Shown: one piece after another, positions 1 through 64,000 of the stretch | Layout of the letters: each line of letters opens with the position of its first letter | How positions within the stretch are numbered: position 1 is the stretch's first letter | Source of the DNA: Saccharothrix violaceirubra | GTDB lineage: Bacteria; Actinomycetota; Actinomycetes; Mycobacteriales; Pseudonocardiaceae | Length of the DNA: 64,000 nucleotides | Assembly (NCBI RefSeq): GCF_014203755.1 | Contig: NZ_JACHJS010000001.1 | Coordinates: forward strand, 4,030,001-4,094,000 | Reading direction: 5' to 3' | Position numbers and translations under genes: made by a program | Notes under the pieces: model-generated | The model's input: only the letters and a program-made list of their open reading frames with translations | The model's database searches: none | What the model was told of the DNA's origin: nothing

Positions 1-1039
1 AGTACATCGCCTTGTTGCTCTGCGCGGCGAACGCGCCGTTGCTCGCGGACACCAGGTCGGGCACGCCCTGCGACGCCATGACCGCCTTCTTGTCCACGAT
101 CAGGTTCATCGCCTCGCGCGCCTCGGGCTTGCTGAAGATCGACCCGGCGTTGTGGTTGAGCGCGACGTACTGGATGTTCGCCGCGCCCTCGACGCCGATC
201 TTGAGCGTGCTGTCGCGCTTGACCTGGTCGTACTGGTCGTGCGACGGCTCGGCGACGTCGAACAGGCCGGTCTGGAGGCCGTTGAGCACGGCGTCGGAAT
301 CAGCGACGATCTTGTATGTGATCGTGTCCAGGTACGCGTTCTTGGCACCCGCGTAGCCGCTCGACTTCCCGGGCGGCGCCTGGTACTTGTCGTTGCGCTC
401 CAGCACGATCTCCTGGCCGGGCGTCCACGACTTGACCTTGTACGGCCCGGTGCCGATCGCGTTGTCGCGGCCGATGCCGGTGGGCCCGGCGGCCTTGATG
501 TCCGCTTCCTTCCGGATGCCCGTGCCGTGGCTGGTCGCGACGAGCGCGACGAGGTTGAACGGCGCGGTGAGGTCGACCTGGACGGTCTGCTCGTCGGGTG
601 CGGAGATCTCCTTGAGCACGGGCTTGAGCGACCCCGCGTAACTGCCGTTCTCCACCCAGTAGCGCAGGGACGCCGCCGCGTCCGCCGCGCGCAACGGCGT
701 GCCGTCGGAGAACACGATGCCCTTGCGCAGGGTGAACGTGAAGCCCAGGCCGTCGTCGCTCTTCTTGTACGATTCCGCCAGCACGGGCTGGGGCTGGTAG
801 CCGGCGTCGATCGTGACGAGCTGCTCGAACACCTCGTGTCCGACGTAGGTCGTACCGGCGTTGGTGTTGCGGACCGTGTCCAGCGAACCGGGGTCCTGGG
901 CGAGCCTGACTGTCAGGTTGCCGCCGCGCACGGGTGGACCCGCCTCGTCAGCGGACTTGGTGGCCGGCGTGGCACAGGCGGTGAGTACCAGCCCGGCCGC
1001 GACGAAAGCGGCTATCCCGGTGAAACGACGTGACTGCAT
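1..1039 (-). CDS. Family 5 extracellular solute-binding lipoprotein (partial)
   Basis: Predicted substrate-binding lipoprotein of a peptide/nickel/opine-type ABC importer, tethered outside the membrane. The reverse frame opens with ATG at 1039. It gives a basic, hydrophobic signal peptide with a lipobox ending at Cys22 (LVLTAC), then the family-5 mature pattern: GGNLTVRLAQDPGSLD near the start, LAESYKKSDDGLGFTFTLRK, and FSDGTPLRAADAAASLRYW. About 346 residues are visible of a usual 500-600, so the carboxyl end and probably the permease genes lie left of the window. It diverges from the ATP-binding gene at 1286, which very likely serves the same transporter. The substrate is unknown; the neighbouring amide and ester hydrolases hint at an amide-containing compound. 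Confidence 0.9.
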   Translation of the reverse strand, partial: MQSRRFTGIAAFVAAGLVLTACATPATKSADEAGPPVRGGNLTVRLAQDPGSLDTVRNTNAGTTYVGHEVFEQLVTIDAGYQPQPVLAESYKKSDDGLGFTFTLRKGIVFSDGTPLRAADAAASLRYWVENGSYAGSLKPVLKEISAPDEQTVQVDLTAPFNLVALVATSHGTGIRKEADIKAAGPTGIGRDNAIGTGPYKVKSWTPGQEIVLERNDKYQAPPGKSSGYAGAKNAYLDTITYKIVADSDAVLNGLQTGLFDVAEPSHDQYDQVKRDSTLKIGVEGAANIQYVALNHNAGSIFSKPEAREAMNLIVDKKAVMASQGVPDLVSASNGAFAAQSNKAMY

Positions 1040-1212
1040 TACGGCTCCTCGACGCCTGGTTTCCGCAGGTCGGTGGCCGCCGAACGTAGTCCGCCCCCGA
1101 GAGGTCGCACAGACGCCGATGTCGGCTTTTCTGTCACTGACGCGAGATCGACAAACCTCTGCCGCCACTGTGGACAGACAGGCCCTCCGACCCGCAGACT
1201 GCCCGGCAACCC

Positions 1213-1240
1213 TTGTACGACGGGGTGTTCGCGGTACAGA
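1213..1240 (+). promoter_or_regulatory. Candidate sigma70-type promoter of the ABC/AraC/hydrolase operon
   Basis: TTGTAC at 1213-1218 and TACAGA at 1235-1240 are separated by 16 bases and lie 45 bases before the ATG at 1286. This is inferred from motif and position only. It sits in the 246-base divergent intergenic region whose other side serves the solute-binding gene. Confidence 0.35.
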
Positions 1241-1285
1241 ATCACCGAATCCCGGCCGTTGCGGTCGGCGGGAGGGATGACACCC

Positions 1286-3151
1286 ATGTCGCTATTGGAG
1301 ATCGACAGGCTGTCCGTGGGGGTCCCGGGCGACGGGACGGACACGGAACTCGTCCACGAACTCACGCTCGGTCTCGATTCGGGACAGACGCTGTGCGTGG
1401 TGGGCGAGTCGGGCAGCGGAAAGACCGTGACGGCCCTGTCGGTCATCCGGTTGCTGGAATTCGTCACGCCGGTGCGGACCACCGGTGAGGTCCGGTTGGA
1501 CGACGTGGACCTGACGGGGTTGAACCCGAACGTGATGCGCACGTACCGGGGACACCGGATCGGCATGGTGTTCCAGGAGGCCATGGACTCCCTCAACCCG
1601 GCGCAGCGCGTCGGCGTCCAACTCGTCGAGGCTTACGCGTCCGGTCGCCGCGACAAGCGCGCCCAGGCGCGGGCGCTGGACCTGTTGCGGGAGGTCGGCT
1701 TCACCGATCCCGAGCGGGTCGCGGACCTGTACCCGCACCAGATGTCCGGCGGGATGCAGCAGCGCGTGATGATCGCGATGGCCCTGATGGCGGGCCCGGA
1801 CCTGCTGCTGGCGGACGAGCCGACCACGGCGTTGGACGTGACGACGCAGGCCGAGATCCTGCGGTTGTTCCGCGATGTGCAACGCGAACACCGCATGGCG
1901 TGCGTGTTCATCACCCACGACATGGGTGTGGCGGCGGAGATCGCCGACCGCATCGCGGTGATGTACGCGGGCCGCCTGGTCGAGGTGGGACCGGCCGCGG
2001 AGATCCTGGCCTCGCCCCGGCACCGCTACACACGGGCACTGGTCGAATGCGTTCCGCAGGTCGGTGTGCGCCGGACCGGCGGTCTGCCGTCGATCCCCGG
2101 CTCGGTGCCCGCCGCGACCGAGGTGCTCCCCGGCTGCCGCTTCGCGCCGCGCTGCGCCGAGTCCTCGGACCGTTGCCACACCGAGGAACCGCCGCTCATC
2201 GCGCTGGACAACGGGGTCGAGGCCGCGTGCTGGAGCCCGGGTTCGGGCCCGGTCGCCCTGCCCGACCCGCGAGTCCTCCACTCCGACACGCCGAAGTACG
2301 CACTCGGACAGCCCGAAACACACGCTCGGGCAGCCGAGACCCTGTTGGAGATCAAGGACGTCCGCCGCACGTTCCTCACGCGGGGCAAGGGCGGGTCACC
2401 GTTCCGTCGCCGTGCGCGCATGAACGCCGTCGACGGGGTGAGCCTGGACATCCGGCCGGGCGAGTTCTTCGGCCTGGTGGGCGAATCCGGTAGCGGGAAG
2501 ACCACGCTGGGTCAGCTCGTGGCCGCGCTCGACGACCCCACCGAGGGCACGATCGTCGCAGCGGGACAGCGGCACACCGCCCGCGGGCTCGAAGGCGACG
2601 CGCGCGCGTTCCGCCGGGCCGTGCAACTGGTGTTCCAGGACCCGCAGAGTTCCCTGGACCCCCGGCACACCATCGGCCGCATCGTGGCCGAACCGCTGCG
2701 CGAACTGACCGACCTGCGCGGCGCGGACCTGCGCCGGCGGGTGGAGCAACTGCTCGACGAGGTCGGCCTGCCGAAGACGATCGCCGACCGGCTGCCGTCG
2801 CAGATCTCCGGCGGCCAGCGGCAGCGCGTCGCGATCGCGCGGGCGTTGGCGCCCCGGCCGAAGCTGATCGTCGCGGACGAGCCGACCTCGGCGCTGGACG
2901 TGTCGGTGCAGGGCCAGGTGATGAACCTGCTGCTGGACCTGCGCCGCGAGCACGGGCTGGGCTTCCTGTTCATCACGCACAACCTGAGCCTGATCCTGTC
3001 GGTGGCCGACCGGGTGGGCGTGATGAAGGACGGCCGGTTGATCGAGGTGGGCACGCCCGACCGGATCGCCGCCGCGCCCGAACACGAGTACACCCGCACC
3101 CTGTTGGCCGCGAACCCGGGCATCGTCCCGGCCGCGGGCTCGCACGAGTGA
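1286..3151 (+). CDS. Fused dipeptide/oligopeptide ABC transporter ATP-binding protein
   Basis: Energises uptake by a peptide-type ABC importer at the inner face of the membrane. The 621-residue protein holds two complete nucleotide-binding domains, a DppD-DppF type fusion. The first has Walker A GESGSGKT near residue 45, signature MSGGMQQR and Walker B LLLADEPTT, followed by the oligopeptide-transporter cysteine region (GCRFAPRC). The second has another GESGSGKT near 400, ISGGQRQR and LIVADEPTS. ATG at 1286 was chosen over upstream in-frame codons because GGAGGGA at 1271 is properly spaced and the domain begins at once (MSLLEIDRLSV). Its stop overlaps the region before the AraC gene, so both are probably co-transcribed. 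Divergent from the solute-binding lipoprotein. Confidence 0.93.
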   Translation: MSLLEIDRLSVGVPGDGTDTELVHELTLGLDSGQTLCVVGESGSGKTVTALSVIRLLEFVTPVRTTGEVRLDDVDLTGLNPNVMRTYRGHRIGMVFQEAMDSLNPAQRVGVQLVEAYASGRRDKRAQARALDLLREVGFTDPERVADLYPHQMSGGMQQRVMIAMALMAGPDLLLADEPTTALDVTTQAEILRLFRDVQREHRMACVFITHDMGVAAEIADRIAVMYAGRLVEVGPAAEILASPRHRYTRALVECVPQVGVRRTGGLPSIPGSVPAATEVLPGCRFAPRCAESSDRCHTEEPPLIALDNGVEAACWSPGSGPVALPDPRVLHSDTPKYALGQPETHARAAETLLEIKDVRRTFLTRGKGGSPFRRRARMNAVDGVSLDIRPGEFFGLVGESGSGKTTLGQLVAALDDPTEGTIVAAGQRHTARGLEGDARAFRRAVQLVFQDPQSSLDPRHTIGRIVAEPLRELTDLRGADLRRRVEQLLDEVGLPKTIADRLPSQISGGQRQRVAIARALAPRPKLIVADEPTSALDVSVQGQVMNLLLDLRREHGLGFLFITHNLSLILSVADRVGVMKDGRLIEVGTPDRIAAAPEHEYTRTLLAANPGIVPAAGSHE

Positions 3152-3165
3152 CATCGGAGGCGCCG

Positions 3166-4080
3166 TTGCAGACCGTCCCGCTCCCGGTACACCGCTTCGA
3201 CGACCCGCTGATCGCCGACGGACCCCCCGGGTTCGCCATCGGCTCGTTCGCCGACCTGTCCCCGTGGTCGGACGCGCCGTTCCCGCACCGGCACGACTTC
3301 TACGAGCTGGTGTGCGTGACCGGCGGCTCGGGCACGCACGTGATCGACTTCGTGCCGTACCAGGTGCGGCCGGTGACGCTGTACTTCATCGCACCCGGCC
3401 AGGTGCAGTTCTGGGAACGCCGCTCGCCGCTGGAAGGCCACGTGATGGTCTTCGTCGAGGAGTTCCTGGTGCCGCAGTACGACCGGGTGTCGCCCCGGCG
3501 GTCGCTGTCGCTGGACCCGTTGGGCACGGGCCACGCGCTGCCGCTCTCCGGCGGCCAGGTCGAGCCCATCACCGGGCTGATCACCGCGCTGGAGCGGGAA
3601 TACCGGCGGCCGGGCGGTGCCGACGTGTCGGTGCTGCGGGCGTACCTGCACATCCTGCTGGTCGAGATGCGCCGGCTGCACCGGGGCGTGGTCGGCGGCG
3701 CGGACGAGGACGAGGACCGGGGCACCGCGTTGGCCCGCCGGTACCTGCGGCTGGTCAGCGAGGAGCTGCCCAACGAGCAGACCGTGCGCGGGTACGCCGA
3801 CCGCATCGGCGTGACGCCCAAGCACCTGGCGGACGTGGTGAAGCGGACGACCGGCAAGCGCCCGGCGGAGATCATCCGGGCGGCGCTGACCGTGGAGGCC
3901 AAGCGGCTGCTGACGCACACCGACCTGACCGTGGCGCAGGTGTCGGAACGGCTGTCGTTCGACAACCCGTCGTACTTCGGCCGGTTCTTCAAGCGGGAGT
4001 GCGGGATGAGTCCCGGCGAGTTCCGGCGCCGCGCCGGGCTCGCCGACAACCTCCGTTCAGTGACACGCACACCGACCTGA
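3166..4080 (+). CDS. AraC-family transcriptional regulator
   Basis: Probable local regulator of the uptake/hydrolysis operon. The N-terminal half is a cupin-like sensor (FPHRHDFYELVCVTGGSG, then TLYFIAPGQVQFWE). The C-terminal ~100 residues carry a double helix-turn-helix: YADRIGVTPKHLADVVKRTT and VSERLSFDNPSYFGRFFKRE, ending with the usual GMSPGEFRRR. The start is uncertain: GTG at 3148 overlaps the upstream stop, but TTG at 3166 has GGAGG five bases before it and is preferred here, giving 304 residues. The gene follows the ABC ATPase without a gap and precedes the dimethylformamidase-like gene by 40 bases, so it may respond to the imported substrate. Confidence 0.88.
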   Translation: MQTVPLPVHRFDDPLIADGPPGFAIGSFADLSPWSDAPFPHRHDFYELVCVTGGSGTHVIDFVPYQVRPVTLYFIAPGQVQFWERRSPLEGHVMVFVEEFLVPQYDRVSPRRSLSLDPLGTGHALPLSGGQVEPITGLITALEREYRRPGGADVSVLRAYLHILLVEMRRLHRGVVGGADEDEDRGTALARRYLRLVSEELPNEQTVRGYADRIGVTPKHLADVVKRTTGKRPAEIIRAALTVEAKRLLTHTDLTVAQVSERLSFDNPSYFGRFFKRECGMSPGEFRRRAGLADNLRSVTRTPT

Positions 4081-4120
4081 CGAGCTGTCCGGGTCCGGAC
4101 CCGCGACATAGCGTCTGACC

Positions 4121-6670
4121 ATGGACTCCTCAGTCGTGGCTATCCGGGCCCGGTTCGCCGAACGCCGTGCCGAGCAGCTTCGCCCGCTCCTGTCCGACGA
4201 CCTGGTGGACACCTGGTTGCGCGACCCCGGTGCCACGCACCGGGAGCCGATCTCGTGGCTGGCGAGGTTCCTGGACGCGCGGCCGGCCGTCGAGCGGGTG
4301 TGCGTGCACGAGTCGGGCGGGACCTGGCGGCTGGCCCGCCCGCCGGCCCACCGGGGCGAGACCTACCGGCTCGCCGACAGCCGGGTGTTCACCGACGCCG
4401 ACGAGGCCCGGGAGGCGTGCCTGCGCCGCCAGCTCTTCGACGTGTTCGGCTGGGGCGAGCCGCCGGCGCACGCGGTGGACGGTCCGGAGCTGCGGCACGA
4501 GGACCCGGTCCTGCTGGGGTACGCGGACCGGGTCAGCGCGTCGCCGGGTGAGACGATCACGTTCATGGTCAGCGCCGAGGGCGTGGCCGAGTACACCACC
4601 GGGCTGCTGCGGCTGCGGCACGTCAACGACGACCCGAACGGTCCGGGCGTGCGGGTCGAGACCGTCCCGGACCTCTGGACGGGCACGCACCGGGGCCACG
4701 CGCAACGCACCGTGCCCGGCGCGCACGTCGCGGTCCGCGACCCGCACGGCGCGACCACCGGCGAGGGCGGGTTCGCGATCGCCGCCTACATCCACCCGAC
4801 CGTGACCGGCCGCGAGCAGGCCGTGATCGCCCGGTGGAACGACGGCGACCGGGGCTACGCGCTCGGCCTCGACGAGACCGGACGCCTGGAGTTCCGGCTC
4901 GGCGACGGCACCGCGAGCACGGTCGTGCACACCGAGGAACCCCTCGTCCCGCACCGCTGGCACGGCGTCGCGGCGAGCTACGACCCGGCCACCGGGCGTG
5001 CCACCCTGGTCACCCGACCACTCGTGACCAGCGCGAACAGCCGGGTCAGCCCGATCGTCGTCGGCGACGCGCCGATCGTGGTCGAACGGCGCGTCGACGC
5101 CGCGTTCACCCCGGCCGACCACGGCGACCTGCTGTTCGGCTCCCGCACCCCGGAGTCCGGGCACTACAACGGCAAGATCGAACGCCCCGGTCTCTGGCCG
5201 CACCCGCTGTCGCGGGCCGCGCTGATCGCCGTGGTGTCCGACGACCACGACGCGCCGCTGCGCTGGGACTTCGAACCCGGTGCCACGGCCGCCGGCCTCG
5301 TCGTGCCGTGCGTGGGCCGCCCCGGCCTGGACGGACGCCTGGTGAACCTGCCGGTGCGCGGCGTGACCGGCCGGCACTTCACCGGCCGGGTCGAGCACTA
5401 CGCCGTCGACCCGCGCGGGTACGCCGCGATCCACTTCCACGACGACGCGGTGACCGACGCGGACTGGACGCCCAGCCACGAGTTCACCGTGCCCGACGTG
5501 CCCGCCGGGGTGTACGCGCTCCAGGTCACGGCCACCGACGGCTCGTGCGACCGGGCCGTGCCGTTCGTGGTCCGCCCGCCCGCCGGCACCGCGACCGGCG
5601 ACCTGGCGCTGCTGCTGCCGACCGCGACCTACCTCGCCTACTCCAACGAGCGCGGCCTGGGCTACGTCCCGGTCGTCCCGGACGGCACGGTCTTCCTGGA
5701 GCAGCGCTACGACCTGGGCCACTCGGCGTACGCGCGGCACACCGACGGCAGCGGCGTCTGCTACACCTCGTGGCGGCGACCGATCCTCACGCTGGCACCG
5801 GGATTCCGCGTGCACCTGTCGCCGTTCATGCTCGAAGCCGACCTGTACATCCTGGACTGGCTCACCGAGCTGGGGTACTCGTTCGACGTCATCACCGACC
5901 ACGACCTGCACGCCGAGGGCGTCGACCTGCTGCGCCGCTACAAGGGCGTGCTCACCGGTTCGCACCCGGAGTACGCGTCGGAACAGATGATCGATGCCCT
6001 GGAGTCCTATGTGGACGGTGGCGGCAACCTCGCCTACCTCGGCGGCAACGGCTACTACTGGGTCGTCTCCTTCCACCCCGAGCTGCCGCACGTGATGGAG
6101 CTGCGCCGGGGCGAACTGGGCACCCGCAGCTGGCAGGCCAAGCCCGGCGAGTACCACCACGCCACCACCGGCGAACGCGGCGGCCTGTGGGCCGGGCGCA
6201 ACCGCGCGCCGCAGAAGGTGTTCGGCGTCGGCTTCTCCGCGCAGGGCGGCGGACCGTCCGGGTACTACCGGATCGGCCCCGACCACGACCCCGTGCTCGA
6301 CGACGTGCCCGAGGTGTTCGGGAACCAGTCGCTCGACCACGGCGGCGGTGCGGCCGGCAACGAGATCGACCGCTACGACCCGGCGCTGGGCAGCCCGCCG
6401 GACGCGCTCGTGCTCGCCACCTCCGAGGGACTGGGCGACGACTACCAGTTCGCCGTCGAGGAGGTCACCGGCACCAACCCGGGCAAGGGCGCGACCGAAC
6501 ACCCGGACGTGCGCTCGGACATCGTGTACTTCCGCACGCGCGGCGGCGGCTCGGTGTACGCCACCGGCTCGATCTCGTTCAGCAGCGGCCTGTCCGCGAA
6601 CGGCTACGACAACGGCTTGTCCCGCCTGACCCGCAACGTCCTCGACTCCTGGGTGGCCGACCGTGACTGA
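4121..6670 (+). CDS. N,N-dimethylformamidase-like protein, small and large subunits apparently fused
   Basis: Likely hydrolyses a substituted amide. Known dimethylformamidase (DMFase) has a ~130-residue small and a ~760-residue large subunit and a mononuclear iron site of two Tyr and one Glu. Here 849 residues cover both: residues ~20-110 resemble the small subunit (arginine-rich, ending LRRQLFDVFG). Residues ~210-310 form a LamG/concanavalin-like fold, and the rest matches the large subunit. GSHPEY (His615, Glu617) fits the HxE element near the iron site, and conserved tyrosines lie in LLLPTATYLAYSNERG. No Shine-Dalgarno precedes ATG 4121; TAGCGT at 4109 could be the -10 of a leaderless transcript. 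The stop overlaps the next gene by 8 bases. The substrate need not be dimethylformamide. Confidence 0.82.
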   Translation: MDSSVVAIRARFAERRAEQLRPLLSDDLVDTWLRDPGATHREPISWLARFLDARPAVERVCVHESGGTWRLARPPAHRGETYRLADSRVFTDADEAREACLRRQLFDVFGWGEPPAHAVDGPELRHEDPVLLGYADRVSASPGETITFMVSAEGVAEYTTGLLRLRHVNDDPNGPGVRVETVPDLWTGTHRGHAQRTVPGAHVAVRDPHGATTGEGGFAIAAYIHPTVTGREQAVIARWNDGDRGYALGLDETGRLEFRLGDGTASTVVHTEEPLVPHRWHGVAASYDPATGRATLVTRPLVTSANSRVSPIVVGDAPIVVERRVDAAFTPADHGDLLFGSRTPESGHYNGKIERPGLWPHPLSRAALIAVVSDDHDAPLRWDFEPGATAAGLVVPCVGRPGLDGRLVNLPVRGVTGRHFTGRVEHYAVDPRGYAAIHFHDDAVTDADWTPSHEFTVPDVPAGVYALQVTATDGSCDRAVPFVVRPPAGTATGDLALLLPTATYLAYSNERGLGYVPVVPDGTVFLEQRYDLGHSAYARHTDGSGVCYTSWRRPILTLAPGFRVHLSPFMLEADLYILDWLTELGYSFDVITDHDLHAEGVDLLRRYKGVLTGSHPEYASEQMIDALESYVDGGGNLAYLGGNGYYWVVSFHPELPHVMELRRGELGTRSWQAKPGEYHHATTGERGGLWAGRNRAPQKVFGVGFSAQGGGPSGYYRIGPDHDPVLDDVPEVFGNQSLDHGGGAAGNEIDRYDPALGSPPDALVLATSEGLGDDYQFAVEEVTGTNPGKGATEHPDVRSDIVYFRTRGGGSVYATGSISFSSGLSANGYDNGLSRLTRNVLDSWVADRD

Positions 6671-8351
6671 ATCCCTGACCGTCGACCGGATGGTCCCGAT
6701 CCCGATGCGCGACGGCGCCGTGCTCTACGCCGACGTGTACCGACCCGTGGCGCGGCGCTGCCCGACCCTGATCTTCCGGACCCCCTACGACCGGACCGGC
6801 CTGGGCATGTACGGCACGTTCGCGCTGCGCGCGGCGTCCGCCGGGTACGCCGTGGTCATGCAGGACACCCGCGGGCGCGGCGCGTCCGAAGGCGTGTTCA
6901 CGCCGTTCGTGCACGAACGCGAGGACGGCTACGACACGATCGACTGGGTCGCCTCCCGCTCGTGGTGCGACGGCAACGTGGGCATGTTCGGCGGCTCGTA
7001 CGACGGCGTGACCCAGTGGCAGGCCGCGATGTCCGGGCACGAGGCGCTGAAGGCCATCGCGCCCAACGTCACGGCCTCGAACTACCACCACGGGTGGGTC
7101 TACCGGGGCGGCGCCTTCCAGCTCGGGTTCAGCCTCGGCTGGACGCTGTCGCTGGCCGCGCACAACGCCGCGCGTGACCCCTCCGTGCCGCAGGAGACCC
7201 GCGAGGCGCTGACCGACGCGCTCGACCGGCTGCCCGAGACCTCGCGCGTGCTCCCGCTGTCCGACCACCCCTACCTGGACCAGGTCGCGCCCTACTACCG
7301 GGAGTGGCTGCGGCACCCGACGTACGACGCGTTCTGGGAACGGCTGGACGTGTCGCGCGCCCACTCGACCATCGACGTGGCCGCGTTCAACCTCGGCGGC
7401 TGGTACGACACGTTCCTGGTCGGCACGCTGGAGAACTTCGCGGGCATGCGGGCGCGCGGACCGGTCGACGTGCGGGACCGGCAGCGGCTGCTGGTCGGGC
7501 CGTGGCCGCACGAGGGCCTGTTCCGGGGCAACCCGGTCGGCGAGTGGAACTTCGGCGGACGCGCCACGGCCGGCGCGCTGGACGCCGAGGGGTTGCAGCT
7601 GCGCTGGTTCGACCGGTGGCTGCGCGGTGCCGACCACACGGACCCGGCCGTGCTGCTGTACGCGATGGGCTCGGACGAGTGGCGCGAGGCCGACTCGTGG
7701 CCGTTGCCCGGCACCGAGTACCAGGACTGGTACCTGCACAGCGGCGGCCGGGCCAACACGCTGCACGGCGACGGCCTGCTGTCCCGCGAGACGCCGGGCG
7801 ACCAGCCGCCGGACGGCTTCCGCTACAGCCCGCACGACCCCGTGCCCACCAAGGGCGGCGCGCTGTGCTGCAACCCGGTGCACCTCGGCGCGGGCGTGTA
7901 CGACCAGCGCTCGGTCGAGGAGCGGTCGGACGTGCTCGTGTACACCAGCGAACCGCTGGACCGGCCGGTGGACGTCACCGGTCCGGTCTCGGTGGTCCTG
8001 CACGGTTCGTCCACGGCACTGAGCGCGGACTGGACCGCGAAGCTGGTCGACGTGGGGCCGTGCGGCTACGCGCGCAACCTCACCGACGGCGTGCTGCGCA
8101 CCGGCCACCGCGAACCGGGCGAGGTCGCCGAGTACCGGATCGACGCGGGCGCCACGTCGAACGTGTTCCAGCCCGGTCACCGCATCCGGGTGGAGATCTC
8201 CGGCGGGAACTTCCCGCACTTCGACCGCAACCCCGCGGCGGGGTCGGCCGGGTCGTTGCAGACCGTGCACCACTCGGCTCCGCACCTGTCGCGGATCGTG
8301 CTGCCGGTCGTGCCGTCGGACGCCACGCGTCCCTACCTCGGGGGGTCCTGA
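6663..8351 (+). CDS. CocE/NonD family alpha/beta hydrolase (Xaa-Pro dipeptidyl-peptidase S15 type)
   Basis: Esterase/amidase of the CocE (cocaine esterase) and S15 peptidase group, 562 residues, a normal family length. The N-terminal alpha/beta fold contains the oxyanion-side YRPVARRCPTLIFRTPYDR and the nucleophile elbow GGSYDG with Ser112. Asp249 (GGWYDTF) and His283 (GPWPHEG) complete a plausible triad. The C-terminal half is the jelly-roll domain (VTGPVSVVLHGSS, HRIRVEISGGNFPHFDRN). No signal peptide is visible, so it should be cytoplasmic. GTG at 6663 overlaps the DMFase-like gene, and its stop overlaps the aldo-keto reductase start, giving a tight catabolic operon. Substrate unknown. Confidence 0.9.
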   Translation: MTESLTVDRMVPIPMRDGAVLYADVYRPVARRCPTLIFRTPYDRTGLGMYGTFALRAASAGYAVVMQDTRGRGASEGVFTPFVHEREDGYDTIDWVASRSWCDGNVGMFGGSYDGVTQWQAAMSGHEALKAIAPNVTASNYHHGWVYRGGAFQLGFSLGWTLSLAAHNAARDPSVPQETREALTDALDRLPETSRVLPLSDHPYLDQVAPYYREWLRHPTYDAFWERLDVSRAHSTIDVAAFNLGGWYDTFLVGTLENFAGMRARGPVDVRDRQRLLVGPWPHEGLFRGNPVGEWNFGGRATAGALDAEGLQLRWFDRWLRGADHTDPAVLLYAMGSDEWREADSWPLPGTEYQDWYLHSGGRANTLHGDGLLSRETPGDQPPDGFRYSPHDPVPTKGGALCCNPVHLGAGVYDQRSVEERSDVLVYTSEPLDRPVDVTGPVSVVLHGSSTALSADWTAKLVDVGPCGYARNLTDGVLRTGHREPGEVAEYRIDAGATSNVFQPGHRIRVEISGGNFPHFDRNPAAGSAGSLQTVHHSAPHLSRIVLPVVPSDATRPYLGGS

Positions 8352-9319
8352 TGTCGGTGCTGGGTCGGACGGGGCTCGCGGTCAGCGCGGTCGGTTTCGG
8401 GAGCTGGGCCACCGGCGGTCCGGGCGTGATGGGCTGGGGCGCGATCGACGACGACGCGTCGGTCGCCGCCCTGCACCGGGCCGTGGCCGGCGGCGTGAAC
8501 TGGGTCGACACCGCGCCCGTCTACGGGTTCGGCCACGCCGAGACCGTGGTCGGCCGGGCGCTGGCCGCCCTGCCCGCCGCCGACCGGCCGCTGGTGTTCA
8601 CCAAGTGCGGCCTGGTGTGGGACGCCGACGGCGTGGAGAGCAACAACCTCACACCAGAGTCGATCCGCCGGGAGTGCGACGCGTCGCTGCGCCGGTTGGG
8701 CGTGGAGCACATCGACCTCTACCAGATCCACGACCCCGACCCGACCGGTCCGCCGATCGAGGAGTCGTGGGGCACGCTGCTGGACCTGGTCGACGCGGGC
8801 AAGGTGCGGCACGTCGGGGTGTCCAACATGGACGTCGGGCTGCTGGAGCGGTGCGAGGCCGTCGGACCGGTGGAGACGCTCCAGCCGCCGCTGTCGTTGA
8901 TCAAGCGCGAGGCGGCGGGCGACGTGATCCCGTGGTGCGCGCGGCGGGGCGTCGGCGTGCTCGTCTACAGCCCGATGGCCGCCGGGTTGCTGTCCGGGGC
9001 GTTCACGGCGTCCCGCGAGTTGCCGGCGGACGACTGGCGGTCGCGCAACGCCGAGTTCCGCTCCCCCGCCCTGGAGCGCAACCTGGCCCTCCAGGACGCG
9101 CTGCGGCCGATCGCGGACCGGCACGGGGTCACGGTGGGCGCGGTGGCGATCGCGTGGACGACGTCGCGGCCGGGCGTCTCGACGGCGATCGTGGGCGCGC
9201 GGTCGCCGGAGCAGGTCGACGGGTGGCTGCCGGCCCGGACCCTCGCGCTGGGCCCGGACGACCTGGCCGAGATCACGGCGGCGGTGCACGCGACGGGCGC
9301 GGGCCGGGGTCCGGTCTGA
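8351..9319 (+). CDS. Aldo/keto reductase
   Basis: NADPH-dependent oxidoreductase of the aldo-keto reductase superfamily, 322 residues. The fold signatures are visible: LGRTGLAVSAVGFGSWATGG at the N-terminus; the tetrad Asp (WVDTAPVYG), Tyr in the same motif, Lys (FTKCGL) and His (YQIHDPD); and the late cofactor segment STAIVGARSPEQV. ATG at 8351 overlaps the preceding stop as TGATG, so translation is coupled. It is the last gene of the operon and is followed by a strong hairpin. It may reduce an aldehyde or ketone released by the two hydrolases; that is inference. Confidence 0.93.
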   Translation: MSVLGRTGLAVSAVGFGSWATGGPGVMGWGAIDDDASVAALHRAVAGGVNWVDTAPVYGFGHAETVVGRALAALPAADRPLVFTKCGLVWDADGVESNNLTPESIRRECDASLRRLGVEHIDLYQIHDPDPTGPPIEESWGTLLDLVDAGKVRHVGVSNMDVGLLERCEAVGPVETLQPPLSLIKREAAGDVIPWCARRGVGVLVYSPMAAGLLSGAFTASRELPADDWRSRNAEFRSPALERNLALQDALRPIADRHGVTVGAVAIAWTTSRPGVSTAIVGARSPEQVDGWLPARTLALGPDDLAEITAAVHATGAGRGPV

Positions 9320-9332
9320 GTCCTGCCGAGCC

Positions 9333-9368
9333 GAGAACGCACGCACCCGGCCGGGTGCGTGCGTTCTC
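9333..9368 (+). terminator. Long perfect hairpin terminator after the hydrolase operon
   Basis: An 18-base arm at 9333-9350 is followed immediately by its exact reverse complement at 9351-9368, with GATTTCTCC after it. The inner bases must form the loop. It lies 13 bases after the aldo-keto reductase stop, consistent with the actinobacterial stem-without-U-tract type of terminator. Confidence 0.8.
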
Positions 9369-9461
9369 GATTTCTCCGCTGGAACTTTTCCGGGCTGAAA
9401 CGATCGAGAGGGCCGGTCGTGTGTGAACTGGTCCCCGAAAGTTGGACTGGCTAACTGAAGG

Positions 9462-10352
9462 TTAGGCCGCGAGGGCCTGGGCTCGGTATTGGACCGGGCT
9501 CAGGCCCTTGAGCGTGGTGGAGATGCGGGTGGTGTTGTACCAGTCGATGTACTCGTGCAGTGCCGCGGTGAACTCCTCGACGGTGTCGAACGTGGTGTGG
9601 TGGAACAGTTCTTCCTTCAGATGTCCGAAGAAGTTCTCGGCGACCGCGTTGTCCAGGCAGTTGCCCCGCCGGGACATCGACTGGGTCAGACCGGCATCGG
9701 CCAGTAGCCTGCGCCAGGTGACGTGCTGGTAGTGGAAGCCCTGGTCGGAGTGCACCAGTGGTCTGGCCGCGGCGGGCAGGGTGGCGATCGCGGCGCGCAG
9801 TGAGGAGTTCGTCAGCTCCAGCGACGGGGACAGGCCGCAGCTGTAGGCGATCACGGACCGGTCGAACAGGTCGATCACCGGCGACAGATAGATCTTGCGG
9901 TCACCAACGCGGAACTCGGTGACGTCGGTGACCCATTTCGTGTCCGGAGACGAGGCGCCGAACTCGCGGTTGAGCAGGTTCCCGGCGGTGGTGCCGGTCT
10001 GCCCCTGCCAGGACCGGTGGCGGCGTGGCCTGCGGACCTTGCAGACCAGGCCGAGGGTGTTCATCAGCTTCAGCACCGTCTTCCTGGCCACCCGCCGGCC
10101 CTTGCGGCTCGGCACCAGGTGAACCCGCCGATGCCCGTAACGGCCATGGGCGGCCTCGAACTCCTCGGTGATCGCGGTCTTGAGTTCGGCGTGCGGGTCG
10201 GGCCGGGCCAGGCGGGCCTGCTGGTAGAAGAACGTCGAGCGGGCAAGGCCCGCGGCCTTGAGCAGCGCCGCGAGCGGATACTGAGCCTTGAGGGTGGCGA
10301 CGACCTGGGTCTTCAGTCTCGCCCCTGCTCCTTCAAGGCCCGCAGTTTTTCC
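9462..10352 (-). CDS. IS3-family transposase OrfB (frameshift product, DDE integrase core)
   Basis: Catalytic half of the IS3 transposase. The frame is open from at least the A-rich site near 10350 to the stop at 9462. Read from that site it gives HTH_21-like sequence (LKAAGLARSTFFYQQAR, then AAHGRYGHRRVH) followed by the rve core: first Asp in WVTDVTEF, second in HSDQGFHYQ, and Glu in NAVAENFFGHLKEE. No convincing start codon exists near OrfA's end. The frame lies at -1 relative to OrfA and overlaps its 3' end, as expected for programmed -1 frameshifting; the run of five A residues within GGAAAAAC is the likely slip site. An internal GTG at 10115 would give only 217 residues and lose the N-terminal domain. 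Confidence 0.85.
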   Translation of the reverse strand, partial: GKTAGLEGAGARLKTQVVATLKAQYPLAALLKAAGLARSTFFYQQARLARPDPHAELKTAITEEFEAAHGRYGHRRVHLVPSRKGRRVARKTVLKLMNTLGLVCKVRRPRRHRSWQGQTGTTAGNLLNREFGASSPDTKWVTDVTEFRVGDRKIYLSPVIDLFDRSVIAYSCGLSPSLELTNSSLRAAIATLPAAARPLVHSDQGFHYQHVTWRRLLADAGLTQSMSRRGNCLDNAVAENFFGHLKEELFHHTTFDTVEEFTAALHEYIDWYNTTRISTTLKGLSPVQYRAQALAA

Positions 10353-10840
10353 AGGTACGCCACCTTCGCGGACAGCTCCAGGTTCTCCTGCCGCAACCGT
10401 TCCAGCTCGCTGAGCCCGGTGGTGCCGGCGGGCTTGGCAGGCCGGCCTTTCGGCTTGGGCCGCAGCGCGTCCTCGCCGTCACGCCGGTACAACCTGGCCC
10501 AGGTCTCGACCTGTTTCGGCGAGGCCAGGTCATGCTCACGCGCCAGCTCCAGCGCGGACGCCCCACCGTCGACGAACCGGCGCACGACCTCCAGCTTGAA
10601 CTCGAACGTGAACGACCGCCTGCCCTGTTTGGCCATCAACGCTCCCGCGCCCCGCAGCCTCCAACGATCATGCAAGCGTCGCACCGCTGTCGCGGGCACA
10701 CCCAGCCGGGTCGCGACAGCGTCCCTGCCCCACCCGGCCTCGAACAACACGACAGCGGACTCCCGCTGCTCCTCTGACAACGAACTGCGTGGATGCAACG
10801 AACCGCTCCCCGGACAGTCGGAACTGGATTCCCAGTCCAA
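10313..10840 (-). CDS. IS3-family transposase OrfA (DNA-binding subunit)
   Basis: Binds the element's ends. The reading frame encodes up to 175 residues. It has one helix-turn-helix around residues 20-60 (EQRESAVVLFEAGWGRDAV...), a second of HTH_Tnp_1 type around 70-120 (FTFEFKLEVVRRFVDGG), a basic KPKGRPAKP hinge, and a C-terminal heptad region (LSELERLRQENLELSAKVAY). Two HTH motifs in a ~170-residue OrfA are typical of the IS150 subgroup. The true start is unclear: TTG codons at the beginning and within LHPRSSLSEEQ are the only options, and the first lies inside the terminal repeat. The zero frame ends shortly after the slip site with a TGA. Confidence 0.85.
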   Translation of the reverse strand: MDWESSSDCPGSGSLHPRSSLSEEQRESAVVLFEAGWGRDAVATRLGVPATAVRRLHDRWRLRGAGALMAKQGRRSFTFEFKLEVVRRFVDGGASALELAREHDLASPKQVETWARLYRRDGEDALRPKPKGRPAKPAGTTGLSELERLRQENLELSAKVAYLEKLRALKEQGRD

Positions 10841-10857
10841 CTTCCGGGGAGCGGTTC
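10800..10857. repeat. Large hairpin at the IS3 right end
   Basis: Bases 10800-10813 and 10844-10857 are perfect 14-base inverted repeats. Gapped similarity continues inward (10814-10827 against 10832-10843). The right terminal repeat thus exists twice in opposite orientation. Confidence 0.8.
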
Positions 10858-10887
10858 AGCGCCCGGCCCCCTCCCGCTCTCCCCTGG

Positions 10888-11352
10888 TCAGTCGTGCCGG
10901 GGCACGTTCTCGTCGGACGAGTAGGCCGGGCTCAGCGACAACGCGATGAACGAGAACGGCCGGGTCACGCTGTTGAAGCCGAGCGGGCAGTGCCGCAGGC
11001 CGGCCGGGATGAACACGGCGCCCGTGGTCGTGACCACGTGCCGCTCGTCCTCGATGTCCAGGTACAGCTCGGCGCCGAGGTCGTGCGGGTCGTCCGGGTT
11101 GTTGCCCATCCACATCAGGACTTCGTCGTAGGTGTGCTCGTGGTCGTTGACCCAGTGCACCTTCTCCGACGTCGGGTTGATCCAGCTGTAGGCCATGTGG
11201 ACGGTGGACGCGCTGACGTCGATGCCGCGCATGAGGCCCCACGGAAACCCGATGTTCGCGGGACGTTCGCCACCTGCGGCGGCGCCCTCGTTGACCAGGT
11301 CGTCCCCGCACTCCAGCATGTTCTCGACGAAAAGGTGATCGTACTTGCCCAT
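10888..11352 (-). CDS. Cupin-fold protein
   Basis: A 154-residue single-domain cupin. Motif 1 reads HEHTYDEVLMWMG (HxHx3Ex5G) and motif 2 GAVFIPAGLRHCPLGFN (Gx5PxGx2Hx3N), so the usual 3-His/1-Glu metal site is complete. Such proteins may be dioxygenases, isomerases or binding proteins; the sequence does not say which. Start ATG 11352 was chosen over an upstream in-frame codon because the extension (~27 residues) is low-complexity, and GGAG lies at proper spacing. No signal peptide. It is monocistronic, its 3' end faces the IS3 element, and it diverges from the BRCT-like gene across a region holding a perfect palindrome. Confidence 0.85.
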   Translation of the reverse strand: MGKYDHLFVENMLECGDDLVNEGAAAGGERPANIGFPWGLMRGIDVSASTVHMAYSWINPTSEKVHWVNDHEHTYDEVLMWMGNNPDDPHDLGAELYLDIEDERHVVTTTGAVFIPAGLRHCPLGFNSVTRPFSFIALSLSPAYSSDENVPRHD

Positions 11353-11658
11353 GTCTCCGCTTCGCTCCCTACCGTCGTGCGGCTGTTTCCGCTGTGTGCA
11401 TGGTCTTGGAGCGGCGGTGGCCGGGAAAGGCACTCACGACCGCCGTCCTGTCACTGGCCTCCAGACCCCTTCGGTCCACTGAGGACAGGGCCTTCGCCCA
11501 GTTGACAGGCTTCGGGAGAGCCGGCCACCGCGGAACGCGACCGGTAGGACGTCCTACCGGTGGGCGGACCGGGCGGCGGCGATCCCGATGCGTGGACGGA
11601 CACGGGACGTGACATGGAATGATCGCGCACGGTCGGACATCGACACGGGAGGCACGTC
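11353..11658. other. Divergent intergenic region, no gene seen
   Basis: These 306 bases separate the start of the cupin gene from that of the BRCT-like gene. No ORF with convincing protein character was found. The notable content is the palindrome at 11540-11561; a ribosome-binding GGGAGGC at 11648 serves the rightward gene. Confidence 0.6.
11540..11561. promoter_or_regulatory. Perfect 22-base palindrome, candidate operator
   Basis: The half-site ACCGGTAGGAC is followed directly by its exact reverse complement. It lies ~98 bases before the BRCT-like gene and ~188 bases before the cupin gene. No U-rich tail or upstream gene makes a terminator likely; a homodimeric regulator site is the better guess. 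Confidence 0.5.
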
Positions 11659-13041
11659 GTGGAGTGGTTGAAGAGGCTGTTCCGGCCTCGGCGCAAGGAC
11701 GCGGGACACACCGCCGGGGTGACGGCGGTGTCGGAACCCCCGTCGGTTCCGGAACCCTCGCCGGAAGCGGCGCCGGGCGCCGAGCCGACCGCGGGCAGCG
11801 AACCCACGCCGGACGCACGACCGGCCACCGGATCCGAGGCCACCGCGGCGTCCCCGGCCGACCCGACCCCGGAAGCGTCCGCCGAGCCGACGCCCGAGGT
11901 CGCCGAGACCCCGGCACCGTCGGCCGCCGCCGCGCCGACGGCGGAATCCCGGACCGGCTCCGAGCCGACGCCCGCCGACGACACGACGTCGCGGGCCACG
12001 ACCACGCCGACCGACACCGAGGCGCCGGCTCCCGTCGAGCCCGCTCCGGTCGAGGCCACCCCGGTCGAGGCCACCCCGGTCGAACACACGGCAGTCGAAT
12101 CCCCCGCGGTCGAATCCCCCGCTGTCGAGCCCGCGGCCGAAGCCACTGCCGAACCGGCCGCCTCCGGGTCGACCACGCCGGACGCCGAGGCCGACCCCGT
12201 GACCGACGCGGAGTCCTCGACCACGTCCGATGATCCGGCCACCGACCCGGAACCGGCCGTCGCCGATTCCACCGCGGAGGCGGCTCCGGCCGCGACCACG
12301 ACCCGGCTGAAGGGGTGGCGGGTCGGTGTCGACGGCGGCACGCCCGAGGTCGAGGCACTGGCCAGGCTGGTCACCGACAACGGCGGCGCGATCGCCAAGC
12401 GCGTCACCGCGAGCGTGCGCTTCGTGATCGCGGCCGACACCGAGGGCACCGGCGCAGTGGTGCGTCAGGCCCGCGTCCTGTCGATCGCCGTGCTGACCGT
12501 CGACGAGGCCACCCGACGGCTGCACGAGGAACTGGGCATAGTCGCGGCGTCGACCGACGTCGAGGCTCCCGCCGAACCGGACGCCGCCGACCGGGCACCG
12601 GTCGACGTCGCCGAGCCGACCCCCGCGGTGGTCGACGACCAGGCGCCGGTCGAGCCGCCGGTGGCCGACGAAGCGACGACCGGGCAGGCGGTGCCGGTCC
12701 AGGAGTCCGAGTCGACGCTCGCCCCCGGGCACGTGCGGGGCCGTTTCCACACCGAGTGGATCGCCAAGCTCGACGAGCTGCGCACGGCCAAGCAGGACGA
12801 CGAGGCGCTGTCCCTGCTGCTCGAACTGGTCGACGCGGCCGAGGGCCTGGCCCGGACCGAGGGCAGCGCGCCCGCACCGGCCTACACCGAGCGCGCGGCC
12901 GTGATCCTGCGCCGCCGCAAGGACTACGCCGCCGAGATCACGCTGCTCGAACGCTGGCAGGCCGCCCACCCCGGCGAGCCGACCGGCAAGCTGGTGGACC
13001 GGCTCGCCGCCGCGCGCAAGCTCCAGGACAAGGCCCGGTAG
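11659..13041 (+). CDS. BRCT-like domain protein with long acidic low-complexity N-terminus
   Basis: A 460-residue protein of unknown role. Residues 1-15 are basic and hydrophobic (VEWLKRLFRPRRK), then ~195 residues rich in Pro, Thr, Glu and Ala, including seven tandem VE-containing pentapeptides. Residues ~213-290 fit a BRCT fold (WRVGVDGGTPEVEALARLV, AKRVTASVRFVIAA, ARVLSIAVLTVDEA). A second Pro-rich linker and a helical, TPR-like C-terminus follow (FHTEWIAKLDELRTAKQDDE, AAVILRRRKDYAAEITLLER). BRCT modules bind phosphopeptides or DNA ends, so a scaffold role in repair or signalling is possible. GTG at 11659 has GGGAGGC ten bases upstream. A hairpin follows the stop. Confidence 0.75.
   Translation: MEWLKRLFRPRRKDAGHTAGVTAVSEPPSVPEPSPEAAPGAEPTAGSEPTPDARPATGSEATAASPADPTPEASAEPTPEVAETPAPSAAAAPTAESRTGSEPTPADDTTSRATTTPTDTEAPAPVEPAPVEATPVEATPVEHTAVESPAVESPAVEPAAEATAEPAASGSTTPDAEADPVTDAESSTTSDDPATDPEPAVADSTAEAAPAATTTRLKGWRVGVDGGTPEVEALARLVTDNGGAIAKRVTASVRFVIAADTEGTGAVVRQARVLSIAVLTVDEATRRLHEELGIVAASTDVEAPAEPDAADRAPVDVAEPTPAVVDDQAPVEPPVADEATTGQAVPVQESESTLAPGHVRGRFHTEWIAKLDELRTAKQDDEALSLLLELVDAAEGLARTEGSAPAPAYTERAAVILRRRKDYAAEITLLERWQAAHPGEPTGKLVDRLAAARKLQDKAR
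12031..12135 (+). repeat. Seven tandem 15-base coding repeats
   Basis: Seven in-frame units of 15 bases run without gaps inside the BRCT-like gene, encoding PVEPA, PVEAT, PVEAT, PVEHT, AVESP, AVESP and AVEPA. Adjacent units 2/3 are identical and 5/6 differ at one base, indicating recent slippage expansion. Copy number is likely to vary among strains. Confidence 0.85.
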
Positions 13042-13043
13042 TC

Positions 13044-13069
13044 GCCCGACCGGTCCCCGACGGTCGGGC
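13044..13069. terminator. Bidirectional hairpin between convergent genes
   Basis: GCCCGACCG at 13044-13052 pairs with CGGTCGGGC at 13061-13069 around an 8-base loop. It lies between the stops of the BRCT-like gene (13041) and the convergent lipoprotein gene (13077), so it can serve both. Confidence 0.65.
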
Positions 13070-13076
13070 AGGCGGG

Positions 13077-13763
13077 TCAACGACCGTAGTCGAGGTCGGC
13101 ACAGGTGGACTCGTCCGGCAGCAACGGGCGGAAGACCACCAGCACCTCCCGCCCACCGACCAGCCACGGCGTGTGGGCCGGCACGGAAGTCGCGACGGCG
13201 GTCGCCTGATCCGCGTCCAGGATCAGGCAACCGCCCTCGTCGAACGTCCCCCACGGCCACGGCCGGGCGCCTTCGGCGGGCGCCGAACCCCATGCGACGG
13301 CCGCGATCCGCTGCGGCCGATAGGGCTCCGCGCGACCTTCGACGTGCAAAGTCTCGTGGAATGCCACGAGGTCGGACGACTCGTCGGGGTTGTCCGCCTC
13401 CGTGACGTACCGGTGTCCGCCCGACACCAGCACGAACACCTGCGAATAGCCGTCGACCACGTCCGGGTTGAGGATCTCCTGGTCGGCGTCGAGCCCTACG
13501 CCGTGCGCCCGGTCGTAGAACTCCCGGGTCTGCGCGGCCGTCGCCTTCACGGCCTCCAGGGTGTGCAGCGCACCCCGATCCGGCCCCGGCCTGAGCACCG
13601 TCCCGTCGCCGTAAAGGCTGAATTCCGGCAGCCGCCCGGGGTCAGGCGAGGGCATGCCGACCAGTTGCTGCGCGCGGAGCACGAGCCCGTCGGGCAGCGG
13701 CGGCGCCGTGGCACCGCACCCGACGAGCACGGCCGCCAAGACCACGATCACGTGTCCCCTCAT
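13077..13763 (-). CDS. Putative secreted lipoprotein
   Basis: A 228-residue protein of unknown function with a clear lipoprotein signal (MRGHVIVVLAAVLVGC, modified Cys16), so it should be anchored on the outer face of the membrane. The mature part has no motif I recognise. It contains two central Trp-poor regions with FYDRAHGVGLDADQEILNPD and VFVLVSGGHRYVTEADNPDE, suggesting a small globular alpha/beta domain. It starts at ATG 13763 and is preceded by a long intergenic region shared with the rightward MmpL-like exporter. It appears to be transcribed alone and ends at the hairpin shared with the BRCT-like gene. Confidence 0.8.
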   Translation of the reverse strand: MRGHVIVVLAAVLVGCGATAPPLPDGLVLRAQQLVGMPSPDPGRLPEFSLYGDGTVLRPGPDRGALHTLEAVKATAAQTREFYDRAHGVGLDADQEILNPDVVDGYSQVFVLVSGGHRYVTEADNPDESSDLVAFHETLHVEGRAEPYRPQRIAAVAWGSAPAEGARPWPWGTFDEGGCLILDADQATAVATSVPAHTPWLVGGREVLVVFRPLLPDESTCADLDYGR

Positions 13764-14099
13764 GTCCGCCAGGACGGAGCGCGGACCGGACTCCGTTGCA
13801 CGGCAGGGAATTCGCGAGCACGGGGACTACCGGCACCAACCGGGTCGGTGCCTCCCATTCTAGGTGCCCGTCACGGTGTTGGGGAGGGCACGCGTATCGC
13901 GATTTCGTGTGCTTCCGCGTCACACATGCGGTCCAACGGCCGGTGACCGGACCGAGCGGCCGGCCCAACCCACTGCTCCGCACGGGGGTTCTTCACTGCG
14001 GCCATGTGGTCGACCAGGTGATTGCCGGTGATCTCCACCCGGTCCGGTTGCTGTCAAGAAAGAACTTCGCGTGTTCGGCTACGCAGGGAGGCGGTCGGT
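13764..14099. other. Divergent intergenic region before the MmpL-like gene
   Basis: These 336 bases hold no convincing gene. A small inverted repeat (GGCACC at 13832, GGTGCC at 13847) is present. GGGAGG at 14087-14092 is the ribosome-binding site of the rightward exporter gene. Promoters of both flanking genes must lie here, but none stands out. Confidence 0.5.
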
Positions 14100-16139
14100 G
14101 TGGGAGCCGTGACTCCACTGCGGACGACGGTGCCGGCTCCTCGCCTCGGGAGCTGGCTGGCGCTCCTGTGCTGGCTCGCGCTGCTGGCTCCACTGTGGTC
14201 GCTCGCCGGGCGGATCGACGAGGTGGAGCGCAACGATCGCACCGCGTGGCTGCCCGCCGACGCCGAGTCCACCGCCGTGATCAGGCTCGTCGAGGAGTTC
14301 CGGTCCGGCGCGGATCTCGCGGTCGCCGTGGTGTACCACCGGGACGGCGGGTTGACCGACGTCGATCTCGCCGCGATCGGTCGGCACGCGGCCGGGTTCC
14401 GCGCGCTCGCCGACGCCGAGGCCCGGCCCGTTCCCGACCGGGAGACGCGGCCCGAGGCGGTGCACGTGGTCGTCCCGGCCGGCGGCGACGACGTGGCCGG
14501 GCTGCCCGCCGAGGTGCGCGCGATCCGCGACATCGCGGCGGACCGGCCCGACGGGCTCGCGGTGCACGTGACCGGTCCGGGCGCGGTGCTCGCGGCGCAG
14601 ACGGACGCGTTCGCGGGCATCGACACCACGCTGCTCGTCGCGGCGTTGGTCGTGGTGATCGCGGTCCTGCTGGGCACCTATCGCAGTCCGGTGCTGTGGG
14701 TGCTGCCGGTGGTCGCGGCCGGGGTGGCGTTGGTCGTGTCGCGGGGCCTGGTGCACGTGATCGCGTCGTCGACCGACCTGATCGTCACGGCCCAGGGCGT
14801 GGCGATCCTGATGGTGCTGGTGTTCGGGGCCGGAACGGACTACGCGCTGCTGCTCGTCGCCCGGTATCGCGAGGAATGCCGTGGGCACCCGGAGAGGCGC
14901 ACGGCGATGGTCCACGCCGTGCGGCGCACCGCACCGGCCGTGGCGGCGAGCGCGGCGACGGTCGTGGCGAGCATGCTGTGCCTGTCGTTCGCGGACACGA
15001 CGTCCACGGCCGGGCTCGGTCCGATCGCGGCGATCGGCATCTCGGTGGCGTTGCTGTCGATGCTCACGCTCCTGCCCGCGCTGCTGCTCCTGGCCGGCGA
15101 TCGCGTGTTCTGGCCGCACCGCCCGGAACAGCGGGAGCCGGGGTGGTGGGACCGGGTGGGCACGCGGGTCGCCCGGCATCCCCGACGGGTCTGGCTGGTG
15201 GCGGTGCTCGGGTTGGTCGCGATGGCCGCCGGGGTCACGTCGTTGCGCACGGCCGTCCCGCCGGACGCCGACCTGTTCACCGGCCGGCCGGATTTCGTGG
15301 TGGGGCAGGAGGTGCTGGACCGGCACTTCCCGGCGAGCGCCGCGTCCCCGTTGCTGATCGTGGTGCCCGCCGGGCACGCCGACGAGGTCCGCGCACGCCT
15401 GTCCGGGGTGCCGGGCATCGAGTCCACTTCGGACTCCGAGGTGCGCGGGAACCTGGCCTACGTCGAGGCGTTCCTCCGGGCCGCGCCGGACAGCGCCGAG
15501 GCGCAGACCGTCGTCCGGGCGGCACGGGAGGCGTTGCGCGGCACGGACGCCAAGGTCGGCGGCGAGACCGCGACCCGCGTGGACACCCGGGACCGGGACG
15601 TGCGGGACCGCGACGTGGTGATCCCGCTGGTGACGCTCGTGGTGTTCCTGATCCTGGTACTGCTGCTCAGGGCCCTGGTCGCGGCCACGCTGCTGGTGGC
15701 CAGCGTGGTGCTGTCGTTCCTGGCCGCGCTGGGCCTGGCCGCCACGGTGTTCGAGGCGACCGTGGTGCCCTACCCGCTGTACGTGTTCGTGTTCCTGGTG
15801 GCGTTGGGGATCGACTACAACATCTTCCTGATGACCCGGGTGCACGAGGAGGCGTGCCGGTCCGGCACCCGTGCGGGCGTGTTGACCGGGCTCGCCGCGA
15901 CCGGCGGGGTGATCTCCTCGGCGGGGCTGGTGCTGGCCGGGACGTTCGCCGTGCTGGTGACCCTGCCGCTGGTGTTCATGGTCCACCTGGGACTGACCGT
16001 GGCCGTGGGGGTGCTGATCGACACGTTCGTGGTGCGCACGGTCCTGGTGACCGCGTTGGCCCTGGACCTGGACCGGTGGTTCTGGTGGCCGGCCCGCGTA
16101 GGACCGTCGACGCCCGCACGCGCTACGGTCGGCGGGTGA
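14100..16139 (+). CDS. MmpL-like RND-family transporter
   Basis: Integral membrane exporter of the RND/MMPL group, which moves lipids or hydrophobic metabolites using the proton gradient. The 679 residues show the duplicated layout: one N-terminal TM, an extracytoplasmic loop, five or six TMs, then a second loop and TM block. Both proton-relay motifs are visible: FGAGTDYALLLVAR in half 1 and VALGIDYNIFLMTR in half 2. The cytoplasmic inter-repeat segment contains RYREECRGHPERRTAM. GTG at 14100 was chosen because GGGAGG lies 7 bases upstream; an earlier in-frame start adds an unrelated basic stretch. The stop overlaps the next start (GTGA). The length is short for mycobacterial MmpL but usual for actinomycete paralogues. 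Confidence 0.9.
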   Translation: MGAVTPLRTTVPAPRLGSWLALLCWLALLAPLWSLAGRIDEVERNDRTAWLPADAESTAVIRLVEEFRSGADLAVAVVYHRDGGLTDVDLAAIGRHAAGFRALADAEARPVPDRETRPEAVHVVVPAGGDDVAGLPAEVRAIRDIAADRPDGLAVHVTGPGAVLAAQTDAFAGIDTTLLVAALVVVIAVLLGTYRSPVLWVLPVVAAGVALVVSRGLVHVIASSTDLIVTAQGVAILMVLVFGAGTDYALLLVARYREECRGHPERRTAMVHAVRRTAPAVAASAATVVASMLCLSFADTTSTAGLGPIAAIGISVALLSMLTLLPALLLLAGDRVFWPHRPEQREPGWWDRVGTRVARHPRRVWLVAVLGLVAMAAGVTSLRTAVPPDADLFTGRPDFVVGQEVLDRHFPASAASPLLIVVPAGHADEVRARLSGVPGIESTSDSEVRGNLAYVEAFLRAAPDSAEAQTVVRAAREALRGTDAKVGGETATRVDTRDRDVRDRDVVIPLVTLVVFLILVLLLRALVAATLLVASVVLSFLAALGLAATVFEATVVPYPLYVFVFLVALGIDYNIFLMTRVHEEACRSGTRAGVLTGLAATGGVISSAGLVLAGTFAVLVTLPLVFMVHLGLTVAVGVLIDTFVVRTVLVTALALDLDRWFWWPARVGPSTPARATVGG

Positions 16140-16630
16140 CCGATGTGCACCGGTTCGAGGTCTTCGCCGACTTCTCCCAGTTCATGATCGCCGACCTGCG
16201 CCCCCACCACGCGTGGTTGGACACCGACGAGGGCGACGACGACGAACCGGCGGGGTGGACGGAGGAGGCGGTCCTCGTGCACCGGCTGGGTGTCCAGCCC
16301 CACCAGTTGGCGATCGCCACGGACCGGCCCGAGGTCGCCGAGACGGTCGAGGTGGTGCTCCACGTCGGACGCACGCCACCCGGTGACCTCCTGCCCGAGG
16401 CCGGCCACGTGGTCGAGGCGGACCTGTCCCTGCCGACCGGCGTGCTCTCCGTCTTCGGCCCCTCGGACGACGAACACGCCATGCGCCTGGTCCCGCTCGC
16501 GCCCGGCCGCTACCGCGCCCGGGTCTCCCACCTGCCCGCCCGGGTCTACCGGGTCGACCTGTGGCCGGCGACCGAGGCGGTCGGGGTGGTCGTGCTGGTG
16601 CAGAGCCGGCCGGACCTGTTCACCGACTGA
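16136..16630 (+). CDS. Conserved hypothetical protein coupled to the MmpL-like gene
   Basis: A 164-residue protein without signal peptide or membrane segment; function unknown. It reads as a beta-rich domain (FEVFADFSQFMIADLR, WTEEAVLVHRLGVQPHQLAI, PGRYRARVSHLPARVYRVDLW), resembling small competence/stress-associated beta-sandwich proteins often annotated only as hypothetical. GTG at 16136 overlaps the exporter stop, so translation is coupled. Its last 11 bases overlap the 3' end of the convergent TIR gene, leaving no room for a separate terminator. Confidence 0.75.
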   Translation: MTDVHRFEVFADFSQFMIADLRPHHAWLDTDEGDDDEPAGWTEEAVLVHRLGVQPHQLAIATDRPEVAETVEVVLHVGRTPPGDLLPEAGHVVEADLSLPTGVLSVFGPSDDEHAMRLVPLAPGRYRARVSHLPARVYRVDLWPATEAVGVVVLVQSRPDLFTD

Positions 16631-18191
16631 ACGCGTACACGTCGCCGTCGCCACTGCTGGTGGTCGCGTCGCCGTAGCCGAGGTAGACGGAATCGTCGTC
16701 CAACACCGGACGCGCGGCGCTGTACCGGTCGTTCGGCGGCGTGGTGACGATGTCGCGGCTCCAGCGGATCTCTCCGGTGTCCAGGCCCAGCACGGCCAGT
16801 CCGCGGCGGGTGCCGACGTAGAGCACGTCGCCGTCGACGGTGACCCGGTTGGTCAAGTCGGCGTCCACGTCCTGCTGCCACAGCACCTTCCCGGTCGACG
16901 CCTCCAGGCAGTGCAGCGTGCCGCGCAGGTCGGGCACGAGCAGCCGGCCCCGGGCGACCGTCGGCCCCACCTGGATCAGGGTGTCGAAGTCGTGCGTCCA
17001 CAGCGGTTCGCCGTCGCGCGCGCCGACCGTGCGCACCTGGCCGCCCTTGCCCGCGCGCGGGTCGCCGCCGACCGTGTAGTGCAGGCGGTCGTCGTCGACG
17101 GCGAGGCCCGGGACGGCGGTCGGGGCCGGCCGCGACCACCGTGCCTCGCCGCTCTCGGCCAGCACGAGCACGCCGTCGGTCAGCGTGGCGACGTAGACCG
17201 CGTCGAGGGCGACCGCGATCTCGTCGACCTGCGCGGTGAGCCGGGCGGCGTGGCCCGGCTTCCCGGTGAGCCGGTCGACCGCGTAGAGCCACCCCGAGGC
17301 CGTGCCCAGGTAGACCCGGCCGTCGCGGGCCGGGCACTGCGTCCACGGCCAGCCCTCGGTGTCCAGCGTCCACCGCACCTCGCCGTCGGCGTCGAGCGCG
17401 GTGAGCCGGCCCCGGTCCTGCCCGGCGGTCACGGCCACGAGCACCAGCCCTTCGACCACGGAACACCGCAGGACCATTTCGCCTTTCATGTCGGCCCGCC
17501 ACCGCTGCGCGCCGTCGGCGGCGTTCAAGGCGACCACGCTGCCGTCGTCGAGCGCCAGGTACACGTTGCCGCTGTCGACCAGCGGATTGCACGCCGAGGT
17601 GAAATGCCGGTGCCACCGCTGCGTCCCGGGACCGGTCGACGACCACCGACCCGCCGCGTAGACCCCGCCCGCCGCCGCGACCAGCCCAAGCCCGTAACCG
17701 AGCACCCGTCGTCGGGGAAAGCGGTGTGCGGCGGCTTCGACGGACGTGCCGAGCTTCTCCAGCAACAGCCGCACGACCGCGTCCGTGCCGAGTCGGCGGT
17801 GGTCGAGGTAGGCGACGGTGGGCCGGAGTCCGGGCAGCGCGGTGTCGTCCAGCCGCAGGGGCAGCACGGAATCCGCGCGGTCGGGACCGAACAGGGCGCC
17901 CGCGAGCGCGGACCGGAACTCCTCCCGCGCCCACACGCTCTCGACGTAGTGCCGGGAGACCAGGACGACGCAGTAGCGCGACTCCCGCCCGTAGATCCGC
18001 TCCAGCACGACGGGCAACTCCGTGCCCCACAGCTCGGCCTGGCGTGCCTGGTCGTAGAAGACGCGGTGGCCGAGCGCGGTCAGGCGCCCGGCGATCTCCT
18101 CGGCGACCGCGCGGTCCGCGCTCGCGTAGGACAACGCCACGTCGTACCGGACCTCGTCCACCGCGTCATGATTCCCACGCAGGCGTCCCAC
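16620..18191 (-). CDS. TIR - transmembrane - PQQ beta-propeller receptor-like protein
   Basis: A 523-residue single-pass protein. Residues ~14-145 form a TIR domain: YDVALSYASADRAVAEEI (box 1-like), GHRVFYDQ, and a Trp87-x3-Glu91 element (VWAREEF) matching the position of the NADase Glu in catalytic TIRs. Residues ~163-181 are a hydrophobic TM helix after RRR, implying cytoplasmic TIR and an exported C-terminus. Residues ~185-523 are PQQ/quinoprotein-like beta-propeller blades (VYLALDDGSVVALNAADG, VYLGTASGWLYAVDRLTGK, VLYVGTRRGLAVLGLDTGE). The layout mirrors kinase-TM-PQQ sensors with TIR in place of the kinase. GTG 18191 is the longest start; GTG eleven codons in is possible. It follows two co-directional genes with a 20-base gap. 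Confidence 0.87.
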   Translation of the reverse strand: MGRLRGNHDAVDEVRYDVALSYASADRAVAEEIAGRLTALGHRVFYDQARQAELWGTELPVVLERIYGRESRYCVVLVSRHYVESVWAREEFRSALAGALFGPDRADSVLPLRLDDTALPGLRPTVAYLDHRRLGTDAVVRLLLEKLGTSVEAAAHRFPRRRVLGYGLGLVAAAGGVYAAGRWSSTGPGTQRWHRHFTSACNPLVDSGNVYLALDDGSVVALNAADGAQRWRADMKGEMVLRCSVVEGLVLVAVTAGQDRGRLTALDADGEVRWTLDTEGWPWTQCPARDGRVYLGTASGWLYAVDRLTGKPGHAARLTAQVDEIAVALDAVYVATLTDGVLVLAESGEARWSRPAPTAVPGLAVDDDRLHYTVGGDPRAGKGGQVRTVGARDGEPLWTHDFDTLIQVGPTVARGRLLVPDLRGTLHCLEASTGKVLWQQDVDADLTNRVTVDGDVLYVGTRRGLAVLGLDTGEIRWSRDIVTTPPNDRYSAARPVLDDDSVYLGYGDATTSSGDGDVYAFSR

Positions 18192-18211
18192 CCACGAGCA
18201 CCGTCACCCGT

Positions 18212-18775
18212 TCAGCCGAACTCCAGCCTCGGTACGGCCGACGACGCGCGGGCGGCGGCGTAGAGGCGTTCCACGTCGGCCCGGTTCGGCACGGTCACCG
18301 CGAACACGGGAACGGACCGTCGGGTCACCTTTCCCCGGTACACGGCGAAGATCCCGGTGCGCGGGTCGTAGCCGACGGAGTCCGCCTGGTTCCACCCGAC
18401 TTCGAGGACCTGACGGCGCAGCATGCCGACGAACACGAACAGCAGACGTTGGTTCGTGCATGTGAGCACGCCGCGTCCTTCGCCTTGTGCGGCGGCCAGG
18501 GCGACCACCCGTTCCTCGGGCCGCAGGTACTCGGCGAGCAGGCCGATCTCCTTCATCGCGCCGATCAGCGTGCCCCTCGCCTCGTCCACGGCGCGGGCGA
18601 TGTCGGCACGCGGCGCCGGCTGCGGGGGTGCGACCGGCTGTGCCGCCGGTTGTGGGCGGGCGGGTTGTTCTCGCACGGCCGTGTAGAACGTCCACCCCTG
18701 GCCGTCCCAGTAGCGCACGAGGGTGTCGTCGAGCGGGTCGGGCAGCCAGGCGGCGGGACGGGTCACGTCACTCAC
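18212..18775 (-). CDS. DUF2510 and PH-like domain protein
   Basis: A 187-residue protein. The N-terminus carries the DUF2510 motif (AAWLPDPLDDTLVRYWDGQGW), a short module common in actinobacterial membrane or secretion-associated proteins. A Pro/Gln-rich linker and a helix follow. A C-terminal bacterial PH-like domain ends it: GVLTCTNQRLLFVFVG, WNQADSVGYDPRTGIFAVYR and VPNRADVERLYAAAR. PH-like domains of this kind suggest membrane or protein binding; no catalytic motif is seen. GTG at 18775 was chosen because the domain begins there and the start overlaps the stop of the upstream nuclease-like gene; a longer frame exists but is low-complexity. It sits between the DUF4041/T5orf172 gene and the TIR gene. 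Confidence 0.8.
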   Translation of the reverse strand: MSDVTRPAAWLPDPLDDTLVRYWDGQGWTFYTAVREQPARPQPAAQPVAPPQPAPRADIARAVDEARGTLIGAMKEIGLLAEYLRPEERVVALAAAQGEGRGVLTCTNQRLLFVFVGMLRRQVLEVGWNQADSVGYDPRTGIFAVYRGKVTRRSVPVFAVTVPNRADVERLYAAARASSAVPRLEFG

Positions 18776-20075
18776 CGCCGTCGTCGGACAGGTCGCCGTC
18801 GGCGTCGGGATCGGCGGGCAGGTGGGCGCCGGACGCCCGCCACTCGGCGGCCTCGGGCGTCTCCGTGTACTCCAGGACGGCGTCGTGGTCGAGCTCACCC
18901 AGCAGGGCGCGCACCTCGGCCGGAGTCGCCCGGAAGAACTCGCGACGCGGGTTGACCACGTTCACGCGCCGGTGGGCCAGTCGTCGGTGGAGTGCCGTCT
19001 CCAGGGCCACGGCGTCCTTGGAGAAGAACAGCGCGTGCGTGTCGAACCGAAACGGCACCGAGGCGTCGCCCAGTTCGCGCACCCGGTCCATCGGGTCCAG
19101 CCGCCGGGTCATGCCGATCTTGACCACGTCCGGACCGAACGCGCCGATGTTGGAGATCACGTAGACGTAGCCCATGCGGACGTTGGCGGCGCGCTCGTCG
19201 ACCCCGGAGATCGCGTCGTCGACGGCCGCCAGCTCCAGCCGGGCCTGGGCCAACGCCTCGGTGTCGCCCTTGGCCTCCAGCCGGGCCACCACGGACGCGC
19301 GGTGGGCGCGTTCCTTGGCCAGCCGGGCGCGTTCGCGTTCGATCTCCTTGGCGGCCTTGGCCTCCTCTCGCAGGCGGGCCCGTTCCTCGCGCGCGGCTTC
19401 CCGTTCGCTCTCGACCTTGACCAGGTGGTCGGTGGTGAGGTCGATCTCGTGCAGGCGCAGCCGGTGGTAGTCGGCCGAGACCGTGACCCGCATCAACGCG
19501 CCGAGCCGGCCGATGGTGTCCCGCGTGGTCGTGAGCCGGGTCTTGACCTTCTCCCTGGTGTGGGGTTTGACCGTGCGCACGGCGTTGTCGGCTTCGGCGT
19601 TGTAGGCCCGCAGCATGAGCTTCGCCATGTCGCGCCCGAGCTTGTCGCCGTCCTTGCGCGAACCGTTGACGGTCCAGTCGACCTGGCACGTCACGGCCTG
19701 ACCGCCCTTGGCCATGGCGTCGATCCGCTGCTTGAGCGCGGCGAGCGCGTCCTTGTAGGCCAGCGCGTCCTGGAGCGGGTGGGCGTACTCGTAGATGCCG
19801 ACTTCCTGGAGCAGCGCGGTCTCCCTCGTCTCCACGACGAGCGCGCGCAACGCGGCGGCTTCGGCTTCCGCACGCCGTTTCTCGGCGGCGAGCGCGGCCA
19901 CCTCCCCCTTGGTGCGCTCGACCGCCGACCGTAAGGCCCGCAGCTCGCCTTCGAGCACGGCGGCGTCCGTGCCGCGCAGGTGCCCGACCCACGCGCGCAG
20001 CTCGTTCACCGTCGCTTCGGCACCCGCCAAGCGCTGGTGCAACGCGGCTGCTTCCGCCGAGTCACGATTGAACAC
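18768..20075 (-). CDS. DUF4041 / T5orf172 (GIY-YIG-like) nuclease-like protein
   Basis: A 435-residue protein. Residues ~1-85 form a coiled coil. Residues ~100-260 match the DUF4041 region (ALLQEVGIYEYAHPLQDALA, then KLMLRAYNAEADNAV). A second charged coiled coil follows (~225-290). Residues ~300-385 form a T5orf172/MUG113 domain of the GIY-YIG nuclease superfamily: YVYVISNIG, VVKIGMTRR, RVRELG, and Glu in LETALHRRL as the likely metal ligand. Such proteins are frequent in phages and mobile DNA. GTG 20075 begins the frame after a GGGGG tract. Its 3' end overlaps the DUF2510 gene, and the TIR-PQQ gene follows, forming a plausible three-gene unit. Confidence 0.83.
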   Translation of the reverse strand: MFNRDSAEAAALHQRLAGAEATVNELRAWVGHLRGTDAAVLEGELRALRSAVERTKGEVAALAAEKRRAEAEAAALRALVVETRETALLQEVGIYEYAHPLQDALAYKDALAALKQRIDAMAKGGQAVTCQVDWTVNGSRKDGDKLGRDMAKLMLRAYNAEADNAVRTVKPHTREKVKTRLTTTRDTIGRLGALMRVTVSADYHRLRLHEIDLTTDHLVKVESEREAAREERARLREEAKAAKEIERERARLAKERAHRASVVARLEAKGDTEALAQARLELAAVDDAISGVDERAANVRMGYVYVISNIGAFGPDVVKIGMTRRLDPMDRVRELGDASVPFRFDTHALFFSKDAVALETALHRRLAHRRVNVVNPRREFFRATPAEVRALLGELDHDAVLEYTETPEAAEWRASGAHLPADPDADGDLSDDGGE

Positions 20076-20175
20076 CGAGCCCCCTGTGGTCTTTCCGGTT
20101 CCGTCACCGGACCGTCGTCCGAGATGATCACGACGTTAGCCGGCCGGAGTCGCCGGTGTCCGGAGATCCCGTTCC

Positions 20176-20241
20176 GAACGCACAACTCACAGTGTCTGAA
20201 CGCATAACTCGCGGTGTCTGAACGCACGACTCGCGTGGTGG
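20176..20241. repeat. Three tandem 22-base repeats in a divergent promoter region
   Basis: Units at 20176-20197, 20198-20219 and 20220-20241 share GAACGCA, then ACTCRC, then GTGTCT; the first two differ at three bases and the third diverges at its end. They lie between the start of the nuclease-like gene (20075) and DUF4253 (20303). Regular 22-base phasing, two helical turns, is compatible with cooperative protein binding. Confidence 0.8.
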
Positions 20242-20302
20242 GGTGGGAACGGCTCGGTCACTCGCGACCGGCGGGGGCGGTGCGTTGATTACCATCCGGC
20301 GC

Positions 20303-21154
20303 GTGAGCCTCGAACCGCTGCCCGAAGCCCTGCGCGGCCTGTTCGCCGCCGACCCCGCCGGACGAACGCTGTCGGTCCCCCTGCCGCCGGGGCGTACCGT
20401 CCTTTCCACCGAGGAGCGCGGTGACCGACCCGCGCTGTGGCTGGGGGACGGACCGGTGCCGGCCGGGCTGTGGGCGACGTTGCGCACCGAGCACCCGAAG
20501 TCGGGTCTGTGGCCGTTGTTGCTCGACGCCTTGGACGACGACCACGACGAGTACCGGCCCTGGGCCAACGGCGAGGTCGCGCCCGGCGCGGCGTCGGCGC
20601 CCGGGAACCACGACGCGGCAGCGCTGCTGGCCGACTGGTGGGCCGTGTACGCGGGTGAGCACGAGAACGACGACCTGCCCGTCGAGGAACTGCGGGCCAT
20701 CACCGCGCCTTTCGGCCTGGCCTGGCCCGGATTGGCGCCGGGACGCCCCCACCGCACGGACCCGGACCGCACCGCCGACGACCTGGCCGCGCAACTGCTC
20801 GCCGGCCACCCGTCGCTGCGGCTGGGCCTGGTGGCCGCCGACCGCGGCGCGGACGCGCTGGCCGCGGTCGGGTGGACCGGGCCGATCAACCACACCGAGG
20901 ACACGGCCGAGGTCTCGGCGGTCGTCCGGAGCTGGGAGGACCGCTTCGGGGCCCGGGTCGTCGGGGTCGGGTTCGACACGCTGCTGCTCAGCATCGCCAC
21001 GCCGCCCGCGACGACCGTCGAGGCGCTGGCCGTGGCCGCCGAGCACTTCGCGTTCTGCCCGGACAACGTCTGGGTGGGCGACGGCCCCCAGACCCTGGCC
21101 GCCTACGCGGAACGCCTGGTCGGCGACCACTCGTGGACGTTCTGGTGGGACTGA
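20303..21154 (+). CDS. DUF4253 domain protein
   Basis: Conserved actinobacterial protein with a C-terminal DUF4253 domain (residues ~180-283): RLGLVAADRGADALAAVGW, TAEVSAVVRSWEDRFGARVV, VGFDTLLLSIATPP and the end TLAAYAERLVGDHSWTFWWD. The N-terminal ~100 residues are variable with a LWLGDGPVPAGLWATLRTEH segment. No catalytic function is known for the family. The start is uncertain: GTG 20303 (VSLEPLPEALRGLFA) fits family starts, while an upstream TTG would add six residues. It stands alone and is followed by a frameshifted small gene on the other strand. Confidence 0.8.
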   Translation: MSLEPLPEALRGLFAADPAGRTLSVPLPPGRTVLSTEERGDRPALWLGDGPVPAGLWATLRTEHPKSGLWPLLLDALDDDHDEYRPWANGEVAPGAASAPGNHDAAALLADWWAVYAGEHENDDLPVEELRAITAPFGLAWPGLAPGRPHRTDPDRTADDLAAQLLAGHPSLRLGLVAADRGADALAAVGWTGPINHTEDTAEVSAVVRSWEDRFGARVVGVGFDTLLLSIATPPATTVEALAVAAEHFAFCPDNVWVGDGPQTLAAYAERLVGDHSWTFWWD

Positions 21155-21161
21155 CCCGGGT

Positions 21162-21420
21162 TCACGCGAAGTACTCGTCGCTCTCGTAGTAGTCGGCCTC
21201 TTCCGGACTCAGGAGGCGCCACAGGCCGGCGACGAGCGCGTCCCGGTTCGACCCACGTGGTCACCGACGCCGACCAGGACCCGGACACCGACTCCCGCCT
21301 CGGGCGCGACATCCAGGTCAGCCCGATCCGACCCTGCTCCCGGACGGCGTCGACGCCCGGGTCCGGGTCGAGGCACGTCAGCTCGCGGTCGGGTCTGATC
21401 CAGTCGTGACCGCAGTCCAT
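21162..21420 (-). pseudogene. Small hypothetical gene with a frameshift
   Basis: ATG at 21420 opens a frame reading MDCGHDWIRPDRELTCLDPD and onward to about 21255. The protein-like reading then continues in the +1 frame as RDALVAGLWRLLSPEEADYY and ends ESDEYFA with TGA at 21162. Both halves look natural (acidic C-terminus, no low-complexity), whereas the unshifted continuation is Arg/Pro-rich shadow sequence. The combined product would be ~85 residues of unknown function. A single-base indel near 21250-21256 explains the break; it could be real decay or a sequencing error. Confidence 0.6.
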
Positions 21421-21501
21421 GGGCCGCAACGTAGTCCCGCGAACACGCCGTCGGACACCGAAATTCGGCAACCGGCGAACCGGACGGGTCAAGATGGGGT
21501 C

Positions 21502-21930
21502 ATGAGCACTCCCACGTTCGACCCGCACGACCTGGTCGCGGAAGCGCGGCTCAGCGTCCTGGCCACGATCAAGGCGGACGGTCGCCCGCAGCTCTCCCCC
21601 GTCACCCACCACTACGACCGGGAGAACGGGGTCATCCTCGTCTCGATGACCGACGGCCGGGCCAAGACGCGCAACCTGCGCCGGGACCCGCGGGCCACGC
21701 TGGAGGTCACCAGCGCGGACGGCCGGTCCTGGGCCACCGTGGAGGGCGTCGCGACCCTCACCGGCCCCGGCACCGACCCGAACGGCCCCGAGGTCGAGGC
21801 ACTGGTGGCCTACTACCGGTCCGCCGCCGGCGAGCACCCGGACTGGGCCGAGTACCGGTCGGTCATGGTGTCGGACCGCCGGGTCCTCATGACCATGTCC
21901 GTCGACCACGTCTACGGTCGCCGGATCTGA
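21502..21930 (+). CDS. PPOX-class F420-dependent oxidoreductase
   Basis: A 142-residue split-barrel flavin/deazaflavin protein. The family pattern is clear: LVAEARLSVLATIKADGRPQ, PVTHHYDRENGVILVSMTDG, the basic AKTRNLRRDPRATLEVT, SWATVEGVATLTG and the end VMVSDRRVLMTMSVDHVYGR. Members reduce or bind small metabolites with F420H2, FMN or heme; the actinobacterial setting favours F420 but this is inference. ATG 21502 begins directly at the domain. It is convergent with the serine hydrolase at 21977 across a hairpin. Confidence 0.9.
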   Translation: MSTPTFDPHDLVAEARLSVLATIKADGRPQLSPVTHHYDRENGVILVSMTDGRAKTRNLRRDPRATLEVTSADGRSWATVEGVATLTGPGTDPNGPEVEALVAYYRSAAGEHPDWAEYRSVMVSDRRVLMTMSVDHVYGRRI

Positions 21931-21936
21931 GGTCGA

Positions 21937-21971
21937 CAGGGCGGCGGGCCGGGGAGCGGCCCACCGCCCTG
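21937..21971. terminator. Hairpin between convergent PPOX and serine hydrolase genes
   Basis: CAGGGCGGCGGG at 21937-21948 pairs with CCCACCGCCCTG at 21960-21971 with one mismatch, around an 11-base loop. It sits 7 bases after the PPOX stop and 6 bases before the convergent stop. Confidence 0.7.
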
Positions 21972-21976
21972 CCGGG

Positions 21977-23155
21977 TCACTTCGTGCCGCAGAGGGCGTG
22001 CTCGACGATGCCGAGCGAGATCTCCTTGGTCGGCAGCGTGCCGTCGGCCGGGATCGGAGAGTCGGTGTTGAGCGTCACGACCACGCTGCGGCTGCCGTCG
22101 TCGGTCACGCCGTTGCGGGTCATGAAACCGGGGATGTCGCCGCCGTGGCTCCAGGACCCGCCGCACGACGTGGGGTTCCACATCAGGCCCAGGCCGTAGC
22201 GCAGGCCGGGAATCCAGCCCTGGTACACGGTCGCGGGCACGGTCTTCTTCATCTCGGCCAACTGGGCGGGCTTGAGGATCTTGCCGCCGAGCAACGCCTG
22301 GAGGAAGCGGTTGCCGTCGTCCGTGGTGCCGATCATGTCACCGGCCGCGCCGCCCCACGACACCTTGGTCACCGTCACGTCGATCTGCGGGCCGAACGTC
22401 GGCTTCTCCGGCGTGCCGCCGTCGGGGAACCGCTGGTAGCCCTGGGCGTGCGGACCGGCGATGAACGGCGAATCCCCGGGCGAATAGGTGTCGTTCAGGC
22501 GCAACGGACGCAGGACGCGCGCGGTGACCTCCTGCTGCCAGGTCCGGCCGGTCGCCTTCTCGATGATCATCCCGGCGAGGGCGTAGCCGGTGTTCGAGTA
22601 GAGCCAGTTCGTGCCCGGCGCGAAGTCCGGCGCCGTCTTCACCGCCTCCCGCACCACCTGCTCGGCCGTGTACGAGCGGAACCGGTTGCGCTCGAACCCC
22701 TCGCGGGAACTGAGCCAGTCCAGGTCGCGGGTGTAGTTGTGCAGGCCGCTGGTGTGCTGCAGGAGCTGCCGGACGGTGATCTTCCGGCCGTCGTTGCCGT
22801 TGCCGCTCACCAGTCCGGGCAGCCAGCGCTCGACGGTGTCGTCCAGCGACAGGCGTCCCTCGCCGGCCAGCAGCAGCACGGTCGTGGCCACGTAGGTCTT
22901 GGTGAAGCTGCCGATCCGGAAGCGGGCATCCCACGGCACGGGTGTCTTGCGGGCCGTGTCCCCGTAGCCGGAACGCACCCGCACGTCGCCGCGCGGGGTG
23001 TCCAGTTCGACGAGCACGCCCGGTGCCCCGAGCGCGACCAGCGCGTCGGCGTCCTTCTGGAGCGTGCGGTGCTGGGACGACGTCGCCGAGGCCGTGCCGG
23101 CGGCCAGTCCGACGGCCACGCACAGCGCCGTCGCGGTCATCAGGATTCGTTTCAT
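21977..23155 (-). CDS. Secreted serine hydrolase, class C beta-lactamase / D-Ala-D-Ala carboxypeptidase fold
   Basis: A 392-residue exported penicillin-binding-like enzyme. A signal peptide (MKRILMTATALCVAVGLA..., cleavage after ATASA or so) is followed by the beta-lactamase fold. The nucleophile motif SxxK is SFTK (Ser83, Lys86), the second motif is YSN (Tyr186-Asn188) and the third HGG (His337). Such proteins act as D,D-peptidases on peptidoglycan, esterases or beta-lactamases; the sequence cannot separate these. The length is normal for soluble family members. It diverges from the histidine kinase gene, and a CTACC-N8-GGTAG inverted repeat lies between, so the two-component pair may control it. 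Confidence 0.88.
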   Translation of the reverse strand: MKRILMTATALCVAVGLAAGTASATSSQHRTLQKDADALVALGAPGVLVELDTPRGDVRVRSGYGDTARKTPVPWDARFRIGSFTKTYVATTVLLLAGEGRLSLDDTVERWLPGLVSGNGNDGRKITVRQLLQHTSGLHNYTRDLDWLSSREGFERNRFRSYTAEQVVREAVKTAPDFAPGTNWLYSNTGYALAGMIIEKATGRTWQQEVTARVLRPLRLNDTYSPGDSPFIAGPHAQGYQRFPDGGTPEKPTFGPQIDVTVTKVSWGGAAGDMIGTTDDGNRFLQALLGGKILKPAQLAEMKKTVPATVYQGWIPGLRYGLGLMWNPTSCGGSWSHGGDIPGFMTRNGVTDDGSRSVVVTLNTDSPIPADGTLPTKEISLGIVEHALCGTK

Positions 23156-23213
23156 GCCACCAAAACTACGGACGAACGGTGACCGGGTCGTCGCCCTGGG
23201 AAGGCATTTCCGA

Positions 23214-23231
23214 CTACCACCACAAGGGTAG
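23214..23231. promoter_or_regulatory. Inverted repeat in the hydrolase/histidine-kinase divergent region
   Basis: CTACC at 23214-23218 and GGTAG at 23227-23231 form an inverted repeat with an 8-base spacer. A related CCTAC/GTAGG repeat occurs at the end of the response-regulator gene (25083-25096). It is a candidate binding site for the NarL-type regulator. Confidence 0.35.
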
Positions 23232-23288
23232 GCGGCATCGTTCTTTCGTAAGGCGACACGGCCTCGGAACCGCGACTACCGTCGGCCG

Positions 23289-24383
23289 GTGCGATTCCAC
23301 TCGACCCTGGTGGACGTGTCCCTCGCGGGCGCGTTCGCCGCGCTGACCATCACGACGCTCGTCACCCGGGGCGTGACCGATCCGAAGGCGTACGTCCTCG
23401 CCGCGCTCGCCTCGTTGCCCTTGGCGCTGCGGCAACGCGCGCCCGTGCTGACCATGTGCGTGACGGTCGCCGCGTCGATGGCATTCGCGCTGGATACGGA
23501 GGGCCGGTTCCCGGACTGGGGCATCGCCATCCTGGTGTCGCTGTTCACCGTCGCCACGCTGCGCCCGCGTTGGGTCGCCGCGGCCATGTTCACGCTCGCG
23601 ACGCTGTCGACGGCCCTGATGTTCCTGTACCTGAGGGCGGTCCTGGTCGTACCCGAGGTGCTCCAGTCGAGCATGGTCCTGCTCGGCGCGTGGGCGTTGG
23701 GCGAGAGCACGCGTCGCTGGGGGCTGCGGATGGAGTCGTTGGCCGAACGGGCGGCGCGGGCCGCCGACGACGAGCGCGGGCGCATCGCCCGCGAGCTGCA
23801 CGACGTGGTCGCGCACCACATGTCCGTGGTGTCGCTCCAGGCCGGTGTCGCGCGGTACGTGCTGGACAGCGACCCGGACACCGCCCGGACCGCGATCACG
23901 ACCGTCGCCGACACCAGCCGCGAGGCGCTGTCCGAACTGCGCCGCCTGCTGGTCGTGCTGCGCATCGACGACCGGGGCGAGCTCGCGCCCCAGCCCGGCC
24001 TCGCCGACCTGGACCGCCTGGTCGACCGCACCCGGCAGGCCGGGGTGCCGGTGGCGGTCGAGGTGCTCGGCACGGCCCGCACGCTGCCGCCGGGCCAGGA
24101 CCTGTGCGCGTACCGGGTGACGCAGGAGGCGTTGACCAACGTGCTCAAGCACGGCGGGCGGGCGACCGCGCGGATCACGCTGGACTACCGCCGCGACGGC
24201 GTCCTCACGCTGCACGTCGTCAACGACGGTTCGCCGCCGCCACCACCGCCGCCCGGCCATACGCCGCACGGCATCCAGGGCATGCGCGAACGGGCCGGAC
24301 TGTACGGTGGCGTCGTGGAGGCGGGACCGGTCGAGGGCGGGTTCGGCGTGGTGCTGCGGCTGCCGACGGAGGGTTCCGGGTGA
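23289..24383 (+). CDS. NarL-family sensor histidine kinase (HisKA_3)
   Basis: Membrane sensor kinase of 364 residues. The N-terminal ~135 residues hold four to five TM helices with no large extracellular sensor, so it probably senses within the membrane. The HisKA_3 dimerisation segment contains the phospho-acceptor His171 in RIARELHDVVAHH. The HATPase_c domain shows the N-box (TQEALTNVLKHG) and a G-box (GIQGMRERAGLYGG). A run of seven prolines sits in the ATP lid where most homologues have Gly-rich sequence. GTG 23289 is the start. The stop overlaps the response-regulator start (GTGA), so they are translationally coupled. Confidence 0.92.
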   Translation: MRFHSTLVDVSLAGAFAALTITTLVTRGVTDPKAYVLAALASLPLALRQRAPVLTMCVTVAASMAFALDTEGRFPDWGIAILVSLFTVATLRPRWVAAAMFTLATLSTALMFLYLRAVLVVPEVLQSSMVLLGAWALGESTRRWGLRMESLAERAARAADDERGRIARELHDVVAHHMSVVSLQAGVARYVLDSDPDTARTAITTVADTSREALSELRRLLVVLRIDDRGELAPQPGLADLDRLVDRTRQAGVPVAVEVLGTARTLPPGQDLCAYRVTQEALTNVLKHGGRATARITLDYRRDGVLTLHVVNDGSPPPPPPPGHTPHGIQGMRERAGLYGGVVEAGPVEGGFGVVLRLPTEGSG

Positions 24384-25099
24384 CCACACGCGTGCTGATC
24401 GCCGACGACCAGGCGCTGATCCGGGCCGGGCTCGTCGCGTTGATCACCGCCACGCCGGGGTTCGCCGTGGTCGGCGAGGCGGCCGACGGGCAGGAGGCCG
24501 TCGCGCTCGCCGAGGCGACCCGGCCGGACGTGATCCTCATGGACATCCGGATGCCCGTGCTGGACGGCATCGCGGCCACGAGGCGGATCCTGGCCGCCGC
24601 GGCGGACCCGGTGCCGCGCGTGATCGTGCTGACCACGTTCGACCTGCCCGAGTACGTCTACACGGCGTTGGGCGAGGGCGCGTCGGGGTTCCTGCTCAAG
24701 GACACGCCGCCGGAGCGGATCGTCTCGGCGGTGCGCGCGATCGCGGCGGGCGACGTCCTGCTGGCGCCGACGATCACCCGGCGCCTGGTCGAGACCTACG
24801 CCGAGCACCACCGCGCCGCGGCGACCGCCCGGCACCGACTGTCGGACCTGACCGCGCGCGAGACCGAGATCCTGCGACTGGTGGGCAACGGGTCGAGCAA
24901 CCAGGAGATCGCCCGGGGCCTGGTGCTCAGCGAGGCCACGGTCAAGACGCACGTGAAGCGGCTGATGGCGAAACTGGCGCTCAGCAGCCGCGCGCAGGCC
25001 GTCGTCGTGGCGTACGAGTCGGGCCTGATCACACCTCGGACGTCCACAGTGGACGAAGTCCCGCCGGACGGCGGACCGCGTGCCTACTTTGGTAGGTAG
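24380..25099 (+). CDS. NarL/LuxR-type response regulator
   Basis: Cognate regulator of the upstream kinase, 239 residues. The receiver has the acidic pair Asp9/Asp10 (IADDQ), phospho-acceptor Asp55 (ILMDIRMPVLDG), Thr in VLTTFD and Lys107 (FLLKDT). The LuxR helix-turn-helix covers ~150-212 (LTARETEILRLVGNGSSNQE, SEATVKTHVKRLMAKL). A ~25-residue Pro/Thr tail follows the HTH. GTG 24380 overlaps the kinase stop. The last codons contain an inverted repeat resembling one upstream of the operon, which could allow feedback or act on the gene at 25198. Confidence 0.93.
   Translation: MTTRVLIADDQALIRAGLVALITATPGFAVVGEAADGQEAVALAEATRPDVILMDIRMPVLDGIAATRRILAAAADPVPRVIVLTTFDLPEYVYTALGEGASGFLLKDTPPERIVSAVRAIAAGDVLLAPTITRRLVETYAEHHRAAATARHRLSDLTARETEILRLVGNGSSNQEIARGLVLSEATVKTHVKRLMAKLALSSRAQAVVVAYESGLITPRTSTVDEVPPDGGPRAYFGR
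25083..25096. promoter_or_regulatory. Inverted repeat overlapping the response-regulator 3' end
   Basis: CCTAC at 25083-25087 and GTAGG at 25092-25096 are separated by TTTG; a further GTAGG follows directly. It resembles the CTACC/GGTAG repeat at 23214 and lies about 100 bases before the HTH gene at 25198. Confidence 0.3.
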
Positions 25100-25197
25100 G
25101 CCGGCTGCCCTGGTCGTGCATACAGTGCGAACGTCGGTGATCATGCGCGACGCAGGACCTTTCCACGCCGCGACGACGAGACACCGTGAGGTGACCC

Positions 25198-26142
25198 ATG
25201 CGGCACGAGACCCCGGTCCTCGCGGGTGACCTGGCACAGGCGTTGCGCTACGGGCCGTTCGACCGGGCGCTGGCGGCGGCCATCCGGCGGCGCGGCCTGT
25301 CGCTGGGCCGACTGCGGGCACACCTGCGCGCGCACGGCGTGACGATCGCCCAGTCGACCCTGAGCTACTGGCAACGCGGGCTGCGCCATCCGGCCGTGCC
25401 GCGTGCGCTGGACGCCGTCCGGGCGTTGGAACGCGTGCTCGGACTGCCCGAGGACAGCCTGGTGGTGCTGGTCGGACCGCACCAGCGCGTGGTCCTGCCC
25501 GAGCAGCGGGTGCCGTCCATCCCGGAGCTGAGCCGGAGCTGGACGCGCACCGGCGAACTGCTCGCCGAGTTCGACGGCGTGTCCGGCAGCCCGTGCAACG
25601 CCGACCTCGACGTGGTGACCGTGTTCGACGACGTGCGGCTCACGGCGGCGGGCGAGACCGCGGAGATCACCTCGGTGATGGCGGTGCGGGCCCGCCGGTC
25701 GGGGCCGGACGGCTTCGTGGTGACGCACCAGAGCGAGCCCGGCGCCGACATCGACTCGGCCCGGCTGCGCGCCGGCGACGGGTGCCGGCTCGGCCGGGTA
25801 CGGCGTCGGCGGTCGTCGGCGGGCATGGTGTTCGAGCTGCTCTTCGACCGTAAACTCGCCGAGGGCGACGTGCACGTCTTCGCGTTCACGCTGGTGTGCA
25901 CGACGCCGGTCCGCGCGCCGACGTACTACCGGGTGGTGCGCGGCCGGATGCAGGCGTACCTGATCCGGCTGCACTTCGACCCGGACCGGCTGCCCGTGCG
26001 CTGCACGCGGGTACAGCGCGCCCGTGAGGGCGTCGAGCCGACGGTCAGCGAACCCCTGCTGTGCGGGCCGAGCGGGTTCGCGTGCGCCTACTTCGAGAGC
26101 CTGGCGCCGTCGCTGGTCGGCGTGGACTTCCTCTGGGAGTGA
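25198..26142 (+). CDS. Helix-turn-helix (XRE-like) regulator with unknown C-terminal domain
   Basis: A 314-residue putative transcription factor. Residues ~15-85 form an XRE-like HTH region (LAAAIRRRGLSLGRLRAHLR, TIAQSTLSYWQRGLRHPAVP, ALERVLGLPEDSL). Residues ~110-314 make a beta-rich domain without a recognised family (DVVTVFDDVRLTAAGETAE, GFVVTHQSEPGADIDS, YYRVVRGRMQAYLIRLHFDP). Similar HTH-plus-unknown proteins are common single genes in actinomycetes; the ligand is unknown. ATG 25198 has GTGAGGTG just upstream. Its last 55 bases overlap the 3' end of the convergent membrane-anchored protein gene. Confidence 0.78.
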   Translation: MRHETPVLAGDLAQALRYGPFDRALAAAIRRRGLSLGRLRAHLRAHGVTIAQSTLSYWQRGLRHPAVPRALDAVRALERVLGLPEDSLVVLVGPHQRVVLPEQRVPSIPELSRSWTRTGELLAEFDGVSGSPCNADLDVVTVFDDVRLTAAGETAEITSVMAVRARRSGPDGFVVTHQSEPGADIDSARLRAGDGCRLGRVRRRRSSAGMVFELLFDRKLAEGDVHVFAFTLVCTTPVRAPTYYRVVRGRMQAYLIRLHFDPDRLPVRCTRVQRAREGVEPTVSEPLLCGPSGFACAYFESLAPSLVGVDFLWE

Positions 26143-26849
26143 CGCCGGGACCGGCCGAACACCAGCACGAACACGAGCAGCACCACGCAGCCCGCGACGA
26201 GCAGGCCGACGGTGGACGGTCCGCGCTCCGCCTCGGTGGTGGGAGCGGCCTCCGGGAGGTGGGCACGATAGCGGGCGCGGACCTGCTTGCCGTACTCGTC
26301 GAGCGACACCGACTGCCCGACCTCGGACTGCGGGAAGCTGGCCCGCAGCAGCGTGACGCCGGTCGCGGTGAGCGCGTACCAGCCGTTGATCTGGGGTTCG
26401 TTGAGCAGCACCGAGCCGGGCGCGAGGTCGCGGCTCAGGGTCTCCTCGTCGTCGCCGGAGAAGACGCTGCCGACCGTCCAGGCGTTGTCGGCGCCCTCGG
26501 GCGAGGCCCGCAGCGTGGCCCGCACCCCGGTGTCGGCCGTCGCGGTGACGGCGATGTACTGCACGATCCCCACCGGCGCGTCGGGCACGTCCCGAACGAA
26601 GTCCGGGTTCAGCATGTACACGGCCACGCCGCGGTCGGCGATCGTCACCGCGGCCGGTTCGGCGCCGGCGACCTGCCGGAAGTTCGTCCGCGCGTAGCTC
26701 ATCGCGGCCGGGGTCCGCGCGGCGGCCAGCGCCGCGTCGAAGTCGGACTGCGAAGGCGGTTTCACCGTCTCGCCCGCCCACGCGGGGACGCAGGACAACA
26801 CCGTCAAGGCGACGGCCAGGGCGAACGCGGACAACTTCCGGCAGGTCAC
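26088..26849 (-). CDS. Exported membrane-anchored hypothetical protein
   Basis: A 253-residue protein with an N-terminal signal sequence (MTCRKLSAFALAVALTVLSC..., probable cleavage after AWA near residue 25). A soluble extracytoplasmic region has segments such as TIADRGVAVYMLNPDFV and APVGIVQYIAVTATAD. A C-terminal TM helix (VGLLVAGCVVLLVFVLVFG) and a basic cytoplasmic tail follow. Function unknown. GTG 26849 begins 4 bases after the stop of the C39-like peptidase gene, so both are likely co-expressed and co-exported; the protein could be its substrate, partner or inhibitor, which is inference. The 3' end overlaps the convergent HTH gene. Confidence 0.78.
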   Translation of the reverse strand: MTCRKLSAFALAVALTVLSCVPAWAGETVKPPSQSDFDAALAAARTPAAMSYARTNFRQVAGAEPAAVTIADRGVAVYMLNPDFVRDVPDAPVGIVQYIAVTATADTGVRATLRASPEGADNAWTVGSVFSGDDEETLSRDLAPGSVLLNEPQINGWYALTATGVTLLRASFPQSEVGQSVSLDEYGKQVRARYRAHLPEAAPTTEAERGPSTVGLLVAGCVVLLVFVLVFGRSRRHSQRKSTPTSDGARLSK

Positions 26850-26853
26850 GGAC

Positions 26854-27522
26854 TCAGCCCTTCCTGATGTTCACGATGGTGTCGTTCCACCGGAAGCGGC
26901 TGTTGCTGCGGTACTGGGTGTAGTTCCAGGTCTGGTACCGCTGGTAGGTCGGCCACGGGTCGCCGACCTGGATCGACTGGTTGGTGGAGTCGTAGCCGTA
27001 GATGACCTCGGCGTGCCCGCCGCCGGCGGTCCAGTAGATGCCGGTCAGGTGCGGGATGCCCGCGTCGATCTGCTGGGTGATCGAGGCGAAGCTGATCGGG
27101 CCGCGGGCGTCCTGGGAGCTGAAGCCGGTGCCCCGGAAGCCGCGCACGATCTCCGGGATCTGGGCGGCCTGGTTCGGGCAGGAGGCGCCCGAACCGCCCT
27201 TGCCCGCCGAGCAGAACTGCTGCTGGCTGACGGTGACGCCGAGCGTCTTCTCGATGCTCGCGCCGGTCGCCGCCCAGCACCACTGGTTCTGCTGCTGCAC
27301 CTGCTGGACGTAGTTGAGCGACTTGAACGCGGCGGGCGCGCTCAACGCCGCCACGGCCGGGGTGATCTCCCGGACCTGGGTGTGCTCTTCGGTCTTGACC
27401 AGGCCATGCGGCAGGTAGGCGTTGCCCGGCGCGGCCTGTGCGGGCAGGACCGCGGTGCCGAGGAACAGGGCGGCGACGGCGGCCACGCCGGGCACGCCGC
27501 GTCGGAGGAATGTCCGATCCAC
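26854..27522 (-). CDS. Secreted papain-like cysteine peptidase (C39_2 type)
   Basis: A 222-residue exported cysteine peptidase. The signal peptide ends near AQAAPG (residue ~32). The catalytic Cys83 lies in NQWCWAATGASIEKTLG, the usual QxxCW motif; His171 is in GGGHAEVIYGYD, followed by the Asp-containing VGDPWPTYQ. Further cysteines at 105 and 116 may form a disulfide. Similar proteins are frequent secreted actinobacterial papain-like enzymes. GTG 27522 was chosen because AGGAGA lies directly upstream and the signal peptide starts there; a longer frame adds unrelated arginine-rich sequence. It is followed at 4 bases by the membrane-anchored gene. Confidence 0.88.
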   Translation of the reverse strand: MDRTFLRRGVPGVAAVAALFLGTAVLPAQAAPGNAYLPHGLVKTEEHTQVREITPAVAALSAPAAFKSLNYVQQVQQQNQWCWAATGASIEKTLGVTVSQQQFCSAGKGGSGASCPNQAAQIPEIVRGFRGTGFSSQDARGPISFASITQQIDAGIPHLTGIYWTAGGGHAEVIYGYDSTNQSIQVGDPWPTYQRYQTWNYTQYRSNSRFRWNDTIVNIRKG

Positions 27523-27722
27523 GAGTGTTCTCCTTGCAGGGTGGAGACGAAGTCGTGCGGACCGGCAAGAGCCGGCCCGGCACCACCGTGCGCGCCGGGG
27601 CGGATCGGGGACAACGGCCGACCGGCGGCGCTGTGACCGTTCACGGTGGTCCACCGCCGTCCACGGCCTGGACGTGCCCGTGGCCGGGTCGCGGGTGAGA
27701 ACGTTCACCGACCGTTCACGCC

Positions 27723-27753
27723 TTGTGATCGGACGATCGCGTTCTGGTATAGG
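27723..27753 (+). promoter_or_regulatory. Candidate promoter of the methyltransferase gene
   Basis: TTGTGA at 27723-27728 and TATAGG at 27748-27753 with a 19-base spacer end 7 bases before the GTG at 27761. The distance suggests a leaderless transcript; no Shine-Dalgarno is seen. Confidence 0.4.
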
Positions 27754-27760
27754 TGGACCG

Positions 27761-28573
27761 GTGTCGGACGAGCGGCGGATGGCCGCCAACGAACGCAACT
27801 GGAACGCCCGCACCCCGATCCACGCCGCCAGCGCGTACTACGCGCGGGACCCGGAGTCCTGGTTCGCGCCGTTCGAGTGGGCCGACCTGGGCGACGTGGC
27901 GGGCCTGGACGTGGTGCAGCTCCAGTGCCACCTCGGCACCGAGACGCAGGCGTTCGCCCGACGCGGCGCGCGGACCAGCGGGCTGGACCTGGCCGGTGCC
28001 GCGATCGCGGAGGCCCGGCGGCTGGCGGCGGAGGCGGGCGTGGTCGTCGACTACCGGCACGGCAACGTGTACGACGCGGTGTCGGTGCTGGGCGGCGGGC
28101 GGTTCGACGTGGTGTACACGTCGAAGGGCGCGTTGTGCTACCTGCCCGATCTGGCCCGGTGGGCGCGGGTCGTGGCGGATCTGGTGCGGCCGGGCGGGTT
28201 CGCCTACGTCGTCGACTTCCACCCCGTGCTGTGGTCGTTGGGCCTGAACCCGGAACCGGACGAGGCGCTGCTGGTGCGCTACGACCACCTGGAGGGGCGG
28301 GGCGCGGTCGAGCGGGACTTCGTCCGCACCTACACCGACGGCCCGCCGCTGCCCTCGGACCGGACGCACTACGAGTGGTCGCACGGCCTGGGCGAGCTGG
28401 TGACGTCGTTGGCGCGGGCCGGCTTGCGGGTCGACCTGGTGCGCGAGACCGACCTGCTGCCGTGGCCGCGCTGGTCGCGCATGGTGCGCCAGGAGTCCGG
28501 CTGGTACGCGTTGCCGCCGGACGAACCCCGGATTCCGCTGGTCTACGCGGTGAAGGCGACGAAACCGGAGTGA
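27761..28573 (+). CDS. Class I SAM-dependent methyltransferase
   Basis: A 270-residue methyltransferase with a Rossmann fold. Motif I is DVVQLQCHLGTET (Gly-poor but in the usual place), followed by TSGLDLAGAAIAEARRLA as the acidic beta-2 loop. GGRFDVVYTSKGALCYLPDL is motif II/III. The C-terminal part (SHGLGELVTSLARAGLRVDL, PWPRWSRMV) is typical of the ubiquinone/menaquinone-like methyltransferase group. The substrate is unknown. GTG 27761 starts after a -10-like TATAGG; an internal ATG six codons later is the alternative. It is a single gene next to a degenerate region. Confidence 0.88.
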   Translation: MSDERRMAANERNWNARTPIHAASAYYARDPESWFAPFEWADLGDVAGLDVVQLQCHLGTETQAFARRGARTSGLDLAGAAIAEARRLAAEAGVVVDYRHGNVYDAVSVLGGGRFDVVYTSKGALCYLPDLARWARVVADLVRPGGFAYVVDFHPVLWSLGLNPEPDEALLVRYDHLEGRGAVERDFVRTYTDGPPLPSDRTHYEWSHGLGELVTSLARAGLRVDLVRETDLLPWPRWSRMVRQESGWYALPPDEPRIPLVYAVKATKPE

Positions 28574-28890
28574 CGCCAGGGCACCGGACCTCGTAGCGGC
28601 ACTCGACGGCTTGCCCGTACAGCGGGAACCGTGAAGTCGGAGGGCGTCTTTCCGGAAACCGTTCCCGGGCGAACCTCGCAGGGGAGGTGCGCCACGGCGC
28701 CATGCCTTCGGGCCACCGGCGAAACGGGCCGGCATCCGTGAAGTCGGACCCCCTCCTCGGTACCGACACTCGCGGTGAGTACCGACCGGCGGACGGTCCC
28801 GCAGCCGGCAGACCGACATCGAAAGGGCTGCGAACAAGAGGGCCGCAAAGAAGTTTCGTGGGCCGTCTCGCAAGGGAAAGGGAGGTGAGT
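28574..28890. other. Gene-free region with a 13-base direct repeat
   Basis: These 317 bases show no credible gene on either strand. A 13-base direct repeat (CCGTGAAGTCGGA) occurs at 28629-28641 and 28736-28748. The end of the region holds the GGGAGGTG ribosome-binding site of the broken XRE gene at 28891. Confidence 0.55.
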
Positions 28891-29241
28891 ATGTCGGATG
28901 CAAAGCGTGAGGCGTTCGCTGCTTGACGTGAGGCGATGGGGTTCACCCAGGAGAGCCTCGCGCAGGCCGTCGGCGTGGAGTTCTCGACCGTCGGACGGCG
29001 GGAACGTGGTGCCCTCACACCTCACGCCTGGCGACGCTCCCGGATAGCACGGGTACTGAAGGTGAACCTTGAACAGTTGGACGTGTTGCTCGGTCACGAG
29101 TTGTCCGACGCCTCACGAGCGGAGCCTTCGCTCCCGCCCTGCCCAGAACCCGGTTTTCGCGGCAGGCTCGTGGTATCCCGCAAGACATGGACCGTCGAGA
29201 GTTGCTCAAAACCGCGCTCGGTACCGGTGCCGGTGCCGTAG
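28891..29241 (+). pseudogene. XRE-family regulator with in-frame TGA
   Basis: ATG 28891, preceded by a good GGGAGGTG site, reads MSDAKREAFAA and then TGA at 28924-28926. The same frame continues as REAMGFTQESLAQAVGVEFS and STVGRRERG, a typical actinobacterial XRE helix-turn-helix followed by VLKVNLEQLDVLLGHELS. In intact relatives this is one uninterrupted domain, so the stop looks like a nonsense mutation. A restart at ATG 28936 inside the HTH would lose helix 1. The frame loses its protein character after ~29110 and ends at 29241, overlapping the next ORF in another frame, so a second lesion is likely. Confidence 0.7.
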
Positions 29242-29747
29242 TGGCGTGTGTGATGCCGGACGTCGGGGGCACGCCTGGCCTGCCGGAGTTGATCAGCGGC
29301 CCCACCGCCCACTACAGGCGGATGGAGTCGACGGTGTCCTCGGCGGATCTGTTCCCGGTGGTGCGGGCACACCTCTGTCCGGTGACTACGTTGGTGCGGA
29401 CACGGATGGACAACCACGCGGGCCACGCCGCGCTGGATGCGGGCGGCACGATCGAGGTCGTCGTCCCCGCCGCCGGCTACCGTGACGCGTTGCCTCCGGA
29501 ACACCACCGGGACTACGACACGCTGTTGGCCCGCGCCACGACGGTGACCAGACTGGACCACCATGCTTCGGACCCGACCGCGCACATGGACGCTTCGCTG
29601 CGGATGCTCGATCAGGCCGACGCCCTACTCGCGGTGTGGGACGGGCAACCCGCACGCGGGTACGGCGGCACGGCCGATGTCGTCAGAGCCGCCTTCACCC
29701 GCGACATCCCCGTCACGGTCGTCTGGCCCACTGGTTCCACGCGGTAG
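29187..29747 (+). pseudogene. Probable deletion fusion: regulator-type N-terminus joined to SLOG-like C-terminus
   Basis: A 186-residue open frame. Residues 1-70 (MDRRELLKTALGTGAGAVVA...) resemble the Tat-like/regulator segment that follows XRE domains in actinomycete XRE-TPR proteins. Residues ~90-186 (GGTIEVVVPAAGYRDALPPE, ADALLAVWDGQPARGYGGTA, DIPVTVVWPTGSTR) resemble the C-terminal half of SLOG/nucleotide-sensing Rossmann proteins found beside such regulators. The first half of a SLOG domain is missing, so I read this as an internal deletion that fused two genes in frame. Whether the hybrid is made is unknown. A broken XRE gene lies directly upstream. Confidence 0.5.
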
Positions 29748-30120
29748 GACTCAGTCAGGACAAGGTCTTGGCGGACGAAGAAACTGCCCTCGACGGAGTG
29801 GATCGCCGACGCATGGAACAACGATGATCTGCCGGAGTGGACGCGACCACACCTCTACCCCCGCGGATGGCTGTCGGGACACGCGGCGACGGGGCAATCC
29901 CCAAGTACACAGTCCCATGAGTGCGGAACGACTGGATCTGTCAGTGCTGCCGGCGGAGCGGCGCCGGTTTCCGGCGGCGGCGGGCCTGCGGTTGACCGGA
30001 CGGGCGTTGGCGCGGCGAGATCCAGGTGGCGTCGCGATGGCGGATGGGCAGAGGTCCGGAAGTCCCGCCGGATTCGCGGGCCGGCCGGGCGTCGACCCGC
30101 TCATGGATTGATCTACGGGT
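29748..30120 (+). other. Degenerate stretch between remnant genes and the deaminase toxin gene
   Basis: No intact gene. Around 29778-29885 one forward frame reads protein-like (KKLPSTEWIADAWNNDDLPE, then WTRPHLYPRGWLSGH) but has no start or continuation. The ORF at 29917-30111 is listed separately. The stretch looks like debris of former genes. Confidence 0.45.
29917..30111 (+). pseudogene. Short ORF, possible transposase remnant
   Basis: A 64-residue frame from ATG 29917: MSAERLDLSVLPAERRRF, then LRLTGRALARRDPGG. The first 40 residues vaguely recall the N-terminus of Tn3-type or DUF4158 transposase proteins (LPxxRRRFLAxVGRRLTxQALxRRDP); after that the sequence becomes Gly/Arg-rich and stops. 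It is most likely a remnant. The family link is from memory and weak. Confidence 0.3.
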
Positions 30121-30768
30121 GTGGCATCGACAAGGGACGTCGGAGACAAGCTCCGGCAGGTCGTCGACAAAGCCGACGAGATACTGGCCGCGCTGCTGGT
30201 GGCAGGTGACCTGGCGGGTGAGGCCGCCACGACGATCGAGATCGCCGGTGCCGGCAGCGGCGAGGCCGACGTGGTGATCGCCTCGGCGACCTTCCGCGAA
30301 GTCGAGCACGACGCGAGCCGGACGCTCACTCACGCCGTGGACGACGCGGTGCGGGCGGTCAACAGGATCATCGATACCTTGGGCACGACGGCCCCCGCTC
30401 TGCCGGGGCCTGGCGAGGGAACCTCTGTGTCTTCCGCAAGGCCGTCTGAGGAGCAGCGCGTCGAGGCGCTTCGCGGGGAGTTGCCTCCATCTGTCGAGCG
30501 CCTCACCGGCGCCAAGACGCATGGTCGGTGGTTCAAGAGGCGAGGCACGTTCTACGTGACGACGCACGTGGAGATGAAGGTGGCTGCCCGGATGCGCACA
30601 AAGGGCATACGGCACGCGACTTTGATTGCCAATAACACGCCGTGCGACAACATTTGGGGCTGTGAGAACCTTGTCGGCATCGTGCTGCCTGCCGGCAGCT
30701 CGTTGACCGTATTCGGCCCGAACGGCTACGAACGAACCTTCACCGGAGGAAAGAAGCCACCGTGGTGA
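30121..30768 (+). CDS. SCP1.201/DddA-like cytosine deaminase toxin (copy 1)
   Basis: Predicted toxin of the deaminase superfamily, related to DddA, which deaminates cytosine in double-stranded DNA. The N-terminal ~90 residues are helical (a delivery/adaptor-like segment). The C-terminal domain has THGRW (134-137), the zinc/catalytic motif His149-Val-Glu151 (TTHVEMKVAARMR), Cys175-x5-Cys181 (NNTPCDNIWGC) and the signature IVLPAGSSLTVFGPNGYE. All catalytic residues are present. Only ~10 residues separate HGRW from HVE where relatives have ~35, so an internal deletion is possible. Bases ~30550-30720 are clearly less GC-rich than the neighbours, suggesting transfer. The stop overlaps the Imm1 gene start. 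Confidence 0.85.
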   Translation: MASTRDVGDKLRQVVDKADEILAALLVAGDLAGEAATTIEIAGAGSGEADVVIASATFREVEHDASRTLTHAVDDAVRAVNRIIDTLGTTAPALPGPGEGTSVSSARPSEEQRVEALRGELPPSVERLTGAKTHGRWFKRRGTFYVTTHVEMKVAARMRTKGIRHATLIANNTPCDNIWGCENLVGIVLPAGSSLTVFGPNGYERTFTGGKKPPW

Positions 30769-31175
30769 CGTTGCAGGCCATCTTCGACCGGGAGACCGCC
30801 GGGAACCCGGCGATCATCCGCACCCAGGACGAACTCGACGCCGTGATCGAGCGCGTGCGCACGCTCTCGACCGGCCACCCGTGTCCGGCGATCGTGGAGA
30901 TCACCGATGCCGACGATCCCTGGAACCGGCCGTTCGTCAACGCCGGGATCGGCGAGCATCGTGGCTTCGTGCAGGAGAACTGGGAGCCTCCGCGGGCGAC
31001 CCTGGGCGATCCGGGCGTTGAAGGCGTCGTGGTCTACGACATCCAGGGAAGCCGTGCCGAGATCCCAGCAGACCAGGAGGTCTCGCTGGACGTGGTCCGC
31101 GAAGTCCTTGCCGCGCACCTGTCAGGGGGAGGTCGTGCACCTGACGACTTCCCGCTTCTCCGCGTCGTCGATTAG
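30762..31175 (+). CDS. Imm1-family immunity protein (copy 1)
   Basis: Predicted inhibitor of the adjacent deaminase; Imm1 proteins are the standard partners of SCP1.201-type deaminases. The 137 residues show the family pattern: TQDELDAVIERVRTLS, an ITDADDPWNRPFVNAGIG strand region, EGVVVYDIQGSRAEIPADQE and VSLDVVREVLAAHL. GTG 30762 overlaps the deaminase stop, so the pair is translationally coupled. The TAG stop at 31173-31175 coincides with the left end of the IS5-family element, whose TA target duplication supplies the first two bases. The neighbouring base composition returns to genome average. Confidence 0.8.
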   Translation: MVTLQAIFDRETAGNPAIIRTQDELDAVIERVRTLSTGHPCPAIVEITDADDPWNRPFVNAGIGEHRGFVQENWEPPRATLGDPGVEGVVVYDIQGSRAEIPADQEVSLDVVREVLAAHLSGGGRAPDDFPLLRVVD

Positions 31176-32218
31176 GGCCTGTGTCGAAGTCGGTCAGAGC
31201 CATTCGTTGATCGCGGCGATGTGGACGGTGGCTTCGTAGCGCACAGCGAGCTTGTCGTAGCGGGTGGCCACGGCGCGGTGGCGTTTGAGCCGGTCGATGC
31301 CGCATTCCACGGCGTGGCGCTGCTTGTAGGTCTCGGGGTCGAAGGCCGGTGGCCGGCCGCCCTTCGACCCCTTGGCCTTGCGGTTCGCGTCCTGGTCGGC
31401 CTTGCTCGGGATGATCGCCCTGATCCCGCGTCGGCGCAGGTGTGCCCGGTTGGCCCTGGAGCTGTACGCCTTGTCCGCCAGTACCCGGTCAGGACGAGTA
31501 CGGGCCCGACCTCCGGCCGGCCGGGGCACGCGGATGCCGCGCAGCACAGGGATGAACTGCGGGCTGTCACCACGCTGTCCGGCGGTCAGCACGATCGACA
31601 GCGGCTTCCGGCCCTGCTCACAGCCCAGATGCAGTTTCGTGGTCAGCCCGCCGCGCGAGCGGCCCAGCGCGTGGTCGTCGGGCTCGGTGACGACCCCGCC
31701 CGGCGGCTCGGCCTGCAGATCCCCCTTTTGCGCGCACCCGCGGCATGCTGATGTGCCCGCGCGATCGTGGAGTCCACGCCGACATCCCAGGTGATTCGCC
31801 CGCCCTCGTCGGCCAGGGCCTGCAGCGCGGTCAGGACCCGCTGCCAGACCCCGGCCCGCTGCCGGCGTCGGAACAGCGCGTATGTCGCCGCCCATGATCC
31901 ATACGCCGCCGGCACGTCCCGCCATGGCGCACCGGTGCGCACCCGCCACCGGATCCCCTCGATCAACCGCCGCCTGCTCCACAACGACGGCCGACCCGAA
32001 CGCGACGGCACGGGCAGCAACGGTTCCAGCGCCGCCCACTGCGCGTCGGTCAGGTCGAACCGCCCCGCCACCGCCAGGGTGTCCACGAGGTCTCCGGTGT
32101 TCAGGTTCTTCTTGGCCGACGAACCCTCTACCGGAGACCTCGCTCATTCTTGATCACCGACACACCCGACAGCGTCGATACCGGGCCAAGTCAGCACAGC
32201 CGACTTCGATACACGCCC
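31175..32218 (-). mobile_element. IS5-family (IS427-like) insertion sequence
   Basis: Terminal inverted repeats of 19 bases at 31175-31193 and 32200-32218 differ at two positions and begin GGGC. TA flanks both sides (31173-31174 and 32219-32220) as the target duplication. One transposase is encoded across two overlapping frames joined at an A4G5 slip run. The element sits exactly at the overlapping stop codons of the immunity gene and the convergent exonuclease gene, both of which keep a stop. Confidence 0.9.
31194..32086 (-). CDS. IS5-family transposase (two frames joined by -1 frameshift)
   Basis: Frame 1 starts at GTG 32086 ([20 protein letters not shown]) and carries the DUF4096-type N-domain ([19 protein letters not shown]) and the first catalytic Asp in [12 protein letters not shown]. 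At the AAAAGGGGG run (31721-31729) the reading must slip to the -1 frame, which continues [17 protein letters not shown], with the second Asp in [15 protein letters not shown] and Glu in [14 protein letters not shown]. It ends at 31194 just inside the terminal repeat. Together they give a ~297-residue DDE_Tnp_1 enzyme of normal size. The slip site is a classic transposase frameshift signal, so the two-frame layout is probably functional. Confidence 0.87.
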
Positions 32219-33288
32219 TAGTCGCGCGGGTATTCGGCCTCGTAGCGGCGTTTCAGCTCGGCGGCACGGGCCGGGTCGCAGGTTCGGCCCGGGGCCTCCG
32301 GGTCGCAGCCCAGGCGCAGCAGGCGGGCGCGGATGGCGGTCGGGCTGCGGGCGAAGTGGGTGGCCAGGGTCTTGCGGGCGGTTTCCGGGGTCTCGGCCGG
32401 GTCGGTGGCCAGCCAGGACTCGCGCAGTTCCGCCTCCAGCGCGGGCGTCCACGGGGCATTCGCGTTGGCCGGGCCCGAGCGGCGTGGTGGGCGGACCGGA
32501 CCCAGGTCGGGCGTCAGCGGCCAGTGCCGACCCGCCTCGCGGATGCGGTCCACCCGCGCGCGCCACTCCTCGGTCTGCTCGGACTCGCCGCTGCGCGCCA
32601 GACGATCGGTCAGCTTGCGTTCCAGCCGTAAGGCGTACTCCTCCTCGTGCGCACGGTGCCAGGCCGCTTGCCGGTCGTGCAGTTCGGCCAACGTCAGGAA
32701 GCCGATCTCCGACGCGTGGACGCGCGCGAGCTTCCACGCCACCCGCGCGGCGGCCAACGCGTCGCCGTCGCTGGTGTGCGCCCCTTCGAGCCGCACTCCG
32801 TAGTGCGCGCACACGTCCGACAACCGGCGGCGGTCGGTGAAGTCCCGCACCGGACGCAGGTGGCGGTCAACGCACAGCGGGTCCAGAACCGGACCGGTCA
32901 GGGCCAGCGGCCGGTCGAGGTGGCGGGACGACTCCGCGTCGAGCATCGTCAGGTCGAACACCGCGTTGAACACGCATAACGCCACGTCCGGCCGCCACAC
33001 GGCCGCAAGGTGGTCGACGACCTCGGCGACCACCTCGGCCGCCGGCCGCCCCTGCGCACGGGCGTGTTCGGTGCTGATGCCGTGGATGGCCGTGGCGTCG
33101 GGCGGGATCTCGACGCCGGGATCGGCCAGCCACGTGCGGGTGCGCACCGAGGGCGGGCCGTCACCGCGCGGCGTGATGGTCACGACGGACGCGGTGACGA
33201 TGCGGTCCCGGTGCGGGTCGGTGGCGGTGGTCTCCAGGTCGAAAGCGACCAGGGGACCCTCTCCCCATGACCCCGTGGAGTCGTTCAT
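32218..33288 (-). CDS. DnaQ-like 3'-5' exonuclease (DEDDh) with C-terminal HTH-like tail
   Basis: A 356-residue exonuclease of the DnaQ/epsilon type. ExoI holds Asp17 and Glu19 (VAFDLETT), ExoII holds Asp112 (CVFNAVFDLTML) and ExoIII the His171-x4-Asp176 pair (GAHTSDGDALAAA), so the DEDDh site is complete. After residue ~190 come a charged helical region (LAELHDRQAAWHRAHEEEYA) and a C-terminal helix-turn-helix-like tail (PWTPALEAELRESWL, SPTAIRARLLRLGCDP) that may bind DNA. ATG 33288 is chosen; a longer frame is shadow-like. The TAG stop at 32218 uses the TA and first base at the IS5 junction; before insertion it would have been TAA. Confidence 0.87.
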   Translation of the reverse strand: MNDSTGSWGEGPLVAFDLETTATDPHRDRIVTASVVTITPRGDGPPSVRTRTWLADPGVEIPPDATAIHGISTEHARAQGRPAAEVVAEVVDHLAAVWRPDVALCVFNAVFDLTMLDAESSRHLDRPLALTGPVLDPLCVDRHLRPVRDFTDRRRLSDVCAHYGVRLEGAHTSDGDALAAARVAWKLARVHASEIGFLTLAELHDRQAAWHRAHEEEYALRLERKLTDRLARSGESEQTEEWRARVDRIREAGRHWPLTPDLGPVRPPRRSGPANANAPWTPALEAELRESWLATDPAETPETARKTLATHFARSPTAIRARLLRLGCDPEAPGRTCDPARAAELKRRYEAEYPRD

Positions 33289-33331
33289 GGACCCAAGGTA
33301 GCGGGCGGGTACGACAGTTCCGCTTGACCGC

Positions 33332-33883
33332 TCAGGCCGGCACTCGTCCGGCGCAACGGATCCTCCACAGCAGCCGCGCCCCCAGGGCCGCGACCAACGT
33401 CGCCACGGCCAACCCGTACGACACCGACTTGACCGCGTTCGCGGCACCCGCAATCCCGGCCACGAAGTCGAGCCGCTGCGGATACGCCGAGACCAGACCC
33501 GTGATCGCCAGGTCCTCCACCAGGTTCAAAGCAACGCCCGCCAAGGGGAACGCCGACAGCACACCACGCAACGTCCGCGTGGTCCGCAAACCCTTGAGCG
33601 CCAAGCGGGTCCCCAGTACGAGCACCGCCGTCATCGACGCGATCAACGGCAGGTCCAGCAGCAGGATCAGCAGGTGGTCATCACGTCCCGAAGGTCCATA
33701 CGCGGCCAGCCACGTGTACGCGGTGTCCGCCGAGTACCCGGCCGCGCCGGAGGACGTGAGATCACGCCCGCCGCCGATGTTGAGGATGCCGACGCCGTAC
33801 GCGTCGTAAAACGTGGAAGTCGCCGCTCTCATGGCGACCAGCGAACCGGCCAGGGCGGCGACAGCGAGGAGAAGACGGCGCAT
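33332..33883 (-). CDS. Four-helix integral membrane protein
   Basis: A 183-residue membrane protein of unknown function. Hydrophobic segments lie at ~1-20, ~68-95 (LLILLLDLPLIASMTAVLVL), ~110-130 and ~148-172 (SYGLAVATLVAALGARLLW). The first loop, ~20-65, is polar and aromatic (FYDAYGVGILNIGGG). Its ATG at 33883 overlaps the TetR gene's TGA by one base, so the two form an operon. Small membrane proteins paired with TetR regulators are often the regulator's target; no transport motif is seen. Confidence 0.75.
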   Translation of the reverse strand: MRRLLLAVAALAGSLVAMRAATSTFYDAYGVGILNIGGGRDLTSSGAAGYSADTAYTWLAAYGPSGRDDHLLILLLDLPLIASMTAVLVLGTRLALKGLRTTRTLRGVLSAFPLAGVALNLVEDLAITGLVSAYPQRLDFVAGIAGAANAVKSVSYGLAVATLVAALGARLLWRIRCAGRVPA

Positions 33884-34455
33884 CAGGAACTCCGGGTGAC
33901 AGCGGACAGGGCGGCGTCGCGGAGCACGGCGTCGTGCCGGGTGTCCACGAGGTCGAGGGCGGGACTGAGGGTGGCGACGATCAACGGCCGCAGCAGGCAG
34001 CCGAAGAAGATCGCGGCGAGCAGGTTGGGCGCACCGGCGCGGACGACGCCCGCGCGCTGACCGCGCCGGATCACGTCCTCGACGATCTCCAGCGGGAACC
34101 GCGTCCCCGGCGGCAACGACAACGGGACCGAAGCCGTGTTGAGCAGCGTGAACGTGAACGCCTCGGGCTGTCGCCGGTACGCGGCCAGCACCTCGTCCAC
34201 GACCGCGCCCAACTGCGAAACGGGATCGACGCCGTCGCCCGCGATCGCCTCCAGGGCCGCCGAGTACCGGCCGAGGTGGTCGGCGTACAGCTCGTGGGCG
34301 ATCGCCTCCTTGCCCGGGTAGTGCCGGTACAGCGCGGATTCGGCCACGCCCGCGCGCACGGCGATGTGCTTGACGCGGGTGGCGTCGTAGCCGAGTTCGG
34401 CGAAGCAGCCCAGCGCGGCGGCCAGGATGCCCTCCTTCTGACTGGGGCGGCCCAT
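33883..34455 (-). CDS. TetR-family transcriptional regulator
   Basis: A 190-residue repressor. The N-terminal HTH is typical: KEGILAAALGCFAELGYDAT, RVKHIAVRAGVAESALYRHY and PGKEAIAHELYADHL. The C-terminal ligand-binding helices are divergent, as usual. ATG 34455 is preferred to an in-frame start eleven codons upstream because MGRPSQKEG begins the conserved domain and GGAG precedes it. Overlapping palindromes at 34470-34491 directly upstream are the probable autoregulatory operator and also lie before the rightward glycosyltransferase-like gene. It is translationally linked to the downstream membrane protein. Confidence 0.9.
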   Translation of the reverse strand: MGRPSQKEGILAAALGCFAELGYDATRVKHIAVRAGVAESALYRHYPGKEAIAHELYADHLGRYSAALEAIAGDGVDPVSQLGAVVDEVLAAYRRQPEAFTFTLLNTASVPLSLPPGTRFPLEIVEDVIRRGQRAGVVRAGAPNLLAAIFFGCLLRPLIVATLSPALDLVDTRHDAVLRDAALSAVTRSS

Positions 34456-34469
34456 CGGACTCCGTTCAA

Positions 34470-34491
34470 AGTGAATGTTCACTATCATTCA
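34470..34491. promoter_or_regulatory. Overlapping palindromes, probable TetR operator
   Basis: AGTGAA-TG-TTCACT occupies 34470-34483, and TGAATG (34472-34477) forms a second inverted repeat with CATTCA (34486-34491) across 8 bases. It lies 15-36 bases before the TetR start and ~50 bases before the rightward gene at 34540, in an unusually AT-rich spot. Confidence 0.6.
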
Positions 34492-34539
34492 AGCCGGATC
34501 TCGCTCGCGCAAGCCGCGCCCGCACGACATCATCGGCAC

Positions 34540-35640
34540 ATGCCCGTCTCGATCCTCGTCGACTTCGTCTACTGCCATCCGGTCGGTCACGCCGTCGAGG
34601 CCCTGCACCGCGTCCACGGCTACCGCGTGGCCAATCCGGACGCCCGCATCGGACTGGTCCTCAACGCCCACACCCCGGTCGAACTCACTCGCCTGGCACC
34701 GTTCGTGGACGAGACCTACGCCGTGCCGGTCGACGTGTTCACGCCCGCCGACCACACCGCCGCGCTGGCCGCGATCCCCCGCGACTGGGACCACGTCCAG
34801 GACGACCTGCGGTCCCGACTGCCCGATCAGATGGCCCTGTTCCCCGGCCTCGACTCCTACTACAGGGCGGCACGCGAGTACTTCTCGGACAGTGCGCTCG
34901 GCGTGGCCGGGTACGGCCCCTTGCCGTACGCGCGCGGTACACAGTGGACACTCGACCTGCCCGCACCGCCGCGTGCCGACCACCCCAGGATCGCCCTGCT
35001 GCCCGGCGGCAGCGCACCACGCGAGCTGTACCCGTCGGTGCGCTCGTGGCGGCTGGTCGTGACGGCGTTGCTGGACCGGTTCCCCGACGCCGAGTTCGTG
35101 CTGATGGGCAAACTGCGCGCGGACGACCGCACCGCGACGACGTTCACCCGCGCCGAACTCGACGAGATCGCCGCCGCCGCACCGCGCGTGACCGACGCCG
35201 TCGACCGGCCTTTCCTCGACCAGCTCGCCGGGATCCGCGCCTGCGACGTGCTGGTGTCACCGCACTCCGGGTTCGGCATGGCCGCGCTGGCGGCGGGCAC
35301 GCCCTGGCTGGTGCTCAGCGGCAACCGCTGGCCCGAGTACTTCTTCAACGGCGTGCCGTTCCACAGCGTGCTGCCCGACGTGGACCGCTTCCCGGCCTTC
35401 ACCATGGCGGGCCCCGACCCGGACCCGGTGGACGACGACGGCCCGCGCTCGCCGAGCATGTCGTTCCGGCGGATCGAGGCCGACCTGCCCGAGATCGTGG
35501 AGTACACGGCGAAGCTCGTCGCGGGCGAGGTCGACTACGAGGACGCCCTGCGCCGCCAGGTCCAGGGCATGCTCCGCGTGCGCGGCGGGCACGCCGAAGC
35601 GCTGTGGACGCTCGACGACCTGCACCTCGACCACCTGTAA
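34540..35640 (+). CDS. Glycosyltransferase family 9-like protein
   Basis: A 366-residue protein with the GT-B layout of heptosyltransferase-like enzymes. The N-terminal Rossmann half starts SILVDFVYCHPVGHAVEALH. The C-terminal half begins IALLPGGSAPRELYPSVRSW, continues with DAEFVLMGKL and contains the nucleotide-sugar pocket LVSPHSGFGMAALAAGTPWL followed by LSGNRWPEYFFNG. Actinomycetes lack LPS heptose, so the sugar and acceptor are unknown; related proteins occur singly or in glycosylation loci. ATG 34540 is taken from the conserved beginning; the frame extends further upstream through shadow sequence. It diverges from the TetR gene across the probable operator and may be regulated by it. 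Confidence 0.75.
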   Translation: MPVSILVDFVYCHPVGHAVEALHRVHGYRVANPDARIGLVLNAHTPVELTRLAPFVDETYAVPVDVFTPADHTAALAAIPRDWDHVQDDLRSRLPDQMALFPGLDSYYRAAREYFSDSALGVAGYGPLPYARGTQWTLDLPAPPRADHPRIALLPGGSAPRELYPSVRSWRLVVTALLDRFPDAEFVLMGKLRADDRTATTFTRAELDEIAAAAPRVTDAVDRPFLDQLAGIRACDVLVSPHSGFGMAALAAGTPWLVLSGNRWPEYFFNGVPFHSVLPDVDRFPAFTMAGPDPDPVDDDGPRSPSMSFRRIEADLPEIVEYTAKLVAGEVDYEDALRRQVQGMLRVRGGHAEALWTLDDLHLDHL

Positions 35641-35683
35641 TCCGCACGATTGCGTTGCCGTCCGGGCACATCCGGTATCGGGT

Positions 35684-38221
35684 GTGCCGGTGGAAGCCGG
35701 GAGTGTCAATCAGTTCGCGGTCGCCGGGATCGCCTACCAGTCCGGACGGGACATGATCGTCCACGAGGCCCCGCGGGTCGCCTGGCCGGTGCGGGTCGGC
35801 GCGCCGCCCCCGGCCGCCCGGCACCACCGGGACCGCGACGTCGTGCTCGAACCCGGCCGGGACGTGGTGCTGACCGGGCTCGGCGGCGTCGGCAAGACCC
35901 AGGTGGCCGCGCGGTTCGCCGCGTCGGTGTGGACGGATTCCTCGGTCGACCTGGCCGTGTGGGTGACGGCGGTGTCGCGGGACGCCGTGGTGACCGCGTT
36001 CGCCGAAGCCGCGCGGCGGGTGTCGTGCTGCCGTGACGACTGCCCGCCGGACGACGCGGCCGAGGCGTTCCGGGCGTGGCTGGTGAGCTGCGGGCTGCGG
36101 TGGGTCGTGGTGCTCGACGACGTGCGCGATCCCCACGACCTGCGGGGACTCCGGCCGCCCTCGTCGGGGTGGACGGTGATCACCACCCGCCGTCGGGACC
36201 GGGCGCTCGGCCAGGCCATCGTGGAACTGGACGTGTTCTCCGTCGAGGAAGCCGTGGCCTACCTGGCATCCGCGTTGCCCTCGCACGCGCACGAGGAGTT
36301 GGCAGGGCTCGCCGAGGACCTGGGCCGCCTGCCGCTGGCGTTGGCGCACGCCGCCGCGTTCATCGCCGACAAGCCGCTGCTGTCGGTGGCGGGCTACCGG
36401 AAACGGCTCGCCGACCGCTGCCGCACGCTCGCCGACGTGATGCCCTCGGGGACCGAGCCCGTCGACGACCGGGTCGGCGCCGTGGCCGCCACCTGGTCGT
36501 TGTCGATCGACCTCGCCGACGGGCTCCCGCCGCGCGGCCTGGCCCGGCCGGTGCTGGACCTGGCGAGCCTGCTCGACCCGGCGGGCGTGCCGGTGTCGGT
36601 GTTCGAGCAGGCGACCGGCCTGGAGGTCGACGACGTGCACGACGCGCTGGCCTGCCTGCACCGGTTGAGCCTGGTGACGCTCGACCCCGACCGACCCGCA
36701 CGGGCGGTGGCCGTGCATGCGTTGGTGCAGCGGGCCGTCCGCGACACGTTCACACCGGCGAAGACCAGCGAACTCGCCCACGTGGCCGCGCGGGCGCTGA
36801 CCGACCTCTGGCCCGCCACCTTCGACCCCGAGTCCGCGCAGGCGTTCCGCTCGGCCGCACTCGCGCTGCACGCCAACACCACGCCCGCGTTGCGCGAGCC
36901 GGACCTGCACGTGGTGCTGTTCCTCGTCGGCCGGTCGCTGGCCGATGCCGGGCAGTCGGCCGCCGCCGTCACCTACTTCCGCGCGCTGCACGCCGAGGCG
37001 GACACCCACCTCGGCGCCGACCACAGGGACACCCTCACCGCGCGGCACAACCTCGCGGCGGCGTTGGGCGAGCTGGGCCGGCCGGCGGAGGCGGTCGCCG
37101 AGTACGAGAGGCTGCTGGCCGACCGGCTGCGGGTACTGGGCCCGGACCACCCCGACGTATTGCCCACGCGCAACAACCTCGCGCTCTGGCGGGGCGAGTC
37201 CGGCGACGCGGCGGGTGCCGCGGACGAGTTCGCGGCCATGATCGCCGACAGCACCCGCATCCTGGGGCCGCACCACTCCGGCACCCTGACCGCGCGGCAC
37301 AACCTCGCCTACTGGCGCGGCGAGGCGGGCGAGCACACCGGCGCGATAGCGGAGTTCCGGGCGCTGCTGGCCGACCAGGTCGCCCTGCTGGGCCCCGACC
37401 ACCCGGACTGCCTGACCACCCGGCACAACATCGCCACCTGGCTGGACTGGGTCGGCGACTCGGCGCAGGCGATCGCCGAGTACGAGGCGCTGGCCGCCGA
37501 CCAGTGCCGCGTCCTCGGCGCGAACCACCCGGACCTCCTGCTGAACCGCCACAACCTGGCGGCGGCGCGGGTCGTGCTCGGTGGGGCGGCGGACGTCCTG
37601 GGGCAGTTCGAGGCGCTCGCGGCCGACTGCCTGGAGGCGCTCGGCGCGGACCACCCCCTCACGCTCACCGTGCACGGAGGGCTCGCGAACTGCCGAGGCC
37701 ACGCCGGTGACCACGAGGGCGCCGCACGCCTGTTCGCCGAATCGGCCGCCGACCGGACCCGCGTGCTCGGTGCCGACCACCCGAGCACGCTCGTCAGCCG
37801 CAGCAACTCGGCGTACTGGCGGGGCAAGTCCGGTGACGCGGCGGGCGCGTCGACCGCGTACGAGGCCCTGCTCCCCGACTGCCTGCGGCTCCTGGGACCC
37901 GACCATCACCACACCTTGTCCGTGCGGCACAACGTGGCGCGGTGGCGGGGTGAGGCCGGTGACGCGTCAGGCGCGCTGGCGGGCTTCACGACGCTGCTGC
38001 CCGACCGCGTGCGCGTGCTCGGCCCGGACCACCCGCAGACCCTGACCAACCGGCACGAGATCGCGCGGTGGACGGACGCGTCCGGGGACGTCCCGGGTGC
38101 GGTGGCCCTGCTGGAAACCCTGCTGGCCGACCGGAACCGCGTGCTGGGACCGGACCACCCGGACACCGCGCTGACCCTGCGCGACCTCGACCGCCTCGAC
38201 GGCCCGGCCCCGGCTCCCTGA
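35684..38221 (+). CDS. NB-ARC (STAND) NTPase with ~10 tetratricopeptide repeats
   Basis: An 845-residue STAND-type signalling ATPase. The NB-ARC module starts at ~50, with Walker A GLGGVGKTQ (65-73), Walker B WVVVLDDVRD, the sensor VITTRRRD, and a GLPL-like LGRLPLALAHAAAFI. A winged-helix region follows (~270-350). From ~430 to the end about ten 42-residue TPR_12-type units run in tandem, each with a variant of VLGPDHPDTL and RHNLAxWRGEAG. The N-terminus (~45 residues) has no clear effector domain, so output is unclear. Such proteins act as regulators or sensors in secondary metabolism, or as NLR-like defence proteins. GTG 35684 is the likely start. The repeats generate long antisense shadow ORFs. 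Confidence 0.9.
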   Translation: MPVEAGSVNQFAVAGIAYQSGRDMIVHEAPRVAWPVRVGAPPPAARHHRDRDVVLEPGRDVVLTGLGGVGKTQVAARFAASVWTDSSVDLAVWVTAVSRDAVVTAFAEAARRVSCCRDDCPPDDAAEAFRAWLVSCGLRWVVVLDDVRDPHDLRGLRPPSSGWTVITTRRRDRALGQAIVELDVFSVEEAVAYLASALPSHAHEELAGLAEDLGRLPLALAHAAAFIADKPLLSVAGYRKRLADRCRTLADVMPSGTEPVDDRVGAVAATWSLSIDLADGLPPRGLARPVLDLASLLDPAGVPVSVFEQATGLEVDDVHDALACLHRLSLVTLDPDRPARAVAVHALVQRAVRDTFTPAKTSELAHVAARALTDLWPATFDPESAQAFRSAALALHANTTPALREPDLHVVLFLVGRSLADAGQSAAAVTYFRALHAEADTHLGADHRDTLTARHNLAAALGELGRPAEAVAEYERLLADRLRVLGPDHPDVLPTRNNLALWRGESGDAAGAADEFAAMIADSTRILGPHHSGTLTARHNLAYWRGEAGEHTGAIAEFRALLADQVALLGPDHPDCLTTRHNIATWLDWVGDSAQAIAEYEALAADQCRVLGANHPDLLLNRHNLAAARVVLGGAADVLGQFEALAADCLEALGADHPLTLTVHGGLANCRGHAGDHEGAARLFAESAADRTRVLGADHPSTLVSRSNSAYWRGKSGDAAGASTAYEALLPDCLRLLGPDHHHTLSVRHNVARWRGEAGDASGALAGFTTLLPDRVRVLGPDHPQTLTNRHEIARWTDASGDVPGAVALLETLLADRNRVLGPDHPDTALTLRDLDRLDGPAPAP

Positions 38222-38236
38222 CCGGTGCCCCGCCCG

Positions 38237-38602
38237 TCAGCGACCGGCCCGGACCACCGACAGGGACGCGGCGGCCGGCCAGTCCTCGGGCGGCTCGCCG
38301 TAGTGGATCAGTTCCAGGTAGGACAGGGCCCCGTCGTCCAGGAACAGGATCACCTCCAAGGGCAGCCCGTCCGCATCGGGCTCGGTACGGGCCTCGGTGG
38401 GTGCGAGCCTGCCCCGGTAGGGCGAGCGCGGCACGTCGTCGGGCACCGAGAGGTCCACCGAGGGACAGCCGCAGCCGCACCTGCCGGTCACCGCGGCGAC
38501 GGCCACCTGCGCCCGCAGTTCGGCGGCGCCGGGGAACTCCTTCGACAGCAACAGGTCCAGCACGGCCTTCTCGGTCGCCGTGAGCGGTCGGCTCTCGTCC
38601 AT
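38237..38602 (-). CDS. Small conserved hypothetical protein with Cys cluster
   Basis: A 121-residue protein of unknown function. The N-terminal helix (LTATEKAVLDLLLSKEFPGA) is followed by RCGCGCPSVDL, a compact three-cysteine cluster that could bind metal, and a beta-rich C-terminus (LEVILFLDDGALSYLELIHY, GEPPEDWPAAASL). Proteins of this shape are common as hypothetical genes in Pseudonocardiales. ATG 38602 is the start. It is convergent with the NB-ARC gene (15-base gap) and divergent from the caspase-like gene, with which it shares an 87-base promoter region. Confidence 0.75.
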   Translation of the reverse strand: MDESRPLTATEKAVLDLLLSKEFPGAAELRAQVAVAAVTGRCGCGCPSVDLSVPDDVPRSPYRGRLAPTEARTEPDADGLPLEVILFLDDGALSYLELIHYGEPPEDWPAAASLSVVRAGR

Positions 38603-38689
38603 GGCGCGATACTGCCACGGACGGCCGCCCGGCGTGGCGGAATCCGTTGTCGCACAACCGTTATGCACGGCCGGCACAATCCTCCGGTC

Positions 38690-40729
38690 ATGCGGACGGC
38701 ATTGCTGATCGCCACGGACACCTACACCGACCCGACGTTCGGCGCGCTGCGCGCACCCGCACTCGACGCCGGGGAACTGGACGGGGTACTGGCCCACCCG
38801 GACATCGGCGACTTCACCACCGAGGTGCTGGTCAACGCTTCCGCGCAGGACGTCCGCGAACGCGTCGACGCGGTGTTCGGCCGGGCCGACCGCGACGACC
38901 TCGTCCTGCTCTACCTGTCGGGCCACGGGGTCAAGGACCGCTCGGGCGGCCTGTACTTCGCCGCACCCGACACCCGCCACGACCTGCTCGCGTCGACCTC
39001 GATCCCGGCCGCGTTCGTGCGTGGGGTGATCGACCGCAGCAAGGCCCGGAAGGTGGTCGTGTGGTTGGACTGCTGCTACGGCGGCGCGTTCCCCACCGGC
39101 ATGTCCCCGCGCGCGGCCGGGCAGGTCGACGTGCTCGACCAACTCGACGACGGCCGCGGCTGCGTGATCATGACCTCGGCCACGCACGTCCAGTACGCCT
39201 ACGAACCCGACGGCTCGGTCCGCGACGAGACCGGACCGTCGGTGTTCACCCGGGCCATCGTGGAGGGGCTGCGGACCGGCGCGGCGGACCTGGACGGCGA
39301 CGGCGAGGTCAGCACCGCGGACCTGTACGCGTACGTGTACGAACGGCTGCGCCGGGAAAGCCCCGACCAGACCCCGACCACCAGCGGCATGATCGCGGGC
39401 GACCTGCGGATCGCGCACGTCGGCGTCCGACTACCCGCCGGGCTGCCCGACGAGTTGCGCCGCCTGGTCCGCAGCACCGACCCGGAGTTCCGCGCGCTGG
39501 GCTTACGTCTGCTCGCCGAACGCGCCGACACCGGGGACGACGTCGCCGCCCGCACGCTGGACCTGCTGAAGGGAGACGACACCCCGACCCCCGCGCGGGA
39601 ATCGGATCACTTGAAGCGATGCGCAATGCTCTGGAGCAACGCCGCAGGTGTGGCGTTCAGCCCGGATTCCTCCCTGTTCGCCGCCTCGGGGATCGTGTGG
39701 GACACCGTGGCTTGGCAAGAAGTCCACAGCATTCGCGGGCTGAACCCAGGCGAGGCCGCATTCAGCCCGGACGGGACGCTGCTCGCACAGGGACTCCGCC
39801 TGGGACCTGCCCTGTACTCCACCACCTCCTGGACCCTCAAGACCCGCGCCCGGAGCACGAAGTCGTGGCCCGACCGCAGCGGACGGCTGTCGTTCGGCCA
39901 CGACGGACGACTTATCGTCCAATGGGCGCCTGGGCACAAGCCCGTCCTCTGGGTATCGGCCGGGAATCGATGGCAGGAACGGCCGCTGCCGGTGGACCAC
40001 CTGAGGTCGCTGCATCTGAGTCGCTCCACGCCTCTGCTGGTGACGCTCGCGGTCGACGGCGTCGTCGAGGTCTTCGACACGACCACCCGCCGCCCGACGG
40101 GTGGTCCGTCGGTCCCGGAGCCCGCCGCGACGGCAGTGGCGATCAGCCCGGACGGCCGACTGCTCGCCGTCGCCGACGACCAACGGACGGAGCTGCGCCG
40201 GACTTCCGACCGGCAGGTGGTGACCACGCTGCCCCGAGGGGTGACGGACTGGCGCGGGCTCGCGTTCGCCCCGGACGGCCGACTGCTCGCGACCGTCGAC
40301 CTCGACGGTGTCCGGCTGTGGAGCGTGCCCTCGGGCAATCCGGTCCAGTCGCTGCACACGGAACTCACACACATCGAGTTCAGTCCGGACGGTCGTTTCC
40401 TCGCGGGCATCGCGGGCAACGGCCAGGTGTGGCTGTGGTCGGTCGACCCGCGTGACCTCGCCACCCTCCCGGAGCGCAGGGCATGTCCGCCGACCACACG
40501 TGAACGCAGGGCACGACTCCGGCACATCGACAAGATCGCGGGCCGGACGCGGGTCGCCACGGGAGCGGCGGGCCTGTCGGGCACCGTCGCGGTGCTGGAT
40601 GCCTGGTTCTCCGTCACCGCACTGGTGCTCGCGTCGATCGGCTTGCTCACTCTGGTCCTGGCCGTCCCCGAAGCCGTCAGATGGACGTTGGCACAGGATC
40701 TGCGACCGGGCGGTCGAAGCGGTAGATGA
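38690..40729 (+). CDS. Caspase-like (C14) protease with WD40-type repeats and C-terminal TM
   Basis: A 679-residue protein. The peptidase C14 domain (1-~240) has the catalytic His79 in YLSGHGVKD and Cys129 in WLDCCYGGAF. DAGELDGVL and GPSVFTRAIVEGLRTG are the usual flanking signatures, and an EF-hand-like DLDGDGEVSTADLYAY follows. After a linker (~245-310), residues ~310-600 carry WD40-like blades (FSPDGTLLA, ISPDGRLLAVADDQ, FAPDGRLLATVDLDGVRLW, FSPDGRFLAG). Two hydrophobic helices near the end (TALVLASIGLLTLVLAVPEA) should anchor it in the membrane. Bacterial caspase-WD40 proteins are suspected cell-death or signalling proteases. The 3' end overlaps the convergent acetyltransferase gene by 53 bases. 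Confidence 0.9.
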   Translation: MRTALLIATDTYTDPTFGALRAPALDAGELDGVLAHPDIGDFTTEVLVNASAQDVRERVDAVFGRADRDDLVLLYLSGHGVKDRSGGLYFAAPDTRHDLLASTSIPAAFVRGVIDRSKARKVVVWLDCCYGGAFPTGMSPRAAGQVDVLDQLDDGRGCVIMTSATHVQYAYEPDGSVRDETGPSVFTRAIVEGLRTGAADLDGDGEVSTADLYAYVYERLRRESPDQTPTTSGMIAGDLRIAHVGVRLPAGLPDELRRLVRSTDPEFRALGLRLLAERADTGDDVAARTLDLLKGDDTPTPARESDHLKRCAMLWSNAAGVAFSPDSSLFAASGIVWDTVAWQEVHSIRGLNPGEAAFSPDGTLLAQGLRLGPALYSTTSWTLKTRARSTKSWPDRSGRLSFGHDGRLIVQWAPGHKPVLWVSAGNRWQERPLPVDHLRSLHLSRSTPLLVTLAVDGVVEVFDTTTRRPTGGPSVPEPAATAVAISPDGRLLAVADDQRTELRRTSDRQVVTTLPRGVTDWRGLAFAPDGRLLATVDLDGVRLWSVPSGNPVQSLHTELTHIEFSPDGRFLAGIAGNGQVWLWSVDPRDLATLPERRACPPTTRERRARLRHIDKIAGRTRVATGAAGLSGTVAVLDAWFSVTALVLASIGLLTLVLAVPEAVRWTLAQDLRPGGRSGR

Positions 40730-41249
40730 CGTGGTCGCGGTCGTCGATCGGGTTGTCCGGTTCGAGTTCGCCCTCGGCGACGCGGGTGAAGCCGGCCTTC
40801 TCCAACGCCCGCCACGACGCGCGGTTGGCCGCCGACACCGGGACCACGACGGCCGGCGCCGCCGGGTGACTCGTCCACGTCTCGTCGACCACCGCGCGGA
40901 TCACGCGTGCGCCCAGTCCCTTGCCGGTCAGCGACACCTCGCCGATCAGGTAGTCGACGCTCACCGTCTCGGGGTGGACGGCGAGGATCGGGGCCAGTTC
41001 CTCGATGTACTCCGGGTAGTCGCCGTAGCGGCTGCGCTGCACCAGACCGACCGGAGCGCCCGAAAGGGACACCAGCAGGTCCTCCGACGGCTCCTCGCCG
41101 CGTGCCGCCGGGCCGAAGTCCCGCGCCACCGCCTCGGGTGTCGTCTCGTGGTGCCACCAGCGGGCCACGTGCGGGCTCAGGAGCCAGTCGCGCAGCAGGG
41201 GGAAATCGGCCTCGGTCAGCCGCCGCCAGGTCACTTCGCCCTCGACCAT
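40677..41249 (-). CDS. GNAT acetyltransferase, AAC(6')-like
   Basis: A 190-residue acetyl-CoA-dependent N-acetyltransferase of the AAC(6')/siderophore-type GNAT group: WRRLTEADFPLLRDWLLSPH, VARWWHHE, PVGLVQRSRYGDYPEY, SVDYLIGEVSLTGKGLGARV (acetyl-CoA loop) and ANRASWRALEKAGFTRVAEG. Family members modify aminoglycosides or other amines; a resistance role is possible but not shown by sequence. ATG 41249. It may be the last gene of the leftward operon behind the GTPase gene (17-base gap) or independent. Its 3' end overlaps the caspase-like gene tail. Confidence 0.87.
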   Translation of the reverse strand: MVEGEVTWRRLTEADFPLLRDWLLSPHVARWWHHETTPEAVARDFGPAARGEEPSEDLLVSLSGAPVGLVQRSRYGDYPEYIEELAPILAVHPETVSVDYLIGEVSLTGKGLGARVIRAVVDETWTSHPAAPAVVVPVSAANRASWRALEKAGFTRVAEGELEPDNPIDDRDHVIYRFDRPVADPVPTSI

Positions 41250-41265
41250 GCCGGGACGGTACCGC

Positions 41266-42228
41266 TCACCCCGCCCGCGGCGCTCCCGTATTGATCGGAT
41301 GCCCGTGGCGCAGCACCGGCACGTGGCCGGCCAACGCCGCCGACAGGACGTCCGTCCGACGCCGCAGGGTCTTGCGGAGTTCCTCGACCCGGGCGTACCC
41401 GGCCACGGCCGCGCTCACCGCGGACTCCAGTTCCCGGCGACGCCCGCGCCGGTGCCGCCCGAGCCCGGCCAGTTCGTCCTGGCGAACCTCGACCGCCGCG
41501 GCCAACGCCCGGAGTTCGGCACCACACCGCGATTCCTCCTGGGCCAGGTGGTATCCGGCCGTGAACACGACGGCCTGGTCCAAGCCGTGCGGGTGGACGC
41601 GGGCCGGGTCGACCCGGGCCTCGCGCGCGGCGCCGAACCAGCCGACCTGCACCGGGCACACCATCGCGGTCACGTCCTCGTCGCGCACGACCGGCAGCAG
41701 ACCCGGCACGGCCTCGACGACCTCGGCGAGCCGCTCCTCGTGCGACACGCCCGCCGCGTCGGCCGCGCCGACGATCAGATCGGTCTTGGAGATCAGCACG
41801 ACGACCGGGAACGCGGGCCTGCCGACGCCGCGGCGGACGTCGAGCGCGCGGCGCACCAACGCGGTCATGTACTCGAACAGGCCGTCCGGGGGCCCGGCGG
41901 CCAGGAGCCCGCCGTCCAGCACCAGGTGGACGGCGTCGGACGCGGCCACCCGCGCCACCGCCGCCGGGTCCGCCGGGTCCGCCGGGGAGACCTCGGCACA
42001 CCGCAGCACGGCCACGACCTCGTCCCCGTCGCGGAGCACGAGGTCGTGGACCGGTGCGCCCTCCCGGGGCAGCAGGCCGTGCGCGGTCAGCGCCCGCCAG
42101 GCCGCGTGCGGCCCGCCGCCCGGGTCGGAGGTGGACAGCCGACCGTCCGACCACGCCGACATCGCGGCCATCAGCGTGGTCCGGCCCGACCCGGGCGGGC
42201 CGAGCACGGTCACGCCGATCGTGGTCAT
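41266..42228 (-). CDS. Small P-loop GTPase-like protein of the dynamin/Hsp70 operon
   Basis: A 320-residue GTPase-like protein, last of four overlapping genes. Walker A is GPPGSGRT (10-17). A DxxG-type region lies around residues 60-80 (APVHDLVLRDGDEVVAVLRC). VVVLISKTDLI is the G4 [NT]KxD-like motif. ATAMVCPVQVGWF follows, and the C-terminal ~100 residues are coiled coil (LRALAAAEVRQDELAGLG-like helices, ELRKTLRRRTDVLSAAL). No TM. ATG 42228 overlaps the upstream stop as ATGA. Fourth in order after dynamin-like, Hsp70-like and unknown proteins, so it likely functions with them. Confidence 0.8.
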   Translation of the reverse strand: MTTIGVTVLGPPGSGRTTLMAAMSAWSDGRLSTSDPGGGPHAAWRALTAHGLLPREGAPVHDLVLRDGDEVVAVLRCAEVSPADPADPAAVARVAASDAVHLVLDGGLLAAGPPDGLFEYMTALVRRALDVRRGVGRPAFPVVVLISKTDLIVGAADAAGVSHEERLAEVVEAVPGLLPVVRDEDVTAMVCPVQVGWFGAAREARVDPARVHPHGLDQAVVFTAGYHLAQEESRCGAELRALAAAVEVRQDELAGLGRHRRGRRRELESAVSAAVAGYARVEELRKTLRRRTDVLSAALAGHVPVLRHGHPINTGAPRAG

Positions 42229-43400
42229 CGGTCGTCCCGCACGTAGACGACCCGGCCGGGGTACTCCTCCTCCCCCGCCCGCAGGTACACGCGCAGGCAC
42301 GCCAGGATCTGGCTCGGCGGCCGGCCCGGTACCGGGCAGGAGAGGTTGTTGCGGCCGATCCACGGCCGCTGCGCGTCGTAGGGTCCGGGCGGCACGACCC
42401 GCACCTCCACGTCCTCGCCGCGTTCGCGCAACGCGGCGGCGGCCTCGGCGACGAGCGCGCGCGACCGCCGGGCCAGCCGACCCCACCAGCTCTCGGGGTG
42501 TGCGGGCGGCACGTGCACGACCGAGCACAGCAGTTCGTCCACAAGGGACAGTTCACGCAGTTCGCGCACGGAACCCGGCGGCGCGGCGGCGAGGTAGCCC
42601 AGCCGGTTGGCCGCGTCGCGCTGGAAGTCGCGCAGGTTGGCCGGGTCGCCCAGGCTGTGGAAGTCCTGCCGCCGCCGGCTTTCCAGGGCGTGGTGCAGGC
42701 CGGGGTCCCGTTCGACCATCGTCAGCACCTGGCCGACGAGCGTGCGCAGCGTGGCGAACCGCTCCGGCAGCACGTCGGCCGCCCAGGGGTGCACGGCGGC
42801 GTCCGGCGACTCGCGCAGGCCCGTCACACCGGCCTCGGGCAACGGGTCCACGAGCGACTCGTCGCCGCCGGCCACCGCCTGCCACGCACCGGCGTCCCCG
42901 GTCCGCGACGAGCGCACCCGCTCGCGCCACGTCTCGGCGAGGTCGGGCGGCAGGCGCAGGAACGCCAGCCACAGCCGCACCCAGGCCTGCGCCTCGGTCG
43001 GCGCACCGGTCAACGCGTCGAGCGTGGTCGCGCCCAACCACGTGGCCACGTCGGGATCGGCCGCGAACTCTCCGACCGGCGGCCCGGCGGCGACCCTCTC
43101 GACCGGCCCACCGGACCCCGACGCACCCTGGCCCGGCCCGACCGCCTCCTGCCCACCGGGTCCGGATCCGACCGACCCCTGCCCGATGGCCCCCAGTCCA
43201 CCGGGAGCCAGGCCACCGGGAGCCAGGCCACCGGAGCCCAGTCCGGCGAGCCGGTCCGCCGCCGCCACGACCGCCGGATCGGCGTGCCCGGCACTGCGCA
43301 ACGCCGCGACCATGCCGGCCAGCGCGGCCCGGACCGTCACCGCGTCCGGACCGCCCAGCGCCGCCGACAGCAACTCCTCCACGCCCCGGTCCGCGCTCAT
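42225..43400 (-). CDS. Unknown protein of the dynamin/Hsp70 operon
   Basis: A 391-residue protein I do not recognise. Residues 1-52 are helical (GVEELLSAALGGPDAVTVRA). Residues ~53-105 are a Gly/Pro-rich linker with GGLAPGG repeats, coded by nearly identical 15-base units at 43199-43243. The rest is an alpha-helical domain (WVRLWLAFLRLPPDLAETWR, LVGQVLTMVERDPGLHHALE, RRRQDFHSLGDPANLRDFQR) ending in a small alpha/beta part (VEVRVVPPGPYDAQRPWIGR, LRVYLRAGEEEYPGRVVYVR). No nucleotide-binding motif. Both ends overlap neighbours as ATGA, so it is an obligate part of the four-gene operon and could be an adaptor. Confidence 0.75.
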   Translation of the reverse strand: MSADRGVEELLSAALGGPDAVTVRAALAGMVAALRSAGHADPAVVAAADRLAGLGSGGLAPGGLAPGGLGAIGQGSVGSGPGGQEAVGPGQGASGSGGPVERVAAGPPVGEFAADPDVATWLGATTLDALTGAPTEAQAWVRLWLAFLRLPPDLAETWRERVRSSRTGDAGAWQAVAGGDESLVDPLPEAGVTGLRESPDAAVHPWAADVLPERFATLRTLVGQVLTMVERDPGLHHALESRRRQDFHSLGDPANLRDFQRDAANRLGYLAAAPPGSVRELRELSLVDELLCSVVHVPPAHPESWWGRLARRSRALVAEAAAALRERGEDVEVRVVPPGPYDAQRPWIGRNNLSCPVPGRPPSQILACLRVYLRAGEEEYPGRVVYVRDDR

Positions 43401-46400
43401 TGGGCACCGGTGAACGGGTCGTCCTCGGCCCGGTAGTCGGGTTCGGCCGAGGTCATGACCAGCCGCAGCACCGAGCCCGGCGAGTCGAGCACCGCGTCGA
43501 GGTCGTCCGCGCGCCGGTAGGGCGGCGGCCCGGCGACGACATGCAGCACGCCGCGTTCGTCGAGCACCGCGTAGTGGCGCAGGCCGGGGGCGCACGGCGG
43601 CGCGGCGACCGTCACCGGGTGCGAGTCGGTGCCCGCGCCGTCGGAACGGTAGAACCGCCAGCCGTGCGCCTGGGGCGCGTCCAGCGGCCCGCCGACCCGG
43701 CCGCGCAACCGCTCGCCGCCGACCACGATCACCTGGTCGAGCGGTTCGTCGCGGCGGAACACCGGCTCGGTGCGCGAGTCGTCGAGGAATCCGCCGATCG
43801 CCGGGTCGGCCAGGACGTCGACGGGCACGGCGTCGAAGGGCGCGGTCAGGAACGGGATCGACTCGCGGTGCACGGGCAACTCGATGTCGGGCACGCCGCC
43901 CCGGCACACCAGCGCCCACATCTCCAGGCTCGCCGCCGCCTCGACCTGGACGAACAGGTCGTCCTCCTCGGCACGGTGCAGGACCCGCCGGTAGTACTCC
44001 TGGAGCCGCAGGTTCGTCCACTGCACGGACCGCTCGACGCCCTTGACCCGGTCGACCCGGAACGGGTTCTGGTACTGCACCCAGTCCGACCGCACCACGG
44101 GCTCGCCACCGGCCTCGGTGGGCAGCAGCTCGGAGTCCATGCCGAACAACGGGATCGCGGCCATCGACCCGGCCATGTTCGGCGGCACCACGAACGCGGC
44201 CCGCATCGACCGCAGCAGGTTGTCCACCTCGACGGTCAACCACGTGACGCCCTCGGCCAGCCGCTTGAGCACGTGCTCCTGGCCGCGCCGGTCGACCGTG
44301 GCGGCCCAGCACGCGCCGATCGACGCGGCATGCTTGGCGTACTCGTCGCCGTAGCCCAGGATCGGCGGCACGGGCTCGGTGCCCGTGCGCCGGTCGGCGA
44401 GCGCCCGCACGAGTTCGGAGCGGACCAGCGGCAGCAACGACCCGCGCCCGGTGAGCACGACCTGGTGCAGGGTGTCCCCCGCGAGCCGGGCGGCGACGAG
44501 GTCGGCGGCCGGTTCCAGGGACTGGCGCACCTCCGGGGCCACCAGGCGGGTGAAGTCCCGCTGCCGCAACAAGAACCGGGGCGCTTCGAGCGGACCGTCG
44601 GCCGAGGAGGAGTGCATCTCGCAGACCGCGTCGAACACGGTCCGCAGCGGGATCTCGTCGACCGCGACCGACTCGGCCGTGCCCAGGTCCTTCTTCACCC
44701 GTTCCGCCATCGTCCACAGCAGACCGAAGAGCTGTTCCCGTTCGGCCGCCGTGCCGGGCTTGCCCGGCGTGGTGTCACGCCACTCCGTGGACACGACGTG
44801 ACCCGCCGCACGGGCCGACTCGCGCAGGTCGGCCAGGCTTTCCAGGGCGGAGGTCACCAGCTTGCCGGGCAGGTACCCGTCGTGGGCGTCGTAGTAGCGG
44901 CGGCCGAGCTGGTCGCGCACGGCCTCGGCCACGCCCGACCGGTGGGTGAGCAGGTGGTCGGCGAGCAGCACCTTGATCCACCGGAACACCTGGAGCGTGA
45001 GGAAGTCGCCGCCGCGCTGGCTCTCGCCCGTGGTACCCAGCAGGGTCGGCCGGAGCCGGAAGTACCGGCCGTAGTGCGGGGAATCGGCACCGGGCCGGGA
45101 CCGGTCGGTCTCGTCGCGCAGGTCGAGCCGGATCAGCGCGACGTCCACGGTGCCGCCGCCCACGTCGACGATCAGCACGTTCTGCCGCCACGCCGTCGGC
45201 CGCCCGTCCGGCGTGAGTTTCTCGCCCGGCACCGGGTCGCAGCGGGACGCGAACGCCTCCACGGCCAGGTCCGTCCGGCCGCCCACCGACCGCAGCACGT
45301 AGAACATGGCCGCCGCCACCGCCTCGTCGAAGCGGGTGTCCGGCGCGAGGATGCCGACGTCGCGCAGCATGCGCCGCAACGTGTCCCGCACGGACAGCGA
45401 CGCCATCGTGGGGTAGGTGACGACCGCGTCGACGAGTCGGCCGGGCACCAGCGCCAGCTCGGTCCGGAAGTTCTCCAGGTAGCGGTTCGTGCGGTAGACC
45501 AGGTCGCGCAGCGCGCCGGTCATCAGCTCGTCGTAGGCGGGGCCGTCCTCGGGACCGAACAGGCGCGGCGTGTGGCGGCCGAGCTGCTGCTTGAGGCCGC
45601 GGTAGGCGACCGGGTCGCGGGCCTCGGGCGGGTCGCCGAGCCGGAACCTGCGCTCGTCCGGGGCGCCGGTGTCCCAGACGACGCTGGGCAGTTCGTCGTG
45701 CGCACGGCCTTCGAGGTAGGCGCGGTAGTAGCGCAACGAGTCCAGCGGCGGCACGGCCAGCGCCCGCGCGTAGCAGTCCGCGAGCCGGGGCGTCAGGTAC
45801 CGCCGGACGTCCCGCCCGCCACTCTCCCGGAACCGTTCGAGTTCGACGATCACGCGTTCCAGCACGGCCTGGTGGCCGTCCTTGTGGCGCAGCCGCCCGG
45901 CGGCGGACGTCCCGTCGGAGGCCGGGTCGAGGACCTCGGCGAGGTGTTCGTCGAACTTGCGCCACGCGACGGACAGCTCGGTGCCGGCGGGGTGGTCGTC
46001 GAGCAGGTCCGCGAACGCCTCGGCCAGGGTGCGGCGCTGGACCGGGGACAGGGACGGGTAGGTCGCCTCCTGCGGGTCCCAGACCGTGACGGTGGCCGTC
46101 GTCGTGCCGAGGTCGAACGCGGCCCGGCCACCGTACGCTTCGGTGTGGCGACGGGTCGCCTCGCCGGAATCGGCCGAGGTCTCCGGAAGCCGCCCCCGGT
46201 CGGTGGGCCGGGATGATCGCGGTGGTGGTGCCTGCGGCTGCCGCGTCGGCGATGGCCGCGGAGGCACGGTCGCCGACGGCCGGCCGGTCGGATCGTGCGG
46301 TACCCCGGCCGGCAGCGGCCGATCCGATGGCGGCCGGTCCGCCGGCATCGTCGGCGCGGCGCCCGGAGTGGTGTCCGGAGTGACCCGGTGGCTCGGCGAC

Positions 46401-46750
46401 GACTGATTCGGCCGTGGCCGGACCGGTGCGGCGTCGGTCGACACCGGCCGACTCGGCGGCGGCCGGCCGGGCACCACCCGCCCCACCGGAACCGGACCCG
46501 ACGGCGACCCGACCCGTGCACCCTCGCTCGAAGGCGACCGGCCACCCACTACCGCCTGCCCCGAAGGCCGCCGACCCGGCGGCGCCTCGCCCGGCGGCGA
46601 CTGGTCGGGCGGTACCGGGTCCGGAAGTGCCTGGCCCGGTAAGCCCTGGCCTGGTAACCCCGGCCCCGCCGGCGCCCGGTCGGGCGGCGGGACTCGCCAC
46701 GGGTCCGCCGGCCAGGGAAACCGGGGCCGCTCGGGTCCGGTCCGCGTCAT
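43397..46750 (-). CDS. Hsp70/DnaK-like ATPase with disordered N-terminus
   Basis: A 1117-residue actin-fold ATPase. Residues 1-~205 are Pro/Gly/Arg-rich and probably disordered. Hsp70 motifs follow: phosphate-1 AAFDLGTTTATVTVWD (~206), a large insertion (~250-420), phosphate-2 VLIVDVGGGTVDVALIRL (~525) and the adenosine motif VVLTGRGSLLPLVRSELV (~765). The C-terminal ~330 residues have no canonical substrate-binding domain; instead a beta-rich region (LEMWALVCRGGVPDIELPVH, GWRFYRSDGAGTDSHPV) replaces it. It is therefore not a general chaperone but a specialised Hsp70-like switch. ATG 46750 overlaps the dynamin gene stop (ATGA); the stop overlaps the next start likewise. Confidence 0.88.
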   Translation of the reverse strand: MTRTGPERPRFPWPADPWRVPPPDRAPAGPGLPGQGLPGQALPDPVPPDQSPPGEAPPGRRPSGQAVVGGRSPSSEGARVGSPSGPVPVGRVVPGRPPPSRPVSTDAAPVRPRPNQSSPSHRVTPDTTPGAAPTMPADRPPSDRPLPAGVPHDPTGRPSATVPPRPSPTRQPQAPPPRSSRPTDRGRLPETSADSGEATRRHTEAYGGRAAFDLGTTTATVTVWDPQEATYPSLSPVQRRTLAEAFADLLDDHPAGTELSVAWRKFDEHLAEVLDPASDGTSAAGRLRHKDGHQAVLERVIVELERFRESGGRDVRRYLTPRLADCYARALAVPPLDSLRYYRAYLEGRAHDELPSVVWDTGAPDERRFRLGDPPEARDPVAYRGLKQQLGRHTPRLFGPEDGPAYDELMTGALRDLVYRTNRYLENFRTELALVPGRLVDAVVTYPTMASLSVRDTLRRMLRDVGILAPDTRFDEAVAAAMFYVLRSVGGRTDLAVEAFASRCDPVPGEKLTPDGRPTAWRQNVLIVDVGGGTVDVALIRLDLRDETDRSRPGADSPHYGRYFRLRPTLLGTTGESQRGGDFLTLQVFRWIKVLLADHLLTHRSGVAEAVRDQLGRRYYDAHDGYLPGKLVTSALESLADLRESARAAGHVVSTEWRDTTPGKPGTAAEREQLFGLLWTMAERVKKDLGTAESVAVDEIPLRTVFDAVCEMHSSSADGPLEAPRFLLRQRDFTRLVAPEVRQSLEPAADLVAARLAGDTLHQVVLTGRGSLLPLVRSELVRALADRRTGTEPVPPILGYGDEYAKHAASIGACWAATVDRRGQEHVLKRLAEGVTWLTVEVDNLLRSMRAAFVVPPNMAGSMAAIPLFGMDSELLPTEAGGEPVVRSDWVQYQNPFRVDRVKGVERSVQWTNLRLQEYYRRVLHRAEEDDLFVQVEAAASLEMWALVCRGGVPDIELPVHRESIPFLTAPFDAVPVDVLADPAIGGFLDDSRTEPVFRRDEPLDQVIVVGGERLRGRVGGPLDAPQAHGWRFYRSDGAGTDSHPVTVAAPPCAPGLRHYAVLDERGVLHVVAGPPPYRRADDLDAVLDSPGSVLRLVMTSAEPDYRAEDDPFTGAQ

Positions 46751-49119
46751 CGGTCGGTCTCCTCGCTGCCGTCGGTCCGGCGTGCCCGCGTGATCTCGTC
46801 GATCCAGCGCACCGCGTTGTTGTTGATCAGGTTGAGCGCGGCCGACATGCCCCGGAACTTGCCGTCCAACTCCTTCGCCGCGGCGGCCAGCGCCACCGCC
46901 AACGTGCCCCGGCACTGGACGACCACGGCCTCGGTCATGCTCTGCCGCAACCGCAACACCTGCCCGATCCCGGTGTAGGACTCGCTGCCGCGCCGGGGCG
47001 AGTCGGGGTGCCAGGGCAGCGCACGCGTCGGGTCGAGCGGGAAGTGCCGGTCGCCGGCCTCGGACTCGACCTTCAGCCTGGCGCACACGTCCCGCGCGGT
47101 CTCGTGGGGCCGGGTGAACTGCCCGACCGCGACCAGCAGCGCGCCACCACCGCGTTCGGCACCCAGCCGCGCGCGCACGGCGGGCGTGAGCACCTCGTCG
47201 ATCAGCTCGCGTTCGGCCTGGGTGACCAGACCGCATTCGTCGAGGTAGGTCTCGACGCGCTCGGCGACCACGTCCGGGTGCCCGGCATCGACCCGGTCGC
47301 ACGCCTTGCGGAACAGCACCGAGAACTCGGAGACCAGCACCGGCAGCGGCGCGTCGTCGAGGAGGTCCCGGTACTCCTCGGGCAGGTCGGTCGCGGAGTC
47401 GGCCTGGACCCGCCCGTCGGCCACGGCGTCGAACAGGGCCTTCCACTCCGGCCAGTCGGCCACCGTCCGTTCCGCCTCCTCGCGGACGCGTTCGGCGGGC
47501 GCCTTTCCGGTGCGCGGCGCGGACTCGGGGTCGGCCAGCCGCTGGGACAGCGCGGACCGGGCCTGCGCGACGCGGTCGCGGATCGTGCCGAAGACGCGTT
47601 CCACCAGCCGCCGCACGTCGTCGTCCTCCACCGGCACGGGGCCGAGGTCGGCACGGCGTCGCTTCAGCCGCTCGAACGCCGACCGCAGCTCGTCGGCCTG
47701 CGTCCGTACCCGGTCCAGCGCCTGGGTCACGCCGTGCTCGGCGGCGTGCCGGATCATGCCCGTGCGCAACGCGTCGAGGCCGCCGTCCGTCGTGAACGCG
47801 GCCAGCCCGTCGCCGAGCCGGCCGGGCACGCGACCGACCCGCCGCCAGCGCTCGACCTTGTCCCGGGCCAAGGCCACCTCCTGGCCGGCGCGCAGCCGGG
47901 CGATCTCGCCGTCGACGTCCCAGCCGAGGTCGAGTTCGCCCGCGTTGGCCATGGTGACGTAGGGGGAGACGAAGAAGATCCGGTCGTCCCGACCGGACGG
48001 CACCAGGTCGCGGGCCGCCGTCACGAGTTCGCGCAGCACGGCGGAACGGCCGAGCACCGCCTCCTCCTCGGGTTCGACGCGCGGCTCGTCGAGCAGCACG
48101 CCGGGCACCTCGGGAACGGCGTCGAACTTGCCCGCGACCACGAGGATCGCGTCCCGGGCCCGGTCGAGGTCACGCCGACCGGCGATCATCAGGTCCTGGA
48201 GGGCACGGGACTCGTGCGTGCTGCCGGGCCGGGAGTCCAGGAAGAACAGCGCGGTGTCGACCTCGTCGAGTTCGCGGACGCGCAGGTACTCGTCGCGGAC
48301 GGGTTTGCGGCTGCCGCGCGAACCCGGGACGTCGACCAGCCGCACCGCCGCCCCGTACAGCCGGGCCGACGACCACACCCCGGCGGGCACCTCGACCTCG
48401 GCGACGACGCGACGCACCACGGCCTGCCGGTCGGCGGGACCGGCCGCGGTGCCGTGGTCGACCAACGCCCACAACGCGGCCGTGTCGACGACGCCGTCCG
48501 GGGTCAGCAGTTCCTCGGTCGAGCCGGGCGCGAGTCCGCTCGCGCGCAACGCCCGCTCGCCCTTGAGCATCTCGTCGACCTCGCGGCGCAGGTCGTCCAA
48601 GGCGTTGGGCGCCAACCGCAATCGTGCGGACGAGTCGAGCACCTGCCGGAGCCGGAACAGCCCGGACCAGTCGGGCGTGAGTTCGCGCAACGCGCCGACG
48701 TCGCCGTCGGCCGCGCGGACCAGGTTCCCGGTGTGGCGCACCAGGTGGTCGATGTAGTCGCGGATCTCGTCGTGGTCGAGGTACTCGGCGCGGGCCGCGA
48801 CGACGCGGGCCACGCGGACGGCTGCGTGGCGCAACCGCAACTCGGTGATGTTGCACGTGACGGTCCGCGTCTCCACGGGCAACAACGACGGGTTGCCCAC
48901 CAGCGCGCCGAGCAGCAGGGACTTCCCGGCCGACGACTCGGCGAACACCCCGAACGCCACCTCGCACCCGACCCGGTCGCCGAGCGCGCGGGCCAGGCCC
49001 AGGACCCGTTCCCGCTCTTCGCCGACCTCGGGGTGGTCGGGCACCGGCTCGACGGCGGCGCGCACCTCCTCGGCGAACGCGGCCAACTCGCCGAAGTCGC
49101 CACCCGGACTACCGACCAT
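46747..49119 (-). CDS. Dynamin-like large GTPase
   Basis: A 790-residue GTPase of the bacterial dynamin-like group and the first gene of a four-gene operon. G1 is GVFAESSAGKSLLLGAL (57-73) with the dynamin-style insertion before GKS. The G2 threonine lies in VETRTVTCNITEL, G3 is VRLVDVPGSRGSRK, and G4 is AILVVAGKFDAVPE. Helical stalk/effector regions run from ~420 to 790 (VERWRRVGRVPGRLGDGLAA, LRSAFERLKRRRADLG). No TM helix is predicted, so membrane contact, if any, is peripheral. ATG 49119 starts after a 190-base gap that should hold the operon promoter. Such GTPases remodel membranes; an associated Hsp70-like protein is unusual. Confidence 0.85.
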   Translation of the reverse strand: MVGSPGGDFGELAAFAEEVRAAVEPVPDHPEVGEERERVLGLARALGDRVGCEVAFGVFAESSAGKSLLLGALVGNPSLLPVETRTVTCNITELRLRHAAVRVARVVAARAEYLDHDEIRDYIDHLVRHTGNLVRAADGDVGALRELTPDWSGLFRLRQVLDSSARLRLAPNALDDLRREVDEMLKGERALRASGLAPGSTEELLTPDGVVDTAALWALVDHGTAAGPADRQAVVRRVVAEVEVPAGVWSSARLYGAAVRLVDVPGSRGSRKPVRDEYLRVRELDEVDTALFFLDSRPGSTHESRALQDLMIAGRRDLDRARDAILVVAGKFDAVPEVPGVLLDEPRVEPEEEAVLGRSAVLRELVTAARDLVPSGRDDRIFFVSPYVTMANAGELDLGWDVDGEIARLRAGQEVALARDKVERWRRVGRVPGRLGDGLAAFTTDGGLDALRTGMIRHAAEHGVTQALDRVRTQADELRSAFERLKRRRADLGPVPVEDDDVRRLVERVFGTIRDRVAQARSALSQRLADPESAPRTGKAPAERVREEAERTVADWPEWKALFDAVADGRVQADSATDLPEEYRDLLDDAPLPVLVSEFSVLFRKACDRVDAGHPDVVAERVETYLDECGLVTQAERELIDEVLTPAVRARLGAERGGGALLVAVGQFTRPHETARDVCARLKVESEAGDRHFPLDPTRALPWHPDSPRRGSESYTGIGQVLRLRQSMTEAVVVQCRGTLAVALAAAAKELDGKFRGMSAALNLINNNAVRWIDEITRARRTDGSEETDR

Positions 49120-49309
49120 GCTGGTGTCCTCCCCATGCGAGGCTCTTGTCCGCCCACTTCGCGTACCGGCCCGTAGCCGTTACACCCGTCCGCCGAGTCG
49201 GCCGCCGCCCGGGAGTCGCGAACGGGCGGCCATGCCTTCACGATCAAGTCGTCCGCCGTTCACACCCGGGCAATGCCGCGGCCACCCGCCGGGGACTTAC
49301 TGGGCACTT

Positions 49310-49882
49310 GTGACCCTTGACGGACGATGGACCCCCGAATGGGCCCGTGAAGTCGCCGGGATGCTGTTGGGGCACAGCGGAAACCGCTGGCGCCACACGG
49401 TGGGGGTGGCGCACCGGGCGGCCGAACTGGCCGCGGCCGTGCCCGAGGAGGAGCGCGACACCCTCGTGGCCGCGGCGTGGTTGCACGACATCGGGTACGC
49501 GATCCCGTTGGTGGACACCGGTTTCCACCCGCTCGACGGCGCGCGCCACCTGGACCGCACGGGCTGGCGGCGCGACATCGCCGACCTGGTCGCGCACCAC
49601 TCGGGCGCGCGGTTCGTCGCCCGGGAGATCGGTCTCGAAGCGCGGCTGAGCGTGTACCCGTGGGAGATCACGCCGCTGTCGGACGCGTTGGCCTACGCCG
49701 ACCAGACCGTGGACAGCACTGGCGAACGGGTGTCGCTGGAGGACCGGTTGACGGACATGCTGCACCGTCATGGTCCGCGGTCCGCGAACGCCCGTGCGCA
49801 TGCCGTACGTGCCCCGTACCTGCGCGGTGCGGCCGAACGAGTGGAGGCCCGGCTGCCGGCGCTCGTCGCCGGAGCCGCCTGA
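49310..49882 (+). CDS. HD-domain phosphohydrolase
   Basis: A 190-residue metal-dependent phosphohydrolase of the HD superfamily. The first His is in RWRHTVGVAHRAAEL, the diagnostic HD pair in AAAWLHDIGYAIPLVD, and further ligands lie in IADLVAHHSGARFVA and SDALAYADQTVDSTGE. Small HD proteins hydrolyse nucleotides or cyclic nucleotides; the substrate is unknown. GTG 49310 begins directly at a typical N-terminus. It diverges from the dynamin operon. The frame after the stop shows a Pro-rich reading in the +1 frame that could be a former tail. Confidence 0.85.
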   Translation: MTLDGRWTPEWAREVAGMLLGHSGNRWRHTVGVAHRAAELAAAVPEEERDTLVAAAWLHDIGYAIPLVDTGFHPLDGARHLDRTGWRRDIADLVAHHSGARFVAREIGLEARLSVYPWEITPLSDALAYADQTVDSTGERVSLEDRLTDMLHRHGPRSANARAHAVRAPYLRGAAERVEARLPALVAGAA

Positions 49883-50156
49883 CCCCGACGCCGGAAGACC
49901 CGACACCGAGCCCCCGGATCCCGACCACGAACCTGCCCACAGGCGCTCGGCACCGGAACATCGCGCCGAGCCGGACGGCACCCGTCGCCGACGACAACCG
50001 GCCTCCGTCGACCCGTACGGCCCGAACCACCGGCCGCCTACCCGGCACCCGTCGCCGACGTTCGTCGACTCGGGCGGTCTGCCGGAACCACCGCACTCGT
50101 CGCCGAAGCCGCCCGCCTCCGCGTAACCTGGCGGTACACGACAGGCAGAGGTCGCC
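49883..50156 (+). other. Gap with a Pro/Asp-rich open frame, coding status unclear
   Basis: Downstream of the HD gene, the frame with codons starting at 49881 is open to TAA at 50124-50126. It reads PDPDAGRPDTEPPDPDHEPA and later PSPTFVDSGGLPEPPHSSPK. It has natural-looking hydrophilic composition but no own start; it could be a frameshifted C-terminal tail of the HD protein or shadow sequence. Confidence 0.35.
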
Positions 50157-51092
50157 GTGACCACTCGGGTGCTGTACACGCCGGACGACCGCGAACTGGA
50201 CCTGGACCGCCTTTCCGACGCCGACCACGACCTGATCACGTCGCTGCACGACCTGATCGGTCCGGACGACCGCGTCCTGCGCTGCCTCGCCGCGGCCGAA
50301 GAGCACGACGCGCTGTACGTGCACCGGGTCGCCGACAAGTACTTCCTCGCCCACTTCGCCGCCGGCGGCCACGCGCCGCACCCCGTGGTCAGGATCGGCG
50401 ACGAGCACAAGCGCCAGACCGAGTACTGGTACCGCGCGGGCGAGGACGCCGGCTACCCCAGCGACACCGGGTACGCGACCGGGGGCCGGGTGGTCGACGT
50501 GGCGATCCACGGACCGCGGCGCACGGCCGTGGAGGTGCAGCGGTCGCGGATCACCGTGCGCACGGCCAGGCGGCGGACCACCGGGTCGCACCGCGCCGGG
50601 TGGTCGTCCCTGTGGTTCACCGCCGCCGACCGCGTGCCGTCGTGGTTCCACCACGTGCCCTCGGTCGGCTGCAACCACCTGCCGTGGGACGACCTGCCGC
50701 CCCGGGGCCGGGCGACGGCGACCGGCCTGCGGCGGGTCACGGTCGCCCGGTGCGACGTGCACTCGTTCGACCGGTGCCCGGCCGGTCACCGACGGCACTG
50801 CGGCGACGACCACGCCAAGCTGGAGGTGTGGCGCGGGCTGACGCTCGACCGCGTCGCCGGTCTGGTCCCGTCCGGCCAGGTCGTGCCGCTGCGGACGCCG
50901 GACGGCCTGGTGTACTTCGTGCCGCAGGAGGACGTGCGCGTCTACCGGGACCTCACCGGGTACGCCGCCGACTACCGGCCCGAGGACGAGCCCGTGCCGG
51001 CGCGCGAGTGCGTGACGTGCGGAAACCCCTTGTTCTGGTTACGGCCCGGCCGGACCCGCTGCGAACGCTGCGACCCGGTGATGCGCCGATAG
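50157..51092 (+). CDS. CoiA-like nuclease domain protein with C-terminal zinc ribbon
   Basis: A 311-residue protein. Residues ~40-140 resemble CoiA-type competence proteins: RCLAAAEEHDALYVHRVADK, FLAHFAAGG, EHKRQTEYWYRAG, then the PD-(D/E)xK-like core Asp114 (VVDVAIHG) and Glu126-x-Gln128 (TAVEVQRSRI). The middle has conserved Trp/His segments (SSLWFTAADRVPSWFHHVPS). The C-terminus has a CxxC-x15-CxxC zinc ribbon (CVTCGNP and CERC). A DNA-binding nuclease role is likely; CoiA assists recombination of incoming DNA. GTG 50157. It is followed 22 bases later by the LexA-like gene, so SOS control is conceivable. Confidence 0.8.
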   Translation: MTTRVLYTPDDRELDLDRLSDADHDLITSLHDLIGPDDRVLRCLAAAEEHDALYVHRVADKYFLAHFAAGGHAPHPVVRIGDEHKRQTEYWYRAGEDAGYPSDTGYATGGRVVDVAIHGPRRTAVEVQRSRITVRTARRRTTGSHRAGWSSLWFTAADRVPSWFHHVPSVGCNHLPWDDLPPRGRATATGLRRVTVARCDVHSFDRCPAGHRRHCGDDHAKLEVWRGLTLDRVAGLVPSGQVVPLRTPDGLVYFVPQEDVRVYRDLTGYAADYRPEDEPVPARECVTCGNPLFWLRPGRTRCERCDPVMRR

Positions 51093-51114
51093 CCGAGCCA
51101 CTATCATCGCGCGG

Positions 51115-51750
51115 ATGACCGACCACTTCGATCTTGACGCGTCCGTCCTGCCGCAGCGGCAGCAGCGGATCCTGGCGGTCATCCGCGACTGGGTCGTGGA
51201 GCACGGCTACGCGCCCAACGCGCGGCAGATCGCCGACGCGATCGGGCTGCGGTCGACGTCGTCGGTGTCCCGGCACCTGGCCGCGCTCGAGGAGCACGGG
51301 TTCCTGCGGCGGGGCACGGCGATGGCACGACCGATCGACGTGCGGGCGTTCCTGCCGACCGCACGGGCCTCCGACGCGGTGGCCGTGCCCGTGGTCGGCG
51401 ACATCGCGGCCGGTGCGCCGATCGTGGCCGAGGAGCACGTCGACGAGGTCCTGTCGCTGCCGCGCGGGCTGACGGGCCGGGGCGAGCTGTTCGGGTTGCG
51501 GGTGCGCGGCGACTCGATGGTGGACGCCGCCATCGACGACGGCGACCTGGTGGTCGTGCGGCGGCAGCCCGAGGCGCACTCCGGGCAGATCGTGGCCGCG
51601 ATGATCGACGACGAGGCGACCGTGAAGGTGTACCGGCGGCGCAACGGTCACGTGTACCTCGAACCGCGCAACGACGCCTACCCCGTGCTCGACGGTGACC
51701 GCGCGGTGGTGCTGGGGGTCGTCGTGTCGGTGCTGCGCAGCGTCCGATAG
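51115..51750 (+). CDS. lexA: LexA-like SOS repressor
   Basis: A 211-residue self-cleaving repressor. The N-terminal winged HTH (QRILAVIRDWVVEHGYAPNA, STSSVSRHLAALEEHGFLRR) matches LexA. The cleavage bond is Ala99-Gly100 (IAAGAPIV), and the catalytic dyad is Ser134 (RGDSMVD) and Lys171 (ATVKVYRR). All functional residues are present. It may be the main LexA or a paralogue: the neighbours here (CoiA-like nuclease upstream, secreted protein downstream) are not the usual lexA neighbourhood, so a second, specialised LexA is possible. ATG 51115. A hairpin follows the stop. Confidence 0.88.
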   Translation: MTDHFDLDASVLPQRQQRILAVIRDWVVEHGYAPNARQIADAIGLRSTSSVSRHLAALEEHGFLRRGTAMARPIDVRAFLPTARASDAVAVPVVGDIAAGAPIVAEEHVDEVLSLPRGLTGRGELFGLRVRGDSMVDAAIDDGDLVVVRRQPEAHSGQIVAAMIDDEATVKVYRRRNGHVYLEPRNDAYPVLDGDRAVVLGVVVSVLRSVR

Positions 51751-51769
51751 TCCGCAGTGGACTGAACAT

Positions 51770-51790
51770 CCCGTGCGCAACGCGCACGGG
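51770..51790 (+). terminator. Hairpin after the LexA-like gene
   Basis: CCCGTGCGC at 51770-51778 pairs perfectly with GCGCACGGG at 51782-51790 around AAC. It lies 20 bases after the stop. There is no T-tract. Confidence 0.65.
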
Positions 51791-51803
51791 GCCGTCGGCG
51801 CGT

Positions 51804-51826
51804 CGATTCCACCCTGCATGGAATCG
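51804..51826. promoter_or_regulatory. Inverted repeat upstream of the secreted-protein gene
   Basis: CGATTCCA at 51804-51811 and TGGAATCG at 51819-51826 are exact 8-base inverted repeats with a 7-base spacer, ~130 bases before the start at 51957. It could be an operator or a second hairpin after the LexA-like gene. Confidence 0.4.
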
Positions 51827-51956
51827 GACAAATCCTGGCCCGACGCCGATCGGCATGGCATCCTGACGGATACCGGAGAGTGCCACTATCCATATTTGGG
51901 TGCCGCCCGTACGACGGCGACCCGGACCCTCCGGCCAGACGACACCGAGGGGAACC

Positions 51957-52277
51957 ATGAAACTCGTCCGCAGCATGACCGTGTTAGCGGCCGTGGCCAC
52001 GACCGTGGTCGCCATGACCGGCACGGCGTCCGCCCACACCACCACGATCTACCACGGCAGCGACTGGGCCTCCAACGACCACTCGCACCTCAACGTGCAC
52101 GACATCGAGTGCGACAACCACGGCGTCTGGGCCGAGGCCTACGACAACATCGGGTTCTTCACCGTCTACGACAACACCGGCTGCGGCGGCACGGGCGTGC
52201 ACGGCGACGGCGTGAACATCTACCTCTACCGCCTGTGCGAGACCGGCGAAGGGTGCACCGCGTGGCGTAACGGCTGA
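51957..52277 (+). CDS. Small secreted protein with two or more disulfides
   Basis: A 106-residue exported protein of unknown function. A Sec signal (MKLVRSMTVLAAVATTVVAM..., cleavage after TASA, residue ~26) is followed by an ~80-residue mature part rich in His, Asn, Gly and Tyr (YHGSDWASNDHSHLNVHDIE) with four cysteines (IECDN, NTGCGG, LCETGEGC). Such small beta-rich secreted proteins are common in streptomycete-like actinomycetes. ATG 51957 with GAGGGGAA upstream. A hairpin follows the stop, so it is monocistronic. Confidence 0.83.
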   Translation: MKLVRSMTVLAAVATTVVAMTGTASAHTTTIYHGSDWASNDHSHLNVHDIECDNHGVWAEAYDNIGFFTVYDNTGCGGTGVHGDGVNIYLYRLCETGEGCTAWRNG

Positions 52278-52290
52278 CGTTCCCGACGTG

Positions 52291-52329
52291 GCCGGGTCGA
52301 CGTCGACACCACCGCGCCGTCGACCCGGC
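52291..52329 (+). terminator. Hairpin after the secreted-protein gene
   Basis: GCCGGGTCGAC at 52291-52301 pairs with GTCGACCCGGC at 52319-52329 around a 17-base loop. It begins 14 bases after the stop codon. Confidence 0.65.
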
Positions 52330-52521
52330 GAAGCGGCGTCCCACCACCAGACCTGCCCCACCCGCGGCATTCAGTCCACAATGGACAGAGCTTCTCGGCT
52401 CAGCGACACTCGCAGGGACAGGAAACAGGTACGTGACCCGGGAAACACGGGTCGTTCCTTCGTCCGATGACTCGACGGGGAGTTCAGGCGGTGGAAGCAT
52501 GCGATGCGAGGAGTTCGGTGA

Positions 52522-52740
52522 CTACTTCGCCGGGTTTCCTCCAGTCGTGGCTCGATGCCCGTCCCGCCCGCCGTGACGGCGGATCTCACGGGACACAACC
52601 GACGCATTACGACCGATCCGGACCGCGATGTCCCTGAACTCCAACGACTCCGCCGGGCCACGAGAGATCTCCTCCCGATCAGCCAACGTCAACATCCCGC
52701 GCACGACAGGGAATCCTTCCCCGCCGAACACCAAGCTCAC
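52522..52740 (-). pseudogene. IS30-family transposase fragment
   Basis: A 72-residue frame whose middle reads MLTLADREEISRGPAESLEF and RDIAVRIGRNASVVSREIRR, the N-terminal helix-turn-helix of IS30 transposases. The DDE catalytic part is absent, and sequence after GGRDGHRATTG is unrelated. A 5' fragment only; no terminal repeats found. Confidence 0.75.
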
Positions 52741-52794
52741 ATGCTATGACCGCCTGAGTTTGCCCTCTCTACAGCAGGCACAAGAGTGGGGAGT

Positions 52795-53218
52795 CGATCG
52801 GGTACGGCCTGGCCGCAGATCGCCTCGTGGAGACCTTCGACCGCATCCGACAGACGGTGAAGGCACAGGCGGGCGATGCCTCGGTGGAGCGGGTGATGCT
52901 GCGCCGAGCGGGGATCTCGTTGCGGTTCGGCACGCTCGACCATTGTGCGTTCGACGAGTGCGACCCCGCCGGGCGGCCTGTCCGGAGAAGGCTGTAGTCC
53001 CGAGCGGGTACCAAGGCCCCCTGCTGGACCGCTGCGCCAACAGCATCGCCGGCCCCGAGCACGTGCCGATTTGGGCGTCGGAGAAGCACAAGCTGCCGAC
53101 CTTGATCACCACACCCGGCGTCGCGCCATTCCGCAAGGAAGCGCTGAAGCGTGAACTGGCCGATGTCGACGCCGTGCCACACAAGGCAGGCACTACGACC
53201 ACCGAGGAAACGCGTTGA
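52795..53218 (+). pseudogene. Integrase-associated gene remnant in two frames
   Basis: One forward frame from ~52797 reads YGLAADRLVETFDRIRQTVK and ERVMLRRAGISLRFGTLDHC and ends at a TAG near 52997. The protein-like reading continues in another frame as VPSGYQGPLLDRCANSIAGP and LPTLITTPGVAPFRKEALKR to TGA at 53216-53218. Together they look like the C-terminal part of one gene, broken by a frameshift, that precedes the TnpC-like ORF with a TTGA overlap. Tn554-like integrase triads have this order; the assignment is tentative. Confidence 0.45.
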
Positions 53219-53667
53219 CGACCACCGACCCCGCTGCGGGCTTCGACCGTGAGGCCGAGGGTGTCCCGAGGCCACCGCGGTCATCCTGCGTCGGGCGATG
53301 GACCGACTGCCGGCCGGGCGCCCCCGAACGCACCGACGGCCGGTTGACCAAAGACAACCTGTGGAAGGAGGCCGGGGTCAGCCGCGCCACCATGAACCGG
53401 GCGCGGCTGGTGTTGGCCAAGTGGGACGCGCGGGTCGCCGAATGCGGCGGTCTGACGCCGGGCGAGGCCCGCAAGAACGACGAGGGCACCAAGCTGCGCG
53501 AACAGCTCGCGGACAAGACACGCGAGTGCACCGAGTCGTACGGCAAGCTCGACGTCGCGGCCACGGCCATCGCGGCACTGCACCACGACAACGTACTGCC
53601 GCGTCAGGAACTCGGTCGCGGTGGCGAGGTGGTCCCCCTCGACGCGCGCCATGATGTCAGGGAATGA
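53215..53667 (+). pseudogene. TnpC/DUF6262-like accessory protein of an integrase element, probably damaged
   Basis: TTG at 53215 overlaps the preceding stop and opens a 150-residue frame. The helix-turn-helix-like part DNLWKEAGVSRATMNRARLV and the following coiled coil (KLREQLADKTRECTESYGKL, ATAIAALHHDN) resemble TnpC-type proteins that accompany tyrosine integrases. Between ~53270 and ~53330 another frame reads more naturally (TAVILRRAMDRLPAGRP), suggesting two compensating indels that scramble ~20 residues. No intact integrase is nearby, so it is a remnant. Confidence 0.5.
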
Positions 53668-53707
53668 TGCCGTGGTTTCGGGGACCGGTTACGACCGGAG
53701 GACGCGT

Positions 53708-54130
53708 TCACTCGTTCCATGATCGCCAGGTGACCGCCGCGGACCGCCGGCCGTCGGTGGTGACCAGGTCGTGGGCGGCCTTGACGACCTGGTCCAGCGG
53801 AATCTCGGCGTCGGCCGGGAACTCCCGCACGTGGCCCTGGTAGTCGTAGATCAGCGGCTCGCCGTCCGGCGCGCGACTGTTGGTGGTGATGTACGAACCG
53901 TCGGCGTCGGCGTGGGCGATGAAGCCGCGGTCCGCGCCGATGCCCAGACGGACGACCACCCAGCCTTCGGCCCACGGGTCGGGTCGGAACAGCTCGGCCA
54001 CGGGCGGTACCGGTCCGCCCTGTGCGGCGAACTCGGACGCCATGCGCTTCACCAGCGCGTCGAGGTCGGCGGTGGTGTCGACGGGGAGGGGATCCTCGCC
54101 CGCTTCGTAGTACGCCATCAACGTCGCCAC
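53708..54130 (-). CDS. Imm1-family immunity protein (copy 2)
   Basis: A 140-residue Imm1 protein: TTADLDALVKRMASEFAAQG, EGWVVVRLGIGADRGFIAHA, GEPLIYDYQGHVREFPADAE and IPLDQVVKAAHDL. It parallels copy 1 at 30762, with the same DYQG/DIQG and PADxE elements, but is clearly diverged. GTG 54130 lies inside the end of the deaminase gene (13-base overlap), so it is translated after it. The gene is intact although its toxin partner is broken, as expected where antitoxin loss would have been harmful first. Confidence 0.8.
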   Translation of the reverse strand: MATLMAYYEAGEDPLPVDTTADLDALVKRMASEFAAQGGPVPPVAELFRPDPWAEGWVVVRLGIGADRGFIAHADADGSYITTNSRAPDGEPLIYDYQGHVREFPADAEIPLDQVVKAAHDLVTTDGRRSAAVTWRSWNE

Positions 54131-54840
54131 GGCGACTTACCTCCGGAGAACTTCTCGTAGTAGCCGTTCGGACCGTACACCGACAGCGTGTAGCCCTCGG
54201 GCAGCACGACCGGCAGCAGCTTGTCGCACCCCAGAGTCCCCTCGCAGGGCGCCCTGTTGAGCACCAGACTGACGTGGCGCATGGCGGGGTCGTCCGCCCT
54301 CTGCACACGCATCCGCGCCGCCAGCTTCAGCTCGACATCGGCGCTGGTGGCGACCGGCAAACGCGGGCAGCCCTGGTCGGCCAGGATCTCGTTGACCTTC
54401 GGGGTCCACTCATCGTGGCCGCTGACCGCCGGCTGCGCAGACCCGCCTGGGGCGATCCAGCGGCCGTGTGTCTTGCGGCCGGTGTTGCGCTCGAACGTGG
54501 GCGGCGGTTCCCGACGCAGCTCCTCCACCTTCTCCGGCGGCAGAGACGCCTACGGGAATGACGACGTGGCAACAGGTTCGCGTGGTGGGGTACTCGTCGA
54601 CCACCCGGCCGGGGCGGGTGGAGCGGGTGTGACAGGTACAGCGGCGGAAGGCGGCGCAGAGGTGCCGCTCCGGATGGCATCGAGGACGGACTGGGCGCGT
54701 TCCACGCCCGCTCCCAGCGTCCTCCACAGCTCGGTGATGCCCTTGACCACCTCGGCGAGGTCCTGCGCCGAGGCCAGGGCGTCCTTGCATTTCGACGCTT
54801 TGTCACAGGCTGCGGACACTGCCTGCGCCACTTCGCCCAA
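54118..54840 (-). pseudogene. SCP1.201/DddA-like deaminase (copy 2), amber codon and His-to-Asp change
   Basis: The frame from 54840 (MGEVAQAVSAACDKASKCKD) gives a helical N-terminal region and a Pro-rich linker, then an in-frame TAG at codon 97 (54550-54552). The same frame continues through KVEELRREPPPTFERN, THGRW, a normal-length loop (AVSGHDEWTPKVNEILADQG), the CxxxxxC-type NRAPCEGTLGCDKLLP, and VLPEGYTLSVYGPNGYYE. The zinc/catalytic motif, HVE in copy 1, reads DVE here (TSADVELKLAARMR; GAT for CAT would be one base). A restart at GTG 54528 could make the deaminase domain alone, but without the His it should be inactive. The Imm1 gene follows. Confidence 0.8.
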
Positions 54841-54936
54841 CGTCGCCGCTGTGGTCCTTCGCCCCGATGTGCAGGCGATGGTCGATCATGCCAGGTACGG
54901 TGCTGGACGGTATGCCGAGTGGTTCGCGAACACGTC

Positions 54937-54970
54937 AGCGCCCCCGCCTCGTCAGTGCGGGGCGGGGGCG
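54937..54970 (+). terminator. Strong hairpin with T-rich tail, orphan
   Basis: GCGCCCCCGCC at 54937-54947 pairs perfectly with GGCGGGGGCGC at 54960-54970 around 12 bases, followed by TGTTTCGTTCC. Upstream on the same strand, ~54845-54935 reads like a coding fragment (AMVDHARYGAGRYAEWFANT) without a start, so the terminator may be left from a deleted rightward gene. Confidence 0.65.
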
Positions 54971-55025
54971 CTGTTTCGTTCCAGGGCTCCCGGCAGTCAG
55001 TCCTCTGTCGGGGATGTGTCGGAGG

Positions 55026-55232
55026 TCAGGCCGGGTGGTCGAGCTTCCCGTCCTTGGCCATCAGGAGGAAGGCGCGCATCCCGCCGGGGCCGAAGGCGAG
55101 GACCGGGCTGTCGTCTCCGATCTTGCTGTCGCGCACGGCGGTCAGCCGTGTGCCGGGTCTGGTGGCGAGTTCGACACATGCCCCGTTTCCCGCGGACCGG
55201 CGGCTCTTGCGCCAGGTCCAGGTACTGGTCAT
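55026..55232 (-). CDS. DUF397 protein
   Basis: A 68-residue DUF397 protein (WRKSRRSAGNGACVELA, AVRDSKIGDDSPVLAFGPGG, FLLMAKDGKLD), the small partner found in hundreds of copies next to XRE/DUF5753 regulators in actinomycetes. Together they form a toxin-antitoxin-like or BldB/WhiJ-type developmental regulatory pair. ATG 55232 overlaps the stop of the upstream DUF5753 frame (ATGA). That partner has lost its DNA-binding head, so this copy is probably functionless or acts with another regulator. Confidence 0.9.
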   Translation of the reverse strand: MTSTWTWRKSRRSAGNGACVELATRPGTRLTAVRDSKIGDDSPVLAFGPGGMRAFLLMAKDGKLDHPA

Positions 55233-55717
55233 CGGGCGATCTCCTCTCGAACTGCCGTGATCACCGACCGGGACTCACGCTCGGACAGCGCCGGCTCGGA
55301 GAGCCGGTCGGCCACCTTCGTGTACTCGTCGATGTCGTCAGTATCGTCCCGATACCGGCCGCCGGTGCGATCCTCCAGGCAGACGACGCCGGGGTCTCGT
55401 TCGATCGGGAAGTCCAGCACGATGAACGCGCCGTGCAGTGACGGGTGGGCGCCTGCGGAGTTGGGCAGCACGCGGATCGAGACGTTCGGCCGCTCGCAGA
55501 GGATCAGCAGGTAGTCGAGCTGTTCGACGGCGACGGCCGGACCGCCGATCTCCTTGCGCAGGACCGCCTCGTCGATGATGGCGACCACGTCGAGGACAGG
55601 TTCGACGCGGTCGAGGGCTTCCTGCCGACGCATCCGCAGGTTGACCATGTCCGTGACCTGAGTATCGGACGGGGCGTCGATGTGGTGGCCGCGGATCACG
55701 GCCTCGGCGCAAAACAA
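55229..55717 (-). pseudogene. DUF5753 (XRE/WhiJ-type) regulator lacking its N-terminal HTH
   Basis: The frame begins abruptly within the DUF5753 domain (CAEAVIRGHHIDAPSDTQV, MVNLRMRRQEALDR), continues normally (EQLDYLLILCERPNVSIRVL, SLHGAFIVLDFPIERDPG) and ends with YTKVADRLSEPALSERES. Full-length relatives are ~280 residues with an XRE HTH at the start; here ~100 residues including the HTH are gone, and only a TTG can initiate. Sequence upstream of 55717 is unrelated. The truncation point marks the right edge of the decayed zone. Confidence 0.8.
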
Positions 55718-55815
55718 TCATCCGCCACCAATTCACTTCCCATCGAAGAATTCCCCGCCACCACGACAGAACCGGTCGCGGTCGTCGTCCGTCACACACC
55801 ACGGGAGGTGGTCAC

Positions 55816-55992
55816 GTGGACTGGCGGGTTCCGGTGGTCTACGCGGCGGGGCTGGTCGTCGCGCTCCTGCTCCTGGGGCGACGGAAGAAGGTCCGGCCCG
55901 TCGCGGTGCGGGTGCTGTTGGCCGTCGTGTGGCCCGCCGTCGCGTTGTGGTGGCTGGTGTTCACGCTCAGCAAACCCCCTGCCGACGATTGA
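55816..55992 (+). CDS. Mini membrane protein, first gene of the CHAT operon
   Basis: A 58-residue protein with two hydrophobic helices (VVYAAGLVVALLLLG and VRVLLAVVWPAVALWWLVF) separated by the basic GRRKKVRPV. The topology is probably N-out/C-out or a hairpin. GTG 55816 has GGAGGTG upstream. It is followed 78 bases later by the OmpA-type lipoprotein gene and is likely co-transcribed with the five genes downstream. No family recognised. Confidence 0.65.
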   Translation: MDWRVPVVYAAGLVVALLLLGRRKKVRPVAVRVLLAVVWPAVALWWLVFTLSKPPADD

Positions 55993-56070
55993 GTGGCGGT
56001 CCGTCACTGGATGGTCGGGACGCGGTCGGCCCGGTCGCGCCCCCCGACCCGGAGTGATCAGGAGAACGCC

Positions 56071-57192
56071 GTGCGCGCTGTCACCGGACCGGTCGTCGCC
56101 GTCACGCTCGGCCTGAGCGCTGTCGCCTGCGGTGGAACCGAAGAACGACCGACGGGCGGTTCCGTCGCCTATGTACTCGGCGTGCACGCCAACGCACCGG
56201 CCGCCGCCTCGACCTCGGTGCTCGACGACGCCGTGTCCGGGCAGGCGAAGCTGACCGTCGTGCTCGCCGACGGCGAGCCGAAGATCCTGGTCGCCCGCGA
56301 TCTGACGGCGAAGGCGGCCAACGACGACGCCAAGCGGAAGGAGCGCGAAGACCGCAAGAAGGAGTTGCGCGGCACGCTCTCGCAGGCCAGGCCCGCGAAA
56401 CCGGAGGTGGACCTGCTCGCCGCGATCGACCTCGGCGCCCGGTCGCTGGACCGCGAACCCCGGCGGATGGTGGTCGAGTCCTCCGGCCTGTCCACGACCG
56501 GCAGCCTGTCGTTCCTCGCACCGGGCATGGTGCTCGCCGAGCCCGAGGAGATCGCCGACGACCTCCAGCGCAAGAAACTCCTCCCCGCGTTGGGCGGCGT
56601 GACCGTGCGCCTGCGCGGCATCGGCGACACCGAACCGCCGCAGCCCCGACCCGGCATCCACGAGCGGTCGAACCTGGTCGCGATCTGGCGCGAGGTGCTG
56701 ACCCGCGCGGGCGCCACCGTGGAGGTCGACGACCAGCCGCGCACGGGCAAGGCCCCGGACGACGCGCCCGCCGTGTCGCTCGTGCCGCTCACCCCCGTGA
56801 CCGTCGCGGCGCCGAAGGCGGAGGAGACCGTTCCGCTGCCCGCGTCCGCGTTCTTCGTGGCGGACAAGGCCGAACTGCTCGACCGCGCCGCGGCGGTGGA
56901 CGCGTTGCGCCCGTTCGCCGAGCACGTCAAGCAGGCGGGCGGGCGGATCGACCTCGTCGGCACGACCGCCCGCGTGGGTGACAAGGAGGGGCAGGTCGCC
57001 CTGTCCGGGCAACGCGCCGAGGCACTGCGCGTCGTCCTCGTCGACGACTTGGGCGTGCCGGCGGACCGCGTGACCTCGTCCGGTGTCGGCAGCTACCACG
57101 CCGACTACGTCGCCGATCACGACGCCGAGGGCAACCTGCTGCCCGACAAGGCCGCCCTCAACCGCACGGTCCGCATCACCATCCGCCGCTAG
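56071..57192 (+). CDS. OmpA-type peptidoglycan-binding lipoprotein
   Basis: A 373-residue exported lipoprotein: signal peptide with lipobox LSAVAC (Cys20), a soluble middle part (YVLGVHANAPAAASTSVLDD, AIDLGARSLDREPRRMVVES, SFLAPGMVL) and a C-terminal OmpA/MotB-like domain (~268-373). That domain has FFVADKAELLDRAAAVDALR, IDLVGTTARVGDKEG, LSGQRAEALRVVLVDDLGVP and LNRTVRITIRR. OmpA-like domains bind peptidoglycan, so it should tether a membrane complex to the wall. GTG 56071 with AGGAGA was preferred to an earlier frame start that lacks a signal peptide. It is second in a six-gene operon ending in a CHAT protease. Confidence 0.85.
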   Translation: MRAVTGPVVAVTLGLSAVACGGTEERPTGGSVAYVLGVHANAPAAASTSVLDDAVSGQAKLTVVLADGEPKILVARDLTAKAANDDAKRKEREDRKKELRGTLSQARPAKPEVDLLAAIDLGARSLDREPRRMVVESSGLSTTGSLSFLAPGMVLAEPEEIADDLQRKKLLPALGGVTVRLRGIGDTEPPQPRPGIHERSNLVAIWREVLTRAGATVEVDDQPRTGKAPDDAPAVSLVPLTPVTVAAPKAEETVPLPASAFFVADKAELLDRAAAVDALRPFAEHVKQAGGRIDLVGTTARVGDKEGQVALSGQRAEALRVVLVDDLGVPADRVTSSGVGSYHADYVADHDAEGNLLPDKAALNRTVRITIRR

Positions 57193-57203
57193 AGGAGACC
57201 GCC

Positions 57204-57632
57204 ATGCCCGCAGTGTCGGCCCGTCCCGGACCCGAACGGACCCGGCGGTGGGAACGCCGCACGTTGCGCATCACCGACTTCGGCCTGCCCGCGCCCGAGA
57301 TCGGCGGCGAGGCGTACCGCACGCGACTCGACGAACGCGTGCAGGCCGCGATCGCCGCCGGCGCCGTCGACCTGGGCACCGGCGACATGTTCGACGCGCT
57401 GATCGAGGCCGACCGGCGGACCGACCAGTGCCGGTTGACCGACGAGGCCACCCGCTGGTGGACGCGGGCCCGCCAGGTCCTGGTCCGCCACGAACGGCGG
57501 TACGCGCACGCCGAGCGGCTCCGGGTCGACCTGTCGAAGGCGCTGCACGCCGAGGTCGGGAAGCTGGAGGCGATCGACCGGGCGCTCGCCGCGCGGCGGG
57601 CCGAGGTCGAACGCGAGCGGGGGTCGAGGTGA
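57204..57632 (+). CDS. Small helical protein of the CHAT operon
   Basis: A 142-residue soluble protein without recognised family. The N-terminus is basic, the middle has LRITDFGLPAPEIGGEAYRT and GTGDMFDALIEADRRTDQCR, and the last ~60 residues are a coiled coil (RRYAHAERLRVDLSKALHAE, VGKLEAIDRALAARRAEVER). ATG 57204 lies 11 bases after the lipoprotein stop with GAGGAGA between, and its stop overlaps the next start (GTGA). It is probably a cytoplasmic adaptor to the membrane component. Confidence 0.75.
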   Translation: MPAVSARPGPERTRRWERRTLRITDFGLPAPEIGGEAYRTRLDERVQAAIAAGAVDLGTGDMFDALIEADRRTDQCRLTDEATRWWTRARQVLVRHERRYAHAERLRVDLSKALHAEVGKLEAIDRALAARRAEVERERGSR

Positions 57633-58423
57633 GGCACCGGACGTCGTTGCGCCACTTCGGGGACAGCCCCTACGCCCTGATCTGGTCGTGGCTGCTGCTG
57701 ATCGGCCTGTTGTTCGTGGACGTGCCGCTGCTCAAGTCCGCGTTGGGTGCCGCGGCGCCCACCGACCACTGGTGGCAGAGCTGGCTCATCGCCGCCGGGT
57801 ACGGCGTCGCGCTCGCCGCGACCACTTGGCCGGCGAGCGTGTTCACGTTGCGCCGCATCGAGCACGGCGAGTCGCGGCACCTCGCGGCGGCCGTCGTGTT
57901 CTGGGTGATCTGGGCCGCGGGCGTCATCGCGTCGTTCGTGTTCCGCCTGCTGCACCCGCAGGGGACGACGTCCGCCGACCAGGACTCGTTCCAGCTCGGC
58001 GAGCAGCCCGTCGAGACCGGGACCGGACCCGATCCCGGCAACGCGGTCGTGCTGACGTTGCTCGTCCTGATGACCGGCGCGGTCGCGTCCGGCATCGCCG
58101 CGCTGGGCGAGGACGACCTGCAACGCCAACGCCGCCGGGCCGCACGCCGGGTGCAGCGGTTGACGTGGCGGACGCGGTGGGCCAACCGGCGTGCCGACCG
58201 GCACGGCAAGGCCATGGAGGTGCAGAAGGACGAGATCGTGCGGATCGAGGGCCGACTGGCGATCGCCGTCGAGCAGACCGTCGGGCTTGCCCGCGGCCTC
58301 AAGCACCACGTCCGGCACACCATCGCCGTGGCGTTGGGCGATCCCCGGGCGACCACGGCCGTCACGCACGCCCCGGACGCCGCACCCGCGGACACCCGAC
58401 CGACCGAGGGGACCACGCCGTGA
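57629..58423 (+). CDS. Polytopic membrane protein of the CHAT operon
   Basis: A 264-residue membrane protein of unknown family. TM helices: ~15-35 (LIWSWLLLIGLLFVDVPLL), ~48-66 (WLIAAGYGVALAATTW), ~84-104 (LAAAVVFWVIWAAGVIASFV) and ~137-157 (AVVLTLLVLMTGAVASGIAA). After the last TM the tail is basic and coiled coil (RQRRRAARRVQRLTWRTRWA, KDEIVRIEGRLAIAVEQTVG), ending Thr/Pro-rich. GTG 57629 overlaps the upstream stop and the stop overlaps the next start, so it is part of one translational unit. Confidence 0.8.
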   Translation: MRHRTSLRHFGDSPYALIWSWLLLIGLLFVDVPLLKSALGAAAPTDHWWQSWLIAAGYGVALAATTWPASVFTLRRIEHGESRHLAAAVVFWVIWAAGVIASFVFRLLHPQGTTSADQDSFQLGEQPVETGTGPDPGNAVVLTLLVLMTGAVASGIAALGEDDLQRQRRRAARRVQRLTWRTRWANRRADRHGKAMEVQKDEIVRIEGRLAIAVEQTVGLARGLKHHVRHTIAVALGDPRATTAVTHAPDAAPADTRPTEGTTP

Positions 58424-59130
58424 GCCAGACCCGCTTCACGATGATCAAAGTCGGGTTCACCACGAAGGTCCGCGAGTGGTGGCACGGTCGGCGCGACGGC
58501 CGGCGCGGCATCCCCGCGGTGGTCGAAGGTCGACCGCTGCCGCACACCCCGCACGAGCGCACGCTGTCCGGCCGCCGCGACGAGGTGGTGGACCGCACGT
58601 TCGAGGACTTCACCCTCCTGGTCCGCCCGGTCGTCGCCGACGTCGAGCGGTGCTACCGGCGGCTCGCGTCCCTGGCGGAACTGCTGGCCGCACGGAAACA
58701 CAGACTGTCCGAACAGGACATTCCCCTGTCGGTGCCGGAACTGGACCGGCGCGGCCAGGGCGAGGACGTGCTGCCCGCGGAGACCGTGCGCACCCGCAAC
58801 CGCACCGACCAGCTCAAGCGCGTGGGGCCGATGCGCGCGGCCGTGGAGGAGACCCGGTCCCGTATCGCCGCGGAGCTGGAACTGTTGGCCCGCCTGGAAG
58901 CCGAGGTGACGGCGGCCCTGCGCGCGGCCCAGTCCAAGGCACTCCAGTACTGCGCCTACACCGACGCCTTACGCGGCCACTACTGGCGTTCGCTGGCCCG
59001 CGTCCACCCCGACCGGGAGGACATCGCCGGTCGCTGGCACCTGGTCCTCCCCCGGGCACCGTGGCTGACCGAGGGCGCCTACCGCGCCGCGCTCGGCCTC
59101 GGCGTGCCCGGCGGGCCCCAGGCCGGTTGA
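58420..59130 (+). CDS. Coiled-coil protein of the CHAT operon
   Basis: A 236-residue soluble protein. The N-terminal ~60 residues are basic (FTTKVREWWHGRRDGRRGIP), followed by FEDFTLLVRPVVADVERCYR and a long helical region (RNRTDQLKRVGPMRAAVEET, LELLARLEAEVTAALRAAQS) and a compact C-terminal domain (YCAYTDALRGHYWRSLARVH, GRWHLVLPRAPWLTEGAYRA). No catalytic motif recognised. GTG 58420 overlaps the membrane-protein stop; the CHAT gene starts 10 bases after its stop. Confidence 0.75.
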   Translation: MSQTRFTMIKVGFTTKVREWWHGRRDGRRGIPAVVEGRPLPHTPHERTLSGRRDEVVDRTFEDFTLLVRPVVADVERCYRRLASLAELLAARKHRLSEQDIPLSVPELDRRGQGEDVLPAETVRTRNRTDQLKRVGPMRAAVEETRSRIAAELELLARLEAEVTAALRAAQSKALQYCAYTDALRGHYWRSLARVHPDREDIAGRWHLVLPRAPWLTEGAYRAALGLGVPGGPQAG

Positions 59131-59140
59131 GAGGACACCC

Positions 59141-62100
59141 GTGGAACCGCACCTGGCGACGTCCTTGTTCGTGCGCCTCGACCGGGGCGAACCGGTCGAG
59201 GCGATCGGTCCCGTGCTCTACGAGGCGGTGTTGGCGGACCAGGAGCCCGACGACGCCACCGTCTTCCTGATCCGCCGCTGCCTCGACACCCTGCCGCCGG
59301 ACCACCCGTGGACCGGTTCCCTGCTGCACCTGCACTCGCTCGCTCTGGTGCGACAGGAGAAGTGGGCCGAGGCGGTCCGGCTCGCCGAGGCGTCGCTCGA
59401 CGCGCCTTTCCCCGTACCGGAGTTCCGCTACGGCGCGATCATCCACTTCTCCGAGGTCCACTGCACCCTGCACGAAGCAGGCGAGGAGGTCGACCTCGAC
59501 CGGGTGATCGGCACGCTCCGCGCCCTCCTCGACCAGGTCGACGAGCCGCACTGTCACGCGATCATCGCCACCCGGTGCGCGTACCTGCTCGCCGCCCGGG
59601 ACACGGGCGAGGACGCGGTCGACGCCGCCCGGATGCTCGACGCCGCGATCCCGGTCCTGCCCGCCGACATGCCGGGCCTGGACGGCACTTTCCGCCTGTC
59701 CGCCGCGATCGCCGCCGAACTCGCCGAACGGACCGGAGACCCGGCACTGCTCGACGCGGCAGTGGAAGCGTTGGACCGGGCCATCGCCTGCACCGGCCAG
59801 CGCGTGGCCGACGTCGAGCAGGACCATGCGACACTCGCCCTGACACTGATCCGGCGATGGCCGGATGAACGCCCAACCGATGTCCGGGATCGGATCGTCG
59901 ACAGCCTCGCCAAGGCCGTCGCGGCGGGATACGACGACCTGTGGCCCTGGTACGGCGGAGAGTTGTGCGCGCGCGGCGAAGCGACGGCCTCCCCGGAAGA
60001 CCTGCGCGTCGGTATCCGCTGGCTCGACCGGTATCTGGCCACCCCCGAGGACGACGGGCTGTCCAGGACCGCGATCCGCACCAACGCGGCGTTGGCGCAC
60101 CGCGCCTTGTGGCAGTCCACCGGTGACCCATCGCACGCGGCGGCGGCGCAGAACCACGCCACCGTTCTGCTGGGTCACGACATCTCGGACGGCGAACGCG
60201 TGGTCATGCACCGGATCCGGTTGGACCCAATGGTCCCGGTATCAGGGCGGGACACGGATCCACCGGTGCTTTCCTGGATCGCGCAGGCACGGGGGTTCGT
60301 CGAATCGACCGACCACCCCGATCTGGAGGCGGTCGCCGCACTGGCCGCCATTGTGACGTTCGTCGAACTGGCGGCGATCGCGTCCGGTGAACTGGCCATC
60401 CGATTGGCCGCCGGGGAGACCTTCGAGTCGATGTTCGGGTCCCTGCTCGACGTCGTGCGGCGCGCACCCGACGAGTACGCGGAGATGGTCACCCTGCTCT
60501 CGGACCTGTACCGCAACTACGATCTTGTGCTCCACGGAGACTCCGACACCGACCACTCCGCAACCTTGGAGGTCCTGAAGCAACACCGCGACGACCCAGA
60601 CTGGGGAGACGAACGTGCGGTGGTGGCGCTGATCTCCACCTTCTTGGGGGTCCGCATCGGCAATCTCGAACTCCTCGACGGCTCGCTGGCCGTGCACCCC
60701 GCCGCCATCGACCTGTTCCGCGCCCTCCACACCGATGCGGGGTTCGAGGAGATCTCGCAGCGGACGATCGAGGCACGGGCAGCGCTGGGTGAGGAGCAGG
60801 GCATCTTCACCGAGTTCCTCGACTACATGGTGGCGATGCTCGGCGAAGGTCCGCTCCCGGAAAATTCCTCTCCGCTCATGCGCCCGTTCCGCACCGCCGT
60901 CGACATTCTGGACGCCATCCGTCGCGACGACATCGACGCCATCCGTGCCGCCTGCCGCCGACTGGACGTCGAGGTCGCCACCACGCCTCGGTCCGCCGTC
61001 CGCCGGCACGACCTCGCGGCGAACGTTCGGGCCATCGCCTACTCCACCCTGGCCACCTTCGACACTGAGGACGCGCACGCAACCCTCACCGCCATAATGG
61101 AGGAAGGCACCCGGTGGGACAGCGCGGTCGCGGACCGCGACCCGGGCATCCTGCCTACCGCCGAGAAACTGGCCTGGCTGCTGCGGCAACGCGGTGGACC
61201 CGGCGACGGGGAACGGGCCCGGCGCGTCGGGTTCGAGATGCTGTTCCTGTCGTGGTGGCGGGTGCTGATGCAGACCAGCGACGACCACGCGCTCGACGTC
61301 GCCCGCACCGCGAGCGCCAACGCCGGGCAGTTCGTCTCCTGGTTCCTCGCCGACGGCGCGCTCGACGACCTCGTGCGCCTGCTCGACGCGAGCCGGGGTC
61401 TGGTGCTCGGCGCGGCGGCCCTGTCCCGCACCGCGTCCGGGAAGCTCACCGCGCTCGGCCACGCCGACCTGGCCGCCCGACTGGCCGCACCGGCCGCAGA
61501 TCCGATCGCGACCGTCGAACTGCGGCACCGGGTGATCCGCGTCCTGGCCGACGCCGATGCGGGCCTCGCCGATCCACCGACCACCGACGCGATCCGGGAA
61601 GGCTTGCGCCGCAACGACTCCGACGCCCTGTGCTACCTCGCGCCGCGCACGGAGCACCACGACGGCTTCCTGCTGCTGGTGCCCGCGGACGGCCCGGTCG
61701 AGGTGCGTGGCCTGGACCTCCCGGCGGCCGACGACATCGAGTCGGCACCGGGCCGCTACGGGATCGCGCTGGACGGGTGGAACCGGGCGGCCACGACGGA
61801 CGGTCCCGAGCACGGGCGGTGGCGCGACGCGTTGGCGGAACTCTGCGCGTGGGCCGGGGAGGCGGTCGGCCGGACCCTGCTCACCGTCCTCGGCGACCGG
61901 ACGCGGGTGGTGCTGGTGCCGATCGGCACGCTCGGGCTGGTGCCCTGGCACGCCGCGTGCCACGACGGCCGACACCTGCTGGAGGACCTGACGCTCACGA
62001 CGGTGCCCTCGGCCCGGGTCTTCCTGGACCTGGTCGACCGGCCCGCCGTGACCGGCACCCCGGTGCTGGTCGGCAACCCCGACCGCCGACTGCACGCGGG

Positions 62101-62707
62101 CGCCCACGAGATCGCCCTGCTGAACCGGCTGCACTACGCGGACGCGGTCTGCCTGGGCCTGCGACCCACGCACCGCAGACCGACGCCGACCTTCCCCGAC
62201 GGGTCGGGCACACCGGAGCAGGTGCTCGCCCGGCTCGGGGAGCCGGTGTCCGTGTTGCACCTCGCGTGCCACGCCCGTGCCGACATGCGCCACCCGCTCG
62301 CGTCCTCGATCACGCTCTCGAACGGCGAACTGTCGGCGCGGACGCTGTTGGGTCTCGAACCCACGGGCACGCTCGCGCTCGGGGTGGTCGCGCTGGCCGC
62401 GTGCGAGACCGGGTCGACGTGGGTCGACCACGACGAGGCGTTGAGCCTGGCCACGACGTTCCTCACGATCGGCGCGCGGTCGGTCGTCGGGTCGCTGTGG
62501 AAGGTGCCGGCGCGCGGGACCACCCGGTTGATGGCGTTGTTCCACCACTTCCTGCGCACGGAACCGCCCGCGACCGCGCTGCGCCGGGCCCAGCTCTGCC
62601 TGCTCGACCCGGACCGCGAACCACCGCCGGCCGCGCTCGGCCTCCCGGCCGGCGAGCACGACCGGGACCCGGCGAACTGGGCCGGTTTCGTCGCGTCGGG
62701 ACGGTGA
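59141..62707 (+). CDS. CHAT-domain protease with long helical repeat region
   Basis: A 1188-residue caspase-family protease. The first ~850 residues are helical and TPR-like (LHLHSLALVRQEKWAEAVRL, GIRWLDRYLATPEDDGLSRT, LLDASRGLVLGAAALSRTAS). The C-terminal CHAT domain (~860-1188) shows PRTEHHDGFLLLVPADG, VVLVPIGTLGLVPWHAACHD, the catalytic His1044 in VLHLACHARADMRHPLASSI and Cys1088 in ALAACETGSTWVDHDEALSL, then TTFLTIGARSVVGSLWKVPA. The dyad is complete. Proteolysis of a partner protein on activation is known for other CHAT systems; here the operon supplies lipoprotein, membrane and coiled-coil partners. GTG 59141 with GAGAGGA upstream. A bidirectional hairpin follows. Confidence 0.92.
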   Translation: MEPHLATSLFVRLDRGEPVEAIGPVLYEAVLADQEPDDATVFLIRRCLDTLPPDHPWTGSLLHLHSLALVRQEKWAEAVRLAEASLDAPFPVPEFRYGAIIHFSEVHCTLHEAGEEVDLDRVIGTLRALLDQVDEPHCHAIIATRCAYLLAARDTGEDAVDAARMLDAAIPVLPADMPGLDGTFRLSAAIAAELAERTGDPALLDAAVEALDRAIACTGQRVADVEQDHATLALTLIRRWPDERPTDVRDRIVDSLAKAVAAGYDDLWPWYGGELCARGEATASPEDLRVGIRWLDRYLATPEDDGLSRTAIRTNAALAHRALWQSTGDPSHAAAAQNHATVLLGHDISDGERVVMHRIRLDPMVPVSGRDTDPPVLSWIAQARGFVESTDHPDLEAVAALAAIVTFVELAAIASGELAIRLAAGETFESMFGSLLDVVRRAPDEYAEMVTLLSDLYRNYDLVLHGDSDTDHSATLEVLKQHRDDPDWGDERAVVALISTFLGVRIGNLELLDGSLAVHPAAIDLFRALHTDAGFEEISQRTIEARAALGEEQGIFTEFLDYMVAMLGEGPLPENSSPLMRPFRTAVDILDAIRRDDIDAIRAACRRLDVEVATTPRSAVRRHDLAANVRAIAYSTLATFDTEDAHATLTAIMEEGTRWDSAVADRDPGILPTAEKLAWLLRQRGGPGDGERARRVGFEMLFLSWWRVLMQTSDDHALDVARTASANAGQFVSWFLADGALDDLVRLLDASRGLVLGAAALSRTASGKLTALGHADLAARLAAPAADPIATVELRHRVIRVLADADAGLADPPTTDAIREGLRRNDSDALCYLAPRTEHHDGFLLLVPADGPVEVRGLDLPAADDIESAPGRYGIALDGWNRAATTDGPEHGRWRDALAELCAWAGEAVGRTLLTVLGDRTRVVLVPIGTLGLVPWHAACHDGRHLLEDLTLTTVPSARVFLDLVDRPAVTGTPVLVGNPDRRLHAGAHEIALLNRLHYADAVCLGLRPTHRRPTPTFPDGSGTPEQVLARLGEPVSVLHLACHARADMRHPLASSITLSNGELSARTLLGLEPTGTLALGVVALAACETGSTWVDHDEALSLATTFLTIGARSVVGSLWKVPARGTTRLMALFHHFLRTEPPATALRRAQLCLLDPDREPPPAALGLPAGEHDRDPANWAGFVASGR

Positions 62708-62733
62708 GGCGGGGGGTGGTGCCCCCGCCTCAC
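62704..62733. terminator. Bidirectional hairpin ending the CHAT operon
   Basis: GTGAGGCGGGGG at 62704-62715 pairs perfectly with CCCCCGCCTCAC at 62722-62733 around 6 bases. It includes the CHAT stop codon and lies 4 bases before the convergent stop at 62737. Confidence 0.8.
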
Positions 62734-62736
62734 GCC

Positions 62737-62856
62737 CTAGTGGTGCCGGAAGAAGAACCGGTCCACCAGGTCGATCGCCCGCACGATCGTCGCGACGATC
62801 ATCACCACGATCCGGACCACGCCGGACCGCTGCTCACGGTTCTTGCGCTCAGCCAC
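62737..62856 (-). CDS. 39-residue membrane-associated mini-protein
   Basis: GTG 62856 opens MAERKNREQRSGVVRIVVMI, continuing with VATIVRAIDLVDRFFFRHH. A basic head is followed by one amphipathic/hydrophobic helix. GGAGGTGGTA directly precedes the start, and the start overlaps the stop of the 26-residue ORF upstream, indicating coupled translation. It is too short for homology judgement; the clean ribosome-binding site, coupling and placement before a shared terminator support it as real. Confidence 0.55.
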   Translation of the reverse strand: MAERKNREQRSGVVRIVVMIVATIVRAIDLVDRFFFRHH

Positions 62857-62929
62857 TACCACCTCCGCACAGGTCGTCCTCGTCGCCGCCGGTCTTCTCC
62901 ACGCCCACCACGTGCCACGTCCGTTCCAT
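62849..62929 (-). CDS. 26-residue peptide ORF
   Basis: ATG 62929 follows GGAAGGAGCGCAGTG, a near-ideal ribosome-binding site. It encodes MERTWHVVGVEKTGGDEDDL ending CGGGSG. The acidic patch with a single Cys and Gly-rich end recalls small precursor peptides, but no modification enzyme is adjacent in the window. It overlaps the next tiny ORF by 8 bases. Confidence 0.45.
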   Translation of the reverse strand: MERTWHVVGVEKTGGDEDDLCGGGSG

Positions 62930-63072
62930 CACTGCGCTCCTTCCGGTCGGGCGGATCGGCCGTCACCGGGAAGCGGTGGGGCGGGCGGTGGCGCCGACGG
63001 TGTGCGCGGGTGCCCGACGCGGCGCAGGCACCGGCGGTCCGTCAGTGCCCGTGGACGAGGAAGGGAGGACCG

Positions 63073-63861
63073 ATGCCGACCGCTTGGGACGGGTACGCGC
63101 GGGTCGACTACCTGCCCGCGCCCGGACGGCTCCAGGTCACGCTGCACACCGTGGAGCCGACCGTCCACCGCCGGCTGCGCGACGGGTTGGCCTGCGCGTT
63201 CGCCGTGGACGGCCGGGCCGGGCCGCCGACGTACGTGGAGATCGACGTCGGAGACGGCCTGACCTACGACACGCGCGTGCTGCTGGCCGGTCCGCTGCTG
63301 GACATCGCGGTCGACCTGGTGGGCGACGGTCCCGCGTCGCGCGAGACCCGGCTGCCGCCGGCCCAGGTCGCGGCGCTGGCCCGCCGGTGGGCGCCGTACC
63401 GGGACTTCGTGCTCGCGCCGGCACCCGCGCCGGTCCGGTCGGGTTCGTGGGCGGACGGGCTGTGGGCGGTGTTCGGCGGGCTGGGCCTGGTCCGCGCGCT
63501 GCGGGCGTTCGTGCCGCCGCCCGAACCCGCGCACCGCGGCGACGAGGTCGCGGCCGAGGAGCACTGGGAGTGGCTCGAACTGCCCGCCGACCTGGCCGCG
63601 GCGGCGGGGGTGGACCGCCGCGTCGGCTGGGCGCCCTACCGGGACGTCGCGCTCGACGGCACGGCCGAGACCGGCTTCATGATCATGGCGGTCCCGGCAC
63701 CGGTGGCGCGGTTGCTGGTCGGGCTCGACGACGGGTCGGGCCGGTGGGTGGCGTTCGCGCCGGACCCGGAGACGCCCGGCCAGGTCTTCGCCGACCTGCC
63801 GTGCGGACCGGACGTCGCGGAGCCCGCGTTGCGGTTCCGCACCGAGGAGGAGGGCCGATGA
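63073..63861 (+). CDS. Conserved hypothetical protein
   Basis: A 262-residue soluble protein with no recognised family. The N-terminal ~110 residues are beta-rich (YARVDYLPAPGRLQVTLHTV, PPTYVEIDVGDGLTYDTRVL) and include LPPAQVAALARRWAPYRDFV. A hydrophobic Trp/Gly segment near 135-160 (WADGLWAVFGGLGLVRALRA) could touch the membrane. The C-terminal part is WEWLELPADLAAAAGVDRRV and GFMIMAVPAPVARLLVGLDD. ATG 63073 with AAGGGAGG upstream. The stop overlaps the next start as ATGA, so it begins a new operon that runs off the window. Confidence 0.75.
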   Translation: MPTAWDGYARVDYLPAPGRLQVTLHTVEPTVHRRLRDGLACAFAVDGRAGPPTYVEIDVGDGLTYDTRVLLAGPLLDIAVDLVGDGPASRETRLPPAQVAALARRWAPYRDFVLAPAPAPVRSGSWADGLWAVFGGLGLVRALRAFVPPPEPAHRGDEVAAEEHWEWLELPADLAAAAGVDRRVGWAPYRDVALDGTAETGFMIMAVPAPVARLLVGLDDGSGRWVAFAPDPETPGQVFADLPCGPDVAEPALRFRTEEEGR

Positions 63862-64000
63862 CCGGGTTCGACCCGACCCCGCTGCGCCGCGTGTGCCAAG
63901 GGGTCGTCGCCGGGCTGCCGGGCGAGGTCCGGGAGCGGTTCGCGCAGGCTTACGAGTCCCCGGACGACCTCGTCGACGCGATGGTGGCCGCGGGCGACCG
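63858..64000 (+). CDS. Hypothetical protein, partial at window end
   Basis: ATG 63858 overlaps the previous stop. The first 47 residues are visible: MTGFDPTPLRRVCQGVVAGL, then PGEVRERFAQAYESPDDLVD and a truncated remainder. Helical, no motif recognisable. The rest lies outside the window. Confidence 0.6.
   Translation, partial: MTGFDPTPLRRVCQGVVAGLPGEVRERFAQAYESPDDLVDAMVAAGD

Follow-up and report, generated by a model that had tools for sequence, protein, structure and literature searches.

The question raised by this locus is whether a CHAT protease and the envelope genes that precede it make up one self-contained system. The window, a 64,000-nucleotide stretch of the genome of Saccharothrix violaceirubra (G000), had been read in an earlier note as holding a six-gene operon, g1 to g6, which would be the whole of a sensor system that detects envelope damage or phage entry and sets off proteolysis by CHAT. 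We consider that account unlikely. All six open reading frames are present (Table 1), and the tight spacing described for them is also seen: g3/g4 and g4/g5 overlap by four bases (GTGA), and 10 bases lie between the stop of g5 and the start of g6. The operon does not hold as a unit, because g1 is not conserved and because g7 and g8, which overlap by ATGA and lie on the same strand as g1 to g6, continue past position 62707 and are followed, beyond the window edge, by g9, g10 and a second CHAT gene (CHAT2). The small membrane protein g1 does have an open reading frame with two hydrophobic peaks, but it lacks a conserved relative: no match at E <= 0.1 was found in the fetched loci (best E 0.64), and its membership of the system is therefore unsupported. 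Both this and the linkage of g7 to g10 speak against a system consisting of g1 to g6.

Table 1. Coordinates of the genes and predicted functional residues, in window numbering.
Feature	Position	Strand	Description
g1	55816..55992	+	small membrane protein of 58 aa with two hydrophobic stretches; membership by position only
g2 (LIPO)	56071..57192	+	predicted lipoprotein of 373 aa; vWA-like domain (lead) followed by a C-terminal OmpA-like domain
g2 predicted lipid-attachment Cys20	56128..56130	+	lipobox AVAC in translation
g3	57204..57632	+	142-aa protein
g4	57629..58423	+	264-aa polytopic membrane protein, helical-looking C-terminal tail
g5	58420..59130	+	236 aa, coiled-coil-like, N-terminal G.RDG..P motif
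g6 (CHAT)	59141..62707	+	1188 aa; residues 911-1187 form the CHAT domain, preceded by a long N-terminal region
g6 predicted catalytic His1044 codon	62270..62272	+	alignment to solved TPR-CHAT
g6 predicted catalytic Cys1088 codon	62402..62404	+	alignment to solved TPR-CHAT
g7	63073..63861	+	262 aa; neighbour of g8 in G055, G060, G112 and others
g8	63858..64000 in window; end 65492 outside	+	544-aa protein

The open reading frame listed for g2 opens at 55993, and its likely start is the GTG at 56071, behind AGGAG. The protein is predicted to be an OmpA-type lipoprotein, as had been proposed, from its hydrophobic N-terminus, an AVAC sequence that we take to be the lipobox, and a Pfam OmpA match (7.5e-08, residues 261-347). 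It was also said to be anchored in the wall. The OmpA-like fold is there, but the Asp of the GhTD motif, the DAP-contacting residue of OmpA-like peptidoglycan-binding domains, is Ala in 20 of 20 aligned members of the family, while the Arg of LSxxRA is retained. Because the canonical Asp is missing, wall anchoring is unproven and can be put forward only as something that g2 may do; the same absence counts against the sensor account. The N-terminal part appears vWA-like. The VIA rows for the lipoprotein span its OmpA part only, so that the basis for calling this part vWA-like is a single Foldseek row together with the succession of strands and helices.

In G055 the corresponding position is taken by a gene 63% identical to g3. 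The g4 protein has three hydropathy peaks above 1.4 and gave only sub-cut-off rows in Pfam and NCBIfam. A search with its single sequence found it in one of 394 genomes of the class, namely its own, and profile searches were therefore needed. No Pfam or NCBIfam model was matched by g3, g5 or g7 to g10. The G5-type domain is fused to FHA-ABC in two genomes, G093 and G019.

The CHAT domain of g6 is well supported (Pfam 7.7e-47, 160.6 bits against a curated cut-off of 24), and the N-terminal region has only a weak TPR_12 match (0.019). Its nearest solved relatives are the TPR-CHAT/Csx29 proteins (best E 1.4e-07). The predicted catalytic dyad, which had been called intact, has both of its residues: as counted from the alignment, His1044 lines up with position 585 of the Craspase TPR-CHAT chain 7x8a_D and Cys1088 with position 627. 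Among NCBIfam models the sole match is Csx29, at 2.3e-19 and 69.7 bits, below the cut-off of 300. PADLOC gave a weak BovA match (0.0011), and neither Pfam nor PADLOC gave a SAVED match to g6.

The linkage of these genes was followed in neighbourhoods that span 5 to 22 kb, or 48 kb in Pseudonocardia sp. 73-21. Contig ends cut some of them short, L142, L143, L152 and L153 among them; the estimates of breadth rest on genome samples. Genes 5, 4 and 2 form a conserved G5-G4-lipoprotein cassette. A family sample of 200 genomes supplied 26 strong lipoprotein loci, nine of them from one genus; profiles matched g4 in 26 and g5 in 25, and all three genes were found together in 25. A CHAT gene lies in the same 15-20-kb stretch in eight of the 26. 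For this count a three-sequence CHAT profile missed G019, which a 14-row profile added; rebuilding the profile without row L006 left the loci unchanged, and for eight of them CHAT is confirmed by Pfam. The cassette is thus often found without the protease, in 18 of the 26 stretches, which weakens the sensor account; since nine of these 18 come from one genus, they are not 18 independent cases.

The proposed association of an envelope module with CHAT is nevertheless borne out. The cassette adjoins CHAT in the window genome, G055 and G057, in three different arrangements, the two being convergent in G055 and G057. It is this recurrent linkage, together with the fact that lipoprotein and membrane genes immediately precede a CHAT gene that has the two dyad residues, that gives the sensor account its appeal. 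It also bears on another explanation, that g2 to g5 form a housekeeping envelope or morphogenesis complex that lies beside CHAT by chance, CHAT being only a scaffold in many relatives. In nine genomes of one genus (g42) the cassette occupies a similar chromosomal place, as judged by eye, and no CHAT or cas gene was found in the stretch, which speaks for a housekeeping role. Yet the adjacency of cassette and CHAT recurs in differing gene orders and the distribution is patchy: none of the 10 sampled congeners of G000 had a close relative of CHAT (E <= 1e-60) or any relative of gene 5 (E <= 1e-3). We judge the housekeeping explanation to be improbable, to much the same degree as the sensor account. 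A pattern scan of the genome contigs with lipoprotein pair A5 gave 212 matches, none of which was confirmed.

The proteins g9 and g10 are firmer partners of CHAT than is the lipoprotein cassette. The closer g9 loci number 23 after L131, L135, L136, L137 and L140 (of 28 loci), whose contigs are as long as those of G131, G112, G125, G123 and G136, were merged with these and counted once. CHAT lies in the stretch in 20 of the 23, and in L155 the g9 and CHAT genes overlap. The envelope partner is exchanged among these loci, being the lipoprotein cassette in 12, a pair of lipoprotein-like and vWA genes in five (G086 assigned by eye), and neither in view in six. The dyad is lost in eight of the 20 loci that have both CHAT and g9. 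These eight form one clade, which also has a kinase and keeps the cassette; proteolysis is therefore not always the output. The loss of the dyad also fits the housekeeping explanation, with CHAT as a scaffold.

Judged by sequence similarity, gene families of the cluster are shared with type III CRISPR loci. Cas genes occur in seven of 11 distant g9 stretches, in five of them according to PADLOC, in contrast to one of 39 lipoprotein stretches and one of 17 closer named g9 loci; they were detected with homologues taken partly from the same loci, with PADLOC or Pfam backing for chosen proteins. G126 has g9 next to a CARF gene, Cmr2 and Cmr3. A homologue of g10 in G108 (9e-31 to the g10 of G112, 2e-16 to that of the window's cluster) overlaps a CARF-HEPN-like gene, and the same stretch has an RT/Cas1-like gene. 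Pseudonocardia sp. 73-21 and G004 both have a run of CARF-HEPN, the g10-like p357, G5, G4 and LIPO, and in the former CHAT, g7 to g10, Cas6, RT-Cas1, two arrays and Cas10 lie within the same 48 kb.

These observations could mean that the locus is an orphaned type III ancillary cassette needing a CRISPR signal in trans, such as a cyclic nucleotide from a Cas10 encoded elsewhere or acquired. The occurrence of g9, g10-like genes and the lipoprotein cassette beside CARF proteins in type III loci would fit. No Cas10-Cmr2_palm2 match above the cut-off was found in 12 of 14 genomes, including G000, which has none at all, and G131, which has sub-cut-off matches; six of eight further carrier genomes likewise have no match. 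Neither g2 to g6 nor g9 matched a CARF or SAVED family; for g7, g8 and g10 the scans covered Pfam and NCBIfam. A search for three exact 23-mers spaced 50-95 bases apart detected no repeat array in the window, L009 (16 kb) or L010 (20 kb). An orphaned cassette is, in our opinion, very improbable.

We would give an even chance to the reading that the locus is a modular, envelope-coupled CHAT effector system that shares parts with type III CRISPR ancillary cassettes. It is supported by the gene linkage, the exchange of modules (the G5-type domain fused to FHA-ABC included), the families shared with CRISPR loci and the nearest solved homologue of CHAT. Against it count the missing Cas10-Cmr2_palm2 match in G000 and the lack of a repeat array in the stretches scanned, the 18 cassette stretches in which no CHAT gene lies, the eight loci without the dyad, the rarity of cas genes in lipoprotein stretches and closer named g9 loci, and a PADLOC outcome limited to the weak BovA match of g6. 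The "wall-to-cytoplasm chain" of the earlier note is plausible as a topology. In the first module, g2 would lie outside the membrane with its vWA-like and OmpA-like domains and would form, with the membrane protein g4 and cytosolic g5 and g3, a platform across the membrane. The second module would consist of the CHAT protein with g9/g10, and g7/g8 as well. A signal passing through the platform or through g9/g10 would reach the large N-terminal part of CHAT, which would then free the His/Cys protease to cleave a partner protein. Since Csx29 cleaves the product of a neighbouring gene, Csx30, the likeliest first substrate here would, by analogy, be encoded in the cluster, as g8, g9 or g10. Parts of both modules occur in type III CRISPR loci too, and on this reading the locus is best regarded as related to the type III ancillary cassettes but free of CRISPR.

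The closest comparison is with Craspase (type III-E TPR-CHAT, Csx29), whose protease cleaves Csx30, a protein that inhibits the sigma factor CASP-sigma (PMC10028731). The C-terminal position of CHAT on a long protein and the aligned His/Cys dyad are shared. The locus differs in that g6 falls below the NCBIfam Csx29 cut-off, the 23-mer search detected no CRISPR array in the window, its genome has no Cas10-Cmr2_palm2 match, and a membrane-lipoprotein cassette sits where an RNA-guided part would be expected. A more specific version of the proposal, which we regard as rather less likely than even the sensor or housekeeping explanations, is a "Craspase without CRISPR". Here the platform or g9 would replace the RNA-guided trigger, and CHAT would cut a g9- or g8-type inhibitor, freeing a sigma-factor-like g10 for a defence or stress programme; the same partners and platform would be plugged into CARF effectors in type III loci, and into a relay of kinase, ClpB-like and radical-SAM proteins with CHAT as a dead scaffold. 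The g10 profile gave best matches of E 0.14 or worse to PDB sequences.

Other known systems are less similar. In the SAVED-CHAT type III/CBASS effector, the CHAT protease is the output of a defence locus, and the CalpL-CalpT-CalpS relay of a type III locus includes a protease that releases a sigma factor (PMC11229360). The former shares the CHAT protease, but g6 has no SAVED domain match and the membrane cassette is present instead. CalpL is a Lon-type, SAVED-gated protease, whereas here the protease is CHAT and g10 is only a candidate sigma-like protein. Among the vWA-MoxR ternary conflict systems, the iSTAND type has OmpA-type and caspase-like components and the FtsH type has radical SAM (PMC7159879). 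Some relatives of the cluster likewise carry AAA+ and radical-SAM genes, but Pfam found no AAA family in g1 to g10 or CHAT2, and the vWA-like domain lies inside a predicted lipoprotein. The composition of the locus is not described in the available parts of PMC7159879, PMC8195603, PMC10907252, PMC11229360, PMC10028731 and PMC12669027, which is not proof of its absence from print.

Zorya consists of ZorA and ZorB, the latter of the OmpA type. The combination of a membrane protein with an OmpA-type domain is thus similar, but here the OmpA part belongs to a predicted lipoprotein with a vWA-like domain. An identification with Zorya was dropped, as PADLOC had no match for g1 to g5 and none to Zorya for g6.

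The recurrence of these parts in CRISPR defence loci points to a defence or stress system of mix-and-match design that is as yet undescribed. Since the conserved g3, g5 and g7 to g10 match no Pfam or NCBIfam model, nor does g4 apart from its sub-cut-off rows, they offer handles on undescribed families, and the cluster poses a testable question about the substrate of CHAT. If the modular reading is true, the ancillary parts of type III CRISPR and the CHAT proteases would form part of a broader modular toolkit, coupled to the envelope, through which actinomycetes exchange platform, protease, kinase/AAA+/radical-SAM and CRISPR modules.

All six open reading frames that the earlier note had read as an operon ending in a CHAT protease gene are present at the positions proposed (55816-62707). 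The third and fourth genes (g3/g4) and the fourth and fifth (g4/g5) overlap through GTGA, and the gap between g5 and the CHAT gene (g6) is ten bases. The refined start of the lipoprotein gene, g2, is most likely at 56071. In Pfam, g2 matched OmpA (7.5e-08) and g6 matched CHAT (7.7e-47), g4 gave solely sub-cut-off rows, and no family was found for g1, g3 or g5. The predicted dyad of g6, His1044 and Cys1088, aligns with the dyad positions of Craspase TPR-CHAT. No relative of g1 was found at E <= 0.1 among the fetched loci. The description was confirmed; its interpretation, a sensor of envelope damage or phage entry that triggers proteolysis, is supported in part.

Features around the six-gene cluster and in related loci. 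Positions are in window numbering, extended beyond 64000, unless a fetched stretch (L number) is named.
Feature	Position	Strand	Remark
LexA-like repressor paralogue	51115-51750	plus	named by eye from translation
IS30-like transposase fragment	52522-52740	minus	upstream of cluster; named by eye
g7	63073-63861	same as g1-g6	
g8	63858-65492	same as g1-g6	extended numbering
g9	65711-67840	minus	extended numbering, fetched sequence
g10	67873-68904	plus	extended numbering, fetched sequence
Second CHAT gene	68926-72375 (L010:6926-10375)	minus	extended numbering, fetched sequence
WD40-repeat protein, 1266 aa	75068-78868 (L010:13068-16868)	minus	N-terminal NTPase-like region, by eye
Fusion of a gene-5-like domain with FHA and ABC-transporter domains	L037:9883-12618; L069:7597-9414		

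Downstream of g6 lie four further genes and a second CHAT gene (table). Neither g3-g5 nor g7-g10 have an NCBIfam match, g7, g8 and g10 have no Pfam match, and g9 gave a single sub-cut-off Pfam row (0.018). The second CHAT protein (1149 aa; Pfam CHAT 2.5e-45), which has both dyad residues, is ~39% identical to g6 across 815 aa. The genome has eight CHAT matches in total, six of them at further places. The WD40-repeat protein near the second CHAT gene looks like a conflict-system protein.

Gene order in related genomes suggests that the cluster comprises a cassette (lipoprotein, g4 and g5) and the CHAT gene with its downstream partners. The order in G055 is g7, g8, g9 (minus), g10-like ORFs and CHAT, then a g5-g4-g3-lipoprotein run convergent with CHAT. 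The cassette is also convergent in G057, where the lipoprotein gene adjoins CHAT and g10, g9 and g8 follow. The 19 kb stretch of G060 has g7, g8 and CHAT and lacks the cassette.

Of 200 family genomes, 11 have a g9 match at E <= 1e-20; of 396 phylum genomes, one does at E <= 1e-15, the window's own. Scanning named genomes turned up 28 g9 loci, 17 closer (L129-L145) and 11 distant (L146-L156); CHAT lies within the stretch in 15 of the 17. With all sources pooled and each genome counted once, the closer clade has 23 rows, and CHAT is present in 20, being absent from G126, L143 (a 7-kb contig) and L144. The cassette occurs in 12 of the 23 (G000, the window's genome, G055, G057, G123, G131, G183, L130, L132, L134, L138, L139, L145), lying ~14 kb from CHAT in L139. 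Five rows have large lipoprotein-like and vWA proteins, recognized by similarity in G112 (with Pfam VWA), G125, G136 and L133 and by eye in G086, and six have no envelope partner in view. In the distant locus L155, g9 directly overlaps CHAT. At the G136 end (L140), an IS30-like gene similar to the window's fragment, named by eye, adjoins g10.

Among the 20 CHAT-bearing rows, both dyad residues are kept in 12 and lost in eight. In G123, G131, L132 and L134 the His is replaced by Arg and the Cys is absent; pairwise BLAST of the window CHAT against G131 gave the same replacements. In G183, L130, L138 and L145 the His stretch is unalignable and the Pfam match consists of two pieces flanking a missing middle, with a Cys in L138 lying one column off the dyad position. 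Because all eight rows fall in one g9 clade (support 100/100) and all carry a protein-kinase gene, which adjoins the lipoprotein gene, the loss may have been a single event. ClpB-like AAA+ and NrdG-like radical-SAM genes then follow in G123, G131 and G183. The dyad-less CHAT of this clade may be a scaffold. L088 (G158) holds the cassette with kinase, ClpB-like and radical-SAM genes, and no CHAT was found in that stretch.

An AAA+ gene, its product probably FtsH-like, was seen in four CHAT loci (L129, L035, L036, L163). Three of the four encode a 579-aa protein. These loci recall the FtsH ternary systems described in PMC7159879.

Seven distant g9 loci (L146-L150, L154, L156) have cas genes in the stretch, the calls in L146 and L156 resting on similarity to cas genes of other distant loci. 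PADLOC Cas10 matches are 6e-87 (L147), 1.3e-77 (L149) and 8.9e-92 (L150); L154 has a III-D-type Cas7, and L148 a weaker Cas8b match (1e-10) and a 45-repeat array. The four without cas genes are L155, which has CHAT, and L151-L153, in whose stretches neither cas nor CHAT genes were seen, L152 and L153 ending early. Most of the CRISPR-linked relatives group in a single clade of the g9 tree (10 rows, 100/100), and the CHAT-linked relatives form a separate one (23 rows, 97/97). The first branch of the latter, as drawn from the midpoint root, is G126, where a CARF gene, Cmr2 and Cmr3 follow g9 on the opposite strand.

The cassette is also found among CRISPR genes. A type III locus of Pseudonocardia sp. 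73-21, with Cas10, Cas7, Cas6, CARF-TM, RT-Cas1 and two arrays, contains the run CARF-HEPN, p357 (a g10-like protein), g5, g4, lipoprotein. The same 48 kb also holds g7-g10 and CHAT, the latter ~29 kb from Cas10. In G004 (L077) the same run is found next to an array, a RAMP-like ORF and homologues of Cas6, CARF-TM and RT-Cas1; Cas10 was not seen within the 20 kb stretch. The p357 protein is 30% identical to g10 across 157 aa (5e-07), and hhalign of the G004 p357 against g10 gave 0.0032 at probability 10. A g10 homologue of G108 (9e-31 to that of G112) overlaps a CARF-HEPN-like gene, in a stretch that also holds an RT/Cas1-like gene, and in G104 CARF-HEPN and p357 stand among type III-type genes, the cassette being absent from the 12 kb fetched. 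Counting against the CRISPR link, homologue searches found cas genes in only one of 39 lipoprotein stretches (L077) and, of the 17 closer g9 loci from named genomes, in one (L139), and a search of the window's genome gave no Cas10 match. The cluster is most plausibly a variant among CHAT effector systems and type III-related ancillary cassettes. The parts that it shares with type III loci are an unexpected link, and one that would surprise specialists.
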